A DNA stretch of 64,000 bases from Agromyces mangrovi. GTDB lineage: Bacteria; Actinomycetota; Actinomycetes; Actinomycetales; Microbacteriaceae. Positions 1 to 64,000 of this stretch are shown in pieces. Both the position numbers and the translations under genes were made by a program. The stretch spans positions 2,728,001 through 2,792,000 of the forward strand of contig NZ_AP027737.1 in assembly GCF_030296695.1 (NCBI RefSeq), in the 5' to 3' direction. Numbering within the stretch: the first letter of the stretch is position 1; each line of letters opens with the position of its first letter. The notes beneath the pieces were generated by a model, which worked only from the letters and a program-made list of their open reading frames with translations, did no database searches and was not told the DNA's origin.

Positions 1-153
1 GTGCTCAAGAAGTGCTTCCCCGAGCGGTGGGATGCCTGGGAGCCGATGATCCTCGTCATGGTGCCGAGCTTCGGCTCGCGCCTCTCCGACGACCCGAAGA
101 AGGCCAAGGCCTCGCTCGCGCGCACAGCGAAGGCGCTGCAGCTCCCCGCATAG
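1..153 (+). CDS. C-terminal end of an unrecognised protein (partial)
   Basis: An open frame runs from the first base to a TAG at 151-153 and gives 50 residues, beginning VLKKCFPERWDAWEPM and ending KALQLPA. The real start almost certainly lies upstream of the window, although a GTG happens to sit at position 1. The fragment is basic with a short hydrophobic stretch (MILVMVPSF). I do not recognise the family and assign no function. Confidence 0.5.
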   Translation: MLKKCFPERWDAWEPMILVMVPSFGSRLSDDPKKAKASLARTAKALQLPA

Positions 154-377
154 TCCGCGCGTCGCTGTGGGCGTGCTACAGTCGCCTCCGTCATGAAGTG
201 AGCACGCCACGACCGTCCCGCGCCTGAGGCGCCGTCGACGCGTGGTGTGCGCTCCACTCGCTGATCGCTGATCGCTGATCGCGGTTCGACGGTCGCGCGC
301 CACCCTCGACGGCACGTGCCCGGCGGGAATCCTCGCTCCCGGGCCCACGCTCCGGGACCTCGCCGGAGGGGTCTCGC

Positions 378-2075
378 ATGACCGTACGCATCCACCATTC
401 CGACCACCTGCGCGCCGACGGCCTGTCGGTCGCCTTCGCCGACCGGCGGGTGTTCGCCGACGTCTCCCTCTCGGTCGCCCCGGGCGCCCGCATCGGCCTC
501 ATCGGCGAGAACGGGGCCGGCAAGTCGACGCTGCTGCGACTGCTGCGCGGCGGGGCGGATGCCTCGGGGAGCGGCACTGCCGACGGCATCGTCACCCGGC
601 CGGCCCGCACCGGGCTGCTGCTCCAGGAGGTGCCGTTCGCGCCCGACCAGCCGATCGACGCGGTGCTCGAGGACGCGCTCGCCCAGGTGCGCGCCATCGA
701 GCACGAGCTGGAGGCGGCGGCCGCGGCGCTCGCCGACGGGTCGGCCGCACCCGCGGGCTCCCGCGCGTCCGACCCGGCATCCCGCTACGCCGGCGCCCTG
801 GCGGCGGCCGAGCGCGCCGACGTCTGGAGTGCAGGGTCGCGCCGTGACGCGCTGCTCGATGGGCTCGGGCTCGCCGGCGTGCCGCGCGATCGTCGCCTCG
901 GGAGCATCTCGGGCGGCCAGCGCAGCCGGCTCGCGCTCGCCGCCCTGCTGCTCGCCCGGCCCGACGCCCTGCTTCTCGACGAGCCCACGAACCACCTCGA
1001 CGACGATGCAACCGGGTTCCTCGCCGCGCAGCTGCGCGCGTGGCACGGACCGGTGCTGTTCGCCAGCCACGATCGCGCGTTCCTCGACGAGGTCGCCACG
1101 GGCCTCGTCGACCTCGACCCGACGGTCGGGCCCACCGGCAGCAGTGGGGCCCGCGCCTTCGGCGACGGCTTCAGCGCGTACCTCGACGTGCGCGCCGCCG
1201 ACCGCGCACGGTGGGAGCGGCGGTTCGCCGACGAGCAGGCCGAGCGGATCCGCCTGCGCGCCGTCGTCGCCGAGACGTCGGGGCGGGTGCACCGCGACCG
1301 GCCGCGTCGCGACAACGACAAGTTCGTGGGGCACTTCCTCGGAGCGAGACAGGATGTCGCGGTCGCCCGACGCATCCGCGACGCCGAGGGGCGGCTCCGC
1401 GACCTGGAGCGCGATGCAGTGCGCCGGCCGCCGTCGCCGCTCGCGTTCACCGGCATCCTCGGTGGGGCGCACGCGCCAGCGTCATCGGGGCCGCTGCTCC
1501 AGGCCGACAGGGTCGGTGTCGACGCGCGGCTCGACGCCACGTCGCTGTCGCTCGCCGCCGACGCGCGACTGCTCCTCACCGGCGGCAACGGCTCGGGCAA
1601 GTCGACGCTGCTCGGGCTGCTCGCCGGTCGCATCGCGCCCGACCGGGGCACGGTGCAGCGTCGTCGCGGGCTTCGTCTCGGGCTGCTGGAGCAGGACGTG
1701 CGGTTCGCCGACCCTGCGGCCTCGCCCCGCACGATCTACGAGGTCACGCTCGGCGAGCGTCGCGCCGAGCAGGTGCCGCTCGCCTCGCTCGGCCTGCTGC
1801 GTCCGCGTGACGAGTCGCGCCCGATCGGCGCGCTCTCGGTCGGCCAGCAGCGCCGGCTCGCGCTCGCCTTGGTGCTCGCCCGGCCGCCGCACGCGCTCCT
1901 GCTCGACGAGCCCACGAACCATCTCTCGCTCGCCCTCGCGACCGAGCTCGAGGACGCGCTCGGCACGTTCCCGGGCGCGGTGGTGGTCGCGAGCCACGAC
2001 CGGTGGCTCCGGAGGCGCTGGACGGGGGAGCGGCTGCACCTGACGAGTGGGCGCGTGGCGGAGGCATCCGCCTGA
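378..2075 (+). CDS. ABC-F family ATP-binding protein
   Basis: A soluble protein of 565 residues with two ABC ATPase domains and no membrane segment, the layout of ABC-F proteins. These act on ribosomes in translation or in protection from ribosome-targeting antibiotics. Domain 1 has Walker A GENGAGKS (about 43-50), signature SGGQRSRL (about 178) and LLLDEPTNHLD (about 198). Domain 2 has GGNGSGKST (about 402), LSVGQQRRL (about 486) and LLLDEPTNHLS (about 507). The linker is Arg-rich. The ATG follows a GGAGG at 365-369. The 224-nt leader holds three tandem GCTGATC units (about 261-281) and a minimal ATG AAG TGA frame at about 193. Leaders with tiny frames often attenuate ABC-F resistance genes, but nothing here proves that. 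Whether it is a resistance or a housekeeping ABC-F cannot be decided from sequence. Confidence 0.93.
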   Translation: MTVRIHHSDHLRADGLSVAFADRRVFADVSLSVAPGARIGLIGENGAGKSTLLRLLRGGADASGSGTADGIVTRPARTGLLLQEVPFAPDQPIDAVLEDALAQVRAIEHELEAAAAALADGSAAPAGSRASDPASRYAGALAAAERADVWSAGSRRDALLDGLGLAGVPRDRRLGSISGGQRSRLALAALLLARPDALLLDEPTNHLDDDATGFLAAQLRAWHGPVLFASHDRAFLDEVATGLVDLDPTVGPTGSSGARAFGDGFSAYLDVRAADRARWERRFADEQAERIRLRAVVAETSGRVHRDRPRRDNDKFVGHFLGARQDVAVARRIRDAEGRLRDLERDAVRRPPSPLAFTGILGGAHAPASSGPLLQADRVGVDARLDATSLSLAADARLLLTGGNGSGKSTLLGLLAGRIAPDRGTVQRRRGLRLGLLEQDVRFADPAASPRTIYEVTLGERRAEQVPLASLGLLRPRDESRPIGALSVGQQRRLALALVLARPPHALLLDEPTNHLSLALATELEDALGTFPGAVVVASHDRWLRRRWTGERLHLTSGRVAEASA

Positions 2076-2124
2076 CCCTTCCGGCCCGCAGTGTGACGTG
2101 CGGCGCGTCCGGCTGGCGTTCGGA

Positions 2125-2140
2125 TCGAACATGTGTTCGA
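2125..2140 (+). promoter_or_regulatory. SOS box (LexA operator) before the radical SAM gene
   Basis: TCGAACATGTGTTCGA matches the actinobacterial LexA consensus TCGAAC-N4-GTTCGA at all twelve arm positions. It ends 8 bases before the chosen ATG at 2149 and overlaps a weak -10-like TCGAAT (2137-2142) placed 6 nt before that ATG, so bound LexA would block transcription. The Mycobacterium tuberculosis homologue Rv2578c is a known LexA-regulon member, which fits. Confidence 0.88.
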
Positions 2141-2148
2141 ATGTCGGC

Positions 2149-4248
2149 ATGCGCTGGAACGGTCAGGAACTCGGGGTCGAGGATGCCGCGGCGCTGCCCG
2201 GCCTCGGCAGGCTCGACGGGTTCGTGCGCAGCGTGCAGACCCCCGAGTTCGCCGGCATCACCTTCCACGAGGTGCTCGCGAAGTCGGCGTTGAACAAGGT
2301 GCCGGGCCCGAGCCGCATGCCCTTCGGCTGGACCATCAACCCCTACCGCGGCTGCAGCCATGCCTGCGCCTACTGCCTGCATCCTGAGACACTGATCCTG
2401 ATGGCGGATGGTCGACACAAGCCGCTCTCGTCGATCCGCATCGGCGATCGCCTCATCGGCACCGAGCGCCGCGGCGCTTATCGGCGGTACGTGGAGACCA
2501 CCGTTTCTGCCGTCTGGTCGACCAGGAAGCGCGCCCATCGCGTGCGATTGGCCGATGGTACCGAGGTGATCGGCAGCGCCGACCACCGCTTCTTGACCGA
2601 CCGCGGCTGGAAGTTCATCCGCCCGCCAGAGTCTGGGCAGCGCCCGCACCTGACGACGAACAACCGCCTGCAGGGCTTCGGTCTCGGCGTCGCGCGAACG
2701 CACCACGGCGGCGAGGACTATCGCCGCGGGTACCTCTGCGGCATGATCCGGGGCGACGCGATGATGCTCCGTCGCGAGTACTCGCGGACTGGCGGAAAGG
2801 GAAGCTTCGTCGCCAGCAGGTTCCGCCTCGCTCTTGCAGACGGCGAGGCTCTCGAGCGCTCCCGCACGTTCCTTGCCCGTGAAGGCATCGACACGGTGCA
2901 GCGGCCGTTCGCGGTGGGGTCGGCCAGCCGCCGCCCGATGACGGCGATCTTCACCTCGAAGCGCGCCCACTACGACCGAATCCTCGACCTGATCGCCTGG
3001 CCCGCGGAGCCGTCCGACACGTGGCATCGAGGGTTCCTCGCCGGAGTCTTCGACGCCGAGGGCAGCTGCTCTCGAGGCATTCTGCGGATCTCCAACTCCG
3101 ACGAGGCGATCCTCGAGGCGACCCGCCGAGGACTCGCCGTCCTCTCGCTCGACGCCGTCACGGAGCCCGCGCGCGAGAACGGCGTTCGTACCATCCGCCT
3201 CCGCGGGGGTCTCACGGCCCGCCGCCGGTTCTTCGACGAGGTGCGCCCCGCGATCACGCGCAAGCTCGACCTGGTGGGCGATGCGGTCACGACGCACGCC
3301 GACCTTCGCGTCGTCGGCATCGACGACCTCGGCGAGACCGTCGACATGATCGACATCACGACCGGCACCGGCGACTTCATCGCGAACGGGGTCGTCTCCC
3401 ACAACTGCTTCGCCCGGCCGACGCACGAGTACCTCGACCTCGACGGCGGCGACGACTTCGACCGGCAGATCGTGGTGAAGGTCAACGTCGCCGACGTGCT
3501 GCGCAGGGAGCTCGGGCGGGCGAGCTGGCAGCGGCATCCGGTCGCCCTCGGCACCAACACCGACCCGTACCAGCGCGCGGAGGGTCGGTACGCGCTGATG
3601 CCGCGCATCATCGACGAGCTCACTGCGAGTCGTACGCCGTTCAGCATCCTCACCAAGGGAACGCTGCTGCGGCGTGACCTCGAGCGGTTGGCGGATGCCT
3701 CGCGGCACGTGAGCGTCGACATCGCGATGTCGATCGCGATCTACGACGACGCGTTGCAGCAGTCGGTCGAGCACGGCACGCCGACGGCTCCCGCGCGGCT
3801 CGCGACCGTGCGCGCCGTGCGCGAGGCGGGACTCGACTGCGGGGTGTTCCTGATGCCGATCCTGCCGTACCTGACCGACACGCGGGCGCATCTCGACGAG
3901 GCGCTGCGGCGCGCGAGCGAGGCGGGCGCGACGAGCGTGGTGCACACGGCGCTGCGCCTGAAGCCGGGCGTGAAGGAGTGGTACTTCGAGTGGCTCGCGC
4001 GCGATCACCCCGAGCTGCTGCCGAAGTACCGGGCGATGTATCCGGGCCGGGTGGCCGACGCGCCGAAGGACTACCGGCGCTGGCTCGCGGCGCGCATACG
4101 GCCGCTCATGCGCGCCCACGGGCTCGCCCGCGGCGAGGAGAGCCCGGTCACCGGCGGCCCGGCGCACAACGCGCCGCAGAGTAGCACCGCGTCGGCCCTG
4201 TGGGAACCCGATGTGCGCGGGGGTTCGGTACCGCCTACGCTGTTCTGA
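2149..4248 (+). CDS. Rv2578c-family radical SAM protein with in-frame intein
   Basis: A precursor of 699 residues. Removing the 344-residue intein leaves about 355 residues, the usual size of Rv2578c-type radical SAM proteins. The N-terminal extein carries RGCSHACAY, and the C-terminal extein starts CFARPTHEYLDL. Joined, they restore the CxxxCxxC 4Fe-4S motif, whose third Cys is the +1 nucleophile for splicing. The start at MRWNGQELG fits the family. In-frame ATGs at 2047 and 2131 also exist, but the one at 2131 lies inside the SOS box. The biochemical role of this family is not established. The SOS box and known LexA control of Rv2578c suggest a DNA-damage link. Activity would depend on intein excision. 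Confidence 0.93.
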   Translation: MRWNGQELGVEDAAALPGLGRLDGFVRSVQTPEFAGITFHEVLAKSALNKVPGPSRMPFGWTINPYRGCSHACAYCLHPETLILMADGRHKPLSSIRIGDRLIGTERRGAYRRYVETTVSAVWSTRKRAHRVRLADGTEVIGSADHRFLTDRGWKFIRPPESGQRPHLTTNNRLQGFGLGVARTHHGGEDYRRGYLCGMIRGDAMMLRREYSRTGGKGSFVASRFRLALADGEALERSRTFLAREGIDTVQRPFAVGSASRRPMTAIFTSKRAHYDRILDLIAWPAEPSDTWHRGFLAGVFDAEGSCSRGILRISNSDEAILEATRRGLAVLSLDAVTEPARENGVRTIRLRGGLTARRRFFDEVRPAITRKLDLVGDAVTTHADLRVVGIDDLGETVDMIDITTGTGDFIANGVVSHNCFARPTHEYLDLDGGDDFDRQIVVKVNVADVLRRELGRASWQRHPVALGTNTDPYQRAEGRYALMPRIIDELTASRTPFSILTKGTLLRRDLERLADASRHVSVDIAMSIAIYDDALQQSVEHGTPTAPARLATVRAVREAGLDCGVFLMPILPYLTDTRAHLDEALRRASEAGATSVVHTALRLKPGVKEWYFEWLARDHPELLPKYRAMYPGRVADAPKDYRRWLAARIRPLMRAHGLARGEESPVTGGPAHNAPQSSTASALWEPDVRGGSVPPTLF
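2374..3405 (+). mobile_element. Intein with LAGLIDADG homing endonuclease
   Basis: The insert starts with Cys1 (CLHPETLILMADG, splicing block A), has a block-B-like GSADHRFLTDRGW, and ends DFIANGVVSHN followed by the Cys+1 of the host protein. Two endonuclease motifs are present, YLCGMIRGDAM and FLAGVFDAEGS. Both keep the acidic residue (GD, DA), so endonuclease and splicing both look intact. The insertion point is inside the radical SAM cluster motif, between Tyr and the third Cys. Such a highly conserved spot in a host gene is typical for inteins. GC content and codon use are a little more relaxed than in the flanking extein. Confidence 0.95.
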
Positions 4249-4312
4249 ACCCACCCGAATGCGGTCCGGATGCTCCCCCAGGGCAGACGCCGCGCAGATC
4301 CGACCGGAACAC

Positions 4313-6265
4313 ATGATCGATCGCGTCCCGGCCGCCGAACCCGTGTTCGCGCGCGCCGTCAGTTCGGCCTCCCTCGCCGCATCCGCCGCGTGCGTGGGCA
4401 TCATGATCGTCATCGCCGCGCTGTCCGCCGTGTTCCGCTCCGGCGAATGGGCGCAGGTCGCCGTCGCCGCCGTCGGGTGGTTCCTCGCACTCGGCGTGGC
4501 GGTCGCGCTCGTCGCCGCGCGCCCCAGCACCGGTCACCGGGTGGTACTGCTCGTCGTCGGTGCGACCGTCGTGTTCGCGTCGACCGAGGCCGTCATGACG
4601 CTCGACACCGCGATGACCGACACCAACACGCTGCGCACGGCGCTCCCGGGCGTCGCCACGTTCCTCGCGCTCGGCGCGATGCGCCGACCGGCCGCATCGA
4701 TCGCGTGGATCACCGCCGGCTACCTCGTCACGGGCGGTGCGGTGTTCGCCGCGGCGCGCGTCGGCGGGCACGAGTTCGCGGTGAACATCGGCACGGTCGC
4801 GGTCTTCGCGGTCGTCATCGCGCTCCGGGTGCTGCAGCTCGTCGTCGCGGTGCGGCGGCCCGCGGCGACCGACGCGTCGCGGCGCACGCGAGCCGAGCAG
4901 GCCGTCACCCGGCTGCACGAGCGCTGCCTCGACGGCCTCGCCCTCGTCGCCGAGAACCCGCCCGGCCGCCTGGCGCGCCGTACCCGTGCCCGCATCGCCG
5001 CATCGGGCACGGGCCCGCACTGGCCGACGTCCGCACCGACCGCCGCCGCGGCGGACCCGGCCGGCGGTCGGCTCGCGTGGGCCCTCCTGTGCGGAGGGGC
5101 GCTCCTGGCCCTCGTGATCGCCGCCGTGGTCACCGCGGGCCACGGCGACGAGATCCGCCTGCCGAGCGCGGCCGCGCTCGCGTTCGTGCTCCTGGCCGCA
5201 GCGTGGGCGGTCGCCATCGCCGGCGCCGCCCGCCGCGGGCGCATCGCACCGGAACGCTACGCGCTCGCGGTGGCGCTCGCCATGGCGGCTGCGGTCGCCG
5301 AGAACGTGAGCACGCTCGGGGCGAACAGGCTCTTCTACGACGACTTCGGCACGGCGCTCGCCGGCCTGCTCATCGTGCTGCTCGCGCCGTTCGCGTCGTG
5401 GCGCACGGCGACCGCGGTCGGCGCCGTCGCCGTGGTGGCGGCCTCCGCGCTCGCGGTCGGCTCCGCCGCGTTCGTGGACATCGTGGCGCCGCTGCCGACG
5501 TTCTCGGTCGTGGCGGCGGCTCCGGTCCTCGTCGCCGTGGCGGCGGCCATCGCGTTCTCGTCCACGTTCGCGCGCATGGTTCGGGCGCGCGACCACGAAC
5601 TCCTCGCCACCGAGTTCGCGCGTCGCCGGGAGGCGCGCGGCCGCGAACGGGGCGCACCCGCGTCCGTCGGCGCCGGTGACTGCGCCGATCGCATCGACGT
5701 GCTCGAGGCCGAAGCGCTGCCACTGCTGGGGCGCGTCGCCGGGACCGGCGAACTCACGCCGGGCCAGGTCGACCGTGCCCGTCGCCTGGCCGCGCGCCTG
5801 CGCGTGGCATCCGCATGTCGATCGGATGCCACCTGGCTCTCCGATCTCGCACGGCTCGCGAGCGGCGAATCCGGGCGCATCCGCGTCGCCGACGACTGCG
5901 GCCTCGCCGACCGGCTCGACGAGACGCAGCGCGACAGCCTCGCCTCGCTCCTCGAGTCGCTTGCCCGGCTCTCGCGCCGCGGATCCGTGCGCGTGCACGT
6001 CGTCGCCCCGGAGCCGGGGGAGTGGACGCTGACCGTGCAGGCGCCGCGACCGGTCGACCCGGAGGCGACCTCGCGGGTCGTGGAGCCGATGGTGCAGGCC
6101 CTTCGCGGCGCCTACGATCGGGCCGCGCTGATCGCCGACCCCGACGGCCTGCGCGTGGTGCTGCGCCACTGCGAGATCCCGGAGCGCACCGGTCCGCTGC
6201 GGCAGGTGGCGACGGCTGCGCCCGTCGCGCCGGCATTGGCGCACGTGGCGCCCGAACTGCGATAA
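4313..6265 (+). CDS. Membrane sensor-like protein, fusion of two neighbouring paralogues, no ATPase domain
   Basis: About 650 residues with two blocks of hydrophobic segments. The first ~220 residues resemble the N-terminal membrane part of the histidine kinase at 6351-7513 (VFARAV versus VFGRAL; VAARPST versus VVARPSV). They include a remnant of its phospho-acceptor region, TRLHERCLDGLAL versus ERLHDTALNHLLAL. The rest resembles the whole protein at 7510-8658; for example LTPGQVDRARRLA and DATWLSDL match VTPAQADRARELA and DATWLDDL. The HATPase domain that lies between these parts in the two-gene version is absent, so it cannot be a kinase alone. The start at MIDRVPAAEP was chosen by alignment with the kinase N-terminus. 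A -10-like TACGCT at 4236-4241 could drive it. A role as signal-input partner is inference. Confidence 0.75.
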   Translation: MIDRVPAAEPVFARAVSSASLAASAACVGIMIVIAALSAVFRSGEWAQVAVAAVGWFLALGVAVALVAARPSTGHRVVLLVVGATVVFASTEAVMTLDTAMTDTNTLRTALPGVATFLALGAMRRPAASIAWITAGYLVTGGAVFAAARVGGHEFAVNIGTVAVFAVVIALRVLQLVVAVRRPAATDASRRTRAEQAVTRLHERCLDGLALVAENPPGRLARRTRARIAASGTGPHWPTSAPTAAAADPAGGRLAWALLCGGALLALVIAAVVTAGHGDEIRLPSAAALAFVLLAAAWAVAIAGAARRGRIAPERYALAVALAMAAAVAENVSTLGANRLFYDDFGTALAGLLIVLLAPFASWRTATAVGAVAVVAASALAVGSAAFVDIVAPLPTFSVVAAAPVLVAVAAAIAFSSTFARMVRARDHELLATEFARRREARGRERGAPASVGAGDCADRIDVLEAEALPLLGRVAGTGELTPGQVDRARRLAARLRVASACRSDATWLSDLARLASGESGRIRVADDCGLADRLDETQRDSLASLLESLARLSRRGSVRVHVVAPEPGEWTLTVQAPRPVDPEATSRVVEPMVQALRGAYDRAALIADPDGLRVVLRHCEIPERTGPLRQVATAAPVAPALAHVAPELR

Positions 6266-6350
6266 TCGGGCCCACGCACCTGCCGGACCCGCCGGCGATC
6301 CACCCGATGCCGCGCCGGACCGTCGCGTGCGGCGCACACGGAGACATCCC

Positions 6351-7513
6351 ATGTCCATCGGCATCCCGCGCGAGCAGGTCGCTGAGGTGTTCGGGCGGGC
6401 GCTGACGGTGAGCATGCGGTGGGGGCGTACGCCGCGCTGGGCGCCGCATGGACGATGGCGCTGCTGTCGGCGCTCCTTTCCGGCGCGGCGGGGGCGTGGG
6501 CTTCGGTCGGCGTGCTCACCGGCCTGGCCGCGACGCTCGCGCTCGTGGTGGCGCGACCGTCGGTCTGGACGAGCGTGCTGCACCTGGTCGTGGGCGGCAT
6601 CGCGACCTACGTCGTCGCCGTGCTCGTGCTCGCCGACTTCCCGCTGCCCGACTTCGCGAGCACCATGATGGTCGCGGTGCCGTGGATCGTCATCATCCTC
6701 TCGGGCACGCCCCGCCCCCGCTCGGCGGTCGCGGCCTGGTGGGCGGCGCTGGCCTACGTCGTCGGGCTCGTGTCCCTCGCGGCGGCGACCACGGTCGTCG
6801 GCCTGCCCTGGAGCCTCAACGTGCCCGCGACCGTGGCCCTGGCGCTCGTGCTGACCGTTCGCGTCTACGACGCCCGCAACCTCCGGTCGGGTCGGCGCGA
6901 GGCGGCGGGCCTCCACCGCGCGCAGCGACGCGTCCGCGAGATCGAGATCCGCCGCGAGTTCGAGTCGCGCGCGACGGAACGGCTCCACGACACCGCGCTC
7001 AACCACCTGCTCGCGTTGGGCGGCCGCGGTTCCGGGCCGCTCGATCCGGCACTGCGATCCGCGATCCTGCACGACCTGGAACTGATCGTCGGCCGCGACT
7101 GGAGCGAGGAGGCGCGTGAGCCCGGCCGCTCGGTGCTGCAGTCTGCGGTCTCGATCGCGCAGCGGCACGGGCTCGACGTGCGGGTCTCCGGCACCCCGGA
7201 GGCGATCGACCGGCTGCACCCGGAGGCGATGGCGGCGCTGCGCGATGCGATCACCCAGTGCCTGGTCAATGTCGCCGACCACTCCGGCGCGCACGAGGCG
7301 GAGGTGTCGGTCGCGACCGACGGTTCCGAGCTGACCGTGGCCGTCGTCGACGACGGCAGCGGGTTCGACCCGGAGGCCGTGCCGGAGGACCGCCTCGGCA
7401 TCCGCGCCTCCGTGCGCGGACGCATCGAGCGGGTCGGCGGCGAGGTGCAGCTCTGGTCGACGCCGGGCGTCGGCACCACGGTACTGCTCGCCGTTCCGGA
7501 GGCGACACGGTGA
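6351..7513 (+). CDS. Sensor histidine kinase, NarL/DesK type (apparent frameshift near N-terminus)
   Basis: Membrane segments are followed by a coiled DHp helix with ERLHDTALNHL (likely phospho-accepting His) and a C-terminal HATPase with N-box-like NVADHSGA, DDGSGFD and RLGIRASVRGRIERVGG. Read from a GTG at 6419 the frame is intact (364 residues). However, the ATG at 6351, with GGAG upstream, encodes MSIGIPREQVAEVFGRAL, which aligns with the N-terminus of the 4313-6265 protein. The two frames join if the G-run at 6421-6425 has six rather than five Gs, giving 387 residues. It overlaps the next gene by GTGA. It probably phosphorylates the regulator at 8648-9385. The stimulus is unknown. Confidence 0.85.
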
Positions 7514-8658
7514 GGGGCGCGCGCCTGCGGCTCACCCAGCAGTCGGTCGACCCCGTCGCATCCGTCGCGACCTGGGGCATCGCGATCCTGCACGCGAGCC
7601 TCGCCGTCGTGGGGATCGTCGCGGTGGTCCTCATGCATCTCGACGAGATCGTCGCCCCGGTGCTGTCGGCGATGTCGATCGGGTTCACCGCGGCGGCGGC
7701 GGCCGGCGTGATCGTCTGGACCTCGCCGCGCATGGCGCCCATGTCGAACGAGCGGCTGTGGGTCGTCATGGCGCTCGCGATCGGCGCGGCGATCGCCGAG
7801 AGTGCGAGCACCGCCGGGGCGAACCGGCTCCTCTCCGACGACGTCGGGCCCATGGTCGTCGGGCTCATGCTCATCGCGCTCGCGCCGTACTGCACCTGGC
7901 AGTCGCTGCTGACCGCGTGCGGCGTGTCCGCAGGCATCCTCGGCATCCTGACCCTCGAGTCGGGCCAGTACTCGAGCATCGAGGCGTCGCCGCCGGTCTT
8001 CATGGTCGTGGCGGCGCTGCCGGTGCTGGTGCTGGGCGCCGCCGCAGCCGGGTACTCGCGCGCGGTCGTGGCCGAGGTGCTCGCGTTCGACCGCAGCGCC
8101 GCGGTCGCGGTGCTCGCACGCGACCGGGAGGTGCGCGCCGGCATCGCGCGGTCGGTGCAGGAGGGCCGGGTCACGGTGCTCGGTCGCGACGTGCTGCCGC
8201 TGCTCGCCGAGGTGACCGCGACCGGCAACGTCACGCCCGCGCAGGCCGACCGTGCTCGCGAGCTGGCGCACCAGCTCCGCTCCGCGCTGGTCGCAGGGGC
8301 GGATGCCACCTGGCTCGACGACCTCGTCGGGTACGAGCTCGGCCGCGGCTCGACGCGCATCAGCGTGGACGACCCGCACGGCGCGGCCTCCCGGCTGCCC
8401 GAGCCGCAGCGGGCGACGGTGGCCGCGGTGGTCGCCTGGCTCGCGGGCGGGCAGGTGGCGAGCCATTCGCTCGAGCTGCGGGTCCAGGACGAGGACTCCG
8501 GATGCCTCATCGCGGCGACGGCGACCGGCCTGCCGGCCCGAGCCGGACTCCGGGCCGACGCCGACAACCTGCTCGCCGTCGCGCGCATGAACTTCGACCG
8601 CGCCCAGATGCAGGTGCGCGACGACTCGATCCACCTGGAGCTGGCGTATGCGGGCTGA
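7510..8658 (+). CDS. Membrane protein with degenerate kinase-like C-terminus
   Basis: A protein of 382 residues starting with GTG in a GTGA overlap with the kinase gene. Several hydrophobic segments fill the first ~190 residues. The soluble C-terminal part contains LLAEVTATGNVTPAQADRAR and DATWLDDL, both shared with the fused protein at 4313-6265. The region LPEPQRATVAAVVAWLAGG followed by LELRVQDEDSG has the spacing of an N-box helix and strand of a HATPase fold, but no G1/G2 glycine boxes are visible. That suggests a pseudokinase (inference). It lies between kinase and regulator and is translationally coupled to both, so it probably works with them at the membrane. No named family was recognised. 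Confidence 0.8.
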   Translation: MRGARLRLTQQSVDPVASVATWGIAILHASLAVVGIVAVVLMHLDEIVAPVLSAMSIGFTAAAAAGVIVWTSPRMAPMSNERLWVVMALAIGAAIAESASTAGANRLLSDDVGPMVVGLMLIALAPYCTWQSLLTACGVSAGILGILTLESGQYSSIEASPPVFMVVAALPVLVLGAAAAGYSRAVVAEVLAFDRSAAVAVLARDREVRAGIARSVQEGRVTVLGRDVLPLLAEVTATGNVTPAQADRARELAHQLRSALVAGADATWLDDLVGYELGRGSTRISVDDPHGAASRLPEPQRATVAAVVAWLAGGQVASHSLELRVQDEDSGCLIAATATGLPARAGLRADADNLLAVARMNFDRAQMQVRDDSIHLELAYAG

Positions 8659-9385
8659 TCCCGGAGACGAGGGCCGACCCGTTCCGCGGGCGACGATCGC
8701 GGTGCTCGACGACCACCAGATCGTGCTCGACGGGCTCGTCGCCTGGGTGGAGCGCAACGCACCCGACCTCGAGGTGGCGGTGCGTGCGACGACCTGGCTC
8801 GAGCTCGTGCGCTCGCCGCGGTTCCCCGTCGACCTGGTCGTCATGGACTTCCAGCTCGCCGAGCCCGTGTCGATCGAGTCGCGCGTCCGTGCCTGCCGGG
8901 CGGCCGGAGCCGCGGTGATCGTCGTCAGCGCGCTCGACTCCCGCGAGGCGCGCGACCGCGCGATCGCCGCCGGCGCGGCCGCGTTCGTCGCCAAGTCGGC
9001 GAGCGGGACCCTCGTGCTCGAGGTGGCCCGGCTCGTGCTCGCGCGTCGTCGCGGGGCCACGTCGGCCGTGGTCGCACCCGCGGCCGGCCGCGCGGGCGAG
9101 GCGACCTTCGCGCCGTGGCTCGGCGTCGACGAGGCGCACGGCACGGCGTCCGACGATCCCGCGCCGCCGCCCGCGCCGGCGCTCAGCAGCTCGGAGCTCA
9201 CCGCCGTGCGCCTCTACGTCGGCGGGCGCTCCACCGCCGAGACCGCCGACGCGATGGGCGTGAGCTATGAGACGGTGAAGACGTACCTGCGGCGGGTGCG
9301 CGAGAAGTACGCGCGCCAGGGCCGCCCCGCGAGTCGCAAGAGCGACCTCACCCGCCGCGTGGCGGAGGACGGACTCCTCGAGTAG
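8648..9385 (+). CDS. LuxR/NarL-type response regulator
   Basis: A protein of 245 residues. The receiver domain carries the acidic pair in VLDDHQIVLDG (about 18-28), the likely phospho-Asp in VVMDFQLAE, and the Lys of AFVAKSASG. An Ala/Pro-rich linker leads to a LuxR-type helix-turn-helix (LSSSELTAVRLYVGG, STAETADAMGVSYETVKTYL). The ATG lies 11 nt inside the preceding gene, so translation is coupled. It is the obvious partner of the kinase at 6351-7513. Its target genes are unknown; autoregulation of this cluster, or effects on adjacent genes, are possible. Confidence 0.92.
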   Translation: MRADPGDEGRPVPRATIAVLDDHQIVLDGLVAWVERNAPDLEVAVRATTWLELVRSPRFPVDLVVMDFQLAEPVSIESRVRACRAAGAAVIVVSALDSREARDRAIAAGAAAFVAKSASGTLVLEVARLVLARRRGATSAVVAPAAGRAGEATFAPWLGVDEAHGTASDDPAPPPAPALSSSELTAVRLYVGGRSTAETADAMGVSYETVKTYLRRVREKYARQGRPASRKSDLTRRVAEDGLLE

Positions 9386-9997
9386 ATGGCGAAGCTGTAC
9401 TTCCGCTACGGCGCGATGAACTCCGGCAAGAGCACCGCGCTGCTCCAGGCCGCCTTCAACTACGAGGAGCGCGGGCACCGCGTGCTGCTCGCGAAGCCGG
9501 CCGTCGACACGAAGGGCGCCGAGCACATCGTCTCGCGCCTCGGCGTCACCCGTGAGGTCGACTTCGTGTTCGCGCCCGACGCCGACGCGTTCGCGTTGTT
9601 CGAGCACCACCGCGCCGCATCCGTGGCCCGTGGCGGCCACGACGTGAGCTGCCTCCTCGTCGACGAGGCGCAGTTCCTCACGTCGCGCCAGGTCGACGAC
9701 CTGCTGCGCGTCGCCCTGCTCGACGACGTGCCCGTGCTCGCCTACGGCATCCGCACCGACTTCCAGACCGTCGCGTTCCCCGGCAGCCGGCGCCTCCTCG
9801 AGGTCGCGCACAGCCTCGAGGAGCTCAAGACGATCTGCCGCTGCGGGCGGAAGGCCATCTTCAACGGCCGCCTCGTCGACGGGCGCTACGTCTTCGACGG
9901 CGACCAGGTCGCGATCGACGGCGTCGAGGTGACGTACGAGTCGCTGTGCGGCGTCTGCTACCTGCAGGAGTCCGGCGGGGTGCTCGACGGCGCCTGA
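9386..9997 (+). CDS. tdk: Thymidine kinase (type II)
   Basis: It phosphorylates thymidine to dTMP in the salvage pathway. The protein has 203 residues, with P-loop GAMNSGKST (about 9-17), the DEAQFL segment (Walker B and catalytic Glu), the lasso region, and zinc-binding cysteines in CRCG (about 151-154) and CGVC (about 188-191). Length and motif order are those of TdK. The ATG follows the stop codon of the response regulator with no intervening base, so it is probably co-transcribed with the sensor cluster. Confidence 0.95.
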   Translation: MAKLYFRYGAMNSGKSTALLQAAFNYEERGHRVLLAKPAVDTKGAEHIVSRLGVTREVDFVFAPDADAFALFEHHRAASVARGGHDVSCLLVDEAQFLTSRQVDDLLRVALLDDVPVLAYGIRTDFQTVAFPGSRRLLEVAHSLEELKTICRCGRKAIFNGRLVDGRYVFDGDQVAIDGVEVTYESLCGVCYLQESGGVLDGA

Positions 9998-10016
9998 AGC
10001 CGGGGGTTGTGCGACC

Positions 10017-11111
10017 ATGGCTCCCATGCGCGAAGCCCCGGTCCGGCACGAGACCGTCCCGGCGCGCTTCGCCGAGGGGCGCCGTATCGACGGCGTCGAC
10101 GCGGCGCGGGGCATCGCCCTGGTGGGCATGTTCATCGCGCACCTCGCCCCCGCAGCGGCCACGGGGACGCTCGAGGCGACCCTTCTGAGTGTCGCGGACG
10201 AACGGCCCCGGCTGCTGTTCGCGCTCGCCGCGGGCATCGGACTGGGCCTGCTGACGGGCGGGGTGCGCCCGACCGACCCGTCCGACCGCGCCGAGCAGCG
10301 CCGCCAGCTGGCCGTCCGGGCAGCGCTCCTGCTGCTGCTCGGCCTGCTGCTCATGTACGTGCTGCAGCCGCTGGCGTCGGTGATCCTCGACGAGTACGGC
10401 ATCGCGTTCCTGCTGCTGCTCCCGCTCCTCTTCCTGCCCCGATCGGTCCTGCTGGGGCTGGGCGCGGGACTCCTGGTGATCGCGCCCGGCCTCGCGGTCG
10501 CGCTCAGTGCGACCGACGCGGTGCAGGACGCGCGGCGCGGCCGCACCTTCCTGCTCACGGATTGGTTCATCGCCGGGTCGTACCCGGTGATCATCTGGGT
10601 GCCGGTGATGCTGGTCGGACTCGCGGTCGCCCGCTACGGGCTGCAGCGTCCGGCCACGGTCGCGATCACGGGGCTGGTCGCGCTGGCGACGGTGGTCGTC
10701 TACCTCCCGGGCAACGCGCTGCTCGACGCCGGCGCAGGAACCGCGGCCGACGCGTTGGGCACCTCGCTCGTGACCGTGGCGAACGTGGGGGCGGGCCTCG
10801 CGCTCACCGCGGCGCTCGTCGCCGTCACGCAGTGGGGCACGGATGCCACGACGCGCGTGGCCCGCATCCTGCTGTCCCCCCTGTCGGCGATGGGTGCGAT
10901 GCCGCTGACCATCTACACGGCGCACATCGTCGTCATCTCGCAGGCGATCCGCATCGAGGGCGGGGTGCCCGACGACGACTCCTGGGGGCTCCTCGCCTTC
11001 ACCGTCCTCGGCTCGATGGCGTTCGCGCTCGCCTGGCGGGCGTGGGTCGGTCGGGGCCCGCTCGAAGCCCTCTTCCGCTGGATCAGCGGCCGCGATCGCC
11101 CGGCCGCGTGA
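10017..11111 (+). CDS. DUF418 / heparan-glucosaminide acetyltransferase-like membrane protein
   Basis: A protein of 364 residues with roughly nine or ten hydrophobic segments. The N-terminal RIDGVDAARGIALVGMFIAH is the hallmark of the DUF1624/DUF418 family, and near the C-terminus MGAMPLTIYTAHIVVI fits the DUF418 region. These are inner-membrane proteins thought to be acyltransferase-like, with substrates mostly unknown. The ATG at 10017 lacks a clear ribosome site. It lies immediately before envelope sugar genes, consistent with a cell-surface role, but that is inference. Confidence 0.85.
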   Translation: MAPMREAPVRHETVPARFAEGRRIDGVDAARGIALVGMFIAHLAPAAATGTLEATLLSVADERPRLLFALAAGIGLGLLTGGVRPTDPSDRAEQRRQLAVRAALLLLLGLLLMYVLQPLASVILDEYGIAFLLLLPLLFLPRSVLLGLGAGLLVIAPGLAVALSATDAVQDARRGRTFLLTDWFIAGSYPVIIWVPVMLVGLAVARYGLQRPATVAITGLVALATVVVYLPGNALLDAGAGTAADALGTSLVTVANVGAGLALTAALVAVTQWGTDATTRVARILLSPLSAMGAMPLTIYTAHIVVISQAIRIEGGVPDDDSWGLLAFTVLGSMAFALAWRAWVGRGPLEALFRWISGRDRPAA

Positions 11112-11169
11112 GCGATGTGCGCGCGGCCCTCGCGTAGGAGAGAATTGAAGCCGCTCTAGAGGAGGAACA

Positions 11170-12468
11170 TTGAGAATCTCGGTGATCGGCTGCGGCTACC
11201 TGGGCGCGGTGCACGCGTCCGCGATGGCGGAGCTCGGACACGATGTGATCGGCATCGACGTCGACGAGGCGAAGATCGCCAGGCTCGCCGCCGGGGCTCC
11301 GCCGTTCTACGAGCCCGGGCTCCCCGAGATCCTGACCTCCGCGACGGCGAGCGGCCGGCTGCGCTTCAGCACCGACTCCGCCGCCGCCGCCGATGCCGAC
11401 GTGCACTTCATCGCCGTGGGCACGCCCCAGGTCCAGGGCGGCCACGCTGCCGACCTCACCTACGTCGACGCGGCGGTCGACGGGCTCATCCCGCACCTGA
11501 AGCCGGGCAGTCTCGTGGTCGGCAAGAGCACGGTGCCCGTCGGCACGGCCGCACGACTCGCCGAGAAGGTCGCCGCGGGCAGCGAGGCGAGCCTCGCGTG
11601 GAACCCGGAGTTCCTGCGCGAGGGCTTCGCGGTGGAGGACACCATCCGTCCCGACCGCCTCGTCTACGGCGTGGCCGACCAGCGCGCTGCGGACCTCCTC
11701 GACGAGGTCTACGCCCAGGCGCTCGAGGCGGGCACGCCGCGCATCACGACCGACTTCGCCACCGCGGAGCTGGTCAAGGTGTCTGCCAACGCCTTCCTCG
11801 CCACCAAGATCAGCTTCATCAACGCGATGGCCGAGATCGCCGAGTCGACCGGGGCCGACGTCACCGCGCTGGCAGACGCGATCGGCCACGACGCGCGCAT
11901 CGGCCGTCGCTTCCTGAACGCCGGCGTCGGGTTCGGGGGCGGATGCCTCCCGAAGGACATCCGCGCGTTCAGCGCGCGCGCCGAGGAACTCGGCCGCGGC
12001 GAGTCGGTGGCGTTCCTCAAGGAGGTCGACGCGATCAACCTGCGTCGCCGCCAGCGCGTCGTCGACCTCGCGGTCGAGGCGCTCGATGGCCGTATCCACA
12101 CCGCGAAGATCGCGGTGCTCGGGGTCACGTTCAAGCCCGACTCCGACGACGTGCGCGACTCGCCCGCGCTCGACGTCGCGGTGCAGCTGAAGGGGCTCGG
12201 CGCCGACGTCGTCGCGACCGACCCGCAGGGCATCGAGAACGCCCGCGCGAGGCATCCGCAGCTCGAGTACGCGGACTCGACCGATGACGCGCTGCGCGAC
12301 GCCGACCTGGTCGTGCTCGTCACCGAATGGCGCGAGTACCGCGACCTCGACCCCGAGTCGGTGGCCGCGCTCGTGGCCTCGCCGGTGATCATCGACGGCC
12401 GCAACGTGCTCTCGCCGGCCGACTGGCGCGACGCCGGCTTCGCCTACCACGGCATGGGTCGCCCCTGA
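11170..12468 (+). CDS. ugd: UDP-glucose 6-dehydrogenase
   Basis: It oxidises UDP-glucose to UDP-glucuronate with two NAD+ for surface polysaccharides. The protein has 432 residues, with dinucleotide fold GCGYLGAVH (about 7-15), catalytic Cys in GFGGGCLPKD (about residue 259) and C-terminal FKPDSDDVRDSP. The start is a TTG, decided by an unusually strong AGGAGG (about 11159-11164) directly upstream. It sits before a polyprenyl sugar transferase and an LCP protein, a logical precursor-assembly-attachment set for a wall glycopolymer. A related UDP-sugar dehydrogenase specificity cannot be excluded. Confidence 0.93.
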   Translation: MRISVIGCGYLGAVHASAMAELGHDVIGIDVDEAKIARLAAGAPPFYEPGLPEILTSATASGRLRFSTDSAAAADADVHFIAVGTPQVQGGHAADLTYVDAAVDGLIPHLKPGSLVVGKSTVPVGTAARLAEKVAAGSEASLAWNPEFLREGFAVEDTIRPDRLVYGVADQRAADLLDEVYAQALEAGTPRITTDFATAELVKVSANAFLATKISFINAMAEIAESTGADVTALADAIGHDARIGRRFLNAGVGFGGGCLPKDIRAFSARAEELGRGESVAFLKEVDAINLRRRQRVVDLAVEALDGRIHTAKIAVLGVTFKPDSDDVRDSPALDVAVQLKGLGADVVATDPQGIENARARHPQLEYADSTDDALRDADLVVLVTEWREYRDLDPESVAALVASPVIIDGRNVLSPADWRDAGFAYHGMGRP

Positions 12469-12506
12469 GCCGCCGCACCGCTCCGTAACGGTTCGGATTA
12501 CACTGG

Positions 12507-12520
12507 CCCCAGAACAGGGG
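12507..12520 (+). promoter_or_regulatory. Shared element CCCC(A)GAACAGGGG, copy 1
   Basis: CCCCAGAACAGGGG lies in the 180-nt gap before the sugar transferase, near -10-like hexamers (TACACT about 12498, TATTCT about 12521). It is an imperfect dyad (CCCC...GGGG). A copy differing at one base precedes the LCP gene at 14119-14132. A common regulator is inferred; none is known to me for this motif. Confidence 0.45.
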
Positions 12521-12648
12521 TATTCTCGTGCGCCCGCGACGCGTGCGTGCGACGATTGCAGAACCCGCGCGCACGAGCCGAGCCCGAACCTCGGCGACGT
12601 TCGACGTCTCGCGCGCGGTCCGTGCCGAGAGCGGGAGGAGTCGGTCGC

Positions 12649-14102
12649 GTGACGACGACGAACCAGCGACTGGGGGCGGCGAGCCGCCTCGAGCGCTGGC
12701 AGCGCGACTACGCGGCACGGCTCTTCGCGACCGACCTCGTCGTCATCGTCGCCGCGGTGTTCGGCTCCCAGTTCCTGCGTTTCGGTGAGAACGCGGCCGC
12801 CCAGCGCATCGCCGAGCAGTCGATCAGCTACACGCTCGTGTCTCTGGTGCTCATCACGGTGTGGATGGTCTCGCTCGACCTGTTCGCGACCCGCGACCAC
12901 ACGATCATCGGGGCCGGCTCGACCGAGTACCGGCGGCTGGTCGACGCGACCATCCGCGTGTTCGGCATCCTGGCGATCGTCGCCTTCCTCGCGCAGTCGC
13001 AGATCGGTCGCGGCTACGTGCTGATCGCGCTGCCCGGTGGCCTGCTCCTGCTGCTCGCGAGCCGGTGGGCCTGGCGCCAGTGGCTGGTGCGGCGACGTGC
13101 AGCGGGCCGTTACAGCCGGCGCGTGCTGCTGGTGGGGGAGCGGGCGAAGGCCGCCCACGTCGCACAGCAGATGGGCCGTGCACCCACCGGCGGGTTCCGC
13201 ATCGTCGGCGCGGTCACCGACCACGGATCGGTCGACCACGACCTGGGCGAGGGCATCCCGGTGCTCGGCGGGTTCGCGAACGTGCTCGACGCGCTCGAGG
13301 AGTCCGACGCGGACACCGTCATCTACGCCGGCTCCGACCTCGTGCCCCCCGAGCAGCTGCGCGAACTCGGCTGGGACCTCGAGGAGCGGCAGGTCAGCCT
13401 GGTCATGGCGCCCGCGCTGGTCGACGTCGCCGGTCCGCGCATCCACGCCACGCCGGTCGCGGGGCTCCCGCTCATCCACGTCGACTACCCGCGCTTCGTC
13501 GGCCGGAAGTACGCGACGAAACGCGTCTTCGACCTCGTCGTCGCATCGCTCGCGCTGCTCCTGCTGAGCCCGGTCTTCCTCGTGCTCACCGTGCTGGTGC
13601 GACGCGACAGCGCCGGCCCGGCCTTCTTCGCGCAGGAGCGCGTGGGCCTCAACGGCACGACCTTCCGCATGCTCAAGTTCCGCTCGATGGTCGACGACGC
13701 CGAGGGGCAGCTGCCGGGGCTGCTCGACAAGTCCGACGGCAACGACGTGCTGTTCAAGCTGCGCTCCGACCCCCGGGTCACGCGCGTCGGCGCCGTGCTG
13801 CGGCGGTACAGCCTCGACGAGCTCCCGCAGCTCGTGAACGTCATCCGCGGCGAGATGTCGCTCGTCGGGCCGCGCCCCCGCTCCCGCGCGAGGTCGAGCG
13901 CTACGGGCGCGCCGCCGAACGGCGCCTGCTCGTGCGCCCCGGCATCACCGGGCTCTGGCAGGTGAGCGGTCGTTCCGACCTGTCGTGGTCGGACAGCCTG
14001 CGGCTCGACCTGTTCTACGTCGAGAACTGGTCGCTGACGGGCGACGTCATCGTGCTCGCCCGCACCGTGCGGGCGGTGCTGAGCTCGCGCGGCGCGTACT
14101 GA
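12649..14102 (+). CDS. Polyprenyl glycosylphosphotransferase (WcaJ/WbaP type), apparent frameshift
   Basis: It transfers a sugar phosphate to the lipid carrier, starting surface-polysaccharide assembly. Four or so N-terminal membrane segments are followed by a CoA-binding-like domain (RRVLLVGERAKAAHVA) and a C-terminal sugar-transferase domain (KRVFDLVVASLALLLLSPVF, MLKFRSMV, RRYSLDELPQLVNVIRGEMS, LVRPGITGLWQVSGRSD). The frame breaks at the C-run 13875-13879. One extra C restores LVGPRPPLPREVERY and a protein of 484 residues, the normal size. Without it the catalytic C-terminus would be lost. GTG at 12649 was chosen because GGGAGGAG precedes it. Confidence 0.92.
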
Positions 14103-14118
14103 ACAGCATCCGCTCCGT

Positions 14119-14132
14119 CCCCCGAACAGGGG
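14119..14132 (+). promoter_or_regulatory. Shared element CCCC(C)GAACAGGGG, copy 2
   Basis: CCCCCGAACAGGGG matches the copy at 12507-12520 at 13 of 14 bases. It lies 45 bp upstream of a -10-like TACGAT (14178-14183), 7 nt before the GTG of the LCP gene. That position suits an activator or a stress-sigma element, but the identity is unknown. Confidence 0.45.
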
Positions 14133-14190
14133 AGGGGTCGTTCGGTGGATACACGGCCCAAGCGCAGCCATCAGGGCTACGATTGCGCTC

Positions 14191-15240
14191 GTGTCACTGA
14201 ATCTCGACGAGGCGGAGGTTCCTCCTCGCAAGCGCACCGGCCTGCGCGTCACGCTCATCACGCTGGGGGCGATCCTCGGCGTGATCGCCATCGGCATCGC
14301 CGTCGTCGCGATCTACCTCGGCACCATCGCCCGCACCTGGGACGAGCAGACTGCGAAGCTCGCGGAGGAGGACACGTTCCCCGAGGAGTCGTTGCGTCCG
14401 CCGATCATCGAGGACGGCGACGCCGCGAACGCCGTCAACATCCTGCTGCTCGGCTCCGACACCCGTGACGCCGTCGGCGACGACATCTCCGACCTGCCGG
14501 GCGGCCAGCGCTCCGACACGATCATGGTCGTCAACATCTCGGGCGACCGCGAGAACGTCACCGTCATGTCGATCCTGCGCGACAGCTGGGTGGAGGTGCC
14601 CGGCCACGGTCCCGCGAAGATCAACGCGGCGCTCTCGTGGGGCGGCGTGCCGCTCACCGTGCAGGTCGTCGAGGGACTCATCGGCGCCCGTATCGACGAC
14701 GTCGCGATCGTCGATGCGGAGAGCTTCAAGGGCCTCACCGACGCGCTCGGCGGCGTCGACATCAACAACCCCATCGCGTTCCAGTCCACGCACATGGACC
14801 ACTTCTTCCCGCAGGGCATGCAGCACCTCGACGGCGAGCTCGCGATGGCGTACGCGCGCGAGCGCAAGGCCTACGCCGACGGCGACTACCAGCGCGTGCG
14901 CAACCAGCAGCTGTTCCTCAGCTCGGTCATGGACACGGCGCTGAGTGCCGACACCGCCCTCAACCCGGGCCGCGTCGCCGACATCGTGGGTGCCGTCTCC
15001 CCGTTCGTCACGGTGAGCGAGGGGCTGAACGCGGTCGCGGTCGGCGGGCTGGCGCTCGAGATGACGTCGATCCGCAAGGACGACATCACGTTCTTCACGA
15101 TGCCGACGTCGGGCATCGGCGTCTCGGCCGACGGCCAGTCGATCGTGCTGGTCGACGAGGCGCGCATCCCCGAGATGCAGGAGGCGTGGGCCGACGACGA
15201 CGTCGCCGAGTTCGCCGAGCTGGTCAAGTCGGGCGGCTGA
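14191..15240 (+). CDS. LytR-CpsA-Psr (LCP) family protein
   Basis: LCP enzymes move lipid-linked glycopolymers onto peptidoglycan at the outer face of the membrane. The protein has 349 residues: a short cytoplasmic N-terminus, one membrane helix (about 19-45), then the LCP domain with ILLLGSDTRD, GQRSDTIMVVNI, SILRDSWVEVPG, KINAALSWGG, GGVDINNP and a RVRNQQLF segment bearing the conserved Arg. The GTG is preceded 7 nt upstream by TACGAT, so the mRNA is probably leaderless. Context (ugd, sugar transferase) supports attachment of a uronate-containing polymer; that is inference. Confidence 0.94.
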   Translation: MSLNLDEAEVPPRKRTGLRVTLITLGAILGVIAIGIAVVAIYLGTIARTWDEQTAKLAEEDTFPEESLRPPIIEDGDAANAVNILLLGSDTRDAVGDDISDLPGGQRSDTIMVVNISGDRENVTVMSILRDSWVEVPGHGPAKINAALSWGGVPLTVQVVEGLIGARIDDVAIVDAESFKGLTDALGGVDINNPIAFQSTHMDHFFPQGMQHLDGELAMAYARERKAYADGDYQRVRNQQLFLSSVMDTALSADTALNPGRVADIVGAVSPFVTVSEGLNAVAVGGLALEMTSIRKDDITFFTMPTSGIGVSADGQSIVLVDEARIPEMQEAWADDDVAEFAELVKSGG

Positions 15241-15246
15241 CGCCCT

Positions 15247-15726
15247 TCAGTCCGATTCGGGGCGAGCGGATGCCGCGTGGCGGGCCTCGACCCGGTCGAG
15301 CACGAGCCCGAGCACGCAGCCGATCGCGACCCCGATCGAGTTCGAGACGACGTCGCGGACGTCGCCGGTGCGCTCCGGGAGGAACTCCCGCTGGAACAGC
15401 TCGGCGGAGATGCTGACGACCATGCCGCAGGCGAGGGCGACCACGAGGTGCACCCACGGGTTCCGCAGGACCCGAAGCCGGCTCAGCACCCACCAGAGGA
15501 TGAGTCCGAGCGGCAGGAACAGCAGCACGTTCGAGACGACCTCGATCGCGATGAGCGTGGTCCGCGAACCGACCCCGACGCTGAGCATGGCGTCGAGCAG
15601 GAAGACGAAGCGGGTGCCGCGGTCGCCCTCCACGGGGTACGGCCAGCCGAGGGTCGTCACGAGCAGTGCGAGGTAGGCCACGACCAGCACGGCCGTGAGC
15701 CACGGCCGCCGGCGGAACCACCCCAC
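15247..15726 (-). CDS. VanZ-like membrane protein
   Basis: About 159 residues with four hydrophobic segments and the VanZ-like core EVVSNVLLFLPLG, then SISAELFQREFLPERTGDVRDVVSNSIG. In Enterococcus, VanZ gives low-level teicoplanin resistance; most homologues are of unknown role at the cell envelope. The GTG at 15726 was chosen because TAGGCT lies 6 nt before it (leaderless pattern); a GTG two codons upstream is possible. It converges on the LCP gene with 6 bp between stops. Confidence 0.85.
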   Translation of the reverse strand: MGWFRRRPWLTAVLVVAYLALLVTTLGWPYPVEGDRGTRFVFLLDAMLSVGVGSRTTLIAIEVVSNVLLFLPLGLILWWVLSRLRVLRNPWVHLVVALACGMVVSISAELFQREFLPERTGDVRDVVSNSIGVAIGCVLGLVLDRVEARHAASARPESD

Positions 15727-15766
15727 GCGCACAGCCTAGGCGCAGCGCCGCGTCCGGGGAAACGAC

Positions 15767-15792
15767 GAGACCCCCTCCGCAGAGGGGGTCTC
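15767..15792. terminator. Strong GC hairpin between tRNA-Pro and vanZ-like gene
   Basis: GAGACCCCCTC and GAGGGGGTCTC form a perfect 11-bp stem with a CGCA loop. It lies directly downstream of tRNA-Pro in the tRNA's orientation and probably ends that transcript. There is no clear T-tract. Confidence 0.75.
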
Positions 15793-15797
15793 GATTC

Positions 15798-15873
<76 letters not shown>

Positions 15874-15941
15874 ATTGGCCCTGAGGCCTCAACAAGGATA
15901 GCCGATAATCCGAGTGCTCCCGACCACGTGGCGGCTCCGCG

Positions 15942-16919
15942 CTACGGCGCCGGCACCAGCGTCAGCAGCGTCGCCTCCGGCGGGCACGCGAATCGCACCG
16001 GCGCGGTGATGGCGGTGCCGAGTCCCGCGGAGACGTTGAGGTACGCCGTGTGCAGTCCGTGTCCCCAGAGGCTCAGTCCGCGCGCCTGCGAGCGCGGGAT
16101 GTCGCAGTTGGTCACGAGGGCGCCGTACCCGGGCACGCGCACCTGGCCGCCGTGGGTGTGGCCGGCGAGGATCAGCTGTGCGCCGTGGTTGACGAACGAG
16201 CCGAGCACGCGGCGGTACGGGGCGTGGGTCACGCCGATCGTCACAGTCGGACGATCTGGGGTGTCGTCGTCGTCCGACCACGAGTCGTCGCCCCAGGGGT
16301 CGCCCTCGCGCAGCTCGTCGATCGCCGCGGTGATCAGGTCGAGCCGGTCGTATCCCTTGTGGGCGTCGTCGACGCCGAAGAACTCGAGGTGGGTGCCCCG
16401 CAGCTCCATGGCGGCGGCGGCGTTGTCCAGGTCGATCCAGCCCAGCTCGTCGAAGAACGCGTGCAGGGCATCGATGTCGAGCCGAGCGGCGCGGGGACCC
16501 CCGACCCGCGACGGGCCGGCGAAGTACCGGAACGGGTTCTTGAGGGTCGGGCCGAAGTAGTCGTTCGATCCGTTGACGAAGACGCCCGGTATTCCGGCGA
16601 AGGGCTCGAAGGCCCGGCGGATGCCCTCGAGGCCGCGCGCGTGGCCCAGGTTGTCCCCGGTGTCGACCACGAGGTCGGGCTGGAGGGCGGCGAGGCTGCG
16701 CACCCACTCCTGCTTCTCGCGCTGCCAGGGTGCCATGTGCAGGTCGGAGACGTGCAGCACGCGCAACGGCTCGGCTCCGGCGGGGAGCACGGGCACCGTG
16801 ACCTCGCGCAGGGTCCACCGGGTGCGTTCGACGAGCGAACCGTACGCGAACGCGGCGAGGCCGGCCGCACCGACGAGGGTCAATGCGGCCGGGACTCCGC
16901 TGCGTCGGGGAGCGGTCAC
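15942..16919 (-). CDS. Membrane-anchored metallophosphoesterase
   Basis: A protein of 325 residues with a short N-terminal hydrophobic segment (VPAALTLVGAAGLAAFAYG), then a calcineurin-like fold with VLHVSDLHM, VVDTGDNLG, NGSNDYFGP and LAGHTHGGQV. These are the metal-binding motifs of the YkuE/YaeI type, although the usual GNHD is replaced by GSNDYF. The GTG start overlaps the PBP stop by GTGA, so the two genes form an operon. The family includes envelope phosphodiesterases; the substrate here is unknown. Confidence 0.92.
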   Translation of the reverse strand: MTAPRRSGVPAALTLVGAAGLAAFAYGSLVERTRWTLREVTVPVLPAGAEPLRVLHVSDLHMAPWQREKQEWVRSLAALQPDLVVDTGDNLGHARGLEGIRRAFEPFAGIPGVFVNGSNDYFGPTLKNPFRYFAGPSRVGGPRAARLDIDALHAFFDELGWIDLDNAAAAMELRGTHLEFFGVDDAHKGYDRLDLITAAIDELREGDPWGDDSWSDDDDTPDRPTVTIGVTHAPYRRVLGSFVNHGAQLILAGHTHGGQVRVPGYGALVTNCDIPRSQARGLSLWGHGLHTAYLNVSAGLGTAITAPVRFACPPEATLLTLVPAP

Positions 16920-19542
16920 CCGCCGCCGCCGCCGTTGGTGCCGTTCCCGTTGCCGGTCCCGCCGCCGTCGTCGTCACCGGGTCCGGTGTCGACGAAGCGG
17001 CCGATCACGATCGTCACGCGCGACCCCTGGCGGGCGTTCTCGCCCCCACTCGGATCCTGCGAGATCACGACGCCGTCCTGCGAGGGATCGGACACGTCCT
17101 CCTCGCGCACGCGCACGTTGTAGCCGTTGAGCTGGTCGCGCGCCGCGTCCTCGGTCATGCCGACGACATTCGGCACGGCGCCGACGTTGCCGTTCGACAC
17201 GTTGACCGTGATCATCGTGCCGCGGCCGGCCTGGCCCTCGGGGCTGATGCTCGAGACGCGGCCCTTGGGCTCGCTCGAGTCCTCCTCGACGCCCGCCTGG
17301 TAGACGAAGCCCGCCTCCTCGAGCGCGGCCTGCGCCGCCTCGGGGGTGAGGCCGATGACCTGCGGAATGTCGATCAGCACCTGCTTGAAGAACTCCGCGT
17401 TGGCCTCGGGGAACGCTTCGCCGCCGTACTTGGCGTCCGCGACCGTCATGATGTCCTTCCACATGCGGTGACGTGCGGTCGCGGCGGGGCCGGAATCCCA
17501 GTAGATGTTGCGCAGGGCGACCTGGCGGCCCGCCGGAGCGGTCACGTGCCCGACCCAGACGGCCGTGGCGACCTTCGTGCTCGCGCCGTTCATCCAGGTG
17601 TCCTTGGAATCGTCGGTCGTTCCGGTCTTGCCGATGTGCGGCACGCCCGAGTAGGTGTTCGACGCGACAGCCGTCCCGTCGCCCGTGAACGTCTCCTGCA
17701 TCGCGTACTGCATCGCTGCGGCGACGTCCGCAGTGACCGACTGGGTGCACTGGGGCTCTGGCGAGTAGATCGCCTCGCCCTCGGCGTCGCGGATCTTCTT
17801 GATGGCGTTCGGCTCGCAGGTCAGCCCATTGTTCGCGATGCCTGCGTACGCCTCGGCCATCGTCAGCGGCGCGATCTCCTGGGTGCCGAGCACATCCGAC
17901 GGGTTCATCTGCAGCGGGTTCCCGTCGGCACGGTGCACGCCGAACGCCTGCGCGGTCTCCTTGACCCCGCAGAGGTCGAGCTGCTGCGCCATGGCCACGA
18001 AGCTCGTGTTCACGGACCACTTGGTCGCGTTGACTGCATTGGTCGCGACGCGCCCGTCGTCGTTCTTCGGATCGAACGAGCCGACGAAGTTGCCGTCACA
18101 CGTGTTGGTGAAGCTCGTGAACGCGCGGCGCTGGCCGTTGAACGACTCCAGCAGCGAGTGACCTTCGTTCAGCCACTCGGCGAGCGTGAACACCTTGTAC
18201 GTCGATCCGGGCTGGAACCCGCTCGATCCGCCGTACTCGTAGTCGGTGTTGTAGTTCACTGCGGAGTACTGCGGGCCCTTCGCGAGCACGCTCGGGTCGT
18301 TCGAGAAGGTCTTGTTCTGGGTCATCGCCAAGATGTCACCCGTACCAGGCTGAACGCTCACCGCGGTCGAACCGACGTCGAATCGCGCATCGACGGACGG
18401 CACGTTTGCCTTCATCGTCGCCACTGCCGCGTTCTGGAGGCTCGTGTCGATGGTGGTGTAGATGTTCAGGCCCCCTTCTGGAGGAGCTGGAGGCCCTCGT
18501 TGACGTCCTCCGTCTCGGGATCGTCGAGCTTGTTCTTGATCTCCCAGGTCACGTAGTCGCAGAAGAACCCGAGGTCGCCCGCCGACTGGCATCCCGTGCT
18601 CGGCTCCGTGATGGTCGGTGCGACGGGCGTCTCGACCGCCTCGTCGTACTCGGCCTGCGTGATCTTCGAGTACTCGAGCATCTCGCCGAGGATGTAGTTG
18701 CGGCGGTCCATGTTCGCCGCGTACGGCACGGACTCACCGTCCGCGTTCACCGTCTCGGCACCGTTGGTCTCGCTGTCGGGGTAGTCTAGTCGGAACTTCT
18801 CGGGGTTGTTGACGATCGCGATCAGGCTCGCCGCCTCGGCGAGCGACAGGTCCTTCGAGGACTTGTCGAAGTAGTACTTCGCCGCCGACTCGATGCCGTA
18901 GACGCGGCCGCCGAAGTGCGCGATGTTCAGGTAGCCGAGCAGCACCTCGTCCTTCGAGAACTGCTTCTCGAGCGAGATCGCGTAGCGGATCTCCTTGAGC
19001 TTGCGCTCGGGGGTGGTCGCGGTCGCCTCCTGGTACGCGGCCTGCTCCTCCTCGGCGGTGGTCGCCTCGGCGATGCCCTGCTGGATGAGCACGTTCTTCA
19101 CGTACTGCTGCGTGATCGAGGACCCGCCCTGCACGTCGCGGTTCAGCACGTAGGTGCTGACCGCACCTCGGATGGTGCCCTGCAGGTCGACGCCGCCGTG
19201 CTCGTAGAAGCGCGGGTCCTCACCGGAGATCGCGGCGTCCTTGACGTACTGGCTGATGTCGTCCCAGGCGACCTCCTCGCGGTTCTGGTCGAAGAACGAG
19301 GCGATGGGCCTCCACTCCTCGCCGTACTTGGCGTAGACGGTCGACTTCTGGGAGAGGTCGTCGATCTCGAGGTACCCGGGGAGGTTCTCGAACATGCTGA
19401 TGGAGCTGTTCGCCGCCATGCCGGTCACGGCGAGGGCAGGGGTCACCGTGGCGGTCACGAGCACACCCGCGAGCGCGCTCAGGCCGAGGAGGCCGAGCAC
19501 GCCTCCGGCGGCACCGCTCAGGGTACGTTTTTGGGCAGACAT
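16916..19542 (-). CDS. Class A penicillin-binding protein with two PASTA domains (apparent frameshift)
   Basis: A bifunctional peptidoglycan synthase. After the N-terminal membrane helix, the glycosyltransferase domain shows SGEDPRFYEHGGVD and GGSSITQQYVKN. The transpeptidase domain shows GSTYKVFTLAEW (SxxK), SVNTSFVAMA (SxN) and IGKTGTTDD (KTG). Two PASTA repeats and a Gly/Asn-rich tail follow. The frame breaks where the genomic C-run at 18471-18475 is one base short; adding it restores LQLLQKGGLNIYTT and a protein of 875 residues. The ATG at 19542 lies 7 nt after TAGGCT on the minus strand (leaderless) and starts MSAQKRTLSG. The PASTA tail suggests control by Ser/Thr kinase signals or muropeptides. 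Confidence 0.95.
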
Positions 19543-19621
19543 ATAGTGGAGCCTAGCGGCGGAGGCTGGCAAACTGCTCCACCGACCCGCGCCTGCGGAA
19601 GACCCACGACGAAGGAGCGAG

Positions 19622-19849
19622 ATGCCCGCCTGGGAGTACGTCACGACCCCCCTGCTCATCCACAACACGGCCGCGATCCTGAACAACTGGGGGCGCGACG
19701 GCTGGGAGCTCGTGCAGGTCGTATCGGGCCCCGAGGGCGGGCTCGTCGCCTACCTGAAGCGTCCCGTGGGCGGCGGCGACTCGCAGGCCGCATCGGCCGG
19801 TGCCGCAGCCGCCGCGGAGGCCGCGAAGCAGTTCGAGGGCGAGCAGTGA
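19622..19849 (+). CDS. DUF4177 domain protein
   Basis: A small protein of 75 residues beginning MPAWEYVTTPLLIHN, followed by LNNWGRDGWELVQVV and an Ala-rich tail. The WEY...GWELV pattern is that of DUF4177, whose function is unknown. AAGGAG precedes the ATG. It overlaps the following ridA-like gene by GTGA and is divergent from the PBP gene. Confidence 0.85.
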   Translation: MPAWEYVTTPLLIHNTAAILNNWGRDGWELVQVVSGPEGGLVAYLKRPVGGGDSQAASAGAAAAAEAAKQFEGEQ

Positions 19850-20319
19850 CCGGAACCGTTGCCGCCCGGCTCGCCGAGCTCGGGCTCGAGCTCCCCGCGG
19901 TCGCGGCGCCCGTCGCGGCGTACGTGCCCGCCGTCGTGAGCGGAAACCTCGCGTTCACGTCGGGCCAGCTGCCGTTCGTCGACGGGGCGCTCCCCGAGAC
20001 CGGCAAGGTCGGCACGGGGGAGGGGCAGGTCGATGCGGATGCCGCGAAGGGCTACGCCCGCACCTGCATCCTCAACGCGCTCGCGGCGGCCGAGTCGGTC
20101 ATCGGCTCGCTCGACCGGATCACGCGCGTCGTGAAGGTCACCGGCTTCGTGGCATCCGACCCGTCGTTCACCGGGCAGCCGGGCGTCATCAACGGGGCGT
20201 CGGAGCTGTTGGGCGAGGTCTTCGGCGAGGCCGGTCGCCACGCGCGCTCGGCCGTGGGCGTGCCCGTGCTGCCGCTCGACTCACCGGTCGAGGTCGAACT
20301 CGTCGTCGAGTTCGCGTAG
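19846..20319 (+). CDS. RidA family protein
   Basis: A protein of 157 residues. RidA proteins hydrolyse reactive enamine/imine intermediates of amino-acid metabolism. The characteristic stretch is SGNLAFTSGQLPFVDG, with the C-terminal HARSAVGVPVLPLDSPVEVE. The Arg of the HARSA segment is at the position that binds carboxylates in this family. The N-terminal MTGTVAARLAELG plus the extended insert resembles the longer actinobacterial subgroup. The GTG start overlaps the stop of the DUF4177 gene, so they are co-translated. Confidence 0.9.
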   Translation: MTGTVAARLAELGLELPAVAAPVAAYVPAVVSGNLAFTSGQLPFVDGALPETGKVGTGEGQVDADAAKGYARTCILNALAAAESVIGSLDRITRVVKVTGFVASDPSFTGQPGVINGASELLGEVFGEAGRHARSAVGVPVLPLDSPVEVELVVEFA

Positions 20320-20337
20320 CGGCGCGAGCCGCGAGAC

Positions 20338-20383
20338 GAGCGGGGAGGGCGGACGCCGGCTCGCGGCATCCGCCCCACCGCTC
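20338..20383. terminator. Bidirectional hairpin between ridA-like gene and acs
   Basis: GAGCGG...GGGCGGACGCC faces GGCATCCGCCC...CCGCTC in the 67-bp gap between convergent genes. The stem is long with a few mismatches. It is a likely shared terminator. Confidence 0.6.
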
Positions 20384-20386
20384 GGT

Positions 20387-22339
<1,953 letters not shown>

Positions 22340-22528
22340 GTCGTTCGGTCGCTCCTTCGCGAACGGGGATCATCGGTGGGTTTCGCCTGCCCGGTACGAC
22401 CCTATCCCTCGCGCCACCCGGCTGCGGAATCGTGCAATCTGTCCCCCGAGTGCCTCCGAATCGTGTCCCCCATCTGTGCCTCAGCCCAGAGAAATCTGCA
22501 CGTCCCCACAAATGAGGACAAAAGGTAC

Positions 22529-22556
22529 TTGCGCATGGACTTCTGGCCCCTAAACT
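22529..22556 (+). promoter_or_regulatory. Promoter of the 6C RNA
   Basis: TTGCGC (22529-22534) and TAAACT (22551-22556) are separated by 16 bp and give a sigma70-like promoter predicted to start RNA near 22563. It is the best -35/-10 pair noticed in the window. Confidence 0.7.
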
Positions 22557-22562
22557 GGGGCG

Positions 22563-22663
22563 TGCCTGAACGAGTTTCATGGCCTGCGATGTTGTGATTC
22601 CCCCCAATCGCGCATTGCCGAGGCGGCACCTGTTCCCCCCAATGGGTGCCGCCCCCTCCTTTT
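22563..22663 (+). ncRNA. 6C small RNA
   Basis: Two adjacent stem-loops each show exactly six Cs in the loop, the definition of the actinobacterial 6C RNA. Loop 1 is 22600-22605 between TGTGATT and AATCGCG, extendable to about 22588-22616 with one bulge. Loop 2 is 22635-22640 on a perfect 13-bp stem (22622-22634 with 22641-22653, including two G-U pairs), followed by CCTCCTTTT, so hairpin 2 doubles as the terminator. A promoter lies upstream. In Mycobacterium tuberculosis the 6C RNA (B11) acts by its C-rich loops on G-rich mRNA regions and lies next to a tad-like cluster, as it does here. Confidence 0.92.
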
Positions 22664-22787
22664 AACGGGTCGTGTCGCAACGTGGCGAGCGGGCCCGCAC
22701 TCCTCCACAGGGCTCCCGAGCGGTTCGCGCCGGTCGAGCCCATGATCGGCCGATCGGAACCCCGGCCGACTGCCTACCGTCGTCGGC

Positions 22788-23882
22788 ATGGCGGCACACC
22801 CTCCCACTCCGTACATCGCCCGGCCGTCGTGGTCGGCGCCGGCGTCCCCCGTGCCCGTGCCGGTGCCCGACTCCGGCGGCGCGCTGATGCTGCGTCCCGG
22901 CAGGTACAGCGGTGCGGATGCCTCCCAGGCGACGTGGGCGGCGGAGCCGATCGACCTCGCGGTGCTCGGCCCCCTCGCGCCCCACGCCGAGGGCGCGACG
23001 GACCTCTTCGTCAACGGCGACCGCGGGCTCTGGGTCGACCGCGGTCACGGCATCGTGCGCGACCCGGCATGGGAGGCCGATGAGCGAATGGTGCGCGCGC
23101 TCGCGGTCTCGCTCATCGCGCACGGCGGACGCCACGTCGACGAGGCGACGCCTGCGGTCGATGCGCGCATCGGCGGGGGCATCCGAGTGCACGCCGTGCT
23201 GCCGCCGGTCGCCACCGCCGGCACGCTGATCTCGGTGCGGGTGCCCCGGCACGGTGCGCCGAGCCTCGACGACCTCGTGCGCGGCGGGCTGTGCGACGAA
23301 CCGGTCGCCGACCGGCTGCGCGCGGCCGTTGCCGAGCGCGCGAACCTGCTCGTCACGGGCGCCGCGGGCGCGGGCAAGACCACCCTTCTGGGCGCACTGC
23401 TCGCCGAGGCGCCGGCGGACGAGCGCATCGTGCTCATCGAGGACGTCGCCGAGCTCCGCGTGCGGCACCCGCACGTCGTCGCGCTGCAGGCGCGGCAGGC
23501 GAACCTCGAGGGCGCGGGCGGGGTGGGTCTCGACGCACTGCTGCGCGAGGCCCTGCGGATGCGCCCGGACCGCATCGTCGTCGGCGAGTGCCGCGGGGCG
23601 GAGCTGCGCGAGCTGCTGTCGGCGCTCAACACCGGCCACGACGGCGGGGCGGGCACCCTGCACGCGAACGCGCTCGCCGACGTACCGTCGAGGCTCGAGG
23701 CACTCGGCGCCGCAGCGGGCATGACGCCGGACGCCGTCGCACGGCAGGCCGCGAGCGCGTTCGACCTGGTCGTGCACGTGCAGCGCAGCGCGACGGGCCG
23801 TCGCATCGGCGGTGTGGGGCGACTGCGGTTCGAGGCGGGTCGCCTGCAGGTTGTACCGGTCACGCCCGAGGCGGAATCGTGA
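22788..23882 (+). CDS. TadA/CpaF-type secretion ATPase
   Basis: The cytoplasmic motor of Flp/Tad pilus or secretion systems. The protein has 364 residues, with a short Pro-rich N-terminus and an N-terminal domain, then Walker A GAAGAGKTT, the Asp-box-like VLIEDVAELR, Walker B MRPDRIVVGECRG and the His-box GHDGGAGTLHANA. It is shorter than many CpaF proteins because the N-terminal domain is compact, as in actinobacterial Rv3659c-like ATPases. The ATG lies 7 nt after TACCGT (22775-22780), so probably leaderless. It is first of five overlapping or closely spaced tad genes. The upstream septum-site gene (ssd) found in mycobacteria is absent. Confidence 0.93.
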   Translation: MAAHPPTPYIARPSWSAPASPVPVPVPDSGGALMLRPGRYSGADASQATWAAEPIDLAVLGPLAPHAEGATDLFVNGDRGLWVDRGHGIVRDPAWEADERMVRALAVSLIAHGGRHVDEATPAVDARIGGGIRVHAVLPPVATAGTLISVRVPRHGAPSLDDLVRGGLCDEPVADRLRAAVAERANLLVTGAAGAGKTTLLGALLAEAPADERIVLIEDVAELRVRHPHVVALQARQANLEGAGGVGLDALLREALRMRPDRIVVGECRGAELRELLSALNTGHDGGAGTLHANALADVPSRLEALGAAAGMTPDAVARQAASAFDLVVHVQRSATGRRIGGVGRLRFEAGRLQVVPVTPEAES

Positions 23883-24831
23883 TCGGGGCGTCGTCGCTCG
23901 CGGTGCGGCGGCGGAGGCCCGCGCCGGGCAGCGAGGTCGACGAGGTCGCGGGTATCGCGCATCGGCTCGCGGTGCTGCTCGCGGCGGGCGTCGCGCCGGC
24001 CGCGGCCCTGGCGCACCTCGAGGGCGCCGCTCCGGTCGTGCTCCCACCGGCCGCCGCCGCGGCTCGCTCGGGCGGCGACGTCTCGGGCGCGCTGGTCGCC
24101 TCGGCCGACGGGCTTCCCCGCACTCGCGGCTCGGCTGGCGGGCGATCGCCGCCGGCTGGTCCGTCGCCGAGCGCTCGGGCAGTCCGCTCGCGCAGATGCT
24201 CCGTGACACGTCGACGAGCCTGCGCGACGTCGCCGAGCTCCAGCGCGAACTCGACGCCGCGCTCGCCGGTCCGCGCGCGACCTCGCGCCTCGTCGCGCTG
24301 CTGCCGCCCGTCGGCATCGCCTTCGGCGCCGTGCTCGGCTTCGACACCGTCGGAGTGCTCCTCGGCTCCGCGCTCGGCATCGTGTGCGCGATCGCGGGAG
24401 TCGTGCTGCTCGTCGTGGGGCACGCCTGGAGCCGAGCGCTCGTCGGGCGCGCGGGCCGGCCGGAACCGGCCCCCGGGGTCGCGCTCGACCTGCTCGCGGT
24501 CGCGCTCGCGGGCGGCGCCAGCGTGCCGCGGGCCCGCGAATCCGTGGCATCGGCACTCGACTCCTGCCTGCCCGAGGCGCGCGCCGACGGCGACGCCGAC
24601 GAGGTCGTCGCGCTCAGCCGCCGTGCGGGCGTGCCGGTCGCCGAGCTGCTGCGGGCCGAGGCCCACCGGCGGAGGCTGGCCGCCCGCGGCGCGGGTCGCA
24701 CGCGCGCGGCCTCGCTCGCCGTGCACCTGATGGTGCCGCTCGCGATCTGCACGCTCCCGGCGTTCGTGCTGCTCGGCGTGCTGCCGATGCTCGTGTCCGT
24801 CGTCGCCTCGACGGTCGCGGACCTCGCGTGA
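23879..24831 (+). CDS. TadB/TadC-like type II secretion membrane protein (apparent frameshift)
   Basis: The inner-membrane platform of the Tad system. The GTG start overlaps tadA by GTGA. The first part (AGIAHRLAVLLAAGVAPAAA) is a GspF-like cytoplasmic region. The second part has LLPPVGIAFGAVLGFDTVGV, LLAVALAGGASVPRARESV, and a C-terminal hydrophobic segment ending VASTVADLA. The frame is broken at the C-run 24116-24119; one extra C joins SADGLP to PHSRLGWRAIAAGW and yields 317 residues. Only one platform gene is visible, where other Tad systems have separate TadB and TadC. Confidence 0.88.
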
Positions 24832-24901
24832 GCGTCACGGCCCCCGCACCTGCTCGTGCCACCCGACCGGGCGCCAGCCCGACGAAGAGAGAGGAGAACG
24901 G

Positions 24902-25155
24902 ATGCACGGACACGACGACGGAGGTGCGCCCGGCGGCGGCTCACCCGACGAGCGCGCCCGACACGTCGAGTCGAGGGGCCGCGCCGCGGTCCTGCTGCGG
25001 CGACTCGCGGGGAGCGCGGCGCCGCGACTGCGGAGTACGCGGTCGCGACGATGGCGGCGGTGGGCTTCGCGGGCCTGCTCGTCATCATCCTGCGCGGCGA
25101 CGAGGTGCGCGGCATCCTCACCGACCTCGTGCGCAATGCGCTCACGGTGGGCTGA
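24902..25155 (+). CDS. DUF4244 pilin-like protein (apparent frameshift)
   Basis: A small membrane protein with the core GAATAEYAVATMAAVGFAGL followed by LRGDEVRGILTDLVRNALTVG, typical of DUF4244, the short Flp-pilin-like subunit of actinobacterial tad clusters. GAGAGGAG precedes the ATG at 24902 and decides the start, but that frame leads into the core only if the G-run 25009-25012 has one more G. The restored protein has 84 residues, and the Glu of the AEYAV segment matches the pilin position. In type IV-like pilins such a Glu follows the processing site. Confidence 0.83.
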
Positions 25156-25492
25156 GCTCGCCGGCCGCTCCGACCGGGGGAGCGTGACGGCGGAACTCGC
25201 CGCCGCGCTCCCCGCGGTCGCGCTCGTGCTGGCGATCTGCCTCGGCGGGGTGGCGCTGCTCACCCGGCAGGCGGTGCTGGCCGATGCGGCGGCCGACGCG
25301 TCACGTGCCGTGGCGCGCGGCGAGGCCGACGCCCGCGCCGCCGCGATCATCGCGCGGGTGGCGCCGGGCGCCGGCATCCGACTCGAACGCTCGGACGGGT
25401 TCGTGTGCGTGCACGTGCGCGACCCCGCGCCGGTGGCCCTGCTGCCGCTCGACGCCTCGGCCCGCGCCTGCGCGCTCGAGGGCGGGTGGTGA
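25136..25492 (+). CDS. TadE-like minor pilin/secretion protein
   Basis: A protein of 118 residues starting MRSRWAELAGRSDRG, with the TadE-type helix GSVTAELAAALPAVALVLAI. After the helix come ADAAADASRAVARGE and a C-terminal part with two cysteines. The ATG overlaps the end of the DUF4244 gene by 20 bp; a GTG at 25184 is an alternative. The family contributes pseudopilin-like subunits of the Flp machine. Confidence 0.82.
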   Translation: MRSRWAELAGRSDRGSVTAELAAALPAVALVLAICLGGVALLTRQAVLADAAADASRAVARGEADARAAAIIARVAPGAGIRLERSDGFVCVHVRDPAPVALLPLDASARACALEGGW

Positions 25493-25845
25493 CGATGGGC
25501 GGGAGCGAGCGCGGTGCGGGCTCGGTGCTCGCGCTCGCCGTGGTCGCGGCGACCGTGGCGCTCACCGTGCCGGTGCTCGGCGCCTGCGCGTTGCTGCTCG
25601 GCGGTCAACTCGCGGCGAACGCGGCCGACGCGGCTGCGCTCGCCGCGGCAGACGTCGCGTCGGGCGCATCGCCCGGCGAGCCCTGCGCACGAGCGGTCGA
25701 CGCTGCGGAGCGCAACGGCGCCGTGCTCGAGGCGTGCGCCGTCGACGGTGCGATCGCCGACGTGCGGGCGAGCGTCACCCTCGCGGGCGTCGCCCAGGCC
25801 GCACGGGCCCGGGCCGGGCCGCCGGCTGAGCGACCCGTGCCGTGA
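25489..25845 (+). CDS. TadG/Rv3654c-like secreted protein
   Basis: A protein of 118 residues with an N-terminal hydrophobic helix (VLALAVVAATVALTVPVLGA), then QLAANAADAAALAAADVASG, the pattern of Rv3654c/TadG-like 'helicase/secretion neighbourhood' proteins. Two Cys residues (GEPCARAV, LEACAVDG) may form a disulfide outside the cell. GTG at 25489 overlaps the previous stop (GTGA); ATG at 25495 is the other option. It is last gene of the tad cluster. Confidence 0.8.
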   Translation: MTMGGSERGAGSVLALAVVAATVALTVPVLGACALLLGGQLAANAADAAALAAADVASGASPGEPCARAVDAAERNGAVLEACAVDGAIADVRASVTLAGVAQAARARAGPPAERPVP

Positions 25846-25856
25846 GGTGCTTCAGG

Positions 25857-26096
25857 TCAGTCGAAGACCGTCTCGATGAAGCGATAGGAGACGGACGACG
25901 GACGGTTGGCGTGCTCGGCGTCGAACTCGACACCGGAGCCTCTCGAGTAGACGTAATGCTTGCCACCCGACTCGGCCGGAATCTCCAGCCGGGGGTTCGG
26001 ATCGCCGGAATCGAGGAACGAGACCGTGATGGTCTTGCCCTCCAGCGGCCCGTCGGTCAGCTTCGCCGTGTACGTGCCTGCGGTTGACGTGTCCAT
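25857..26096 (-). CDS. Hypothetical small protein
   Basis: About 79 residues starting MDTSTAGTYTAKLTDGPLEG and ending YRFIETVFD. It is acidic with alternating polar and hydrophobic residues, likely a small beta-rich soluble protein, with no signal peptide. The ATG at 26096 is supported by GACAAT 6 nt upstream on the minus strand (leaderless pattern); an in-frame GTG at 26120 is possible. No family was recognised. It is convergent with the tad cluster and divergent from topA. Confidence 0.7.
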   Translation of the reverse strand: MDTSTAGTYTAKLTDGPLEGKTITVSFLDSGDPNPRLEIPAESGGKHYVYSRGSGVEFDAEHANRPSSVSYRFIETVFD

Positions 26097-26170
26097 GTCG
26101 CCATTGTCCTCCGCCCCCACGAGTCCGCAAGGGGTCGCTCTCGGCGTGTATGTGTATGGTGTGCGATGAA

Positions 26171-26187
26171 CGGGAGGGGTACTCCCG
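26171..26187 (+). other. Hairpin in the topA leader
   Basis: CGGGAG and CTCCCG form a 6-bp stem with a GGGTA loop, ending just before the AAAGGAG ribosome site of topA. It could influence translation or simply be a small operator. The function is unknown. Confidence 0.4.
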
Positions 26188-26200
26188 CGAAAGGAGTCCG

Positions 26201-29022
26201 GTGCCGGGCAAGAAGCTGGTCATCGTCGAGTCGCCGACCAAGATGAAGTCCATCGCCACCTATCTGGGCGAGGGCTACGAGGTGCTGTCCTCGGTCGGTC
26301 ACATCCGCGACCTCGTCGAGCCGAAGAACCTCCCGCCCGAGCTCAAGAAGGGCTCGATGGGCAAGTTCTCCGTGGACGTGGAGAACGGCTTCGAGCCCTA
26401 CTACGTCGTCTCCGACTCCAAGAAGAAGACGGTCGCCGAGCTCAAGCGCGCACTGAAGGGCGCCGACGAACTCCTGCTCGCCACTGATGAGGACCGCGAG
26501 GGCGAGGCCATCGCGTGGCACCTCCTCCAGGAGCTGAAGCCCAAGGTGCCGGTGCGCCGCATGGTCTTCCACGAGATCACGAAGGACGCGATCCTCGCCG
26601 CGAAGGACCACACCCGCGAACTCGACACCGCACTCGTCGACGCGCAGGAGACCCGCCGCATCCTCGACCGCCTCTACGGGTACGAGGTGTCGCCGGTGCT
26701 CTGGCGCAAGGTCGGCCCCGGCCTCTCCGCCGGTCGCGTGCAGTCCGCCGCGACCCGCCTCGTCGTCGAGCGCGAGCGCGAGCGCCTGGCGTTCGTCGCG
26801 GCGTCGTACTGGGACCTGACCGCGACCTTCGCGGAGTCGGATGCACCCGACGCGACCGCGTTCGAGGCGCGCCTGGTGCGCCTCGACGGCGCCCGCGTGG
26901 CGACCGGCCGCGACTTCGACGACGCGGGCCGGCTGAAGAACGACGCGGTCGTCCTCGACGAGGCATCCGCTCGTGCCCTCGCCTCGGCCCTGCGCGCCGA
27001 CACCGTGCCCTCGACCGTCGCGAAGGTCGAGTCGAAGCCGTACTCGCGGAAGCCCGCGGCCCCGTTCACGACCTCGACGCTGCAGCAGGAGGCCGCGCGC
27101 AAGCTGCGGTTCTCGGCCCGCCAGACCATGTCGGTCGCCCAGTCGCTCTACGAGAACGGCTACATCACCTATATGCGCACCGACTCGCCGTCGCTGTCCA
27201 AGCAGGCGACGGATGCGGCGCGGGCGCAGGCCGTCGCCCTCTACGGCGCCGACTCCATCCCGTCGTCGCCGCGCGTGTACAAGGGCAAGAGCAAGAACGC
27301 GCAGGAGGCGCACGAGGCGATCCGCCCGTCGGGCGACACGTTCCGCACGCCGGCCTCGCTCCAGTCGACGCTGCGCGGCAACGACTTCAAGCTGTACGAC
27401 CTCATCTGGAAGCGCACGGTCGCCTCGCAGATGGCCGATGCGAAGGGCAAGACGGCATCGCTCACGATCGCGGTCGGCCCGACGGCGGCCGACACCGCGG
27501 TGGCGGCGGATGCCCCGGAGACGACCACCGCCCGCCCCGACATCGCGAACGCGACGGCCGAGTTCAGCGCGAGCGGCACCGTCATCACCTTCCGCGGCTT
27601 CCTCGCCGCCTACGAGGAGGGCAAGGACGAGGAGCGCAACGCCGACGAGGGCGGCAAGAACGCGAAGCTCCCGCCGCTCGAGGAGGGCCAGGTCATCGCG
27701 CTGGCGAACCTCGAGTCGAAGGACCACGAGACCAGCCCGCCGCCGCGCTACACCGAGGCGAGCCTCGTGAAGCGGCTCGAGGAGCTCGGCATCGGCCGCC
27801 CGTCGACCTTCGCGTCGATCATCTCGACCATCGTCGACCGCGGCTACGTGACGCCGCGCGGCCAGGCGCTCGTGCCGAACTGGATCGCCTTCTCGGTCGT
27901 GCGCCTGCTCGAGGAGCACTTCACCGACCTCGTGCAGTACGACTTCACCGCCGAGATGGAGGAGGACCTCGACCGCATCGCGGGCGGCGACGCCGACCGC
28001 GTCGACTGGCTCAAGGGCTTCTACTTCGGCACCGACGACTACCTCGGGCTCCGCCAGATCATCGACAACCTGGGCGACATCGACGCGCGCAGCATCAACT
28101 CGATCCCGATCGCCGACGACATCACGCTGCGCATCGGGCGTTACGGCCCGTACCTCGAGACGCCCGACACCGAGGGCGGGCCGGATGCCACGCCCAGGCG
28201 CGTCAACATCCCCGCCGAGCTCGCGCCGGACGAGCTCACCGAGGCGAAGGCGCGCGAACTCGTCGACGCGCCCGTGCAGGGCGACCTCGTGCTGGGTGTG
28301 AACCCGGAGAACGGCAAGCAGGTGGTGGCGAAGGACGGCCGCTTCGGCCCGTACGTGACGGAGCTCGAGCCGGAGCCCGAGGCGACCCCGAGGCATCCGT
28401 CGACCCGAAGACCGGCGAGGTCACCGAGGCGCCGAAGAGGAAGCCGGCGAAGAAGGCCGCGGCGCCCAAGCCGCGCACGGCCTCGCTGTTCAAGTCGATG
28501 GACCTCGCCACGATCGACCTCGACACCGCGCTGCGCCTGCTCGACCTGCCGCGCACCGTGGGCGAGGACCCGGAGTCGGGCGACGCGATCACCGCGCAGA
28601 ACGGTCGCTACGGGCCCTACCTCAAGAAGGGCACCGACACGCGCTCGCTGCCGAGCGAGGACGCGATCTTCGACATCGACCTCGCCGGGGCGCTCGAGCT
28701 GTACGCGCAGCCGAAGTACGGCAACCGTCGGGCGTCGAGCGCGCTCAAGGAGTTCGACGCCGACCCCGTGAGCGGCAAGCCGATCAAGGTGAAGGACGGC
28801 CGCTTCGGGCCGTACGTGACCGACGGCACGACCAACGCGACGATCCCGCGCGGCGACACCGTGGAGGACATCACGTTCGAGCGCGCCGCCGAGCTGCTGC
28901 AGATCAAGCGCGACAAGGGCCCGGCGAAGCCGCGCACCTCGCGTGCGAGCACCGCGAAGAAGGCGCCGGCGAAGAAGAAGGCGCCGGCCAAGAAGCCCGC
29001 GGCCAAGAAGTCCTCGTCGTGA
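26201..29022 (+). CDS. topA: DNA topoisomerase I (apparent frameshift near C-terminus)
   Basis: It relaxes negative supercoils. The TOPRIM domain has LVIVESPTKMKSIATYLG and ATDEDREGEAIAWH. The active-site Tyr is in YITYMRTDS. C-terminal repeats of the GRFGPYV/GRYGPYL type and a Lys/Ala tail (KKAPAKKKAPAKKPAAKK) follow, as in other actinobacterial TopA. The frame breaks at the C-run 28386-28389; one added C gives ATPEASVDPKTGEV and 940 residues. GTG at 26201 was chosen because AAAGGAG lies 6 nt upstream. Because the gene is essential, the frameshift is best read as a sequence error. It overlaps tmk by GTGA. Confidence 0.96.
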
Positions 29023-29663
29023 CCTCGGCCGCGCGCGGCCTGTTCGTCACGCTCGAGGGCGGCGACGGGTCGGGCAAGTCCACGCAGGCCGAGCTGCTCG
29101 CCGAGCGGCTGCGCGCGTCGGGTCGCGAGGTCGTGCGCACGCGCGAGCCGGGCGGCACCGACGTGGGGCTCGAGATCCGCGAGCTCGTGCTGCACCATCG
29201 AGGCGACATCGCGCCGCGCGCCGAGGCGCTGCTCTACGCGGCCGACCGCGCGCACCACATCGCGACGCTCGTGCGGCCCGCCCTCGAGCGCGGGGCGGTC
29301 GTGCTGCAGGACCGCTACCTCGACTCCTCCGTCGCCTACCAGGGCGCCGGGCGCGTGCTCGACGCCGACGAGGTGCGGCGGCTGTCGCTGTGGGCGACCG
29401 ACGACCTGCTGCCCGACCTGACGATCCTGCTCGACCTCGACGAGGCGGCCGCGCGTGCGCGACTCGACGGGGCGCGTACGCGGTACGACCGGCTCGAGGC
29501 GGAAGGTGCGTCCTTCCACGCACGCGTGCGGGCGGCGTACCTGGAGCTCGCCGCGGCCGAGCCCGAGCGGTTCCTCGTGCTCGACGCGACCCTGCCGGTC
29601 GAGGAGCTCGCGACGGCGATCCGCGACGCGGTGGCGGGCCGGCTCGTCGGCGGCGACGGGTAG
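29019..29663 (+). CDS. tmk: Thymidylate kinase
   Basis: It converts dTMP to dTDP. The protein has 214 residues, with P-loop LEGGDGSGKSTQ (about 12-23), the DR motif in LQDRYLDSSVAYQG, TREPGGT, and RYDRLEAEGASFH near the C-terminus. The GTG start overlaps the topA stop, and the next gene, holB, follows with a gap of about 10 nt or less. The topA-tmk-holB order is common in actinobacteria. Confidence 0.96.
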   Translation: MTSAARGLFVTLEGGDGSGKSTQAELLAERLRASGREVVRTREPGGTDVGLEIRELVLHHRGDIAPRAEALLYAADRAHHIATLVRPALERGAVVLQDRYLDSSVAYQGAGRVLDADEVRRLSLWATDDLLPDLTILLDLDEAAARARLDGARTRYDRLEAEGASFHARVRAAYLELAAAEPERFLVLDATLPVEELATAIRDAVAGRLVGGDG

Positions 29664-29673
29664 CGTGAACGGC

Positions 29674-30834
29674 GTGAGCGTGTGGACCGAGCTGACCGGG
29701 CAGGATGCCGCGATCGACGTGTTCCGTGCCGCGGCCGGGGCCGCCCCGGCCGGCGACGACGGCATGACGCACGCCTGGCTCATCACCGGGCCGCCCGGCT
29801 CGGGGCGCTCGAACCTCGCGCTCGCGTTCGCGACGGCGCTGCTCTCGGGTGAAGCCGACGGCGAGCCGACGACGATCGCGCAGGTCGACGCGGGGTCGCA
29901 CCCCGACCTGCACGTCGTCTCGACGCAGGGCGTGATCATCTCGATCGACACGCTGCGCACGGTGGTTGAGCGCTCGCACTACTCGCCGTCGGTCGCGCCG
30001 TACCGCGTGGTCGTGATCGAGGACGCCGACCGCATGACCGAGCGCTCGTCGAACGTGCTGCTGAAGGAGCTCGAGGAGCCGCCGCCGCGCACGGTGTGGA
30101 TACTCTGCGCGCCGAGCGAGGCCGACCTGCTGCCGACGATCCGGTCGCGCGTGCGCACCGTGCGGCTGCGCGTGCCGAGCGTCGCGGACGTCGCCGACCT
30201 GCTCGTGCGGCGCGACGGGGTCGACCCGGCGCTCGCCGAGCGCTGCGCGCGGGAGGCGCAGAGCCACATCGGCATGGCGCTCCGGCTCGCGACGAGCGAG
30301 GAGGCACGTGCCCGCCGCGAGGAGACGTTGCGCGCGGCGCTCGGCGTGCGCTCGACGCGCGACGCGGTGCTCGGTGCGGCGCGCATGCTCGAGATCGCCG
30401 GCGACGACGCGAAGGCCATCACCGCCGAGCGCGACGCCGAGGAGCGCGAGCACGCACTGCGCTCGCTGGGCGTCGCGCCGGGCCAGGCCGTGCCGGCCGC
30501 GCTGCGTTCGCAGATCAAGGCGCTGGAGGACGACCAGAAGCGGCGCGCCACGCGGAGCCTGCGCGACGGCATCGACCGCATCCTCGTCGACCTGTCGTCG
30601 CTGTACCGCGACGTGCTGCTGCTGCAGGTCGGCGCCGAGATCGACCTGGTGAACGTCGAGCTGCGGCCCGAGCTCGACCGCGCAGCCGAGGCGGCGAGCC
30701 CCGCGCAGACCCTCGCCACGCTCGACGCGATCGCCCTGGCGCGCGAGCGCATCGAGGGCAACGTCGCGCCCGCGCTCGCGCTCGAGTCGATGCTCGTGTC
30801 CGCCGTGCGCGGCCGCGCGGAGGCGAGGCGATGA
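29674..30834 (+). CDS. holB: DNA polymerase III delta' subunit
   Basis: A clamp-loader subunit of 386 residues. The start VSVWTELTGQDAAI matches the family. Upstream GTG at 29665 and downstream GTG at 29680 are alternatives. The P-loop is degenerate (GPPGSGRSN, Arg for Lys), as is usual for delta'. RVVVIEDADRMTERSSNVLLKELEEP is split here as RVVVIEDADRM and NVLLKELEEP. The zinc module normally inserted after the P-loop is shortened, with no Cys4 cluster (ATALLSGEADGEPTT then DAGSHPDL). It overlaps the hydrolase gene by ATGA. Confidence 0.93.
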   Translation: MSVWTELTGQDAAIDVFRAAAGAAPAGDDGMTHAWLITGPPGSGRSNLALAFATALLSGEADGEPTTIAQVDAGSHPDLHVVSTQGVIISIDTLRTVVERSHYSPSVAPYRVVVIEDADRMTERSSNVLLKELEEPPPRTVWILCAPSEADLLPTIRSRVRTVRLRVPSVADVADLLVRRDGVDPALAERCAREAQSHIGMALRLATSEEARARREETLRAALGVRSTRDAVLGAARMLEIAGDDAKAITAERDAEEREHALRSLGVAPGQAVPAALRSQIKALEDDQKRRATRSLRDGIDRILVDLSSLYRDVLLLQVGAEIDLVNVELRPELDRAAEAASPAQTLATLDAIALARERIEGNVAPALALESMLVSAVRGRAEARR

Positions 30835-32362
30835 GCGCGCGCCGGCTGACGGGCGCGGTCGCCCTCGCGGCATCCGTCGCCCTCGTGCTCTCTGGCTGCA
30901 TCGCGTGGCCGTTCGGGGTGCAGCGGAGCATTCCCGCGCCCGTGCCGACGACGATCGCGAGCGACCTCGAATCGTTCTACTCGCAGGAGCTCGAGTGGAG
31001 TCGCTGCGGCGACGGCATGTGGTGCGCGACGGCCCAGGCGCCGCTCGACTGGGACGAGCCGGAGGTCGGGAGCGTCGAGCTGGCGCTGGTGCGCCACCCG
31101 GCGACGGGGGAGAAGGTCGGGTCGCTGCTCGTGAACCCGGGCGGGCCCGGAGCGTCGGGCGTCGACTTCATCGCCGACTCCATCGACTATGCGGTCGGCG
31201 ACTCCGTGCAGGCGGCCTACGACGTCGTCGGGTTCGACCCGCGCGGGGTCGGGCAGTCGACCGCGGTCGAGTGCTTCGCCGACGCGGAGGACAAGGACGC
31301 GTACCTGTACAGCATCGCCGAGAGCGAGCGCGGCACCGACGCCTGGATCGCCGAGGCCCGCGCGGAGCAGGAGGACTACTCCGCGGCGTGCGCCGAACGC
31401 AGCGGCGAGCTGCTCGCGAACATCGACACCGGCTCGGCCGCGCGCGATCTCGACCTGCTGCGCGCCCTGCTCGGCGACGAGGAGCTGTACTACCTCGGCT
31501 ACTCGTACGGCTCGACGCTCGGCGTGACCTACGCGGGCCTGTACCCCGAGCGCATCGGGCGCATGGTGCTCGACGCGGTGCTCGACCCGAGCACGCCGGC
31601 GTTCGAGATCACGAAGACCCAGGCGATCGGGTTCGAGCGAGCGCTCTCGTCGTACCTCGCCTGGTGCCTGTCCGGTGCGGAGTGCCCGTTCACCGGCTCC
31701 GTCGACGAGGCTGCCGCCACCGTACGCGCCCTGCTCGACTCGGTCGAGGCGAGCCCGATCCGCGCCGACGACGGGCGGATGCTGGGCGCGAACACGCTCG
31801 TGACCGCGATCATCTACCCGCTCTACGACGAGGCCTCGTGGCCGTTCCTCGACATCCTCTTCGAGCAGGTGATGTTCGGCGGCACCGAGGCGGCGTTCCT
31901 CTCGGCCGACGCGTACAACGGCCGCGACGCGGACGGGAACTACGTCGACAACTCGAGCGAGGCGTTCCACGCCATCAACTGCATCGACCACGCCGGGGAC
32001 CCCGACGACGTCGACGGCATGCGCGCGCGGGTCGCCGAGCTGGAGGAGCTCGCGCCGGTGTTCGGCACGTACTTCGGGTACGGCGACCTGTCGTGCGCGG
32101 GGTGGCCGGCGCCCCCGATCGACTCGGACGAGGTCGTGACCGCGCCGGGTGCGCCGCCGATCCTCGTCGTGGGCACGACGAACGACCCGGCGACGCCGTA
32201 CGAGTGGGCGGTGGCGCTCGCCGACCAGCTCGACACCGGCGTGCTCGTGACGTTCGAGGGGAGGGGCACGCGGCGTATCCGTCTCGCGACCCGTGCATCG
32301 TCGACGCGGTCGAGGGATACCTCGTCGACGGGGTCGTTCCGGTCGACGACACCCGCTGCTGA
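30831..32362 (+). CDS. Secreted alpha/beta-hydrolase lipoprotein, TAP-like C-terminus (apparent frameshift)
   Basis: An N-terminal lipoprotein signal (VALAASVALVLSGC) is followed by an alpha/beta-hydrolase of the tripeptidyl-aminopeptidase/SCO-type family. Visible features are NPGGPGASG, GFDPRGVGQS, nucleophile GYSYGS and the acid near GTTNDPATP. The catalytic His lies in GEGHAAYPS, just past a frame break at the G-run 32258-32261. One extra G restores it and gives 510 residues ending VVPVDDTRC. Without it the His would be lost. It probably acts on peptides or esters outside the cell. The start overlaps holB. Confidence 0.92.
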
Positions 32363-32393
32363 CGATCGGCGACCCTGCATGACGCTCGGTCTC

Positions 32394-32417
32394 GCTGCAA
32401 TGTTGCAGCAGGTGCAA
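32394..32417 (+). promoter_or_regulatory. Operator-like palindromes before tetR
   Basis: GCTGCAA-TG-TTGCAGC (32394-32409) is a perfect 16-bp palindrome. It overlaps a second dyad, TTGCA-GCAGG-TGCAA (32403-32417). Both abut the -10-like AATACT (32416-32421), 6 nt before the TetR ATG, so binding would block its own transcription. Confidence 0.75.
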
Positions 32418-32427
32418 TACTGACGGG

Positions 32428-33066
32428 ATGGCTGTCGACACGACCGAACCCGGGCTCCGAGAGCGCAAGCGGCGAGCGACGCGTCACGCGATCCAGCTGG
32501 CGGCCCTCCGGCTGACGCTGGAGCACGGCTTCGACCGGGTGACGGTCGAGGAGATCACGCGGGCGGCCGACGTCTCCCCGCGCACGTTCTTCAACTACTT
32601 CCCGTCGAAGACGGCCGCCCTCACCGGCGACGTGCCCACCTTCCCGGATGGCGCCGCGGAGGTGTTCGCGAGTGCGGGCCCCACCGGGCGGCTCGCGGAC
32701 GACCTCGGCGAGCTCTTCGCCGCGGTGGTCGCGGAGCAGGCCGACGACCTGGAGGTCGTCGCGCTCCGTCGAGACGTCATGCAGGAGCATCCGCAGCTCA
32801 TGGAGGGGCAGTTCGCCGGGCTGATGGCGTTCGAGGACCGCCTGCGCGCGCTCGTCGCACGCCGACTCGAGGTCACCGATCCCGGTCTCGCCGCCGACCC
32901 GGCTGCGCGAGACGATCGCACCATGCTCGTGGCGATGACTGCGGTCGGCGTGATCACCTACGCGTGGCGCAGCTGGGCCGAGCAACTCGACCCGCAGCGG
33001 CCGCTCGAGGCCCGCATGCAGGAGGCGTTCCGGCGCGTGTACGAAGTACTCGCGGAAACCCGCTAA
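32428..33066 (+). CDS. TetR family transcriptional regulator
   Basis: A protein of 212 residues. The N-terminal helix-turn-helix is AIQLAALRLTLEHGFDRVTV, then EEITRAADVSPRTFFNYFPS; the C-terminal ligand domain is variable. The RTFFNYFPSK form is common in regulators of efflux pumps. The start has no Shine-Dalgarno but a leaderless -10 and an adjoining palindrome suggest autoregulation. No divergent pump gene is next to it, so its target is unknown. Confidence 0.93.
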   Translation: MAVDTTEPGLRERKRRATRHAIQLAALRLTLEHGFDRVTVEEITRAADVSPRTFFNYFPSKTAALTGDVPTFPDGAAEVFASAGPTGRLADDLGELFAAVVAEQADDLEVVALRRDVMQEHPQLMEGQFAGLMAFEDRLRALVARRLEVTDPGLAADPAARDDRTMLVAMTAVGVITYAWRSWAEQLDPQRPLEARMQEAFRRVYEVLAETR

Positions 33067-33106
33067 CATGGTCTCTCGTGCCCGTCGCTTCTCGCGCCGG
33101 AAGCAC

Positions 33107-33179
33107 GCCGCCTTAGCTCAGTCGGCAGAGCGATTCACTCGTAATGAATAGGTCGTGGGTTCGATTCCCACAGGCGGCT
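33107..33179 (+). tRNA. tRNA-Thr (anticodon CGT)
   Basis: Acceptor GCCGCCT pairs with AGGCGGC. D-arm TAGCTCAGTCGGCAGAGC, anticodon stem-loop ATTCA-CTCGTAA-TGAAT with anticodon CGT, and T-arm GTGGGTTCGATTCCCAC are all present. The discriminator is T. CCA is not encoded. A -10-like TAACAT at 33064-33069 may drive it. Confidence 0.97.
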
Positions 33180-33184
33180 CCACT

Positions 33185-33213
33185 GCCCCCGTCCGGTCCG
33201 TCCGGGCGGGGGC
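33185..33213 (+). terminator. Terminator hairpin after tRNA-Thr
   Basis: GCCCCCGTCCGG pairs with CCGGGCGGGGGC (12 bp, one G-U) around a 5-nt loop, 5 bases after the tRNA. It also lies at the 3' end of the convergent GNAT gene. Confidence 0.8.
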
Positions 33214-33224
33214 TTCGTCGTTGG

Positions 33225-33935
33225 TCACGCCGTGACGACGTCCCACTCGCCGAAGCGGGCGAAGCCGGCCGCGCGGGCGAGCGCGGCGGAGGCGGCGTTG
33301 CCGGTCTGGTGCCGGTATTGCGGCTCGTGGCCGCGGGCCAGCGCCTCGGCGGCGAGCGCCTGCACGAGGCGTCGACCGAGACCGCGCCCGCGGTACTCGG
33401 GCAACGTGATGACGCCGATGTCGGCCACCGTCGACTCGCGCCACGGGTACATGCTCGCGACGGCGACCAGGCGATCGTCGACGAAGGTGCCGAGCGCCAC
33501 CCAGTGGTCGAGCTCGACGTACGCCTCGTCCAGGTCGTCCTCGGGGGCGTCGGCGGAGAAGCGCGCGAACTCAGGGGCATCCGCTGCCGTCAGCACCCGC
33601 GTGCCGGGCGCCGGGGGCAGTGCGGTGACGGCCCGCTGCGCCTCCTGGGGGAGGTAGGAGACGAGATCGGCGCCGTTGAGCTCGAGACCGGCCTCCGCGA
33701 TCCGCGCGCGCAGCGCATCGCGTCCGACCGCCTCACCGTCAGCGACGCCGAGACGCTCAGCAGTGGCCGGCGAGACGGTCGCGACGAGCGGCCCATCGAC
33801 CACGTCGAGCAGGGTCAGCAGCAGGTCGCTGCGCAGCCCCGGGCCGACGACGACGCGGTACGAGTCCGATGGGCCCGGCGAGGCACCCGTGAGGCCCCAG
33901 AAGTCGGTCACGGTGGCGGAGAACGCGAGTGGCAC
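33225..33935 (-). CDS. GNAT family N-acetyltransferase
   Basis: A protein of 236 residues. The C-terminal half is the GNAT fold with VAVASMYPW, IGVITLPEYRGRGLGRRLVQ (acetyl-CoA-binding RGxGxG/R loop) and GNAASAALARAAGF. The N-terminal half is a second, less clear domain, as in proteins with a degenerate GNAT repeat. GTG at 33935 is preceded 6 nt upstream by CAGGGT, a leaderless-type -10. The substrate cannot be predicted. Confidence 0.88.
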   Translation of the reverse strand: MPLAFSATVTDFWGLTGASPGPSDSYRVVVGPGLRSDLLLTLLDVVDGPLVATVSPATAERLGVADGEAVGRDALRARIAEAGLELNGADLVSYLPQEAQRAVTALPPAPGTRVLTAADAPEFARFSADAPEDDLDEAYVELDHWVALGTFVDDRLVAVASMYPWRESTVADIGVITLPEYRGRGLGRRLVQALAAEALARGHEPQYRHQTGNAASAALARAAGFARFGEWDVVTA

Positions 33936-33985
33936 GCATCCACCCTGCCACCCGCGAGCCGCAGGCGCAGCGATACGCTCGACGA

Positions 33986-34969
33986 ATGACCGATCGACTC
34001 CGCTGGGGCATCCTGGCTACGGGCGGCATCGCCCATCTCATGACCTCCGACCTCGTGGCCAACGGCTTCGACGTGCGGGCCGTCGCCTCCCGCCGGCCGG
34101 AGGCGGCCGAGGCGTTCGCCGCCGAGTTCGGCATCCCGACGGCGCACGGCAGCTACGAGGCGCTCGCCGCCGACCCCGACGTCGACATCGTGTACGTCGC
34201 GACCCCGCACCCCATGCACGTCGAGAACGCGCTGCTGCTGCTCGAATCGGGCAAGCACGTGCTGGTCGAGAAGCCGTTCACGCTGAACGCTCGCGAGGCG
34301 GCCGCGATCGCGGGCCTGGCGAAGGCGCGTGGTCTCCTCGCCATGGAGGCGATGTGGACCCGGTACCTGCCGCACATGGAGCGCATCCGCGAACTGATCG
34401 CCGACGGCGCGCTGGGGGAGGTGCGCACGCTCATCGCCGACCACACCCAGCGCATCACCGACGACCCGACGCACCGGCTCAACGCGCTCGAGCTCGGCGG
34501 CGGCGCCCTGCTCGACCTCGGCATCTACCCGGTCTCGTTCGCGTGGGATCTCTTCGGCGAGCCCGAGACGATCCAGGCGACGGCGACGTTCAAGCCGACC
34601 GGCGCCGACGCGCAGGTCGCCACGATCTTCGGGTACGCGGGCGGGCGCGTCGCGACCACGCTCTCGGCGAGCGACACCCGGGGCCCGAACGTCGCCACGG
34701 TCATCGGCACCGAGGCGCGCATCGACATCGACGCGGTCTGGTACACGCCGACGAGCTTCCGCCTGATCGACTCCGACGGCGCCGTCGTCGAGGAGTTCTC
34801 GCAGGAGGTGAACGGGCGCGGCATGCACTTCCAGGCGGAGGCCGCGGAGCGGCTCGTCGCGTCGGACGAGCTCGGCGGCGACGTGCTGCCGCTCGACGAG
34901 ACGGTCGCGATCATGGGCACGCTCGACCGCGTGCGTGAGCTGATCGGACTGCGCTACCCCGGCGAGTAG
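33986..34969 (+). CDS. Gfo/Idh/MocA family oxidoreductase
   Basis: An NAD(P)-dependent sugar or cyclitol dehydrogenase-like protein of 327 residues. The Rossmann motif is WGILATGGIAHLMTSDL, near the N-terminus. The catalytic-domain signature EKPFTLNAREA and GGGALLDLGIYPVSF are present. The ATG at 33986 was chosen over an upstream in-frame start because TACGCT (33974-33979) lies 6 nt before it. The substrate is unknown; the neighbours give no hint. Confidence 0.93.
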   Translation: MTDRLRWGILATGGIAHLMTSDLVANGFDVRAVASRRPEAAEAFAAEFGIPTAHGSYEALAADPDVDIVYVATPHPMHVENALLLLESGKHVLVEKPFTLNAREAAAIAGLAKARGLLAMEAMWTRYLPHMERIRELIADGALGEVRTLIADHTQRITDDPTHRLNALELGGGALLDLGIYPVSFAWDLFGEPETIQATATFKPTGADAQVATIFGYAGGRVATTLSASDTRGPNVATVIGTEARIDIDAVWYTPTSFRLIDSDGAVVEEFSQEVNGRGMHFQAEAAERLVASDELGGDVLPLDETVAIMGTLDRVRELIGLRYPGE

Positions 34970-35020
34970 GCGCCGGCCGCGTCCACCCGACTCACGGGCG
35001 CGGCTGCGTACAATGCCGGG

Positions 35021-36595
35021 GTGTCGACCGACCCCGAGACCCCCGACGCCCCAGACGGCGCGGCCGAGCCGACCCCGCACGCCGCGGGCGGCGAGGGGCG
35101 GGCGACGGATGCCCCTGACGGCGCCACGGCCTCGACCGACGCGGCTGCGGGGGAGACCACGACGACGGATGCCCCTGGCGGCACGCACCCGAAGCGCACG
35201 CGCCTCGCGCTCTGGGTGACCGCGGGCGTCGTCGCGTTCGCGCTCGCCGGCTGGGGCGCGGTCGCCGCTGGCTCCGCGGTCGCGAGCGGGAGCCCGGCGC
35301 CGACCCCGACGCCCACCGCGACCCCGACGCCCACGCCCACCGTCGACCCCGGACGCCCCGCGCCCACCGCCGAGGCGACGACCGCGAAGATCCGCACCTG
35401 CATGGTCGGCGCAGCGGCGACCGACGCCCGCCTCGGCGCGATGCAGGCGCACGTGCGCAACGCGAACACCGGCGAGGTGCTCTACGACCGCGGCGGCGGC
35501 ACCGCCTCACGCACCGCGAGCGTCATGAAGGTGCTGACCGCGGCGGCGGCGCTCGACGTGCTCGGCCCCGACTACCGGGCGACCACCACGGTCGTGCGCG
35601 GCAGCGAGCCCGGCTCGGTGGTGCTCGTCGGCGGCGGCGACCTCACGCTCTCGGCCACGCCCAGCGGCACGCAGACCGTCTACCCGGGCGCGGCGCACCT
35701 CGACGACCTGGCCGCTCAGGTGCGCGCCGCGTGGGACGCCGACCCCGCCAACCCGCCGCTCACGAAGCTCGTGCTCGACGCGTCGTTCTTCGGCGGCGAC
35801 GAGTGGCACCCGACCTGGAACCCACTCGAGCGCGAGCAGGGCTACATGTCGCAGATCACGGCCCTGCAGGTCGACGGCGACCGCGCCAGTCCGTTCGCCG
35901 AGACGTCGTGGCGCAGCCCGGACCCGATCGGTCGTGCGGGCGACGCCTTCGCCGGCGCGCTCGGCGGCATCGGAACGATCGAGCGCGGCACCGCGCCCGC
36001 CGACGCGCAGACGCTCGGCACGGTCTCGTCGCCGACCGTCGCGGAGCTCGTGAACAAGTCGCTCATCGTCTCCGACAACACGGTCGCCGAGATGCTCGCC
36101 CGGCACGTCGCGATCCGCACGGGCACCGGCAACGACTTCGCGGCGATCGACGCCGGCGTGCGCGAGGGCCTCGCAGCGTACGGCATCGACACCGACGACA
36201 TCACCGTCACCGACGGCTCGGGCCTCAGCGACGACAACGCGGTGCCGCCGGCGTACCTCACCGAGCTGTTCCGCAAGATCGAGGCGCGCGAGCAGGGGCT
36301 CGGCGTCGTCCGCGACGGCCTCCCGGTCGCGGGCGTGCAGGGTTCGCTCGCGTACGGCGACCGCTTCTTCGGCGACAACGCCGTCGCGCGTGGCGCGGTC
36401 TGGGCGAAGACCGGCTGGATCGAGACCGGCTACACCCTCTCCGGCATCATCCACGCGCAGGACGGCACGCCGCTCACGTTCGCCATCTACGCCCTCGGCG
36501 ACGCGCCCGGCGCCATCCCGCCGTCGTCGCGCGAGGCGATCGACACCCTCACGACGGCGTTCTTCCGCTGCGGCGACAACCTCTCCAACGGATGA
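35021..36595 (+). CDS. dacB: D-alanyl-D-alanine carboxypeptidase/endopeptidase (PBP4, S13)
   Basis: A peptidoglycan-trimming enzyme of 524 residues. A Thr/Ala-rich cytoplasmic leader is followed by one membrane helix (LALWVTAGVVAFALAGWGAV) and a Pro-Thr repeat linker. The S13 domain follows with SVMK (SxxK), SDNTVAE (SxN) and AKTGW (KTG). TACAAT at 35009-35014 is 6 nt before the GTG, the clearest leaderless promoter here. It overlaps the following M20 peptidase gene by ATGA. Confidence 0.93.
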   Translation: MSTDPETPDAPDGAAEPTPHAAGGEGRATDAPDGATASTDAAAGETTTTDAPGGTHPKRTRLALWVTAGVVAFALAGWGAVAAGSAVASGSPAPTPTPTATPTPTPTVDPGRPAPTAEATTAKIRTCMVGAAATDARLGAMQAHVRNANTGEVLYDRGGGTASRTASVMKVLTAAAALDVLGPDYRATTTVVRGSEPGSVVLVGGGDLTLSATPSGTQTVYPGAAHLDDLAAQVRAAWDADPANPPLTKLVLDASFFGGDEWHPTWNPLEREQGYMSQITALQVDGDRASPFAETSWRSPDPIGRAGDAFAGALGGIGTIERGTAPADAQTLGTVSSPTVAELVNKSLIVSDNTVAEMLARHVAIRTGTGNDFAAIDAGVREGLAAYGIDTDDITVTDGSGLSDDNAVPPAYLTELFRKIEAREQGLGVVRDGLPVAGVQGSLAYGDRFFGDNAVARGAVWAKTGWIETGYTLSGIIHAQDGTPLTFAIYALGDAPGAIPPSSREAIDTLTTAFFRCGDNLSNG

Positions 36596-37788
36596 GGGGC
36601 GGTCGAGCGGATGCCGCGGGCGGGCGCGCGCCCGCATCCGGCACACACGACCCGGAACTCGTCGACCTCGCTGCGCAGCTGGTCGGGATCGACTCGGTGA
36701 ACCCCGACCTCGACCCGACGGGTGCCGCCGAGGTCGCACTCGCGCACGCGCTGCGCGACCGCCTCGTGGCATCCGGCTTCCAGACCACCCTGATCGGCCC
36801 GGGAGCGCGCCCGAGCCTGATCGCCCGGAAGCCGGGCACCGGCGCCGGCCGCACGCTGCTGCTGAGCGGTCACCTCGACACGGTCGGCGTGCGCACCTAT
36901 GCCGACGGGCCGTTCGCACCGCGCGTCGACGGCGACCAGCTCTGGGGTCGCGGCGCCTACGACATGAAGGGCGCGCTCGCCGCGGGCGTGCTCGCAGCCG
37001 AACGGGCGACCGCGGGCGACGGGCTCACCGGCGACGTCGTGCTCGCGTTCGCCGCCGACGAGGAGTTCGGCTCGATCGGCACCGCGGCGGTGCTCGCCTC
37101 GCTCGACGCGGCCGAGATCGACGGCGCGCTCGTGCTCGAGCCGACCGGGCTCGAACTCGGCGTGGCGCACCGCGGCTTCGCGTGGTTCGCGCTCGAGGTG
37201 CACGGGCGCGCCGCGCACGGCTCGCAGCCCGAGCAGGGCGTCGACGCGATCGCGGGCATGCTGCGACTGGTCGACGCGCTCGACGCCGACCCCGCGCCGT
37301 GCGCGCCGGAGCAGGGGCATCCGCTGCTCGGCACCTCGACCCTGCGGGTCGCCACCCTCGACGGCGGCGTCGACGCCGCGACCGTCGCGCCGCACTGCCG
37401 CGCGACCATCGAGCGCCGCACGCTGCCGGGCGAGACCCCGGCGGTCGTGCGCGCCGCGCTCGAGGCGACGCTCGCGCGCGCGGCCGGGTCGGACGTGTCG
37501 TTCCAGCTGACCGAGCTCGTCTCGCGCCCCGCCTTCGAGGCGCCCGACGGGTCGGCCGTCGTCGCGGCCGTCGACCGCGCGGCACTCGCCGAGGTCGGCG
37601 CCGAGCCCGACCGTCGCGGCGACCCGTGGTGGACCGAGGCGGCGCTGTTCGCCGACGCGGGCATCGACGTCGCGCTCTACGGGCCTGCCGGAGGAGGCGC
37701 GCACGCCGACGCAGAGTGGCTCGACCTGCCGTCGGCAGTGACGCATGCGCGGGTGCTCGAACGCGTGCTGCGCGAATTCTGCGGCTGA
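36592..37788 (+). CDS. M20 family metallopeptidase (ArgE/DapE type)
   Basis: A zinc-dependent amide hydrolase of 398 residues. Metal ligands are seen in LLSGHLDTVG, GRGAYDMKG, FAADEEFGS and LVLEPTG, and the C-terminal His in AGGGAHADAEW. The dimerisation domain holds HGRAAHGSQPEQGVDA. It is translationally coupled to dacB, which fits work on cell-wall peptides released by that enzyme, but ArgE-type or other amide substrates are equally possible. Confidence 0.92.
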   Translation: MRGGRADAAGGRAPASGTHDPELVDLAAQLVGIDSVNPDLDPTGAAEVALAHALRDRLVASGFQTTLIGPGARPSLIARKPGTGAGRTLLLSGHLDTVGVRTYADGPFAPRVDGDQLWGRGAYDMKGALAAGVLAAERATAGDGLTGDVVLAFAADEEFGSIGTAAVLASLDAAEIDGALVLEPTGLELGVAHRGFAWFALEVHGRAAHGSQPEQGVDAIAGMLRLVDALDADPAPCAPEQGHPLLGTSTLRVATLDGGVDAATVAPHCRATIERRTLPGETPAVVRAALEATLARAAGSDVSFQLTELVSRPAFEAPDGSAVVAAVDRAALAEVGAEPDRRGDPWWTEAALFADAGIDVALYGPAGGGAHADAEWLDLPSAVTHARVLERVLREFCG

Positions 37789-37838
37789 GCGGCCGGCCCT
37801 GCGCGCACCGGGCCCGCCGGTCCGCGACGGTGGGATGA

Positions 37839-37856
37839 TCGAACCAGGAGGTTCGA
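37839..37856 (+). promoter_or_regulatory. Inverted repeat covering the pncA ribosome site
   Basis: TCGAACC-AGGA-GGTTCGA is a perfect 7-bp dyad with a 4-nt centre. The AGGAGG ribosome site lies in its loop and 3' arm, two bases before the ATG. As RNA it would fold into a hairpin hiding the site; as DNA it could be an operator. The spacing is two bases too wide for a LexA box. Confidence 0.6.
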
Positions 37857-37858
37857 AC

Positions 37859-38455
37859 ATGACGCGAGCGCTACTCATCATCGACGTGCAGAACGACTTC
37901 ACCGAGGGCGGTGCGCTCGGGGTCGACGGCGGTGCCGCCGTGGCATCCGGCATCACCCGGTTCCTCGCCGAGCACGGCGACGACTACGACCTGGTCGTCG
38001 CGTCGCGCGACTGGCACGACGGCGACAACGACAACGGCGGGCACTTCGCGGGCGACGCCGAGCCCGACTTCGTCGACACCTGGCCCGTGCACTGCGTCTC
38101 GGGCACGACGGGCGCCGAGTACCACCCCGACCTCGACGTCTCGCGCGTCGACGTGCACATCCGCAAGGGGCAGGGCGCGCCCGCGTACTCGATCTTCGAG
38201 GGCACGGATGACGACGGCACGCCCTTCCCCGAGTTGCTCACCCGCCACGGGGTGACCGAGGTCGACGTCGTCGGCATCGCCACCGACTACTGCGTGCGCG
38301 CGAGCACGCTCGACGCGCTCGAGCACGGGCAGCACGCGCGCGTGCTCACGGGCCTCGTCGCGGGCGTGGCCGCCGAGTCGAGCGAGGCCGCGATCGCCGA
38401 GATGGGGCATGCGGGTGCCGAGATCGCCGGCAGCGAGGCATCCGGCACCGCCTGA
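37859..38455 (+). CDS. pncA: Nicotinamidase / isochorismatase family
   Basis: It hydrolyses nicotinamide to nicotinate for NAD salvage. The protein has 198 residues. The catalytic triad is visible as Asp in LLIIDVQNDFTEGG, Lys in HIRKGQGA and Cys in GIATDYCVRAS. The metal-binding Asp/His pattern is in SRDWHDGDNDNGGHF. AGGAGG at 37846-37851 sets the start. Other isochorismatase hydrolases share the fold, but the metal-site residues favour nicotinamidase. Confidence 0.9.
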   Translation: MTRALLIIDVQNDFTEGGALGVDGGAAVASGITRFLAEHGDDYDLVVASRDWHDGDNDNGGHFAGDAEPDFVDTWPVHCVSGTTGAEYHPDLDVSRVDVHIRKGQGAPAYSIFEGTDDDGTPFPELLTRHGVTEVDVVGIATDYCVRASTLDALEHGQHARVLTGLVAGVAAESSEAAIAEMGHAGAEIAGSEASGTA

Positions 38456-38497
38456 CCGCGGTTCGGCGAGCCCCGCGCGACCCGCCAGAATGGACGC

Positions 38498-38800
38498 ATG
38501 ACTCGCACCGTCCAGCTCCGCCGCTACACCCTCGTCGAGGGCGAGTACGACGCCTTCGTCGCCTGGTGGCACGGCAGCATGCCGAAGGTCCGCCCCGCCG
38601 CCGGGTTCCGCATCGAGTTCGCCTACGGGCTGCCCGAGCGCAACGAGTTCGTGTGGGCGGTCAGCGCCGAGGGCGACCGCGACGCGTTCCTCGTGCTCGA
38701 GCAGGCCTACATGGCCTCGGATGCGCGCGCCGAGGTGTTCGCGGGTGTCCCGCAGCGCGTCGCGGTCTACGACATCGAGTTCGTCGACGTCGAGGCCTGA
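38498..38800 (+). CDS. NIPSNAP-like / ferredoxin-like small protein
   Basis: A protein of 100 residues starting MTRTVQLRRYTLVEGEYDAF, with WVSAEG-like core FVWAVSAEGDRDAFLVLEQA and the end VYDIEFVDVEA. The pattern resembles NIPSNAP or other dimeric alpha/beta-barrel proteins. CAGAAT 6 nt before the ATG suggests a leaderless mRNA. The function is unknown. Confidence 0.75.
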   Translation: MTRTVQLRRYTLVEGEYDAFVAWWHGSMPKVRPAAGFRIEFAYGLPERNEFVWAVSAEGDRDAFLVLEQAYMASDARAEVFAGVPQRVAVYDIEFVDVEA

Positions 38801-38865
38801 GCCCGGCCGTCGCGCGTACCCGCGGGGCTACGCTGGTCGCGTCACGCAGACGGGGAGGTCGCGAC

Positions 38866-40320
38866 ATGGATGAGCGGGCACTGCTGGAGGGCACGCCGGA
38901 TCGGCTGTTCATCGCGGGGGAGTGGGTGGCCGCAGAGGGCGGGCGCGCGCTCGACGTGCACGATCCGTCGACGGGCCGGGTGATCCGGTCGATCGCGGAT
39001 GCCTCGCCGGCCGACGCCGTGCGCGCGCTCGACGCCGCGGTCGCCGCCCAGGACGCGTGGGCCGCGACAGCGCCCCGGCAGCGCGGCGAGCTGCTGCGCC
39101 GGGCGTGGGAGCTCGTCACCGAGCGCGCCGACGACCTCGCGCTGCTCATGACGCTCGAGATGGGCAAGACGCTGGCCGAGTCGCGAGGCGAGGTGACCTA
39201 CGGCGGCGAGTTCCTGCGCTGGTTCTCGGAGGAGGCGGTGCGCATCCATGGCCGGTACGGGCTGAACCCCGAGGGCACGGGGCGCATGATCGTGTCGCAG
39301 CGGCCCGTCGGCCCGTCGTACTTCATCACCCCGTGGAACTTCCCGCTCGCGATGGCGACCCGCAAGATCGCCCCCGCGCTGGCGGCCGGCTGCACCGTGG
39401 TCGTGAAGCCCGCGCAGCTCACGCCGCTCACGACGCTCGCGTTCACCGCCATCCTCGAGGAGGCGGGCCTGCCCGCGGGCGTCGTGAACGTCATCACGTC
39501 GTCGAGCTCGTCGGCGGTGACCGAGCCGATCCTCGCCGACCGTCGGCTGCGGAAGCTCTCGTTCACCGGCTCGACCGAGGTCGGTCGGAAGCTCATCGCG
39601 CAGGCCGCCGACGGCGTGCTGCGGGTCTCGATGGAACTCGGCGGCAACGCGCCGTTCGTCGTGTTCGAGGATGCCGACCTCGACACGGCCGTCGACGGCG
39701 CGATGCTCGCGAAGTTCCGCAACATCGGCCAGGCCTGCACGGCCGCCAACCGGTTCATCGTGCACGAGTCGGTCGCCGACGAGTTCGCCCGGCGCGTGAC
39801 CGAGCGGGTCTCGGCCATGCGGGTCGGCCGCGGCACCGACGAGGGCGTGCAGATCGGCCCGCTGATCGACGAGGACGCGGTCGGCAAGGCCGAGGCGCTC
39901 GTGCAGGACGCGGTCGGGCGAGGGGCATCCGTCACCACCGGCGGCAGCCGCATCGCCGGGGAGGGCACCTACTTCGAGCCCACGGTCGTGACCGGCGTCG
40001 TCGCGGGCAGCGAGATCCTCCGCAACGAGATCTTCGGGCCGGTGCTGTCGATCACGACGTTCGCCGATGAGGACGAGGCCGTGCGGCTCGCGAACGACAC
40101 CGAGTTCGGGCTGGTCTCGTACGTCTACACGACCGACCTGGCGCGCGGGCACCGCATGATCGACCGGCTCGACACCGGCATGATGGGCCTCAACGCGGGC
40201 GTCATCTCGAACGCCGCCGCGCCGTTCGGTGGGGTGAAGGCCTCCGGCATCGGCCGCGAGGGCGGGTTCGAGGGCATCCACGAGTACCTGTCGACCAAGT
40301 ACACGATGCTCCCCGCCTGA
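38866..40320 (+). CDS. NAD(P)-dependent succinate-semialdehyde dehydrogenase-like protein
   Basis: An aldehyde dehydrogenase of 484 residues. Catalytic Cys lies in GQACTAANRF and Glu in SMELGGNAP. ITPWNFPLAMATRKIAPALA, the SFTGSTEVG segment and the C-terminal PFGGVKASGIGREGG are typical of GabD-type enzymes, which oxidise succinate semialdehyde to succinate. With gabT at 47314-48642 it would complete the GABA shunt. GGGGAGG precedes the ATG. Other semialdehydes are possible substrates. Confidence 0.92.
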   Translation: MDERALLEGTPDRLFIAGEWVAAEGGRALDVHDPSTGRVIRSIADASPADAVRALDAAVAAQDAWAATAPRQRGELLRRAWELVTERADDLALLMTLEMGKTLAESRGEVTYGGEFLRWFSEEAVRIHGRYGLNPEGTGRMIVSQRPVGPSYFITPWNFPLAMATRKIAPALAAGCTVVVKPAQLTPLTTLAFTAILEEAGLPAGVVNVITSSSSSAVTEPILADRRLRKLSFTGSTEVGRKLIAQAADGVLRVSMELGGNAPFVVFEDADLDTAVDGAMLAKFRNIGQACTAANRFIVHESVADEFARRVTERVSAMRVGRGTDEGVQIGPLIDEDAVGKAEALVQDAVGRGASVTTGGSRIAGEGTYFEPTVVTGVVAGSEILRNEIFGPVLSITTFADEDEAVRLANDTEFGLVSYVYTTDLARGHRMIDRLDTGMMGLNAGVISNAAAPFGGVKASGIGREGGFEGIHEYLSTKYTMLPA

Positions 40321-40353
40321 GCCGCGCCGCGGCGGCGCGCGTAGGGTGGGAGC

Positions 40354-41529
40354 ATGGGCACCGAGGCCGTGATCGTCGACGTGATCCGCACCGCCAGCGG
40401 GCGGGGCAAGCCGGGCGGGCAGCTCTCCGGGGTGCATCCGGTCGACCTGCTCGCGGGCGTGCTCGACCACCTCGTCGCCCGCAACGACCTCGACCCGGCG
40501 CTCGTCGACGACGTGATCGGCGGCTGCGTCAGCCAGGTCGGCGAGCAGTCGTACAACGTCACCCGCAACGCGCTGCTCGCGGCGGGATTCCCCGAGCACG
40601 TGCCCGGCACCACGGTCGACCGCCAGTGCGGGTCCAGCCAGCAGGCCGCGACCTTCGCCGCGCAGGCGGTCATCGCCGGGGCCGCCGACATCGTGATCGC
40701 CTGCGGCGTCGAGTCGATGAGCCGCGTGCCGCTCGGCTCGTCGACCACCGGGCAGGACCCGTTCGGCACCCGCATGCACGCCCGCTACCCCGAGGGGCTC
40801 GTCGGCCAGGGCGTGTCGGCCGACCTCATCGCCCAGCGGTGGGGGTTCGGCCGCGACGAGCTCGACGCGTTCGCGGCCGAGAGCCATCGAAGGGCGGCGG
40901 ATGCCGCGGGGCGCGGCGACTTCGACCACGAGATCGTGCCCGTGCGAGGCGTCGACGCGCTCGTCGACGAGACCGTGCGCCCCGGCACGACGACCGAGGG
41001 GCTCGCCGGCCTCGCGCCCGCGTTCCGCACCGACCGGCTCGCCGAGCGCTTCCCCGACCTCGATTGGCGCATCACGGCCGGCAACTCGTCGCCGCTCACC
41101 GACGGTGCATCCGCCGCCCTCATCATGAGCGCCGAGCGCGCCGCCGCGCTGGGCCTGACGCCCCGGGCCCGCTTCCGCGCCTTCAGCGTGACCGGCAGCG
41201 ACCCGTTGCTGATGCTCACGGGCGTGATCCCCGCGACCGCGCGCGTACTCGAGCGCGCCGGTCTCACCCACGACGACATCGACGTCTACGAGGTGAACGA
41301 GGCGTTCGCGTCGGTGCCGCTCGCGTGGCTCGCCGACACCGGCGCCGACCCGGCGAAGCTCAACCCGAACGGCGGGGCCATCGCACTGGGCCACGCGCTC
41401 GGCTCGTCGGGCACGCGGCTGCTCGCCACGCTGGTGTGCGAGCTCGAGCGGCGCGACGCGCGCCTCGGCCTGCAGACCATGTGCGAGGGCGGCGGCATGG
41501 CGAACGCGTACATCGTCGAACGCGCCTGA
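40354..41529 (+). CDS. Acetyl-CoA acetyltransferase (thiolase)
   Basis: A protein of 391 residues. Acyl-accepting Cys is in [11 protein letters not shown], the His in [17 protein letters not shown], and the second Cys in [22 protein letters not shown] and the length are standard for degradative or biosynthetic thiolases. The ATG follows TAGGGT by 6 nt (leaderless). With the SDR downstream it forms a small acyl-CoA module, probably the last two steps of a short or branched-chain acid pathway (inference). Confidence 0.94.
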
Positions 41530-41632
41530 ACGGTACGATCGGCACCGACGTAGTACTGCCACGGCGCCGGAGCCATGGCACGACGCCGACGCGACCGGGT
41601 CGGCGCACCCACGAACCACGAGAGGACAGCGC

Positions 41633-42424
41633 ATGGAGCTGAGCGGAGCATCCGCCATCGTCACGGGAGGTGCGTCCGGCCTGGGGCGCGCCACGGCCGA
41701 GGCGCTCATCGACGCCGGGGCATCCGTCGTCATCGTCGACCTGCCCGGCGGCCGCGGCGAGGAGGCCGCCGTCGAGCTGGGGGAGCGCGCGACGTTCGCG
41801 CCCGCCGACGTCGCCGACGAGGCGCAGGTCGCTGCCGCGGTCGATGCCGCCGTCGCGCTCGGCCCGCTGCGGGTCGCGGTCAACTGCGCGGGCATCGCGA
41901 CCGCCGGCCGCACGGTCGGCCGCGACGGGCCCCTCGCGCTCGCCGACTTCGAGCGCACGATCCGGGTGAACCTCATCGGCACGTTCAACGTCACGCGCCT
42001 CGCCGCCGCGGCGATGGCCGCCACCGACCCTGTGACCGCGCAGTCGCTGCCCGGCGTGCCCGAGACCGCCGAGCGCGGCGTGATCGTGAGCACCGCCTCG
42101 GTCGCCGCGTTCGACGGCCAGATCGGCCAGGCCGCCTACTCGGCCTCGAAGGGCGGCGTCGCGGCCATGACCCTGCCGCTCGCGCGCGACCTGTCGAAGC
42201 TGCTCATCCGCGTGGTCACGATCGCCCCGGGCATCATGCGGACGCCCATGATGGCGGGCATGCCCGACGACGTGCAGGCCTCGCTCGCCGCGCAGATCCC
42301 GCACCCGTCGCGCCTCGGCACGCCCGCCGAGTACGCGGCCCTCGCGATGCACGTGGTCGCCAACCCGCTGCTCAACGGCGAGGTGATCCGGCTCGACGGC
42401 GCCATCCGCATGCAGCCGAAGTAG
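41633..42424 (+). CDS. SDR oxidoreductase, 3-hydroxyacyl-CoA dehydrogenase type 2-like
   Basis: A short-chain dehydrogenase of 263 residues with [22 protein letters not shown] and the catalytic YSASKGG. The insert ITDPV-like stretch ([19 protein letters not shown]) and the end [16 protein letters not shown] match HSD10-type 3-hydroxyacyl-CoA dehydrogenases. These oxidise 2-methyl-3-hydroxybutyryl-CoA and related esters, the substrate step before the thiolase encoded just upstream. Confidence 0.92.
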
Positions 42425-42425
42425 G

Positions 42426-42470
42426 CGAGCGGATGCCTCGTGGCGGCGCGCGCCCCGAGGCATCCGCTCG
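42426..42470. terminator. Bidirectional terminator with GGATGCC arms
   Basis: CGAGCGGATGCCTCG and CGAGGCATCCGCTCG are perfect 15-bp complements around a 15-nt GC-rich loop. It fills the gap between convergent genes. Confidence 0.8.
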
Positions 42471-42485
42471 GCTCTCGGCCCGTGG

Positions 42486-43445
42486 TCAGGCGATCGCCCG
42501 CTCGCGGCCGGCGCGGTACGCCTTGATGGCCCCGTCGACCACGTCCCACATGGTGACGCCCACGATCGCCACCACGATGACGGTCATCGTGACCCCGCCC
42601 GCGTCGCCCCACGGCCAGCCGATCGCGGCGAGGAACTCGGGGTTGAACAGGCGCTCGGAGAGCAGCAGCCAGAGCGCCGGAACCGTGAATGCGATGTTCA
42701 GCAGCAGGTTCGCGAACGCGAGCCACCAGTTCCAGCCCCACGCGTAGATCGCGCCGGCGAATGCCATCTCGAGCACGAGGAGCCCGAGGAACCACGGGAT
42801 CCAGAAGCTCCACAGGTCGGGGTCGAGCACCGGGAACGACTCGCCGTCGATCGTCACGCCGAGCTGCCCCCAGACGATGAACCCGGCGAAGATCGCGAGG
42901 AACACGACCGAGGCGATCAGGTCGGGCAGGCGCTTCGCGCGGTGCTCGTCGCGCACCTGGGGGAGGTTCGCGAGGCTCCACTCCTGGCCGGGCGTGTGGT
43001 CGGGGGAGCGTTCGAGGATGGCGAAGACGAGGGTCGTCCAGAACGCGAGGTGCGCCGCGGTGCTCAGCAGCACCCCGAACGTCGCGCCGAAGACCTCGCC
43101 GACCGACGCACCCGCGAGCAGCTGCGCGAGCACGCTCGCCGCGGCGACGATGGGCAGCACGACCGCCATCAGTACCTTCACGAGCCGCAGCCAGGTCAGG
43201 TAGTAGCGCGGGCCGATGAGCTGCAGCGGCCGGTCGAGGTAGTCGGCCGCGAGCACGCTCGGGTCGCCGAGCTCGAGCAGGGTGCGGCGTTCGGCGTCGG
43301 CGGCGTCGACGCCCTCCTCGACGAACGCGTCGCGTTGGTCGGCGATGCGCTCGCGCAGCTCCCGGTCGAGGTCGGTGCGCTGGCGCTGGGGCACGTTGCG
43401 CACGGTCGCCCAGACGTAGCGGTCGGTCAGGGTCGTGGTGGTCAT
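42486..43445 (-). CDS. PadR-associated membrane protein (HAAS-type N-terminus)
   Basis: A protein of 319 residues. The N-terminal ~90 residues (VPQRQRTDLDRELRERIADQ then ERRTLLELGDPSVLAADYLD) are the helical HAAS/DUF1700-type domain found next to PadR regulators. About six hydrophobic segments follow. It is expressed with the PadR gene, overlapping it by ATGA. These pairs are thought to sense or transmit envelope signals, but the ligand is unknown. Confidence 0.82.
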   Translation of the reverse strand: MTTTTLTDRYVWATVRNVPQRQRTDLDRELRERIADQRDAFVEEGVDAADAERRTLLELGDPSVLAADYLDRPLQLIGPRYYLTWLRLVKVLMAVVLPIVAAASVLAQLLAGASVGEVFGATFGVLLSTAAHLAFWTTLVFAILERSPDHTPGQEWSLANLPQVRDEHRAKRLPDLIASVVFLAIFAGFIVWGQLGVTIDGESFPVLDPDLWSFWIPWFLGLLVLEMAFAGAIYAWGWNWWLAFANLLLNIAFTVPALWLLLSERLFNPEFLAAIGWPWGDAGGVTMTVIVVAIVGVTMWDVVDGAIKAYRAGRERAIA

Positions 43446-43783
43446 GATGCGTCTCCCTCGGTCAGGCGCGCGAGCGCCTCGTCGATGCGGTGCCAGTCGC
43501 CCGCGAGCACCTCGGCGAGCCGCTCGCCGGCGGGGCTCGTGCGGTAGAACTTGCGCGGGCGGGTCTCGTCGGTGTTCCACTCGCTCGTGAGCAGCCCCTG
43601 CTTCTCGAGCCGGCGCAGCAGCGGGTAGAGCGTGTTCGCGTCGACCGCGAGGTCGAGCCCCGCGAGCGATTCGAGCAGGGCGTAGCCGTAGTCGGGCGTG
43701 CGCAGGCGCAGCAGGCACGCGAGCACGGTCGTGCCACGGCGCAGCTCCTGGAGGTGCGTGGCGGTGGCGTCATCCGTTGTCAT
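43442..43783 (-). CDS. PadR family transcriptional regulator
   Basis: A protein of 113 residues with a winged helix: LRRGTTVLACLLRLRTPDYG, then AVDANTLYPLLRRLEKQGLL, and the wing SEWNTDETRPRKFYRTSPAG. The ATG at 43783 (MTTDDATATHL) is supported by TATGGT 7 nt upstream on the minus strand; in-frame ATG/GTG upstream would place the promoter inside the coding region. It autoregulates through the palindrome at 43783-43806 (inference). Confidence 0.92.
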   Translation of the reverse strand: MTTDDATATHLQELRRGTTVLACLLRLRTPDYGYALLESLAGLDLAVDANTLYPLLRRLEKQGLLTSEWNTDETRPRKFYRTSPAGERLAEVLAGDWHRIDEALARLTEGDAS

Positions 43784-43806
43784 GTCACACACCATACTGT
43801 GTGACA
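43783..43806 (-). promoter_or_regulatory. PadR operator overlapping promoter and start
   Basis: TGTCACAC-N8-GTGTGACA is a perfect 8-bp dyad that covers the -10 (minus-strand TATGGT) and reaches the ATG. Wide TGT...ACA dyads are typical PadR operators. Confidence 0.78.
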
Positions 43807-43841
43807 CACACTATTGCAACAGCGCCCGAGCGGATGCTCCG

Positions 43842-45281
43842 CTACTGACCCGCGTGCGCCTCCAGGAAGGCGTACACCTCGGCGTCGTCGACGCCCGGGA
43901 ACCGGCCCGACGGCAGCGGGGAGAGCACGTGCGCGTGCAGGCGGGCGCTCGGCCACGCCTTGCCGTCCCAGCGGTCGGAGAGCTCGGCCGGCGCGCGGCG
44001 GCAGCACGTGACGTCGGGGCACCGCGACTCGACGCGCACCGTCGTCTCGCGGCCACGGAACCACTTCGCGTCCTGGAACGGCACGCCGATCGTGATCGAG
44101 AACTCCGCGGCATCCGTTCGCCCCGTCTGCGTCGCGCACCAGTACGTGCCCGCCGGGGTGTCGGTGTACTGGTAGTTCTCGGTCGTGCGGTTGGTGCGAT
44201 CGAACGCACTCCGCGCGCTCCACTGCTTGCACACCCACTGGCCCTCGATCGAGCCGGTCACGTCGGCCGGCAGCGGGATGCCGTCGTTCTCGTACCCCTT
44301 CTGCAGCGCGCCGTCGCCGTTCACCCGCAGGAAGTGCAGCGTCATGTCGAGGTGCGAGGTGCCGAGGTTCGTCAGGCGCAGCGCCGCCGCCTCGTGGGTC
44401 ACGCCGAACGCGTCGCGGAAGTCCTCCACCGCGAGGCGCTTCTCGCGCTTGGCCTCGGTGAGGAACTTCACGGATGCCTCGCGGGGCATGAGGCAGCACG
44501 CCGCGAAGTAGTTGATCTCGAGGCGCTGCCAGAGGAACTCGGCGTAGCTGCCCGGGCGCTCGTGCCCGAGCAGGCGGTGGGCCATCGCCTGCAGCGCCAT
44601 CGAGCGCAGGCCGTGACCGCCGGGAATCGAGGCGGGCGGCAGGTAGATGCGGCCGTTGGCCAGGTCGGTGATCGACCTCGTGGCATCCGGCAGGTCGTCG
44701 ACGTAGATGAGCCGGAACCCGAGCTGCTCGGCCATCACGCTCACCTCGCGGTGGGTGAGCGCCCCCTGGCGGTGGCCGGAGGCGGCGACGCGCTGCTCGG
44801 CGAGCTCCTCGATGTCTGGTAGGTAGTTGTCGCGCTCGCGCATGCGGGTGCGCAGCTCGGTGTTCGCCCGCCGTGCCTCCTCGGGCGTCGCGATCGCCTC
44901 GCTCGCGCGCCGCTGCAGCTCGCGGTGCAGGCCGACGATCGACTCGAGCGCCTCGTCGCTGATGCCCTTGCCGGGGCGCACCGAGGGCAGGCCGAGCATG
45001 GCGTAGAGCGGGCTGGCCTGCGCACGGGCGAGTTCGATCTCGAGCGCGGCCCTGGGGTTCGGCGGCTCCGGCGAGAGCAGCTCGGCGAGCTCGACGCCGA
45101 GCGCCGCCGAGAGGGCGTGCAGCACCGAGAGCTTGGGCTCGCGCTTGCCGTTCTCGATGAGGGAGAGCTGGCTGCCCGCGATGCCGACCTGCTCGCCGAG
45201 CTGGTCGAGGGTGAGCCCGCGTTCGCCGCGGAAGTGGCGGATGCGCTGCCCGAGGGTGGTGAGGTCGGTTCCTGCCTGCAT
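43842..45281 (-). CDS. RamB/ScfR-type XRE regulator
   Basis: A protein of 479 residues. The N-terminal HTH_3 is [20 protein letters not shown] then [18 protein letters not shown]. The middle region is IrrE/ImmA-like ([28 protein letters not shown]). The Cys-bearing C-terminal region ([17 protein letters not shown]) is that of short-chain fatty-acyl regulators. RamB controls acetate, glyoxylate and PEP-carboxykinase genes in corynebacteria and mycobacteria. Here it is divergent from pckG with an inverted repeat between them. The ATG lies 6 nt after TATGGT (minus strand), so the mRNA is leaderless. Confidence 0.92.
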
Positions 45282-45295
45282 GCGTTAACCATACG

Positions 45296-45315
45296 GAAAG
45301 AAGTGCGATTCTTTC
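45296..45315. promoter_or_regulatory. Inverted repeat between the RamB-like gene and pckG
   Basis: GAAAGAA-GTGCGA-TTCTTTC is a perfect 7-bp dyad in the 116-bp divergent gap, 3 bp upstream of the -10 of the regulator gene. It is a likely operator for autoregulation and perhaps pckG. It does not match the corynebacterial RamB motif that I know. Confidence 0.65.
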
Positions 45316-45397
45316 ATGCCGGTTCGCGGCTCGTCGCGCGTGTTCTTCGCGCATTCTGGACTCACGCCACCACCCGCCAGACCATCGGAGGCTCGCG

Positions 45398-47248
45398 ATG
45401 ACCATGGAACTCTCCCTCGAGAACGCGGCGGCAGGCCGCGCGCACCGCACCGGCACCACCGATCGCGCGCTGCGCGAGTGGGTCGCGGAGATCGCCGGCC
45501 TCACCCAGCCCGACGAGGTCGTCTGGTGCGACGGGTCGCTGCAGGAGGCCGACCGGCTCACCAAGCAGCTCGTGAACGAGGGGAAGCTCATCCGCCTGAA
45601 CCCGGAGTGGCGTCCCAACAGTTACCTCGCGCGCACCGACCCCGGCGACGTCGCCCGGGTCGAGGACCGCACGTTCATCTGCTCCGAGCTCGAGGAGGAC
45701 GCGGGGCCCACGAACAACTGGCGCGAGCCGGCCGGGATGCGCGCCGAACTGGCCGGCGTGTTCGCGGGGTCGATGCGCGGCCGCACCATGTACGTCGTGC
45801 CGTTTTCGATGGGCCCGCTCGGCGGGCCGATCTCGCAGCTCGGCGTCGAGATCACCGACTCGCCCTACGTCGTGCTGTCGATGGGCGTGATGACCCGCAT
45901 GGGCGAGCGCGTCTTCGAGATGATCGAGCAGGGCACCCCGTGGGTGCGCACGGTGCACTCGGTCGGCTACCCGCTGGTCGACTCCAAGGGCTTCCGCCGT
46001 GCCGACGCCGACTGGCCGAGCAACCCCGAGAAGTACATCGTGCAGTTCCCCGACACCCGCGAGATCTGGTCGTTCGGGTCGGGCTACGGCGGCAACGCGC
46101 TGCTGGCGAAGAAGTGCTTCGCGCTGCGCATCGCGAGCGTCATGGCGCGCGACGACGACTGGCTCGCCGAGCACATGCTGCTCATCAAGATCACCTCGCC
46201 CGAGGGCAGCGTGTACCACGTGGCCGCCGCGTTCCCGTCCGCGTGCGGAAAGACGAACCTCGCGATGCTCCGCCCGACCATCCCCGGCTGGACGGTCGAG
46301 ACGGTCGGCGACGACATCGCCTGGATGCGCCCCGGCCCCGACGGCCGGCTCTACGCCATCAACCCCGAGGCGGGCTTCTTCGGCGTCGCCCCGGGCACCG
46401 GCGAGACCACGAACCCCACCGCGGTGCAGACGCTCTGGGGCAACACGATCTTCACCAACGTCGCGCTCCGCGACGACGGCGACGTCTGGTGGGAGGGCCT
46501 GACCGACGAGGCACCCGACCACCTCATCGACTGGCAGGGCAACGACTGGACGCCCGACTCGGGCCGCCCGGCGGCGCACCCGAACTCGCGTTTCACGGTG
46601 GGCGCGGCGCAGTGCCCGTCGATCGCCGACGACTGGGAGGCGCACGAGGGCGTGCCCGTCGACGCGATCCTCTTCGGCGGACGCCGCGCGACGAACGTGC
46701 CGCTCGTGGCCGAGGCCCGGTCGTGGAAGCACGGCGTGTTCATGGGCTCGACCATCTCCTCGGAGAAGACGGCGGCGGCCGAGGGCACCGTCGGCGAGCT
46801 GCGTCGCGACCCGTTCGCCATGCTGCCGTTCTGCGGCTACAACATGGCCGACTACTGGGGCCACTGGGTGAAGATGGGCCGCATCCTCGGCGACCGGGCG
46901 CCGAGGATCTTCCAGGTCAACTGGTTCCGCAAGGACGCCGACGGCTCGTTCCTCTGGCCCGGATTCGGCGAGAACGCCCGCGTGCTCGAGTGGATCGTCG
47001 GCCGCATCGAGGGCGACGCCGAGGCGGAGGACACCCCGATCGGCCGCATCCCCGCCGAGGGCGCCCTGAACGTGGACGGGCTCGACCTCGACGAGGGCGT
47101 GCTCGACCACCTGTTCGAGGTCGACCGCGACTCGTGGCTCGCCGAGTGCAACCTCACCGAGGAGTACTACGCGAAGTTCGGCGACCGCGTGCCCGCGGCC
47201 CTGAACGCCGAGCTGGCGAGCCTCCGCTACCACCTCAAGCAGTCGTAG
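45398..47248 (+). CDS. pckG: Phosphoenolpyruvate carboxykinase (GTP)
   Basis: It makes PEP from oxaloacetate and GTP in gluconeogenesis. The protein has 616 residues, full length. FPSACGKTN is the P-loop with the mobile-loop Cys. [35 protein letters not shown] and [14 protein letters not shown] are family signatures. CGGAGG precedes the ATG. Divergence from a RamB-like regulator suggests control by acetate or fatty-acid supply. Confidence 0.97.
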
Positions 47249-47265
47249 TCCCGCATCACGCGATC

Positions 47266-47295
47266 GAGCCCGTGCCCCGTCGAGGGCACGGGCTC
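47266..47295. terminator. Terminator between pckG and gabT
   Basis: GAGCCCGTGCCC pairs perfectly with GGGCACGGGCTC around CGTCGA between convergent genes. No T-tract is evident on either strand. Confidence 0.82.
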
Positions 47296-47313
47296 GTCGC
47301 CTGTCCGGTCGCC

Positions 47314-48642
47314 TCAGGCGGAGAGACGGGCGAGCTCCTGCTCGATGACGGATGCCGCGTCGTCGACCAGCTCCTCCGAGATCACCACGCTCGGCAGGAA
47401 GCGCAGCACGCTGTCCCAGGAGCCGGCGTCGAGCGGGATCACACCGTTCGTCGTCGCGTGGCGGAGCACCGACGTGAGCGCCGCCGCGTTCGGCTCGCGC
47501 GTGCCCGGCACGACGAGCTCGACGCCCCACATCGCGCCCTTGCCGCGCACCTCGCCGACCACGGAGTACCGCGACGCCCAGTCGCCGATGCGCTCGGCGA
47601 ACACGCGCTCGACGCGCTGCGCCTCGGCGATCAGCCCGTCGCGCTCGATGACCTCGAGCGTCGCGAGCGCCGCCGCGGTCGAGACGGGGTTGCCGCCGAA
47701 CGTGCCGCCGATGCCGCCGGGCTGCACCGCGTCCATGATCTCGGCGCGGCCGGTGACCGCGGCGAGCGGGAAGCCGCCCGCGATGCCCTTCGCGGTCGTC
47801 ACGAGGTCGGGCACGACGCCGAAGTGCTCGATCGAGTACCACGCGCCGCTGCGCGCGATGCCGGCCTGGATCTCGTCGGAGACGAACACGATGCCGTGCT
47901 CCGCGCAGTACGCGGCGAGCGCCTCGAGGTAGCCCTCCGCGGGGATCACGATGCCGCCGTCGCCCTGGATGGGCTCGACGAACAGCGCGGCCAGCTCGGT
48001 CGGCCCGATGTGCGTGTCGATGTAGTCGATCGTGCGCGCCGCGGCATCCGGGCCGCTCAGGCCGTCCTTGAACGGGTAGCTCGACGGCACCGAGTACACC
48101 TCGCCGGGGAACGGGCCCATGCCCGCGCGCTCCGGCCACGGGCGGTAGGTCATCGCCATGGTGAGGTTGGTGCGGCCGTGGAACGCGTGCGCGAGCGACG
48201 CGATCGCCCGGCGGCCGGTGTAGCGGCGCGCGATCTTGACCGCGTTCTCGACGGCCTCGGCCCCCGAGTTCACGAGGATCGAGTGCTTCTCGAAGTCGCC
48301 CGGCGTGAGCTCGGCGAGCTTCTCGGCGACCAATACGTAGTTCTCGTACGGGGTCACCGTGAACAGCGTGTGCGTGAGCTTCGACGCCTGCGCGGCCGCG
48401 GCCGCGGCGACGTCGGGGTGCGCGTGCCCGATGGTGGTCACGCCGATGCCGCAGCCGAGGTCGATCAGGCGGTTGCCGTCGACGTCGACCAGGATCGCGC
48501 CCGAACCGTGGTCCATGAAGATGTCGGCGAGGGTGCCCGCACCGCGGGAGACGCTGCGCCGACGGCGCTCGAGGAGCTCGCGCGAACGCGGCCCGGGCAG
48601 CTCGGTGACGAGGCTGCGCTGCTGGGGAACGGTGAAGTCCAT
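47314..48642 (-). CDS. gabT: 4-aminobutyrate aminotransferase
   Basis: A PLP-dependent class III aminotransferase of 442 residues. The PLP Lys is in TTAKGIAGGFPL; FVSDEIQAGIARSG and ALFVEPIQGDGGI are typical of GabT, and the substrate-binding GGTFGGNPVSTAA is present. Minus-strand TACCCT lies 6 nt before the ATG (leaderless). It may act with the aldehyde dehydrogenase at 38866-40320 in the GABA shunt. Confidence 0.93.
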   Translation of the reverse strand: MDFTVPQQRSLVTELPGPRSRELLERRRRSVSRGAGTLADIFMDHGSGAILVDVDGNRLIDLGCGIGVTTIGHAHPDVAAAAAAQASKLTHTLFTVTPYENYVLVAEKLAELTPGDFEKHSILVNSGAEAVENAVKIARRYTGRRAIASLAHAFHGRTNLTMAMTYRPWPERAGMGPFPGEVYSVPSSYPFKDGLSGPDAAARTIDYIDTHIGPTELAALFVEPIQGDGGIVIPAEGYLEALAAYCAEHGIVFVSDEIQAGIARSGAWYSIEHFGVVPDLVTTAKGIAGGFPLAAVTGRAEIMDAVQPGGIGGTFGGNPVSTAAALATLEVIERDGLIAEAQRVERVFAERIGDWASRYSVVGEVRGKGAMWGVELVVPGTREPNAAALTSVLRHATTNGVIPLDAGSWDSVLRFLPSVVISEELVDDAASVIEQELARLSA

Positions 48643-48729
48643 GACACGAGGGTACGTGCTGCGCGTTACAGCCGTGTGCAGGTGCGCGTGGCCGAGAACT
48701 CGACGAGCGGATGCCCCGGGGCCGGCGCG

Positions 48730-50667
48730 TCAGACCAGCAGCTGGTGCTTCGCGAGCTCGCGGTACAGCGGCGTCGTCTCGACGAGCTCGGAGTGCGTGC
48801 CCTCGCCGACGACCTCGCCGCCGTCGAGCACGACGATGCGGTCGGAGTCGACGACGGTCGAGAGCCGGTGCGCGATCACGATCAGCGTGCGACCCTCGGC
48901 GACCGCGTCGATCGCCTCGCGCATCATGCGCTCGTTCACGCCGTCGAGCGACGAGGTCGACTCGTCGAGCAGCAGGATCGGCGGGGCCGCGAGCAGCGCG
49001 CGGGCGATCGCGAGGCGCTGGCGCTCGCCGCCCGAGAGCATGATGCCGTCCTCGCCGACGGGTGCCGAGAGGCCGGCCGGGTCGCGCTCGAGCACCGCGC
49101 CGAGGTTCACGGCCCGCAGCACCGCGACGCACTCGTCGTCGGTCGCGTCCGGGCTGCCGAGCGTGAGGTTGTCGCGGATCGTCCCGGCGAGCACGGGTGC
49201 GTCCTGCTCGACGTAGCCGATCTGCGCGCGGAGGTCGGCGCGGTCGATCGCGCGCAGGTCGAGCCCGCCCATGCGCACGACGCCCGCGGTGGGGTCGTAG
49301 AAGCGCTCGATGAGCGCGAACGTCGTCGACTTGCCCGCACCCGACGGGCCGACGAGCGCGACGCGTCGCCCGCGCGGCACCTCGAACGAGACGCCGCGCA
49401 GCACGTCGCGCGCCTCGCCGGAGCTCGCGGCACCGTCGGCCGAGCGGGGCGCCGAGACCTCGGGCGCCGCGTCGCCCTCGGGGGCATCCGCCTCGCCCTC
49501 CGCCGCCCGTGAAGCGTACGCGAACCGCACGCCCTCGAACGCGATCGCCGGTGCGTCGGGCGCCGCCGACGCGTTCGCCGGGCCGACCACGACCGCCGCA
49601 GGGCCGCCGTCGCGGTCGTGCGCGTCCTCGTCGGGCAGGTCGAGCACCTCGCGGATGCGGCCGAGTGCGCCGAGCGCCTGGTTGACCGAGGTGACCGCGC
49701 CGAACGCCTGCCCGAGCGGCAGGATCAGCATGAACAGGAAGATGATGAACATCACGAGGTTCGCGACGCTGGTAGCGCCCGACGCCACACGGATGCCGCC
49801 GACGCCGATCACGACCAGCAGCGACAGCTGCATCGCGATGCCCGCGATCGGCACGATGAGCGCCGAGATCTTCGCGACCTTCACGCCCTCGCGGTACGCG
49901 CCGTCGGTCTCCGCCTCGATCGCGGCCGTTTCGCGCTCGGTCGCGCCCGCCGCGCGGATGGTGCGCACGGCGCCGATCGCGCGCTCGACCGCCGCGGCGA
50001 CGTCGCCGATCTTGTCCTGCGCCCGCCGCGAGGCGTCGCGCACCCGCAGCGACAGCAGCGAGACGGTCGCGATGGCGATGCCGATGACGATGACGGTGAG
50101 GCCGAGCAGCACCGCGTCGAGCACGATCATCGCGATGAGCGCGCCGAGGAACGTCACCGCACCGCCGACCGCCTCGACGAGCCCCTGGGTGAGCACCGCG
50201 CGCAGCAGCGTCGTGTCGCTGCCGACGCGCGAGACGAGGTCGCCGGTGCGGCGGGTGTCGAACTCCGAGATCGGCAGGCGCAGGATCTTCCGCGCCAGGT
50301 GCATGCGGCTCGAGCGCACGACGCCCTCACCGGTGCGCTGCAGCAGGTAGTGCTGGTAGCCGCTGAGGAGGGCGCTCACGACGACGAGCACGACGAGCAC
50401 CCAGACGAGCGGCCCGACCGGCACGCCCTCCTCGACCACCGTGATGACCTGGCCCACGAGCAGCGGCTGCGCGAGCGTCGTGAGCGCGCCGAGCACGCTC
50501 AGCACGAGGATGAAGCTCAGGATGCCCCGGTGCTCGAACAGGTACGGCAGCAGTTGCCCGAACGTGGCGCGGGGGCCGGCGGTCTCGCGGCCGCGGCCGC
50601 GTCCCCTGCCTCGGCCGGTCGCCGACGATCGGGAGCGGCGGACCGGAGCATCGGTGGGGGAAGCCAT
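48730..50667 (-). CDS. ABC exporter, fused membrane and ATPase domains
   Basis: A protein of 645 residues. The basic Gly/Arg N-terminus is followed by six membrane helices (about 50-350). The ATPase has GPSGAGKSTTF (Walker A), LSGGERQRLAIARALL (signature) and ILLLDESTSSLD (Walker B). Between them is an acidic/Ala-rich insert. It is a half-transporter of the multidrug/lipid exporter type and probably a homodimer. The substrate is unknown. Confidence 0.94.
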   Translation of the reverse strand: MASPTDAPVRRSRSSATGRGRGRGRGRETAGPRATFGQLLPYLFEHRGILSFILVLSVLGALTTLAQPLLVGQVITVVEEGVPVGPLVWVLVVLVVVSALLSGYQHYLLQRTGEGVVRSSRMHLARKILRLPISEFDTRRTGDLVSRVGSDTTLLRAVLTQGLVEAVGGAVTFLGALIAMIVLDAVLLGLTVIVIGIAIATVSLLSLRVRDASRRAQDKIGDVAAAVERAIGAVRTIRAAGATERETAAIEAETDGAYREGVKVAKISALIVPIAGIAMQLSLLVVIGVGGIRVASGATSVANLVMFIIFLFMLILPLGQAFGAVTSVNQALGALGRIREVLDLPDEDAHDRDGGPAAVVVGPANASAAPDAPAIAFEGVRFAYASRAAEGEADAPEGDAAPEVSAPRSADGAASSGEARDVLRGVSFEVPRGRRVALVGPSGAGKSTTFALIERFYDPTAGVVRMGGLDLRAIDRADLRAQIGYVEQDAPVLAGTIRDNLTLGSPDATDDECVAVLRAVNLGAVLERDPAGLSAPVGEDGIMLSGGERQRLAIARALLAAPPILLLDESTSSLDGVNERMMREAIDAVAEGRTLIVIAHRLSTVVDSDRIVVLDGGEVVGEGTHSELVETTPLYRELAKHQLLV

Positions 50668-50713
50668 GACTACCTTTCTAGGGCACGGTTGCCGCGAGCG
50701 TGCTGGGAGCGGT

Positions 50714-51622
50714 TCAGGCGAGGGCGACGGATGCCCCGGGGCTGCCGAGCACCGATGCCGCGAGCGCGTGCCCGGCGACGCAGGCGGCGCGCGGGTCGGC
50801 GCCCGCCATGGTGGCGACCAGGAACCCGGCGGCGAACGCGTCGCCCGCGCCGGTCGCGTCGCGCACGTCGTCGACCGCTGTCGCGGGCACGTGCAGGGCC
50901 GGCCGGCCGGGGCGGAGCACCTCGGCAGGGTGGGGGCCGCGCTTCACGACGGTGAGCGGGGCGAGCGGCTCGGGGCGTGTGGCGGCGGGGTCGGCCGCCG
51001 ACCCGATGCCGAGCAGTGCGGCCTCATCGGCATTCGCGAACACGATGTCGGGCCCGATCCGGGTGACGAGTGCGAGGAAGTGCGAGACGCCGAGGGCGTC
51101 GATCAGCCCGGTCGACGATACGTCGAGCGAGACGCCGACGCCCGACTCGCGGGCGGCGTCGGCGAGCGTGACCACGGCCGAGCGCGCGGGCTCCCGCTCG
51201 AGCCCGTACGCCGGCACGTGCAGCCAGCCCGCGCCGTCGAGCACGGAGGGGTCGATCGGTCGGCGGAGCTCGGCCGCAGCGCCGCGGTCGGGGTACATGG
51301 TGCGCTCGCCGTCGGGGTCGACGAGCAGCACGACGGTGCCGGTCGTGCCCGCGCGCTGGAGGCGCACATCGACCCCGGTCGACGCGAGCCCGTGCGCGAG
51401 CCCGTCGCCCGCGGCATCCGCCCCGACGCAGCCCACGAAGCGCGCCGGTGCGCCCGTGCCCGCAGCGAACGCGGCCACGTTCGCCGCGCTGCCGCCGCGC
51501 GAGCGCACGATGCGCGCCGCCGTGTCGGTCGCGTGCCGCGTCGGTTCGGCGAGCCACACGACGACGTCCTCCACGAGGTCGCCCGCGACGACCAGCACGC
51601 CCGGCTCAGCCGGCGACGGCAC
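50714..51622 (-). CDS. psuK: PfkB carbohydrate kinase, probable pseudouridine kinase
   Basis: A ribokinase-fold protein of 302 residues. SRGGSAANVAAFAA is the N-terminal PfkB motif, and DVRDATGAGDAFAAGF is the C-terminal motif with the catalytic Asp. The GTG at 51622 overlaps the end of psuG by 17 bp. The pairing with psuG indicates that it phosphorylates pseudouridine to the 5'-phosphate used by PsuG. Confidence 0.9.
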   Translation of the reverse strand: MPSPAEPGVLVVAGDLVEDVVVWLAEPTRHATDTAARIVRSRGGSAANVAAFAAGTGAPARFVGCVGADAAGDGLAHGLASTGVDVRLQRAGTTGTVVLLVDPDGERTMYPDRGAAAELRRPIDPSVLDGAGWLHVPAYGLEREPARSAVVTLADAARESGVGVSLDVSSTGLIDALGVSHFLALVTRIGPDIVFANADEAALLGIGSAADPAATRPEPLAPLTVVKRGPHPAEVLRPGRPALHVPATAVDDVRDATGAGDAFAAGFLVATMAGADPRAACVAGHALAASVLGSPGASVALA

Positions 51623-52523
51623 GCGCGATCTCCCCGCCGAGCGCCACGTTGCCGCGGTACACGGCGAGGTTCGCCTCGAGGCTCGCTCCGCCGGTCGCGC
51701 GCTGCACGAAGTCGAGCAGGAACGGCGTCGTGTCGTGCCCGGCGATGCCCGCCGCATCCGCCGCCGCCAGCGCCTCGGCGAGCACGCGCTCGTGCAGGTC
51801 GGGGTCGAGCTGCTCGTCCTCGGCCACGGGGTTCGCGACCAGCACGGCCGCCGGGAGGCCCAGCGCGTCGCGCGCCGCCGCGACTGCTGCGACCTCGTCG
51901 GGGGTCTCGACCCGGTGCTCGAGCGTGTAGCCCGAGTCGGCCACGTAGAAGCCGGGGTAGGCCGTCGTGCGATACCCCACTACCGGGATGTTCAGCGTCT
52001 CGAGCCGCTCGAGGGTCGCCGCCACGTCGAGGATCGACTTCACGCCCGCGCTCACGAGCGTGATCGGCGTGCGCGCGAGGGTCGGCAGGTCGGCCGACTC
52101 GTCGAAGGTCTCGCTCGCCCCGCGGTGCACGCCGCCGAGCCCGCCGGTCGACATGACGCGGATGCCCGCCGCATGCGCGAGCCACGCAGTCGCGGCCACC
52201 GTCGTTCCGCCGCTCAGCCCGCGCGCGGCGGCGACGGGCAGGTCGCGCACGCTCAGCTTCACGACCCACTCGTCGGCGCAGAGCCGCTCCATGGTCGGCC
52301 GGTCGATCCCGACGTGCGCGACGCCGTCGACCACGCCGATCGTGGCCGGCACGACACCCGCGGCCCGCAGCTGCTCCTCGGCGGCGAGTCCGACCTCGAG
52401 GTTCCGCGGCCGCGGCAGCCCGTGGGTGAGGATCGTGGTCTCGAGGGCGAGCACCGGAGCACCGGATGCCACGGCCTCGCGCACCTCGTCGGACAGGACG
52501 ACACCCGGGCTGGTCTCACTCAC
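51606..52523 (-). CDS. psuG: Pseudouridine-5'-phosphate glycosidase
   Basis: It cleaves pseudouridine 5'-phosphate to uracil and ribose 5-phosphate. The protein has 305 residues, typical length. LALETTILTHGLPRPRNLEV, HVGIDRPTMERL, AAARGLSGGTTVAAT, STGGLGGVHRGA and VSAGVKSILD are conserved segments. GTG at 52523 was chosen because minus-strand TACGAT is 6 nt upstream; an upstream GTG at 52547 would put the -10 within the gene. Confidence 0.95.
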   Translation of the reverse strand: MSETSPGVVLSDEVREAVASGAPVLALETTILTHGLPRPRNLEVGLAAEEQLRAAGVVPATIGVVDGVAHVGIDRPTMERLCADEWVVKLSVRDLPVAAARGLSGGTTVAATAWLAHAAGIRVMSTGGLGGVHRGASETFDESADLPTLARTPITLVSAGVKSILDVAATLERLETLNIPVVGYRTTAYPGFYVADSGYTLEHRVETPDEVAAVAAARDALGLPAAVLVANPVAEDEQLDPDLHERVLAEALAAADAAGIAGHDTTPFLLDFVQRATGGASLEANLAVYRGNVALGGEIARAVAG

Positions 52524-52554
52524 CCCGCCATCGTATTCCGGCGCCACGATCCCC

Positions 52555-52610
52555 GAGTCGTCATGAGATGTCGCTATTCCGTGCGTCGAAGCGACACTTC
52601 ATGACGACTC
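52555..52610. repeat. Long imperfect inverted repeat between psuG and an ABC operon
   Basis: Arms 52555-52575 and 52590-52610 match at 19 of 21 positions (GAGTCGTCATGA-RR-TGTCGCT) around a 14-nt loop. It lies upstream of both leaderless promoters of the divergent genes. It could be a REP-like element or a regulator site. Confidence 0.7.
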
Positions 52611-52678
52611 GGCGGCCCGGGCGGGGGATCCGTTGCGCGGGGGCGGACGATGTCGCCCGCCTCGACTACAGTTCTCCC

Positions 52679-53605
52679 GTGCCCGCACCCGTCATCACCG
52701 CCCGCGATCTCCGCAAGCAGTACGAGGACGTCGCCGCCGTCGACGGCATCTCGTTCGAGGTGTCGCCCGGCGAGTCGTTCGGCCTGCTCGGCCCGAACGG
52801 CGCCGGCAAGTCGACCACCATGCGCATGGTCGGCGCCGTCTCGACGCGCACGAGCGGCGACCTCGAGATCCTCGGGCTCGACCCGAACGCGCACGGCCCC
52901 GACATCCGCTCGCAGCTCGGCGTGGTGCCCCAGTCCGACAACCTCGACACCGAGCTGCGCGTGCGCGAGAACCTGCTCGTCTACGGCCGCTACTTCGGCC
53001 TGCCGCGGCGGCAGGTCGCCGAGCGCGCCGACGAGCTGCTCGCGTTCGCCCAGCTGCAGGAGAAGTCGAAGGCGAAGGTCGACGCGCTCTCGGGCGGCAT
53101 GAAGCGCCGGCTCACCATCGCCCGCGCGCTCATCAACGACCCGCGCATCCTGCTGCTCGACGAGCCGACGACGGGCCTCGACCCGCAGGCGCGGCACATT
53201 CTCTGGGACCGCCTGTTCCGGCTCAAGGAGCAGGGCACGACGCTCGTGCTCACGACCCACTACATGGACGAGGCCGAGCAGCTCTGCGACCGCCTCATCG
53301 TGGTGGACCACGGCCGCATCATGGCCGAGGGCACGCCCGCCGAGCTCATCCGCGCGCACTCGTCGCGCGAGGTGCTCGAGCTGCGCTTCGGCGCCGACCG
53401 CAACGCCGAGGTCGCCAAGCGCCTCGAGGGCGTGGGCGACCGCATCGAGGTGCTGCCCGACCGCATCCTCGTCTACAGCGCGAACGGCGAGGCCGAACTC
53501 GTGCGCATCACCGAGGCGGGCATGCACCCGATCACGAGTCTGGTGCGCCGGTCGAGCCTCGAGGACGTGTTCCTCCGCCTCACGGGCCGGAGCCTCATCG
53601 AATGA
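52679..53605 (+). CDS. ABC transporter ATPase (DrrA type)
   Basis: A protein of 308 residues. GLLGPNGAGKSTTM (Walker A), LSGGMKRRLTIARALI (signature), ILLLDEPTTGLDPQAR (Walker B) and a C-terminal extension of ~80 residues (SREVLELRFGADRN) match the daunorubicin-resistance ATPase type. The GTG lies 6 nt after TACAGT. It forms an operon with two permease genes, overlapping the next by ATGA. It probably exports a lipophilic compound. Confidence 0.93.
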   Translation: MPAPVITARDLRKQYEDVAAVDGISFEVSPGESFGLLGPNGAGKSTTMRMVGAVSTRTSGDLEILGLDPNAHGPDIRSQLGVVPQSDNLDTELRVRENLLVYGRYFGLPRRQVAERADELLAFAQLQEKSKAKVDALSGGMKRRLTIARALINDPRILLLDEPTTGLDPQARHILWDRLFRLKEQGTTLVLTTHYMDEAEQLCDRLIVVDHGRIMAEGTPAELIRAHSSREVLELRFGADRNAEVAKRLEGVGDRIEVLPDRILVYSANGEAELVRITEAGMHPITSLVRRSSLEDVFLRLTGRSLIE

Positions 53606-54480
53606 GCGCCGAGTCCCCCCGGCAGCAGGCGACGGATGCCCCTGAGACCACCCGTCCCGAGACCGCACGCGCGCTCGCCGCGGGCGCGCGTCCGCGACGC
53701 TTCGGCGCCTGGTACATCGCCGAGCACCGGTTCCGCGTCATGCGGTCGTACCTGCAGACCATGCTCGCGACGGGCATCGGCAGCCCGATCATCTACCTGT
53801 ACGGGCTCGGGGCCGGCCTCGCGTCGCTGATCGACGCCCCGGTCGCCTCGCAGCCAGGGGCCGAGGGCGTGCCGTACCTCGTGTTCGTCGCGCCCGCGCT
53901 GCTGGCGTCGGCCGCCATCACGGTCGCGACCGAGGAGTTCTCGTACCCGATCATGCTCGGCTACAAGTGGAACCCCACGTTCACGGGCATGCACGCGTCG
54001 CCCATCCGGCCGGGCCAGATCGTCGACGGCATCGTCATCTCGGTGACGGTGCGCATCCTCGCCACGAGCGCGGTCTACTACCTGTTCATGCTGCTGTTCG
54101 GCGCGGTGCCGTCGCCGCTCGGGTACCTCGCCGTGCTCGCAGCGACCCTCGGCGGGCTCGCGTTCGGGCACCTGCTCATGGCCTACGTGTCGACGCTCGA
54201 GCAGGACACGGGGCAGATCGCGCTCGTCATGCGCTTCCTCGTGCTGCCGATGACGCTGTTCTCGGGCACGTTCTTCCCGCTCAGCCAGCTGCCCTGGTTC
54301 CTCCAGCCGATCGGCTGGGTGTCCCCGCTCTGGCACGCCACCGAGCTCAGCCGCGTCTTCGCGTACGGCTACCCCGAGCCGCTCTGGCTCACGGTCGTGC
54401 ACGTGGTCGTGCTCGTCGCGATGGCGGCGGTCGGCTGGATCGCATCGCGGCGCATCGCCGCACGGAGGCTGGGACGATGA
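53602..54480 (+). CDS. ABC-2 type transporter permease, first of two
   Basis: A protein of 292 residues with six predicted helices. The segment PTFTGMHASPIRPGQIVDGI is the family's cytoplasmic loop, and LVLPMTLFSGTFFPLSQLPWF is the typical membrane motif. It starts in an ATGA overlap with the ATPase gene and pairs with the next permease to form a heterodimeric channel. Confidence 0.92.
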   Translation: MSAESPRQQATDAPETTRPETARALAAGARPRRFGAWYIAEHRFRVMRSYLQTMLATGIGSPIIYLYGLGAGLASLIDAPVASQPGAEGVPYLVFVAPALLASAAITVATEEFSYPIMLGYKWNPTFTGMHASPIRPGQIVDGIVISVTVRILATSAVYYLFMLLFGAVPSPLGYLAVLAATLGGLAFGHLLMAYVSTLEQDTGQIALVMRFLVLPMTLFSGTFFPLSQLPWFLQPIGWVSPLWHATELSRVFAYGYPEPLWLTVVHVVVLVAMAAVGWIASRRIAARRLGR

Positions 54481-55310
54481 CCGCACCCGCGACCACCACC
54501 GACGACCGCACCGCTCCCAGCGGCGGGCGGGGCGTCGCCTCCCTGTACGCGGGCAACTCCCGCGCCGTCATGGCGCGCGGCTGGCGCGCGACCCGAAGCT
54601 CGAACTGGATGATCGTCGTCTCGGGCTTCTTCGAGCCGATCTTCTACCTGCTGTCGATGGGCATCGGCCTCGGCGCCCTCGTCGGCGAGGTCGCGACCGC
54701 GGACGGCGACGTCTCCTACGCGGCGTACATCGCACCCGCCCTGCTCGCGGTCGCCGCGATGAACGGCGCGATCTACGACTCCACCTGGAACGTCTTCTTC
54801 AAGATGAACTTCGCGAAGCTCTACGAGGGCATGCTCGCGACCTCGCTCGGCCCGCTCGACGTGGCGCTCGGCGAGATCTCGCTCGCGCTGCTGCGCGGCG
54901 CGTTCTACGCCTCGGGGTTCCTCGTCGTCATGCAGGCGCTCGGGCTGAACCTGTCGTGGTGGGCGCTGCTCGCGCTTCCCGCGGTGCTGCTCATCGCGTT
55001 CGGCTTCGCGAGCCTCGGCATGGCGATCACGAGCTACATGAAGACGTTCCAGCAGATGGACTGGATCAACTTCGTGCTGCTGCCGATGTTCCTGCTGTCG
55101 GCCACGTTCTTCCCGATCACGGTCTACCCGCAGGCCGTGCAGTGGATCATCCAGGCCATGCCGCTCTGGCACGGCGTCGAGCTCGTCCGTGGCCTCACGA
55201 CCGGTGCCGTGCACTGGGGCCTGCTCTGGCACGTGCTCTACTACGCCGTGATGATCGTGGTCGGCGTCGTGTTCACGACGAAGCGGCTGCGCGCGCTGTT
55301 CCTCGACTGA
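54477..55310 (+). CDS. ABC-2 type transporter permease, second of two
   Basis: A protein of 277 residues with six helices. AKLYEGMLATSLGPLDVALG and NFVLLPMFLLSATFFPITVY are conserved with the first permease and related ABC-2 permeases. The start overlaps the first permease stop. The two permeases are related to each other, so the pair arose by duplication. Confidence 0.92.
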   Translation: MTAPATTTDDRTAPSGGRGVASLYAGNSRAVMARGWRATRSSNWMIVVSGFFEPIFYLLSMGIGLGALVGEVATADGDVSYAAYIAPALLAVAAMNGAIYDSTWNVFFKMNFAKLYEGMLATSLGPLDVALGEISLALLRGAFYASGFLVVMQALGLNLSWWALLALPAVLLIAFGFASLGMAITSYMKTFQQMDWINFVLLPMFLLSATFFPITVYPQAVQWIIQAMPLWHGVELVRGLTTGAVHWGLLWHVLYYAVMIVVGVVFTTKRLRALFLD

Positions 55311-55335
55311 GGTCGCGACCCGAGCGATCGGGCGA

Positions 55336-55367
55336 GGCGAGCGGATGCCCCGGGGCATCCGCTCGCC
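55336..55367. terminator. Perfect 16-bp palindromic terminator with GGATGCC arms
   Basis: GGCGAGCGGATGCCCC is followed directly by its reverse complement. It lies between the convergent ABC operon and rib operon. Confidence 0.82.
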
Positions 55368-55372
55368 GTGTC

Positions 55373-55843
55373 TCAGCCCCGGACCGCGCGCAGCGCACGC
55401 ACCGTGGCGACCGCAGCCTCGGCCGCCTCAGCGCCCTTGTCCTCCTTCGAGCCGGGGAGCCCGGCGCGATCGAGGCCCTGCTGCTCGTCGTCGAGGGTGA
55501 GCACGCCGAAGCCGACGGGCTTGCCGGTGTCGAGCGCGACGCGGGTGAGCCCGTCGGTCGCCGCCGACGAGACGTACTCGAAGTGCGGGGTGCCGCCGCG
55601 GATGATCACGCCGAGCGCGACCGCCGCGTCGGCACCGGCTTCGAGGGCCGCCTTCGCGACGACCGGCAGCTCGAAGCTGCCCGGCACGCGCACGAGCGTG
55701 TGCGACGCGCCGGATGCCTCGAGCGAGCGCACCGCGCCGGCGATGAGCCCGTCGGTGATCTCGTCGTGCCAGCTGCCCGCGACGATGACGACCGACAGGC
55801 CGGTGCCGTCGGCGTCGAGGGTGGGGGAGCCTGCTCCGCTCAT
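55373..55843 (-). CDS. ribH: 6,7-dimethyl-8-ribityllumazine synthase
   Basis: The penultimate riboflavin enzyme, 156 residues. [53 protein letters not shown] and [14 protein letters not shown] are standard. Catalytic His is in TPHFEYV. It is the last gene of the operon and overlaps ribBA by ATGA. Confidence 0.96.
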
Positions 55844-57147
55844 GATGCGCGTCCTTCCAGGAGGTGGTGTGCCGCCGGCTCGGTGAGGTCGGCGGTGTCG
55901 ATCGCGTGACCCATGCGGTCGCGCTTGGTCTCGAGGTACGCCTCGTTGAGGGCCCCGACCCCGACGAGGAGCGGCACGCGCTCGAGCACGGCGATGCCCT
56001 GCGTCTCGAGCTGGCGCACCTTCTCGGGGTTGTTCGTGAGCAGCCGTACGGCGTCGAGGCCGAGCTCGTGCAGGATCGCGGTCGCCGCGCCGTAGTCGCG
56101 GGCGTCGGCGGGCAGGCCCAGCGCGAGGTTCGCGTCGAGCGTGTCGAGGCCGTCCTCCTGCAACCGGTACGCGCGCAGCTTGTTGATCAGGCCGATGCCG
56201 CGGCCCTCGTGGCCGCGCAGGTAGACGACCACCCCGCCGTGCTCCTGCACCGCCGCGAGCGCGGCGTCGAGCTGCGGGCCGCACTCGCACTTCAGCGACC
56301 CGAGCGCCTCGCCGGTCAGGCACTCCGAGTGCACGCGCACGAGCGCGCCGGGCGACGACGGGTCGCCCGCGATGATCGCGACGTGGTCGGCTCCGGTGTT
56401 GCGGTCGCGGTACGCGCGGATGCGGAACGGGCCGTGCTCGGTCGGCACGGTCGTCTCGACCTCGAAGAGCACGCGCGGCGACTCGGGCGGGTCGACGACC
56501 GAGCCGCCCTCCGCGGCGTCGCAGATCGCCGCCGCGTCGGGCTCCTCCCGCAGGAACCGGATGAGCGCCGCCACGGTCGTGACCGGCAGCCCCTCCCGCT
56601 CGCCGAGCTCGATGAGGCCGGGCAGGCGCATCATCTCGCCGTCGTCGGCGACGATCTCGCCGATCGCCGCGACGGGCGCGAGGCCCGCGAGGCGCATGAG
56701 GTCGACCGCGGCCTCGGTGTGGCCCGCCCGCTCGCGCACGCCGCCCGCGACCGCGCGGAGCGGCACGATGTGCCCGGGGCGGATGAGCGAGGCCGGCGTG
56801 GCGTCCGGGTCGGCCAGCACGCGCAGCGTGTGCGCGCGGTCGGACGCGCTGATGCCCGTCGTGACGCCGTCGGCCGCGTCCACCGTGATCGTGTACGCCG
56901 TGCGCCGCGGGTCCTGGCTGTCCGTCGTCATGAGCGGCAGGTCGAGCCGGTCGGCGAGGTCGTTCGGCATCGGCGCGCAGAGGTAGCCGCTCGTGTGGCG
57001 CACCATCCAGGCGATCCACTCGCGGCTCGCGAGCTGCGCCGAGATGATCGCGTCGCCCTCGTTCTCGCGGCCCTCGTCGTCGGCGACGAGCACGGGCTTG
57101 CCGGCGCGCAGCGCGGCGAGCACCTCGGGCAGTTCGGCGAGGCTCAT
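55840..57147 (-). CDS. ribBA: Bifunctional DHBP synthase / GTP cyclohydrolase II
   Basis: A protein of 435 residues. The N-terminal half is DHBP synthase ([27 protein letters not shown]). The C-terminal half is cyclohydrolase II ([20 protein letters not shown] with zinc cysteines, [15 protein letters not shown]). It supplies both starting precursors of riboflavin. It overlaps ribE upstream and ribH downstream by 4 bp each. Confidence 0.96.
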
Positions 57148-57800
57148 GCGGCACCTCCCATCGGCGCGGGCGCAGCGGGGGTCGCCACGGACGACGGCAG
57201 GTCGTCGTGGGCGCCGAGGCGCAGCATCCGCTCGACCTGCCGGGCGAGGATGTCGGTCTCGAGGTTGACCCGATCGCCCACGACCCGGTCGCCGAGCGTC
57301 GTCGCCGCGAGCGTCTCGGGAATGAGCGAGACCTCGAACCAGTCGTCGCCGACCGCGCTGACGGTGAGCGAGACGCCGTCGAGCGCGACCGAGCCCTTGT
57401 CGACCACGAGCCGGGCGTGCTGCGGGTCGATCGCGAACCGCAGCACGCGCCACGCCTCTCCGGGCCGCACGTCGACGACCTCGGCGGTGCCGTCGATGTG
57501 GCCCTGCACGATGTGGCCGCCGATGCGATCGCCCACCTTCGCGGCGCGTTCGAGGTCGACCCGGTCGCCCTCGCGCACGTCGGCGAGCGTCGACATCGCG
57601 AGCGTCTGCGCCATGACGTCGGCCGTGAACGACTCGTCGTCGCGGTCGACGACCGTGAGGCAGACGCCGTTCACCGAGATGGAGTCGCCGTGGCGCGCAT
57701 CGGAGACCGCGAGCGGTCCGTGCACGGTGAGCCTTGCGGCGTCGGCGGTGTGCTCGACCCGCGTGATGCGGCCGATCTCCTCGATGATGCCCGTGAACAT
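57144..57800 (-). CDS. ribE: Riboflavin synthase alpha chain
   Basis: A protein of 218 residues made of two related lumazine-binding halves. [12 protein letters not shown] is the typical N-terminus. [10 protein letters not shown] and [15 protein letters not shown] are the repeat signatures, and [11 protein letters not shown] marks the second half. The ATG is 1 bp from the ribD stop. Confidence 0.96.
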
Positions 57801-57801
57801 G

Positions 57802-58929
57802 TCAGGTCCTTCCGGTCGGGCCGTCCGCGGCGGCGCTCGGCCGGGCGGAGGTGGGGCGGGCGACGACGAGCACGTCGTCGCCGAGTCGTGCGACGTGGGT
57901 GGGGGCGAGGCGCCGGGCGCCGGCGATGGTGCCGATGCCGAGGTCGCCGACGGCGAGGCGCGGCCCGCCGAGCAGGGCGGGCGCGAGGTAGACGACGACC
58001 TCGTCGACGAGTCCGGCCGCGAGGAACGCGCTCGCCAGGGTCGGCCCGCCCTCGACGAAGAGCGAGCGGATGCCGCTGCGCTGGAGCGCGCCCAGGTCGG
58101 CGACGAGGTCCGCGCCGTCGTGGCGGACCGCGGGGTGCGGGCCGTGCAGCACCGCCGCGTCGGCCGGCAGTTCGCGGCGGCCGAAGACGACCGGCACGGG
58201 CTGGTCGGCGCGCAGCCCGCCGTCGGCGTCGCGTGCGGTGAGCGCGGGGTCGTCGGCGAGCACCGTGCCCGTGCCGACCGCGATCGCGTCGGCCGCGGCC
58301 CGGCGGGCGTGCACGTCGGCACGCGCCTCGGGGCCGGTGATCCAGCGGCTCGTGCCGTCGGCGGCCGCGACGCGCCCGTCGAGGGTCGACGCCCACTTGA
58401 CGGTCACGAACGGGCGGCCGTGGCGCTCGGCGAACAGCCAGTCGGCGATGAGGGCTTCGGCCTCGCCGGCGAGCAGGCCCGAGGCGACGTCGACGCCCGC
58501 GGCCGCCAGGCGCGCGCCGCCACCGGAGGAGTGCAGGCCCGGGTCGTCGACGGCGTACACCACACGCGCGACGCCCGCGGCGAGGAGCGCCTCTGCGCAG
58601 GGACCCGTGCGCCCGGTGTGGTTGCAGGGCTCGAGCGTCACGACGGCGGTCGCACCGCGTGCGGCGCCGGGCGCGAGCTGCGCGAGCGCGTCGACCTCGG
58701 CGTGCGGCGTGCCCGCGCCGCGGTGCCAGCCCTCGGCGAGCACGTCGCCCGCGGGGGAGAGCAGCACGCAGCCGACCCGGGGGTTCACGCCGCGGGCGGG
58801 GCCGCGGGCGGCGAGCTCGAGCGCGCGCCGCATCGCCGCGGTCTCGGCCGAGTCCCGCGAGACGGCGTCGGCGCGCGACGGCACGGCGGCGTTCGCCGGT
58901 GCGCGGTGCGCTGCGCTCGTGCTGCCCAT
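57802..58929 (-). CDS. ribD: Riboflavin deaminase/reductase
   Basis: A protein of 375 residues. The deaminase has the zinc motif HAEVDAL and PCNHTGRTGPC. The reductase has VKWASTLDGRVA, GTVLADDPALT and FVEGGPTLASAFL. The N-terminus carries a ~30-residue Ala-rich extension. It is the first gene of the operon, directly under the FMN riboswitch. Confidence 0.95.
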   Translation of the reverse strand: MGSTSAAHRAPANAAVPSRADAVSRDSAETAAMRRALELAARGPARGVNPRVGCVLLSPAGDVLAEGWHRGAGTPHAEVDALAQLAPGAARGATAVVTLEPCNHTGRTGPCAEALLAAGVARVVYAVDDPGLHSSGGGARLAAAGVDVASGLLAGEAEALIADWLFAERHGRPFVTVKWASTLDGRVAAADGTSRWITGPEARADVHARRAAADAIAVGTGTVLADDPALTARDADGGLRADQPVPVVFGRRELPADAAVLHGPHPAVRHDGADLVADLGALQRSGIRSLFVEGGPTLASAFLAAGLVDEVVVYLAPALLGGPRLAVGDLGIGTIAGARRLAPTHVARLGDDVLVVARPTSARPSAAADGPTGRT

Positions 58930-59002
58930 GTCCCGTTTCCGTCCTCGCGGACTCCGGGGCTCGGCAACGCCGATCAGGCCGCCGGCGCGGACGCCTGCGG
59001 CA

Positions 59003-59141
59003 CGTGCTGCCTCCCATCCGGACTTTCACCGTCGGTACCGGAATTCCACCGGTTCGGCCTCGCACCCGATCCAGTGGAGATCGAGTGCTCGGTTCGCGGA
59101 CTGTCACCGCCGGCTCGGACTTTCACCGACCCCGGAGCACG
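59003..59141 (-). promoter_or_regulatory. FMN riboswitch (RFN element)
   Basis: Closing stem CGTGCT (59136-59141 region) pairs with AGCACG (59003-59008). The core contains two GGTGAAAGTCCG-type segments, GACAGTCCG, and GGATGGGAGG, the hallmarks of the RFN element. About 75 nt separate it from ribD and could hold the expression platform. Minus-strand TACACT at 59155-59160 is a candidate -10. Confidence 0.95.
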
Positions 59142-59217
59142 TTTTCTTGCTTCGAGTGTAGATCAACGCACGCGCACGCGTGCTATTCCCGGGCCGGGCC
59201 CCGGCGCACCGCGCGGC

Positions 59218-59954
59218 TCAGGCACCCGCGACGAGGCCGGGCAGGGCGGCCAGCCCGGTGATGCGCCGCACGCCGAGCGCGGCCGCTTCGGCGGCATCCG
59301 CTTCGCCCGGTTCCACGCCGAGCCGGTCGAGCCAGACGCCCGCGAGCCCGGCCCGAGCGGCCCCGATCGCGTCGGTGCGCAGGCGGTCGCCGACGTACAG
59401 CGCACGTTCCGGCGTCGTGTCGAACCGCTCGCACGCGTGGGCGAAGATCGCCCCGTCGGGCTTCGTGACGCCGAGGGCGCCCGACGCGACGAGGTGCTCC
59501 ATGCGCGCGTCGAGTCCGACGGCGGCGAGCTTGGTCGCCTGGAAGTCGGCCTCGCCGTTGGTGATGATGCCGAAGCGGATGCCCGGCGCCAGCGCCTCGA
59601 GCGCATCGAGCGCCGGAAGCGAGTCCTCGTGCAACGTCCACGCGGCGCGGTACCGCGCGAAGTACGCCGTGAACCAGTCGTCCGCCCCGCCGTCGTCGAG
59701 GTCGTGCCCGTGCGCCGCCGCGAACGCGCGGGCCCGTGCCCGCCGCTGGCCGGCGAAGTCCGTCTCGCCCGCGAGGTAGCGGTGGTAGTGCTCCTCCTCG
59801 AGGTCGCGCCACAGGCGCTGCGCGCCGGCGTCGTCGAGCAGGTCGTACGGGTGGGACCGGGCGTGCGCGAGGATGCCCGCGTCGACCGCCGCGCGGTGGT
59901 CGAGCAGCGTGTCGTCGAGGTCGAACAGCACGACCTCGACGGGTGCCGCGGCCG

Positions 59955-59958
<4 letters not shown>
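59218..59958 (-). CDS. HAD family hydrolase (YjjG-like)
   Basis: A protein of 246 residues. The DxD nucleophile motif is VVLFDLDDTLLDHR; GIITNGEAD is motif II; KPDGAIFAHACE with YVGDRLRTDAIGA gives the Lys and acidic motif. It is probably a nucleotide or sugar phosphatase. The GTG overlaps the GNAT stop by GTGA. Confidence 0.92.
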
Positions 59959-62410
<2,452 letters not shown>

Positions 62411-63676
62411 CTATGGGAGGCGGGCGACATCCTCGGCGTCGAAGCGGGCCTGCAGGTCCTCCAGGCGCAGCTCGGCCTTCGCGAGCCGTCGCCGGGCCCG
62501 AGGCCGACGGAAGAAGCTCGCCGCCTGCACCTCCTGCTCGGCCTCGCGGATCGAGATGCGCGCCGCGAGCAGCCGGGCGTTGCGCTCGCGCTCGCGGCGC
62601 TCCTGCTCGAGCTGCTCCGGCGTGACACGCCGCAGGGTCTCGTTGCGGTCGGCCGCGGAGACCGAGATCCACGACGCGGCGACCAGGGTGATGATGCTCG
62701 TCAGGTTGAACCACAACAGCAGCGCGATGAACACCGTGAAGGTCGCCAGCAGCGGGTTGCGGGTCGCGGCGCCGAGCACGGTTCCACCGAGCGACTGGAT
62801 GACGCCGAGGGCGATCGCGCCGAGGATCGACCCCGGCCAGAGCCGACGCCACGGCACCGCCGCACCGGAGAGGAAGCGGAACATCGTGGCGAGCACGCCC
62901 GTGTTCAGCACGAGGATCGCGACGACGCCGCCGAGTCGCACGACCAGGCTGGTCCAGCTCGACGCGAGCTCGAGCCCGAGCACGTCGCGCACCCACTCGA
63001 ACGCGGTGGTGGTCGCAACGCTGAGGCCGGCCGTGAGCACGAGCACCGCGCCGAAGAGGATCGCCATGACGAAGTCGCGGGCCTTCAGCAGCAGGTAGGC
63101 GCGCGAGTCGCGCGACAGCCCGAACATCGACCGCACGGCGATGCGCGAGTAGGTGATCCAGCTGACCGCGGTCCAGAGCAGACCGCCGAGGGCGATCGCA
63201 CCCGCGATGGTGAACAGGTTGAGGCTGCTGGAAGCGAGGGTCGCGAGCTCGTCCGCGTCGATGACCCCGGTGACGTCGTCGGCCGAGATCAGTCCCGGCA
63301 CGTACGCGTTGATGAGCTCGACGAGCGCGGTGAACAGCTCGGGATTGGAGGTCAGCCAGAGCCCCGCGACCGAGAACGCGACGAACACGGCGGCGAACAC
63401 CGCGAACAGGGCCATGTAGCTCATGCCGGCCGACATGAGGAAGCCGTTGCGCCAGAGGAAGTTGCGCCAGACCCGCACCGGGAAGATCTCCATGGTGCGT
63501 CGGGTCAGGGTGGTGACCGCGCTCACCGGCTCCTCGAACCGGTCGCGGAGGGCGACCGTGACCGCCTCGAGGCGGCCGCGGGTCTCGCCGACGCCCTCCT
63601 CGAACTCCTCGCGAGGGTCGCCCGAACCGCGCGAGGCGACGGCACTCCGCCCGTAGCGGTTCGCGCGCTCGCTCAC
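62411..63676 (-). CDS. YihY/BrkB family membrane protein
   Basis: A protein of 421 residues with six hydrophobic segments. NGFLMSAGMSYMALFAVFAA, AVSWITYSRIAVRSMFG, and RLWPGSILGAIALGVIQSLG are family signatures. A charged C-terminal coiled segment (EQLEQERRERERNARLLAAR) follows. Once thought to be RNase BN; the function is unknown. GTG start 30 bp after the sdhB stop. Confidence 0.9.
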   Translation of the reverse strand: MSERANRYGRSAVASRGSGDPREEFEEGVGETRGRLEAVTVALRDRFEEPVSAVTTLTRRTMEIFPVRVWRNFLWRNGFLMSAGMSYMALFAVFAAVFVAFSVAGLWLTSNPELFTALVELINAYVPGLISADDVTGVIDADELATLASSSLNLFTIAGAIALGGLLWTAVSWITYSRIAVRSMFGLSRDSRAYLLLKARDFVMAILFGAVLVLTAGLSVATTTAFEWVRDVLGLELASSWTSLVVRLGGVVAILVLNTGVLATMFRFLSGAAVPWRRLWPGSILGAIALGVIQSLGGTVLGAATRNPLLATFTVFIALLLWFNLTSIITLVAASWISVSAADRNETLRRVTPEQLEQERRERERNARLLAARISIREAEQEVQAASFFRRPRARRRLAKAELRLEDLQARFDAEDVARLP

Positions 63677-63706
63677 CTGCGGCCCCCGGTCGTCCGTGCC
63701 GGGCGG

Positions 63707-64000
63707 CTAGGGCTTGCCCCGCATGATCGCCTGCTTGACCTCGGAGATCGCCTTGGTGACCTCGATGCCGCGCGGGCAGGCGTCGGAGCAGTTGAAGGTC
63801 GTCCGGCAGCGCCAGACGCCCTCCTTGTCGTTGAGGATGTCGAGGCGCACCTGGGCGGCGTCGTCGCGAGAGTCGAAGATGAAGCGGTGCGCGTTCACGA
63901 TCGCGGCCGGGCCGAAGTACTGCCCGTCGGTCCAGAACACCGGGCACGAGGTCGTGCACGCGGCGCAGAGGATGCACTTCGTGGTGTCGTCGAACCGCTC
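63707..64000 (-). CDS. sdhB: Succinate dehydrogenase iron-sulfur subunit, C-terminal part (partial)
   Basis: The visible 97 residues run off the window end (N-terminus missing). KCILCAACTTSCPVFW binds the 4Fe-4S centre, and RCRTTFNCSDACPRGIEVTK binds the 3Fe-4S and 4Fe-4S centres. Both match SdhB. It is the electron-transfer subunit of complex II; sdhA and other sdh genes are expected just outside. Confidence 0.95.
   Translation of the reverse strand, partial: ERFDDTTKCILCAACTTSCPVFWTDGQYFGPAAIVNAHRFIFDSRDDAAQVRLDILNDKEGVWRCRTTFNCSDACPRGIEVTKAISEVKQAIMRGKP

Follow-up and report, generated by a model that had tools for sequence, protein, structure and literature searches.

A 6C small RNA gene in front of the tad cluster of Agromyces mangrovi: evidence for neighbours rather than partners

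The 64,000-nucleotide stretch of Agromyces mangrovi DNA analysed here (the window) carries a 6C RNA, a member of an established but little understood class of bacterial small RNA, directly upstream of a tad/Flp cluster of pilus genes, and the linkage of the two is real and old. A preliminary description had read it as functional coupling; the sequence evidence suggests instead that 6C and tad are neighbours rather than partners. We consider it likely that 6C is a small RNA transcribed alone from its own promoter to its own terminator, acting in trans by loop pairing and lying at its ancestral place, with tad promoted separately. A sigma-70-like promoter would start transcription of 6C and a terminator of its own would end it, the terminator hairpin serving at the same time as the second C-loop; the exposed UUCCCCCCAA loops would base-pair with G-rich mRNA segments at the ribosome sites or close to them and repress translation in trans, and the tad operon would be read from a promoter of its own just before a leaderless tadA. 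The position of 6C between acs and tad would be best explained by its ancestral chromosomal place. By analogy with mycobacterial 6C/B11, expression, pairing and repression most likely occur in A. mangrovi as well. The features concerned are as follows.

20387..22339, minus strand: acs, acetate-CoA ligase, the divergent upstream neighbour (TIGR02188, 955.2 bits)
22529..22556, plus strand: 6C promoter, with -35 TTGCGC at 22529-22534, a 16-nt spacer and -10 TAAACT at 22551-22556 (sequence, conservation)
22564..22664, plus strand: 6C small RNA, predicted at ~100 nt (RF01066 match, R1 match, fold)
22564..22583, plus strand: 5' hairpin, outside the Rfam model (MFE and centroid structures)
22586..22618, plus strand: hairpin 1, loop CCCCCC at 22600-22605, upper stem of GAUU/AAUC type (sequence, fold)
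22622..22653, plus strand: hairpin 2, stem of the intrinsic terminator, with loop CCCCCC at 22635-22640 (fold, terminator scan)
22660..22663, plus strand: terminal U-run (sequence, terminator scan)
22775..22780, plus strand: presumed tadA -10 box TACCGT, 7 nt upstream of the start codon ATG (22788) (genus alignment, family motif count)
22788..23882, plus strand: tadA, TadA-family ATPase of the actinobacterial tad cluster (TIGR03819, 390.6 bits; cut-off 373.15)
25176..25182, plus strand: GGGGGAG, proposed as a 6C target, in the Arg-Gly codons of the TadE motif RGSVTAE (sequence, translation)

The element had been called a 6C RNA for its two hairpins with exactly six C's in each loop and its terminal T-run, and these parts were all found. 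The predicted plus-strand fold of 22564-22664 consists of three hairpins; two of these hold exactly six C's in the loop, and the 3'-most is an intrinsic terminator. The fold energy of the 101 nt (-42.3 kcal/mol, z -5.86) was equalled by 0 of 200 shuffles. The terminator scan returned one terminator-like site, hairpin 2 followed by CCCTCCTTTT (shuffle mean 0.2). RF01066 matched 22585-22657 over its full length (model positions 1-75 of 75) at 39.1 bits and E 8.5e-4 in a 401-base search run with an E-value threshold, whereas the Rfam search of the locus at the gathering threshold listed no 6C, the score lying under the cut-off of 47 bits, which is an annotation threshold rather than a structural feature. 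RF01066 matched in all 37 genomes of the genus, three of them above the cut-off, with scores reaching 47.4 (G003, G024 and G030; loci L005-L007, which align with the A. mangrovi locus); within the family the cut-off was passed by 5 of 150 genomes, i.e. 5 of the 94 with a 6C match. The family model R1 gave 119 strong 6C matches across 150 Microbacteriaceae genomes and scored 99.2 bits on 22564..22664, a sequence that belongs to its own training set. Outside Microbacteriaceae, R1 had no match of at least 34 bits in the class set (best 31.7), and the class counts below therefore rest on RF01066, whose stricter filter loses weak members. The location, upstream of tadA, is also that of above-cut-off members in the family and the class. 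The six-C hairpins, the full-length match and the genus orthologues above the cut-off identify the element at 22564-22664 as a 6C RNA. No match to another Rfam-known RNA was found between acs and 6C (22300-22600), and a search of the plasmid collection with the 6C locus gave no match.

The promoter, earlier judged good, has conserved boxes. Both are kept in 23 aligned genus loci, and 49 of 73 family loci have a TTG..-TANNNT pattern upstream of 6C, compared with 1.5% of shuffles, with no promoter by this pattern in the other 24; a generic promoter scan found 0, TTGCGC-16 nt-TAAACT being too weak for it. Downstream, tadA begins ~125 bp past the 6C terminator, as had been described. Its presumed -10 box was seen by eye in 20 of 23 aligned genus loci, and at 50 of 65 family loci an in-frame tadA start is preceded by TANNNT at 5-9 nt, compared with 4.7% of shuffled controls; the pattern gave no box in 15 of 65. 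Since this box lies 5-9 nt before the start codon, the tadA mRNA is probably leaderless and made from its own promoter. These signals bear on the idea of 6C as a leader or attenuator acting in cis on the tad operon, with transcription starting at the 6C promoter and regulated read-through of the terminator into tadA. Rfam types RF01066 as Cis-reg, and tadA is close in the family (median distance about 300 bp). Nevertheless, we regard a cis-acting leader as very improbable, given the U-tailed terminator after 6C, the separate -10 box at tadA, 6C-tadA distances that reach 6.3 kb in the family and have a median of 1.3 kb in the class, and two 6C copies (L133 and L134) that lack TadA within the stretch read. 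Moreover, the available text of PMC2764107 reports no RT-PCR product spanning B11 and Rv3660c in M. tuberculosis, i.e. no co-transcription of the two.

The linkage predicted across Microbacteriaceae was found: tadA lies downstream of 6C at no fewer than 109 of the 119 strong family matches, and 6C lies upstream of tadA at 95 or more of the 118 RF01066 matches in the class. The refuting outcome named beforehand, relatives lacking the linkage, was therefore not what the genomes showed. These counts favour coupling, in which the C-loops would pair with G-rich sites in tad mRNA and set pilus expression, the linkage following from this. Against coupling, acs and topA flank the 6C locus wherever they were found in family loci, acs always on the same side and strand, and because they share the conserved order, the linkage is not specific to tad. 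In addition, 6C is intact in one genome in which tadA is broken at the locus (G119) and in another in which TadA is absent (G256). Conversely, 17 family genomes among those listed (>=90% complete) have a TadA match and no R1 match, although in one of them, G113, the contig ends there. The tad cluster of A. mangrovi itself encodes, besides TadA, a TadE (NF041390, 55.4 bits; cut-off 40) and an Rv3654c-like protein just under its cut-off (48.3 vs 50.95), and tadB and flp are split over two frames. The earlier remark that ssd is missing here was confirmed, as no CpaE/ssd match (TIGR03815) in the genome exceeded the cut-off of 154.45 and the best (39.2 bits) lies away from the 6C-tad locus.

The motif GGGGGAG, placed near 25175 by the preliminary description and offered as a pairing partner, is present at 25176-25182; as a 6C target it was rejected, being part of a TadE coding motif, with GGGGG retained at this place by 2 of 31 relatives. 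In tad sequences (128,895 nt), runs of five or more G number 181 on the sense and 92 on the antisense strand, unlike those in topA (6 vs 26) and acs (20 vs 64), which would fit some targeting of tad, perhaps by weak or coding-region pairing. For runs of six or more G, tad shows no such excess (14 sense, 13 antisense). With tadA apparently leaderless, the TadE site scarcely conserved and 6C and TadA lost separately, the claim that linkage reflects pairing of the loops with tad ribosome sites gained no support, and we consider coupling unlikely. In the A. mangrovi genome, GGGGGG-N3-9-ATG sites number 16 (control 3); by eye, most do not resemble gene starts and two (L161 and L163) do. The MaoC-like gene of L163 keeps G6 in 3 of 29 genus loci (30 loci taken from 36 matches, L199 left out), and these sites were rejected as core 6C targets: as most do not look like gene starts and the one followed up is unconserved, they support no 6C target.

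An alignment of 72 Microbacteriaceae sequences shows strong covariation in the hairpins, with double changes in 18 of 22 tested pairs and 97.0% paired cells compared with 89.6% in shuffles, 0 of 500 of which were as high. Double changes affect 8 of 10 pairs of the main helix of hairpin 2 and all seven lower pairs of hairpin 1, whose upper four pairs, GAUU/AAUC, are nearly fixed (63-66 of 72). Both loops share the form UU-C-run-AA (62 and 59 of 73 family loci), and in two genera both are jointly changed to C4. The near-fixed UUCCCCCCAA loops and this rare 4C variant are new observations. Short C-runs co-occur in the two loops (Fisher P 0.047 for 73 loci and 0.006 once the two 4C loci are included), and because the test is uncorrected for relatedness, joint loop shortening is only a lead. 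An unlinked paralogue-like element (L070) and a probable false match (L080) were left out of the loop statistics, and L073 was left out of A1.

The nearly fixed upper stem above covarying lower pairs, the shared loop flanks and the joint C4 change are what would be expected if a protein, or some other fixed partner, docked on the C-loops, with mRNA pairing secondary. A core function, possibly protein binding, is also proposed in the available part of PMC12395582, and such a docking site would explain why 6C is conserved across species with differing targets. We rate this reading, which is compatible with a solitary trans-acting 6C, as doubtful: the partner is putative, the two 4C genera may represent one evolutionary event, and in mycobacteria the pairing mechanism has experimental support according to the accessible parts of PMC10470900 and PMC12395582. 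A more specific proposal, which we make tentatively and as a modest possibility, is that in Microbacteriaceae a single shared partner, be it a protein or a conserved core target, reads both loops as the fixed decamer UUCCCCCCAA, restraining the upper stem of hairpin 1 and coupling loop changes, as in the two 4C genera; this core function would depend neither on tad nor on the species-specific mRNAs targeted in mycobacteria. For tracing the core role of 6C in soil bacteria, handles are offered by the alignment of family members, the loop flanks that hardly vary, the 4C variant and the uncoupling of 6C from tad.

Among known systems, 6C is described as widespread in Actinobacteria, with known targets that differ between species (PMC12395582, available text). 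In M. abscessus, the B11 loops are reported to repress via the ribosome site of eccB4, with compensatory mutations (PMC10470900, in the part available), and in M. marinum loop 3 is reported to pair with pks5 (PMC12395582, likewise). The A. mangrovi cluster resembles other actinobacterial tad/Flp clusters (TIGR03819 neighbourhood) in having TadA and TadE above their cut-offs, and differs from them in having no CpaE/ssd match above the cut-off in the genome, in its Rv3654c-like protein under the cut-off and in its split tadB and flp. Like B11/6C of M. tuberculosis (Rv3660c-Rv3661), which the accessible text of PMC2764107 and PMC12395582 presents as a C-loop small RNA beside Rv3660c, the A. mangrovi element has a SigA-like promoter and its own terminator; unlike B11, it is known from sequence alone, has no ssd between itself and tadA, and has acs as its immediate upstream neighbour. 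Compared with RF01066, it shares the two six-C-loop hairpins, the second of them the terminator, the place upstream of an actinobacterial tad cluster and the full-length match, and stands apart in its lower score (39.1 bits, under 47) and its conserved UU/AA loop flanks.

Three hairpins were found within positions 22564-22664 (+) of the window, the first of them small. The preliminary description had claimed two hairpins with exactly six Cs in each loop, and both loops were located:

22586-22618, plus strand: hairpin with six-C loop 1, loop at 22600-22605, exactly six C
22622-22653, plus strand: hairpin with six-C loop 2, loop at 22635-22640, exactly six C, followed by CCCTCCTTTT

The third hairpin together with CCCTCCTTTT forms the sole terminator-like site of 22340-22790, and the fold, at -42.3 kcal/mol, was matched by none of 200 dinucleotide shuffles. 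The Rfam scan at the gathering threshold reported no 6C at this locus. When RF01066, the Rfam 6C covariance model, was run with an E-value threshold, the proposed 6C identity was recovered as a full-length match at 22585-22657 (39.1 bits, E 8.5e-4), although the score fell below the gathering cut-off of 47. All 37 Agromyces genomes, this one included, gave a match (60 relatives searched; best scores 35.5-47.4 bits), three of them exceeding the cut-off. Judged from the full-length match and the matches throughout the genus, three above cut-off, the element is classed as a 6C RNA, though its own score lies below the annotation threshold.

Of 73 Microbacteriaceae 6C sequences collected, 72 were aligned (L073 was omitted). 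The RNAalifold structure showed double changes in 15 of 18 pairs. For a 22-pair structure, 97.0% of cells were paired versus 89.6% in shuffles, and 18 pairs carried double changes versus a shuffle mean of 6.6; none of five covariation measures was reached by any of 500 shuffles, and sliding the partner columns by 1-3 lowered pairing to 33-53%. Double changes occurred at all seven pairs of the hairpin 1 lower stem, while each pair of its upper stem, GAUU/AAUC, was kept in 63-66 of 72 sequences. The C-run was flanked by UU and AA in 62/73 (loop 1) and 59/73 (loop 2), and was six long in 60/73 and 61/73, respectively. Since structure alone would not fix these loop and upper-stem letters, we infer that they are read by some partner. 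Two genomes, G062 (locus L098) and G078 (L085), carry in the acs-tadA gap a 6C variant with both loops cut to four C, scoring 44.2 and 28.4 bits with R1, a model made from the 72 aligned sequences, whose training set covers one locus of many genera. A first scan for C-loop hairpins had passed over both copies. The hairpin 2 sequence of this variant (≤2 mismatches) was present in 2 of 398 family genomes, the same two. A short C-run in one loop tends to go with a short one in the other (P 0.047; 0.006 on adding G062 and G078), by a statistic that ignores relatedness.

Of the 150 family genomes, 94 had an RF01066 match at E ≤0.05, five above the cut-off, and 149 had a TadA match (E 1e-40 or better). 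At least 90 of 98 RF01066 matches were followed by TadA in the same orientation at a distance of up to 12 kb (median 310 bp). In genomes lacking an Rfam match, the acs-tadA gap can still contain an evident 6C: 15 of 28 such tadA loci (L083-L110) were taken as 6C by eye. R1 matched 128/150 genomes at E ≤0.05, a count that partly reflects its training set and rests on rough E-values. Among strong R1 matches (34 bits or more, a cut set by eye; one per genome, n=119), at least 109 had TadA downstream, so 6C-tad linkage persists across Microbacteriaceae. Wherever detected (L031-L110), the two flanking genes were constant in side and strand, with acs (-) preceding tadA and topA (+) following it. In the wider class set (n=197), 115 genomes had an RF01066 match at E ≤0.02; TadA was downstream within 12 kb for at least 95 of 118 matches (median 1305 bp), four further loci were linked (L129, L138, L142, and L143), and G000 (this genome), G004, G007, and G137 were linked by the family table. 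The class loci, in stretches mostly of 4-5 kb, had acs upstream in 10/33. Among the loci whose contig extent and listed matches allowed a call, the exceptions were G257 (TadA upstream, opposite strand), G306 (no TadA in the stretch read), second 6C copies in G308 and G235 (L133, L134), and G256.

The preliminary description took this linkage to suggest functional coupling. Four tests point to no, and 6C is probably not coupled to tad, because it has its own signals, the proposed TadE site is unconserved, losses are uncoupled, and the acs/topA order is kept too. An alignment of 23 genus loci showed the -35/-10 pair, 6C, and terminator all conserved, and by eye a TANNNT box directly ahead of the tadA ATG in 20 of them. 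TANNNT preceded an in-frame ATG/GTG by 5-9 nt in 50 of the 65 family loci where a tadA match lay no more than 1.2 kb from 6C, versus 4.7% of shuffled controls. A -10 box so near the start codon is a mark of leaderless mRNA in actinobacterial promoters; tadA would therefore have no ribosome site left for 6C to cover. The pairing target proposed earlier was:

25176-25182, plus strand: GGGGGAG, coding Arg-Gly of the TadE motif RGSVTAE

Among 31 relatives with the motif, GGGG was present in 11 and GGGGG in only 2 of these, and this TadE-coding site was rejected as a 6C target.

G256 keeps a 6C (51.6 bits, RF01066), yet its genome gave no TadA match at the E 1e-80 threshold, and none occurred within the stretch read. 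The top-scoring 6C of the family set (G119; 121.6 bits, R1) stands at a locus where tadA is a mere 236-aa fragment; no TadB or TopA match occurred in the 11.7 kb read, for which the TadE query was too weak for judging, and the genome holds three TadA-type matches (best E 5.5e-80). R1 gave no match in 22/150 family genomes. Of the 20 listed, 17 were ≥90% complete, all with a TadA match, including G113, whose contig stops just ahead of tadA (L095); the filter being strict, others may hold diverged 6C copies. Eight R1-negative gaps (L084, L089, L092, L103, L104, L107, L108, and L109) showed no pair of C-loop hairpins. Gene order is likewise conserved for acs and topA and hence is no peculiarity of tad. 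Low-affinity 6C pairing within tad coding regions is possible: G-runs of ≥5 across 36 loci numbered 181 sense versus 92 antisense in tad, compared with 6 versus 26 in topA and 20 versus 64 in acs. However, runs of ≥6 in tad were balanced (14 versus 13), and the sense-strand excess may stem from the codon usage typical of weakly expressed genes. The 6C-tad neighborhood is old and does not look functional.

Several other elements were observed. An inverted repeat, GTCC-N-GGAC (22502-22519), precedes the -35 box of 6C, within a block that is conserved among genus loci, and is a possible regulator site; the related form (T/G)GTC-N10-14-GGAC preceded 6C in 11/73 family loci (four of this genus) versus 1.7% of shuffles. 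A second repeat, CCTCCTCCACAACG..CGTGG.GGAGG, past the 6C terminator, is conserved by eye in genus loci (e.g., L005, L020, and L030) and missing or altered in this genome. Genes apparently split over two frames were tadB (~24110-24140), flp (~25010-25025), topA (~28360-28400), and a PBP1-like gene (18466-18592); because topA is normally essential, assembly indels seem likelier than decay (genome completeness 95.35%, contamination 4.41%). Between tad and topA, a small conserved protein (25857-26117, minus strand) has 193 relatives, the named ones among the matches listed being Microbacteriaceae, e.g., Agromyces, with no Pfam domain listed. A second tad-like locus of this genome (L151; G000:C1:2070117-2072236) encodes a CpaE-like ATPase (39.2 bits, below cut-off), then a TadA-like ATPase. 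Two loci of one genus, L070 (G090:C45) and L146 (G163:C5), carry an element with two GUUCCCCCCAAC loops, then a separate hairpin, with no TadA match nearby; this element is apparently another C-loop RNA. The Rfam scan also reported:

59000-59144, minus strand: FMN riboswitch, 87 bits

GGGGGG-N3-9-ATG occurred at 16 sites in this genome versus 3 in the control, by eye mostly not gene starts; one candidate target traced further was rejected, its G6 being kept in 3/29 genus loci.

Proximity of 6C to partitioning and pilus genes is reportedly described in the original 6C paper, and the linkage is therefore unlikely to be new. Literature searches, with subscription papers mostly outside reach, found none on 6C RNA in Microbacteriaceae and no 6C-tad linkage in work on 6C RNA and the pilus (the 6C text of PMC5784534 concerns other matters). 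In published work, the placing of 6C near Ms1 is conserved in mycobacteria and S. coelicolor (PMC6582537), additional 6C copies are on record (PMC9569102), and in M. tuberculosis an RT-PCR product spanning B11 and Rv3660c was absent (PMC2764107). In mycobacteria, C-loop pairing with G-rich 5' regions is backed by compensatory mutations (PMC10470900, PMC12395582). As the same loops are present here, our best guess is the same mode, in which the 6C C-loops would pair with G-rich 5' regions of mRNAs as in mycobacteria.
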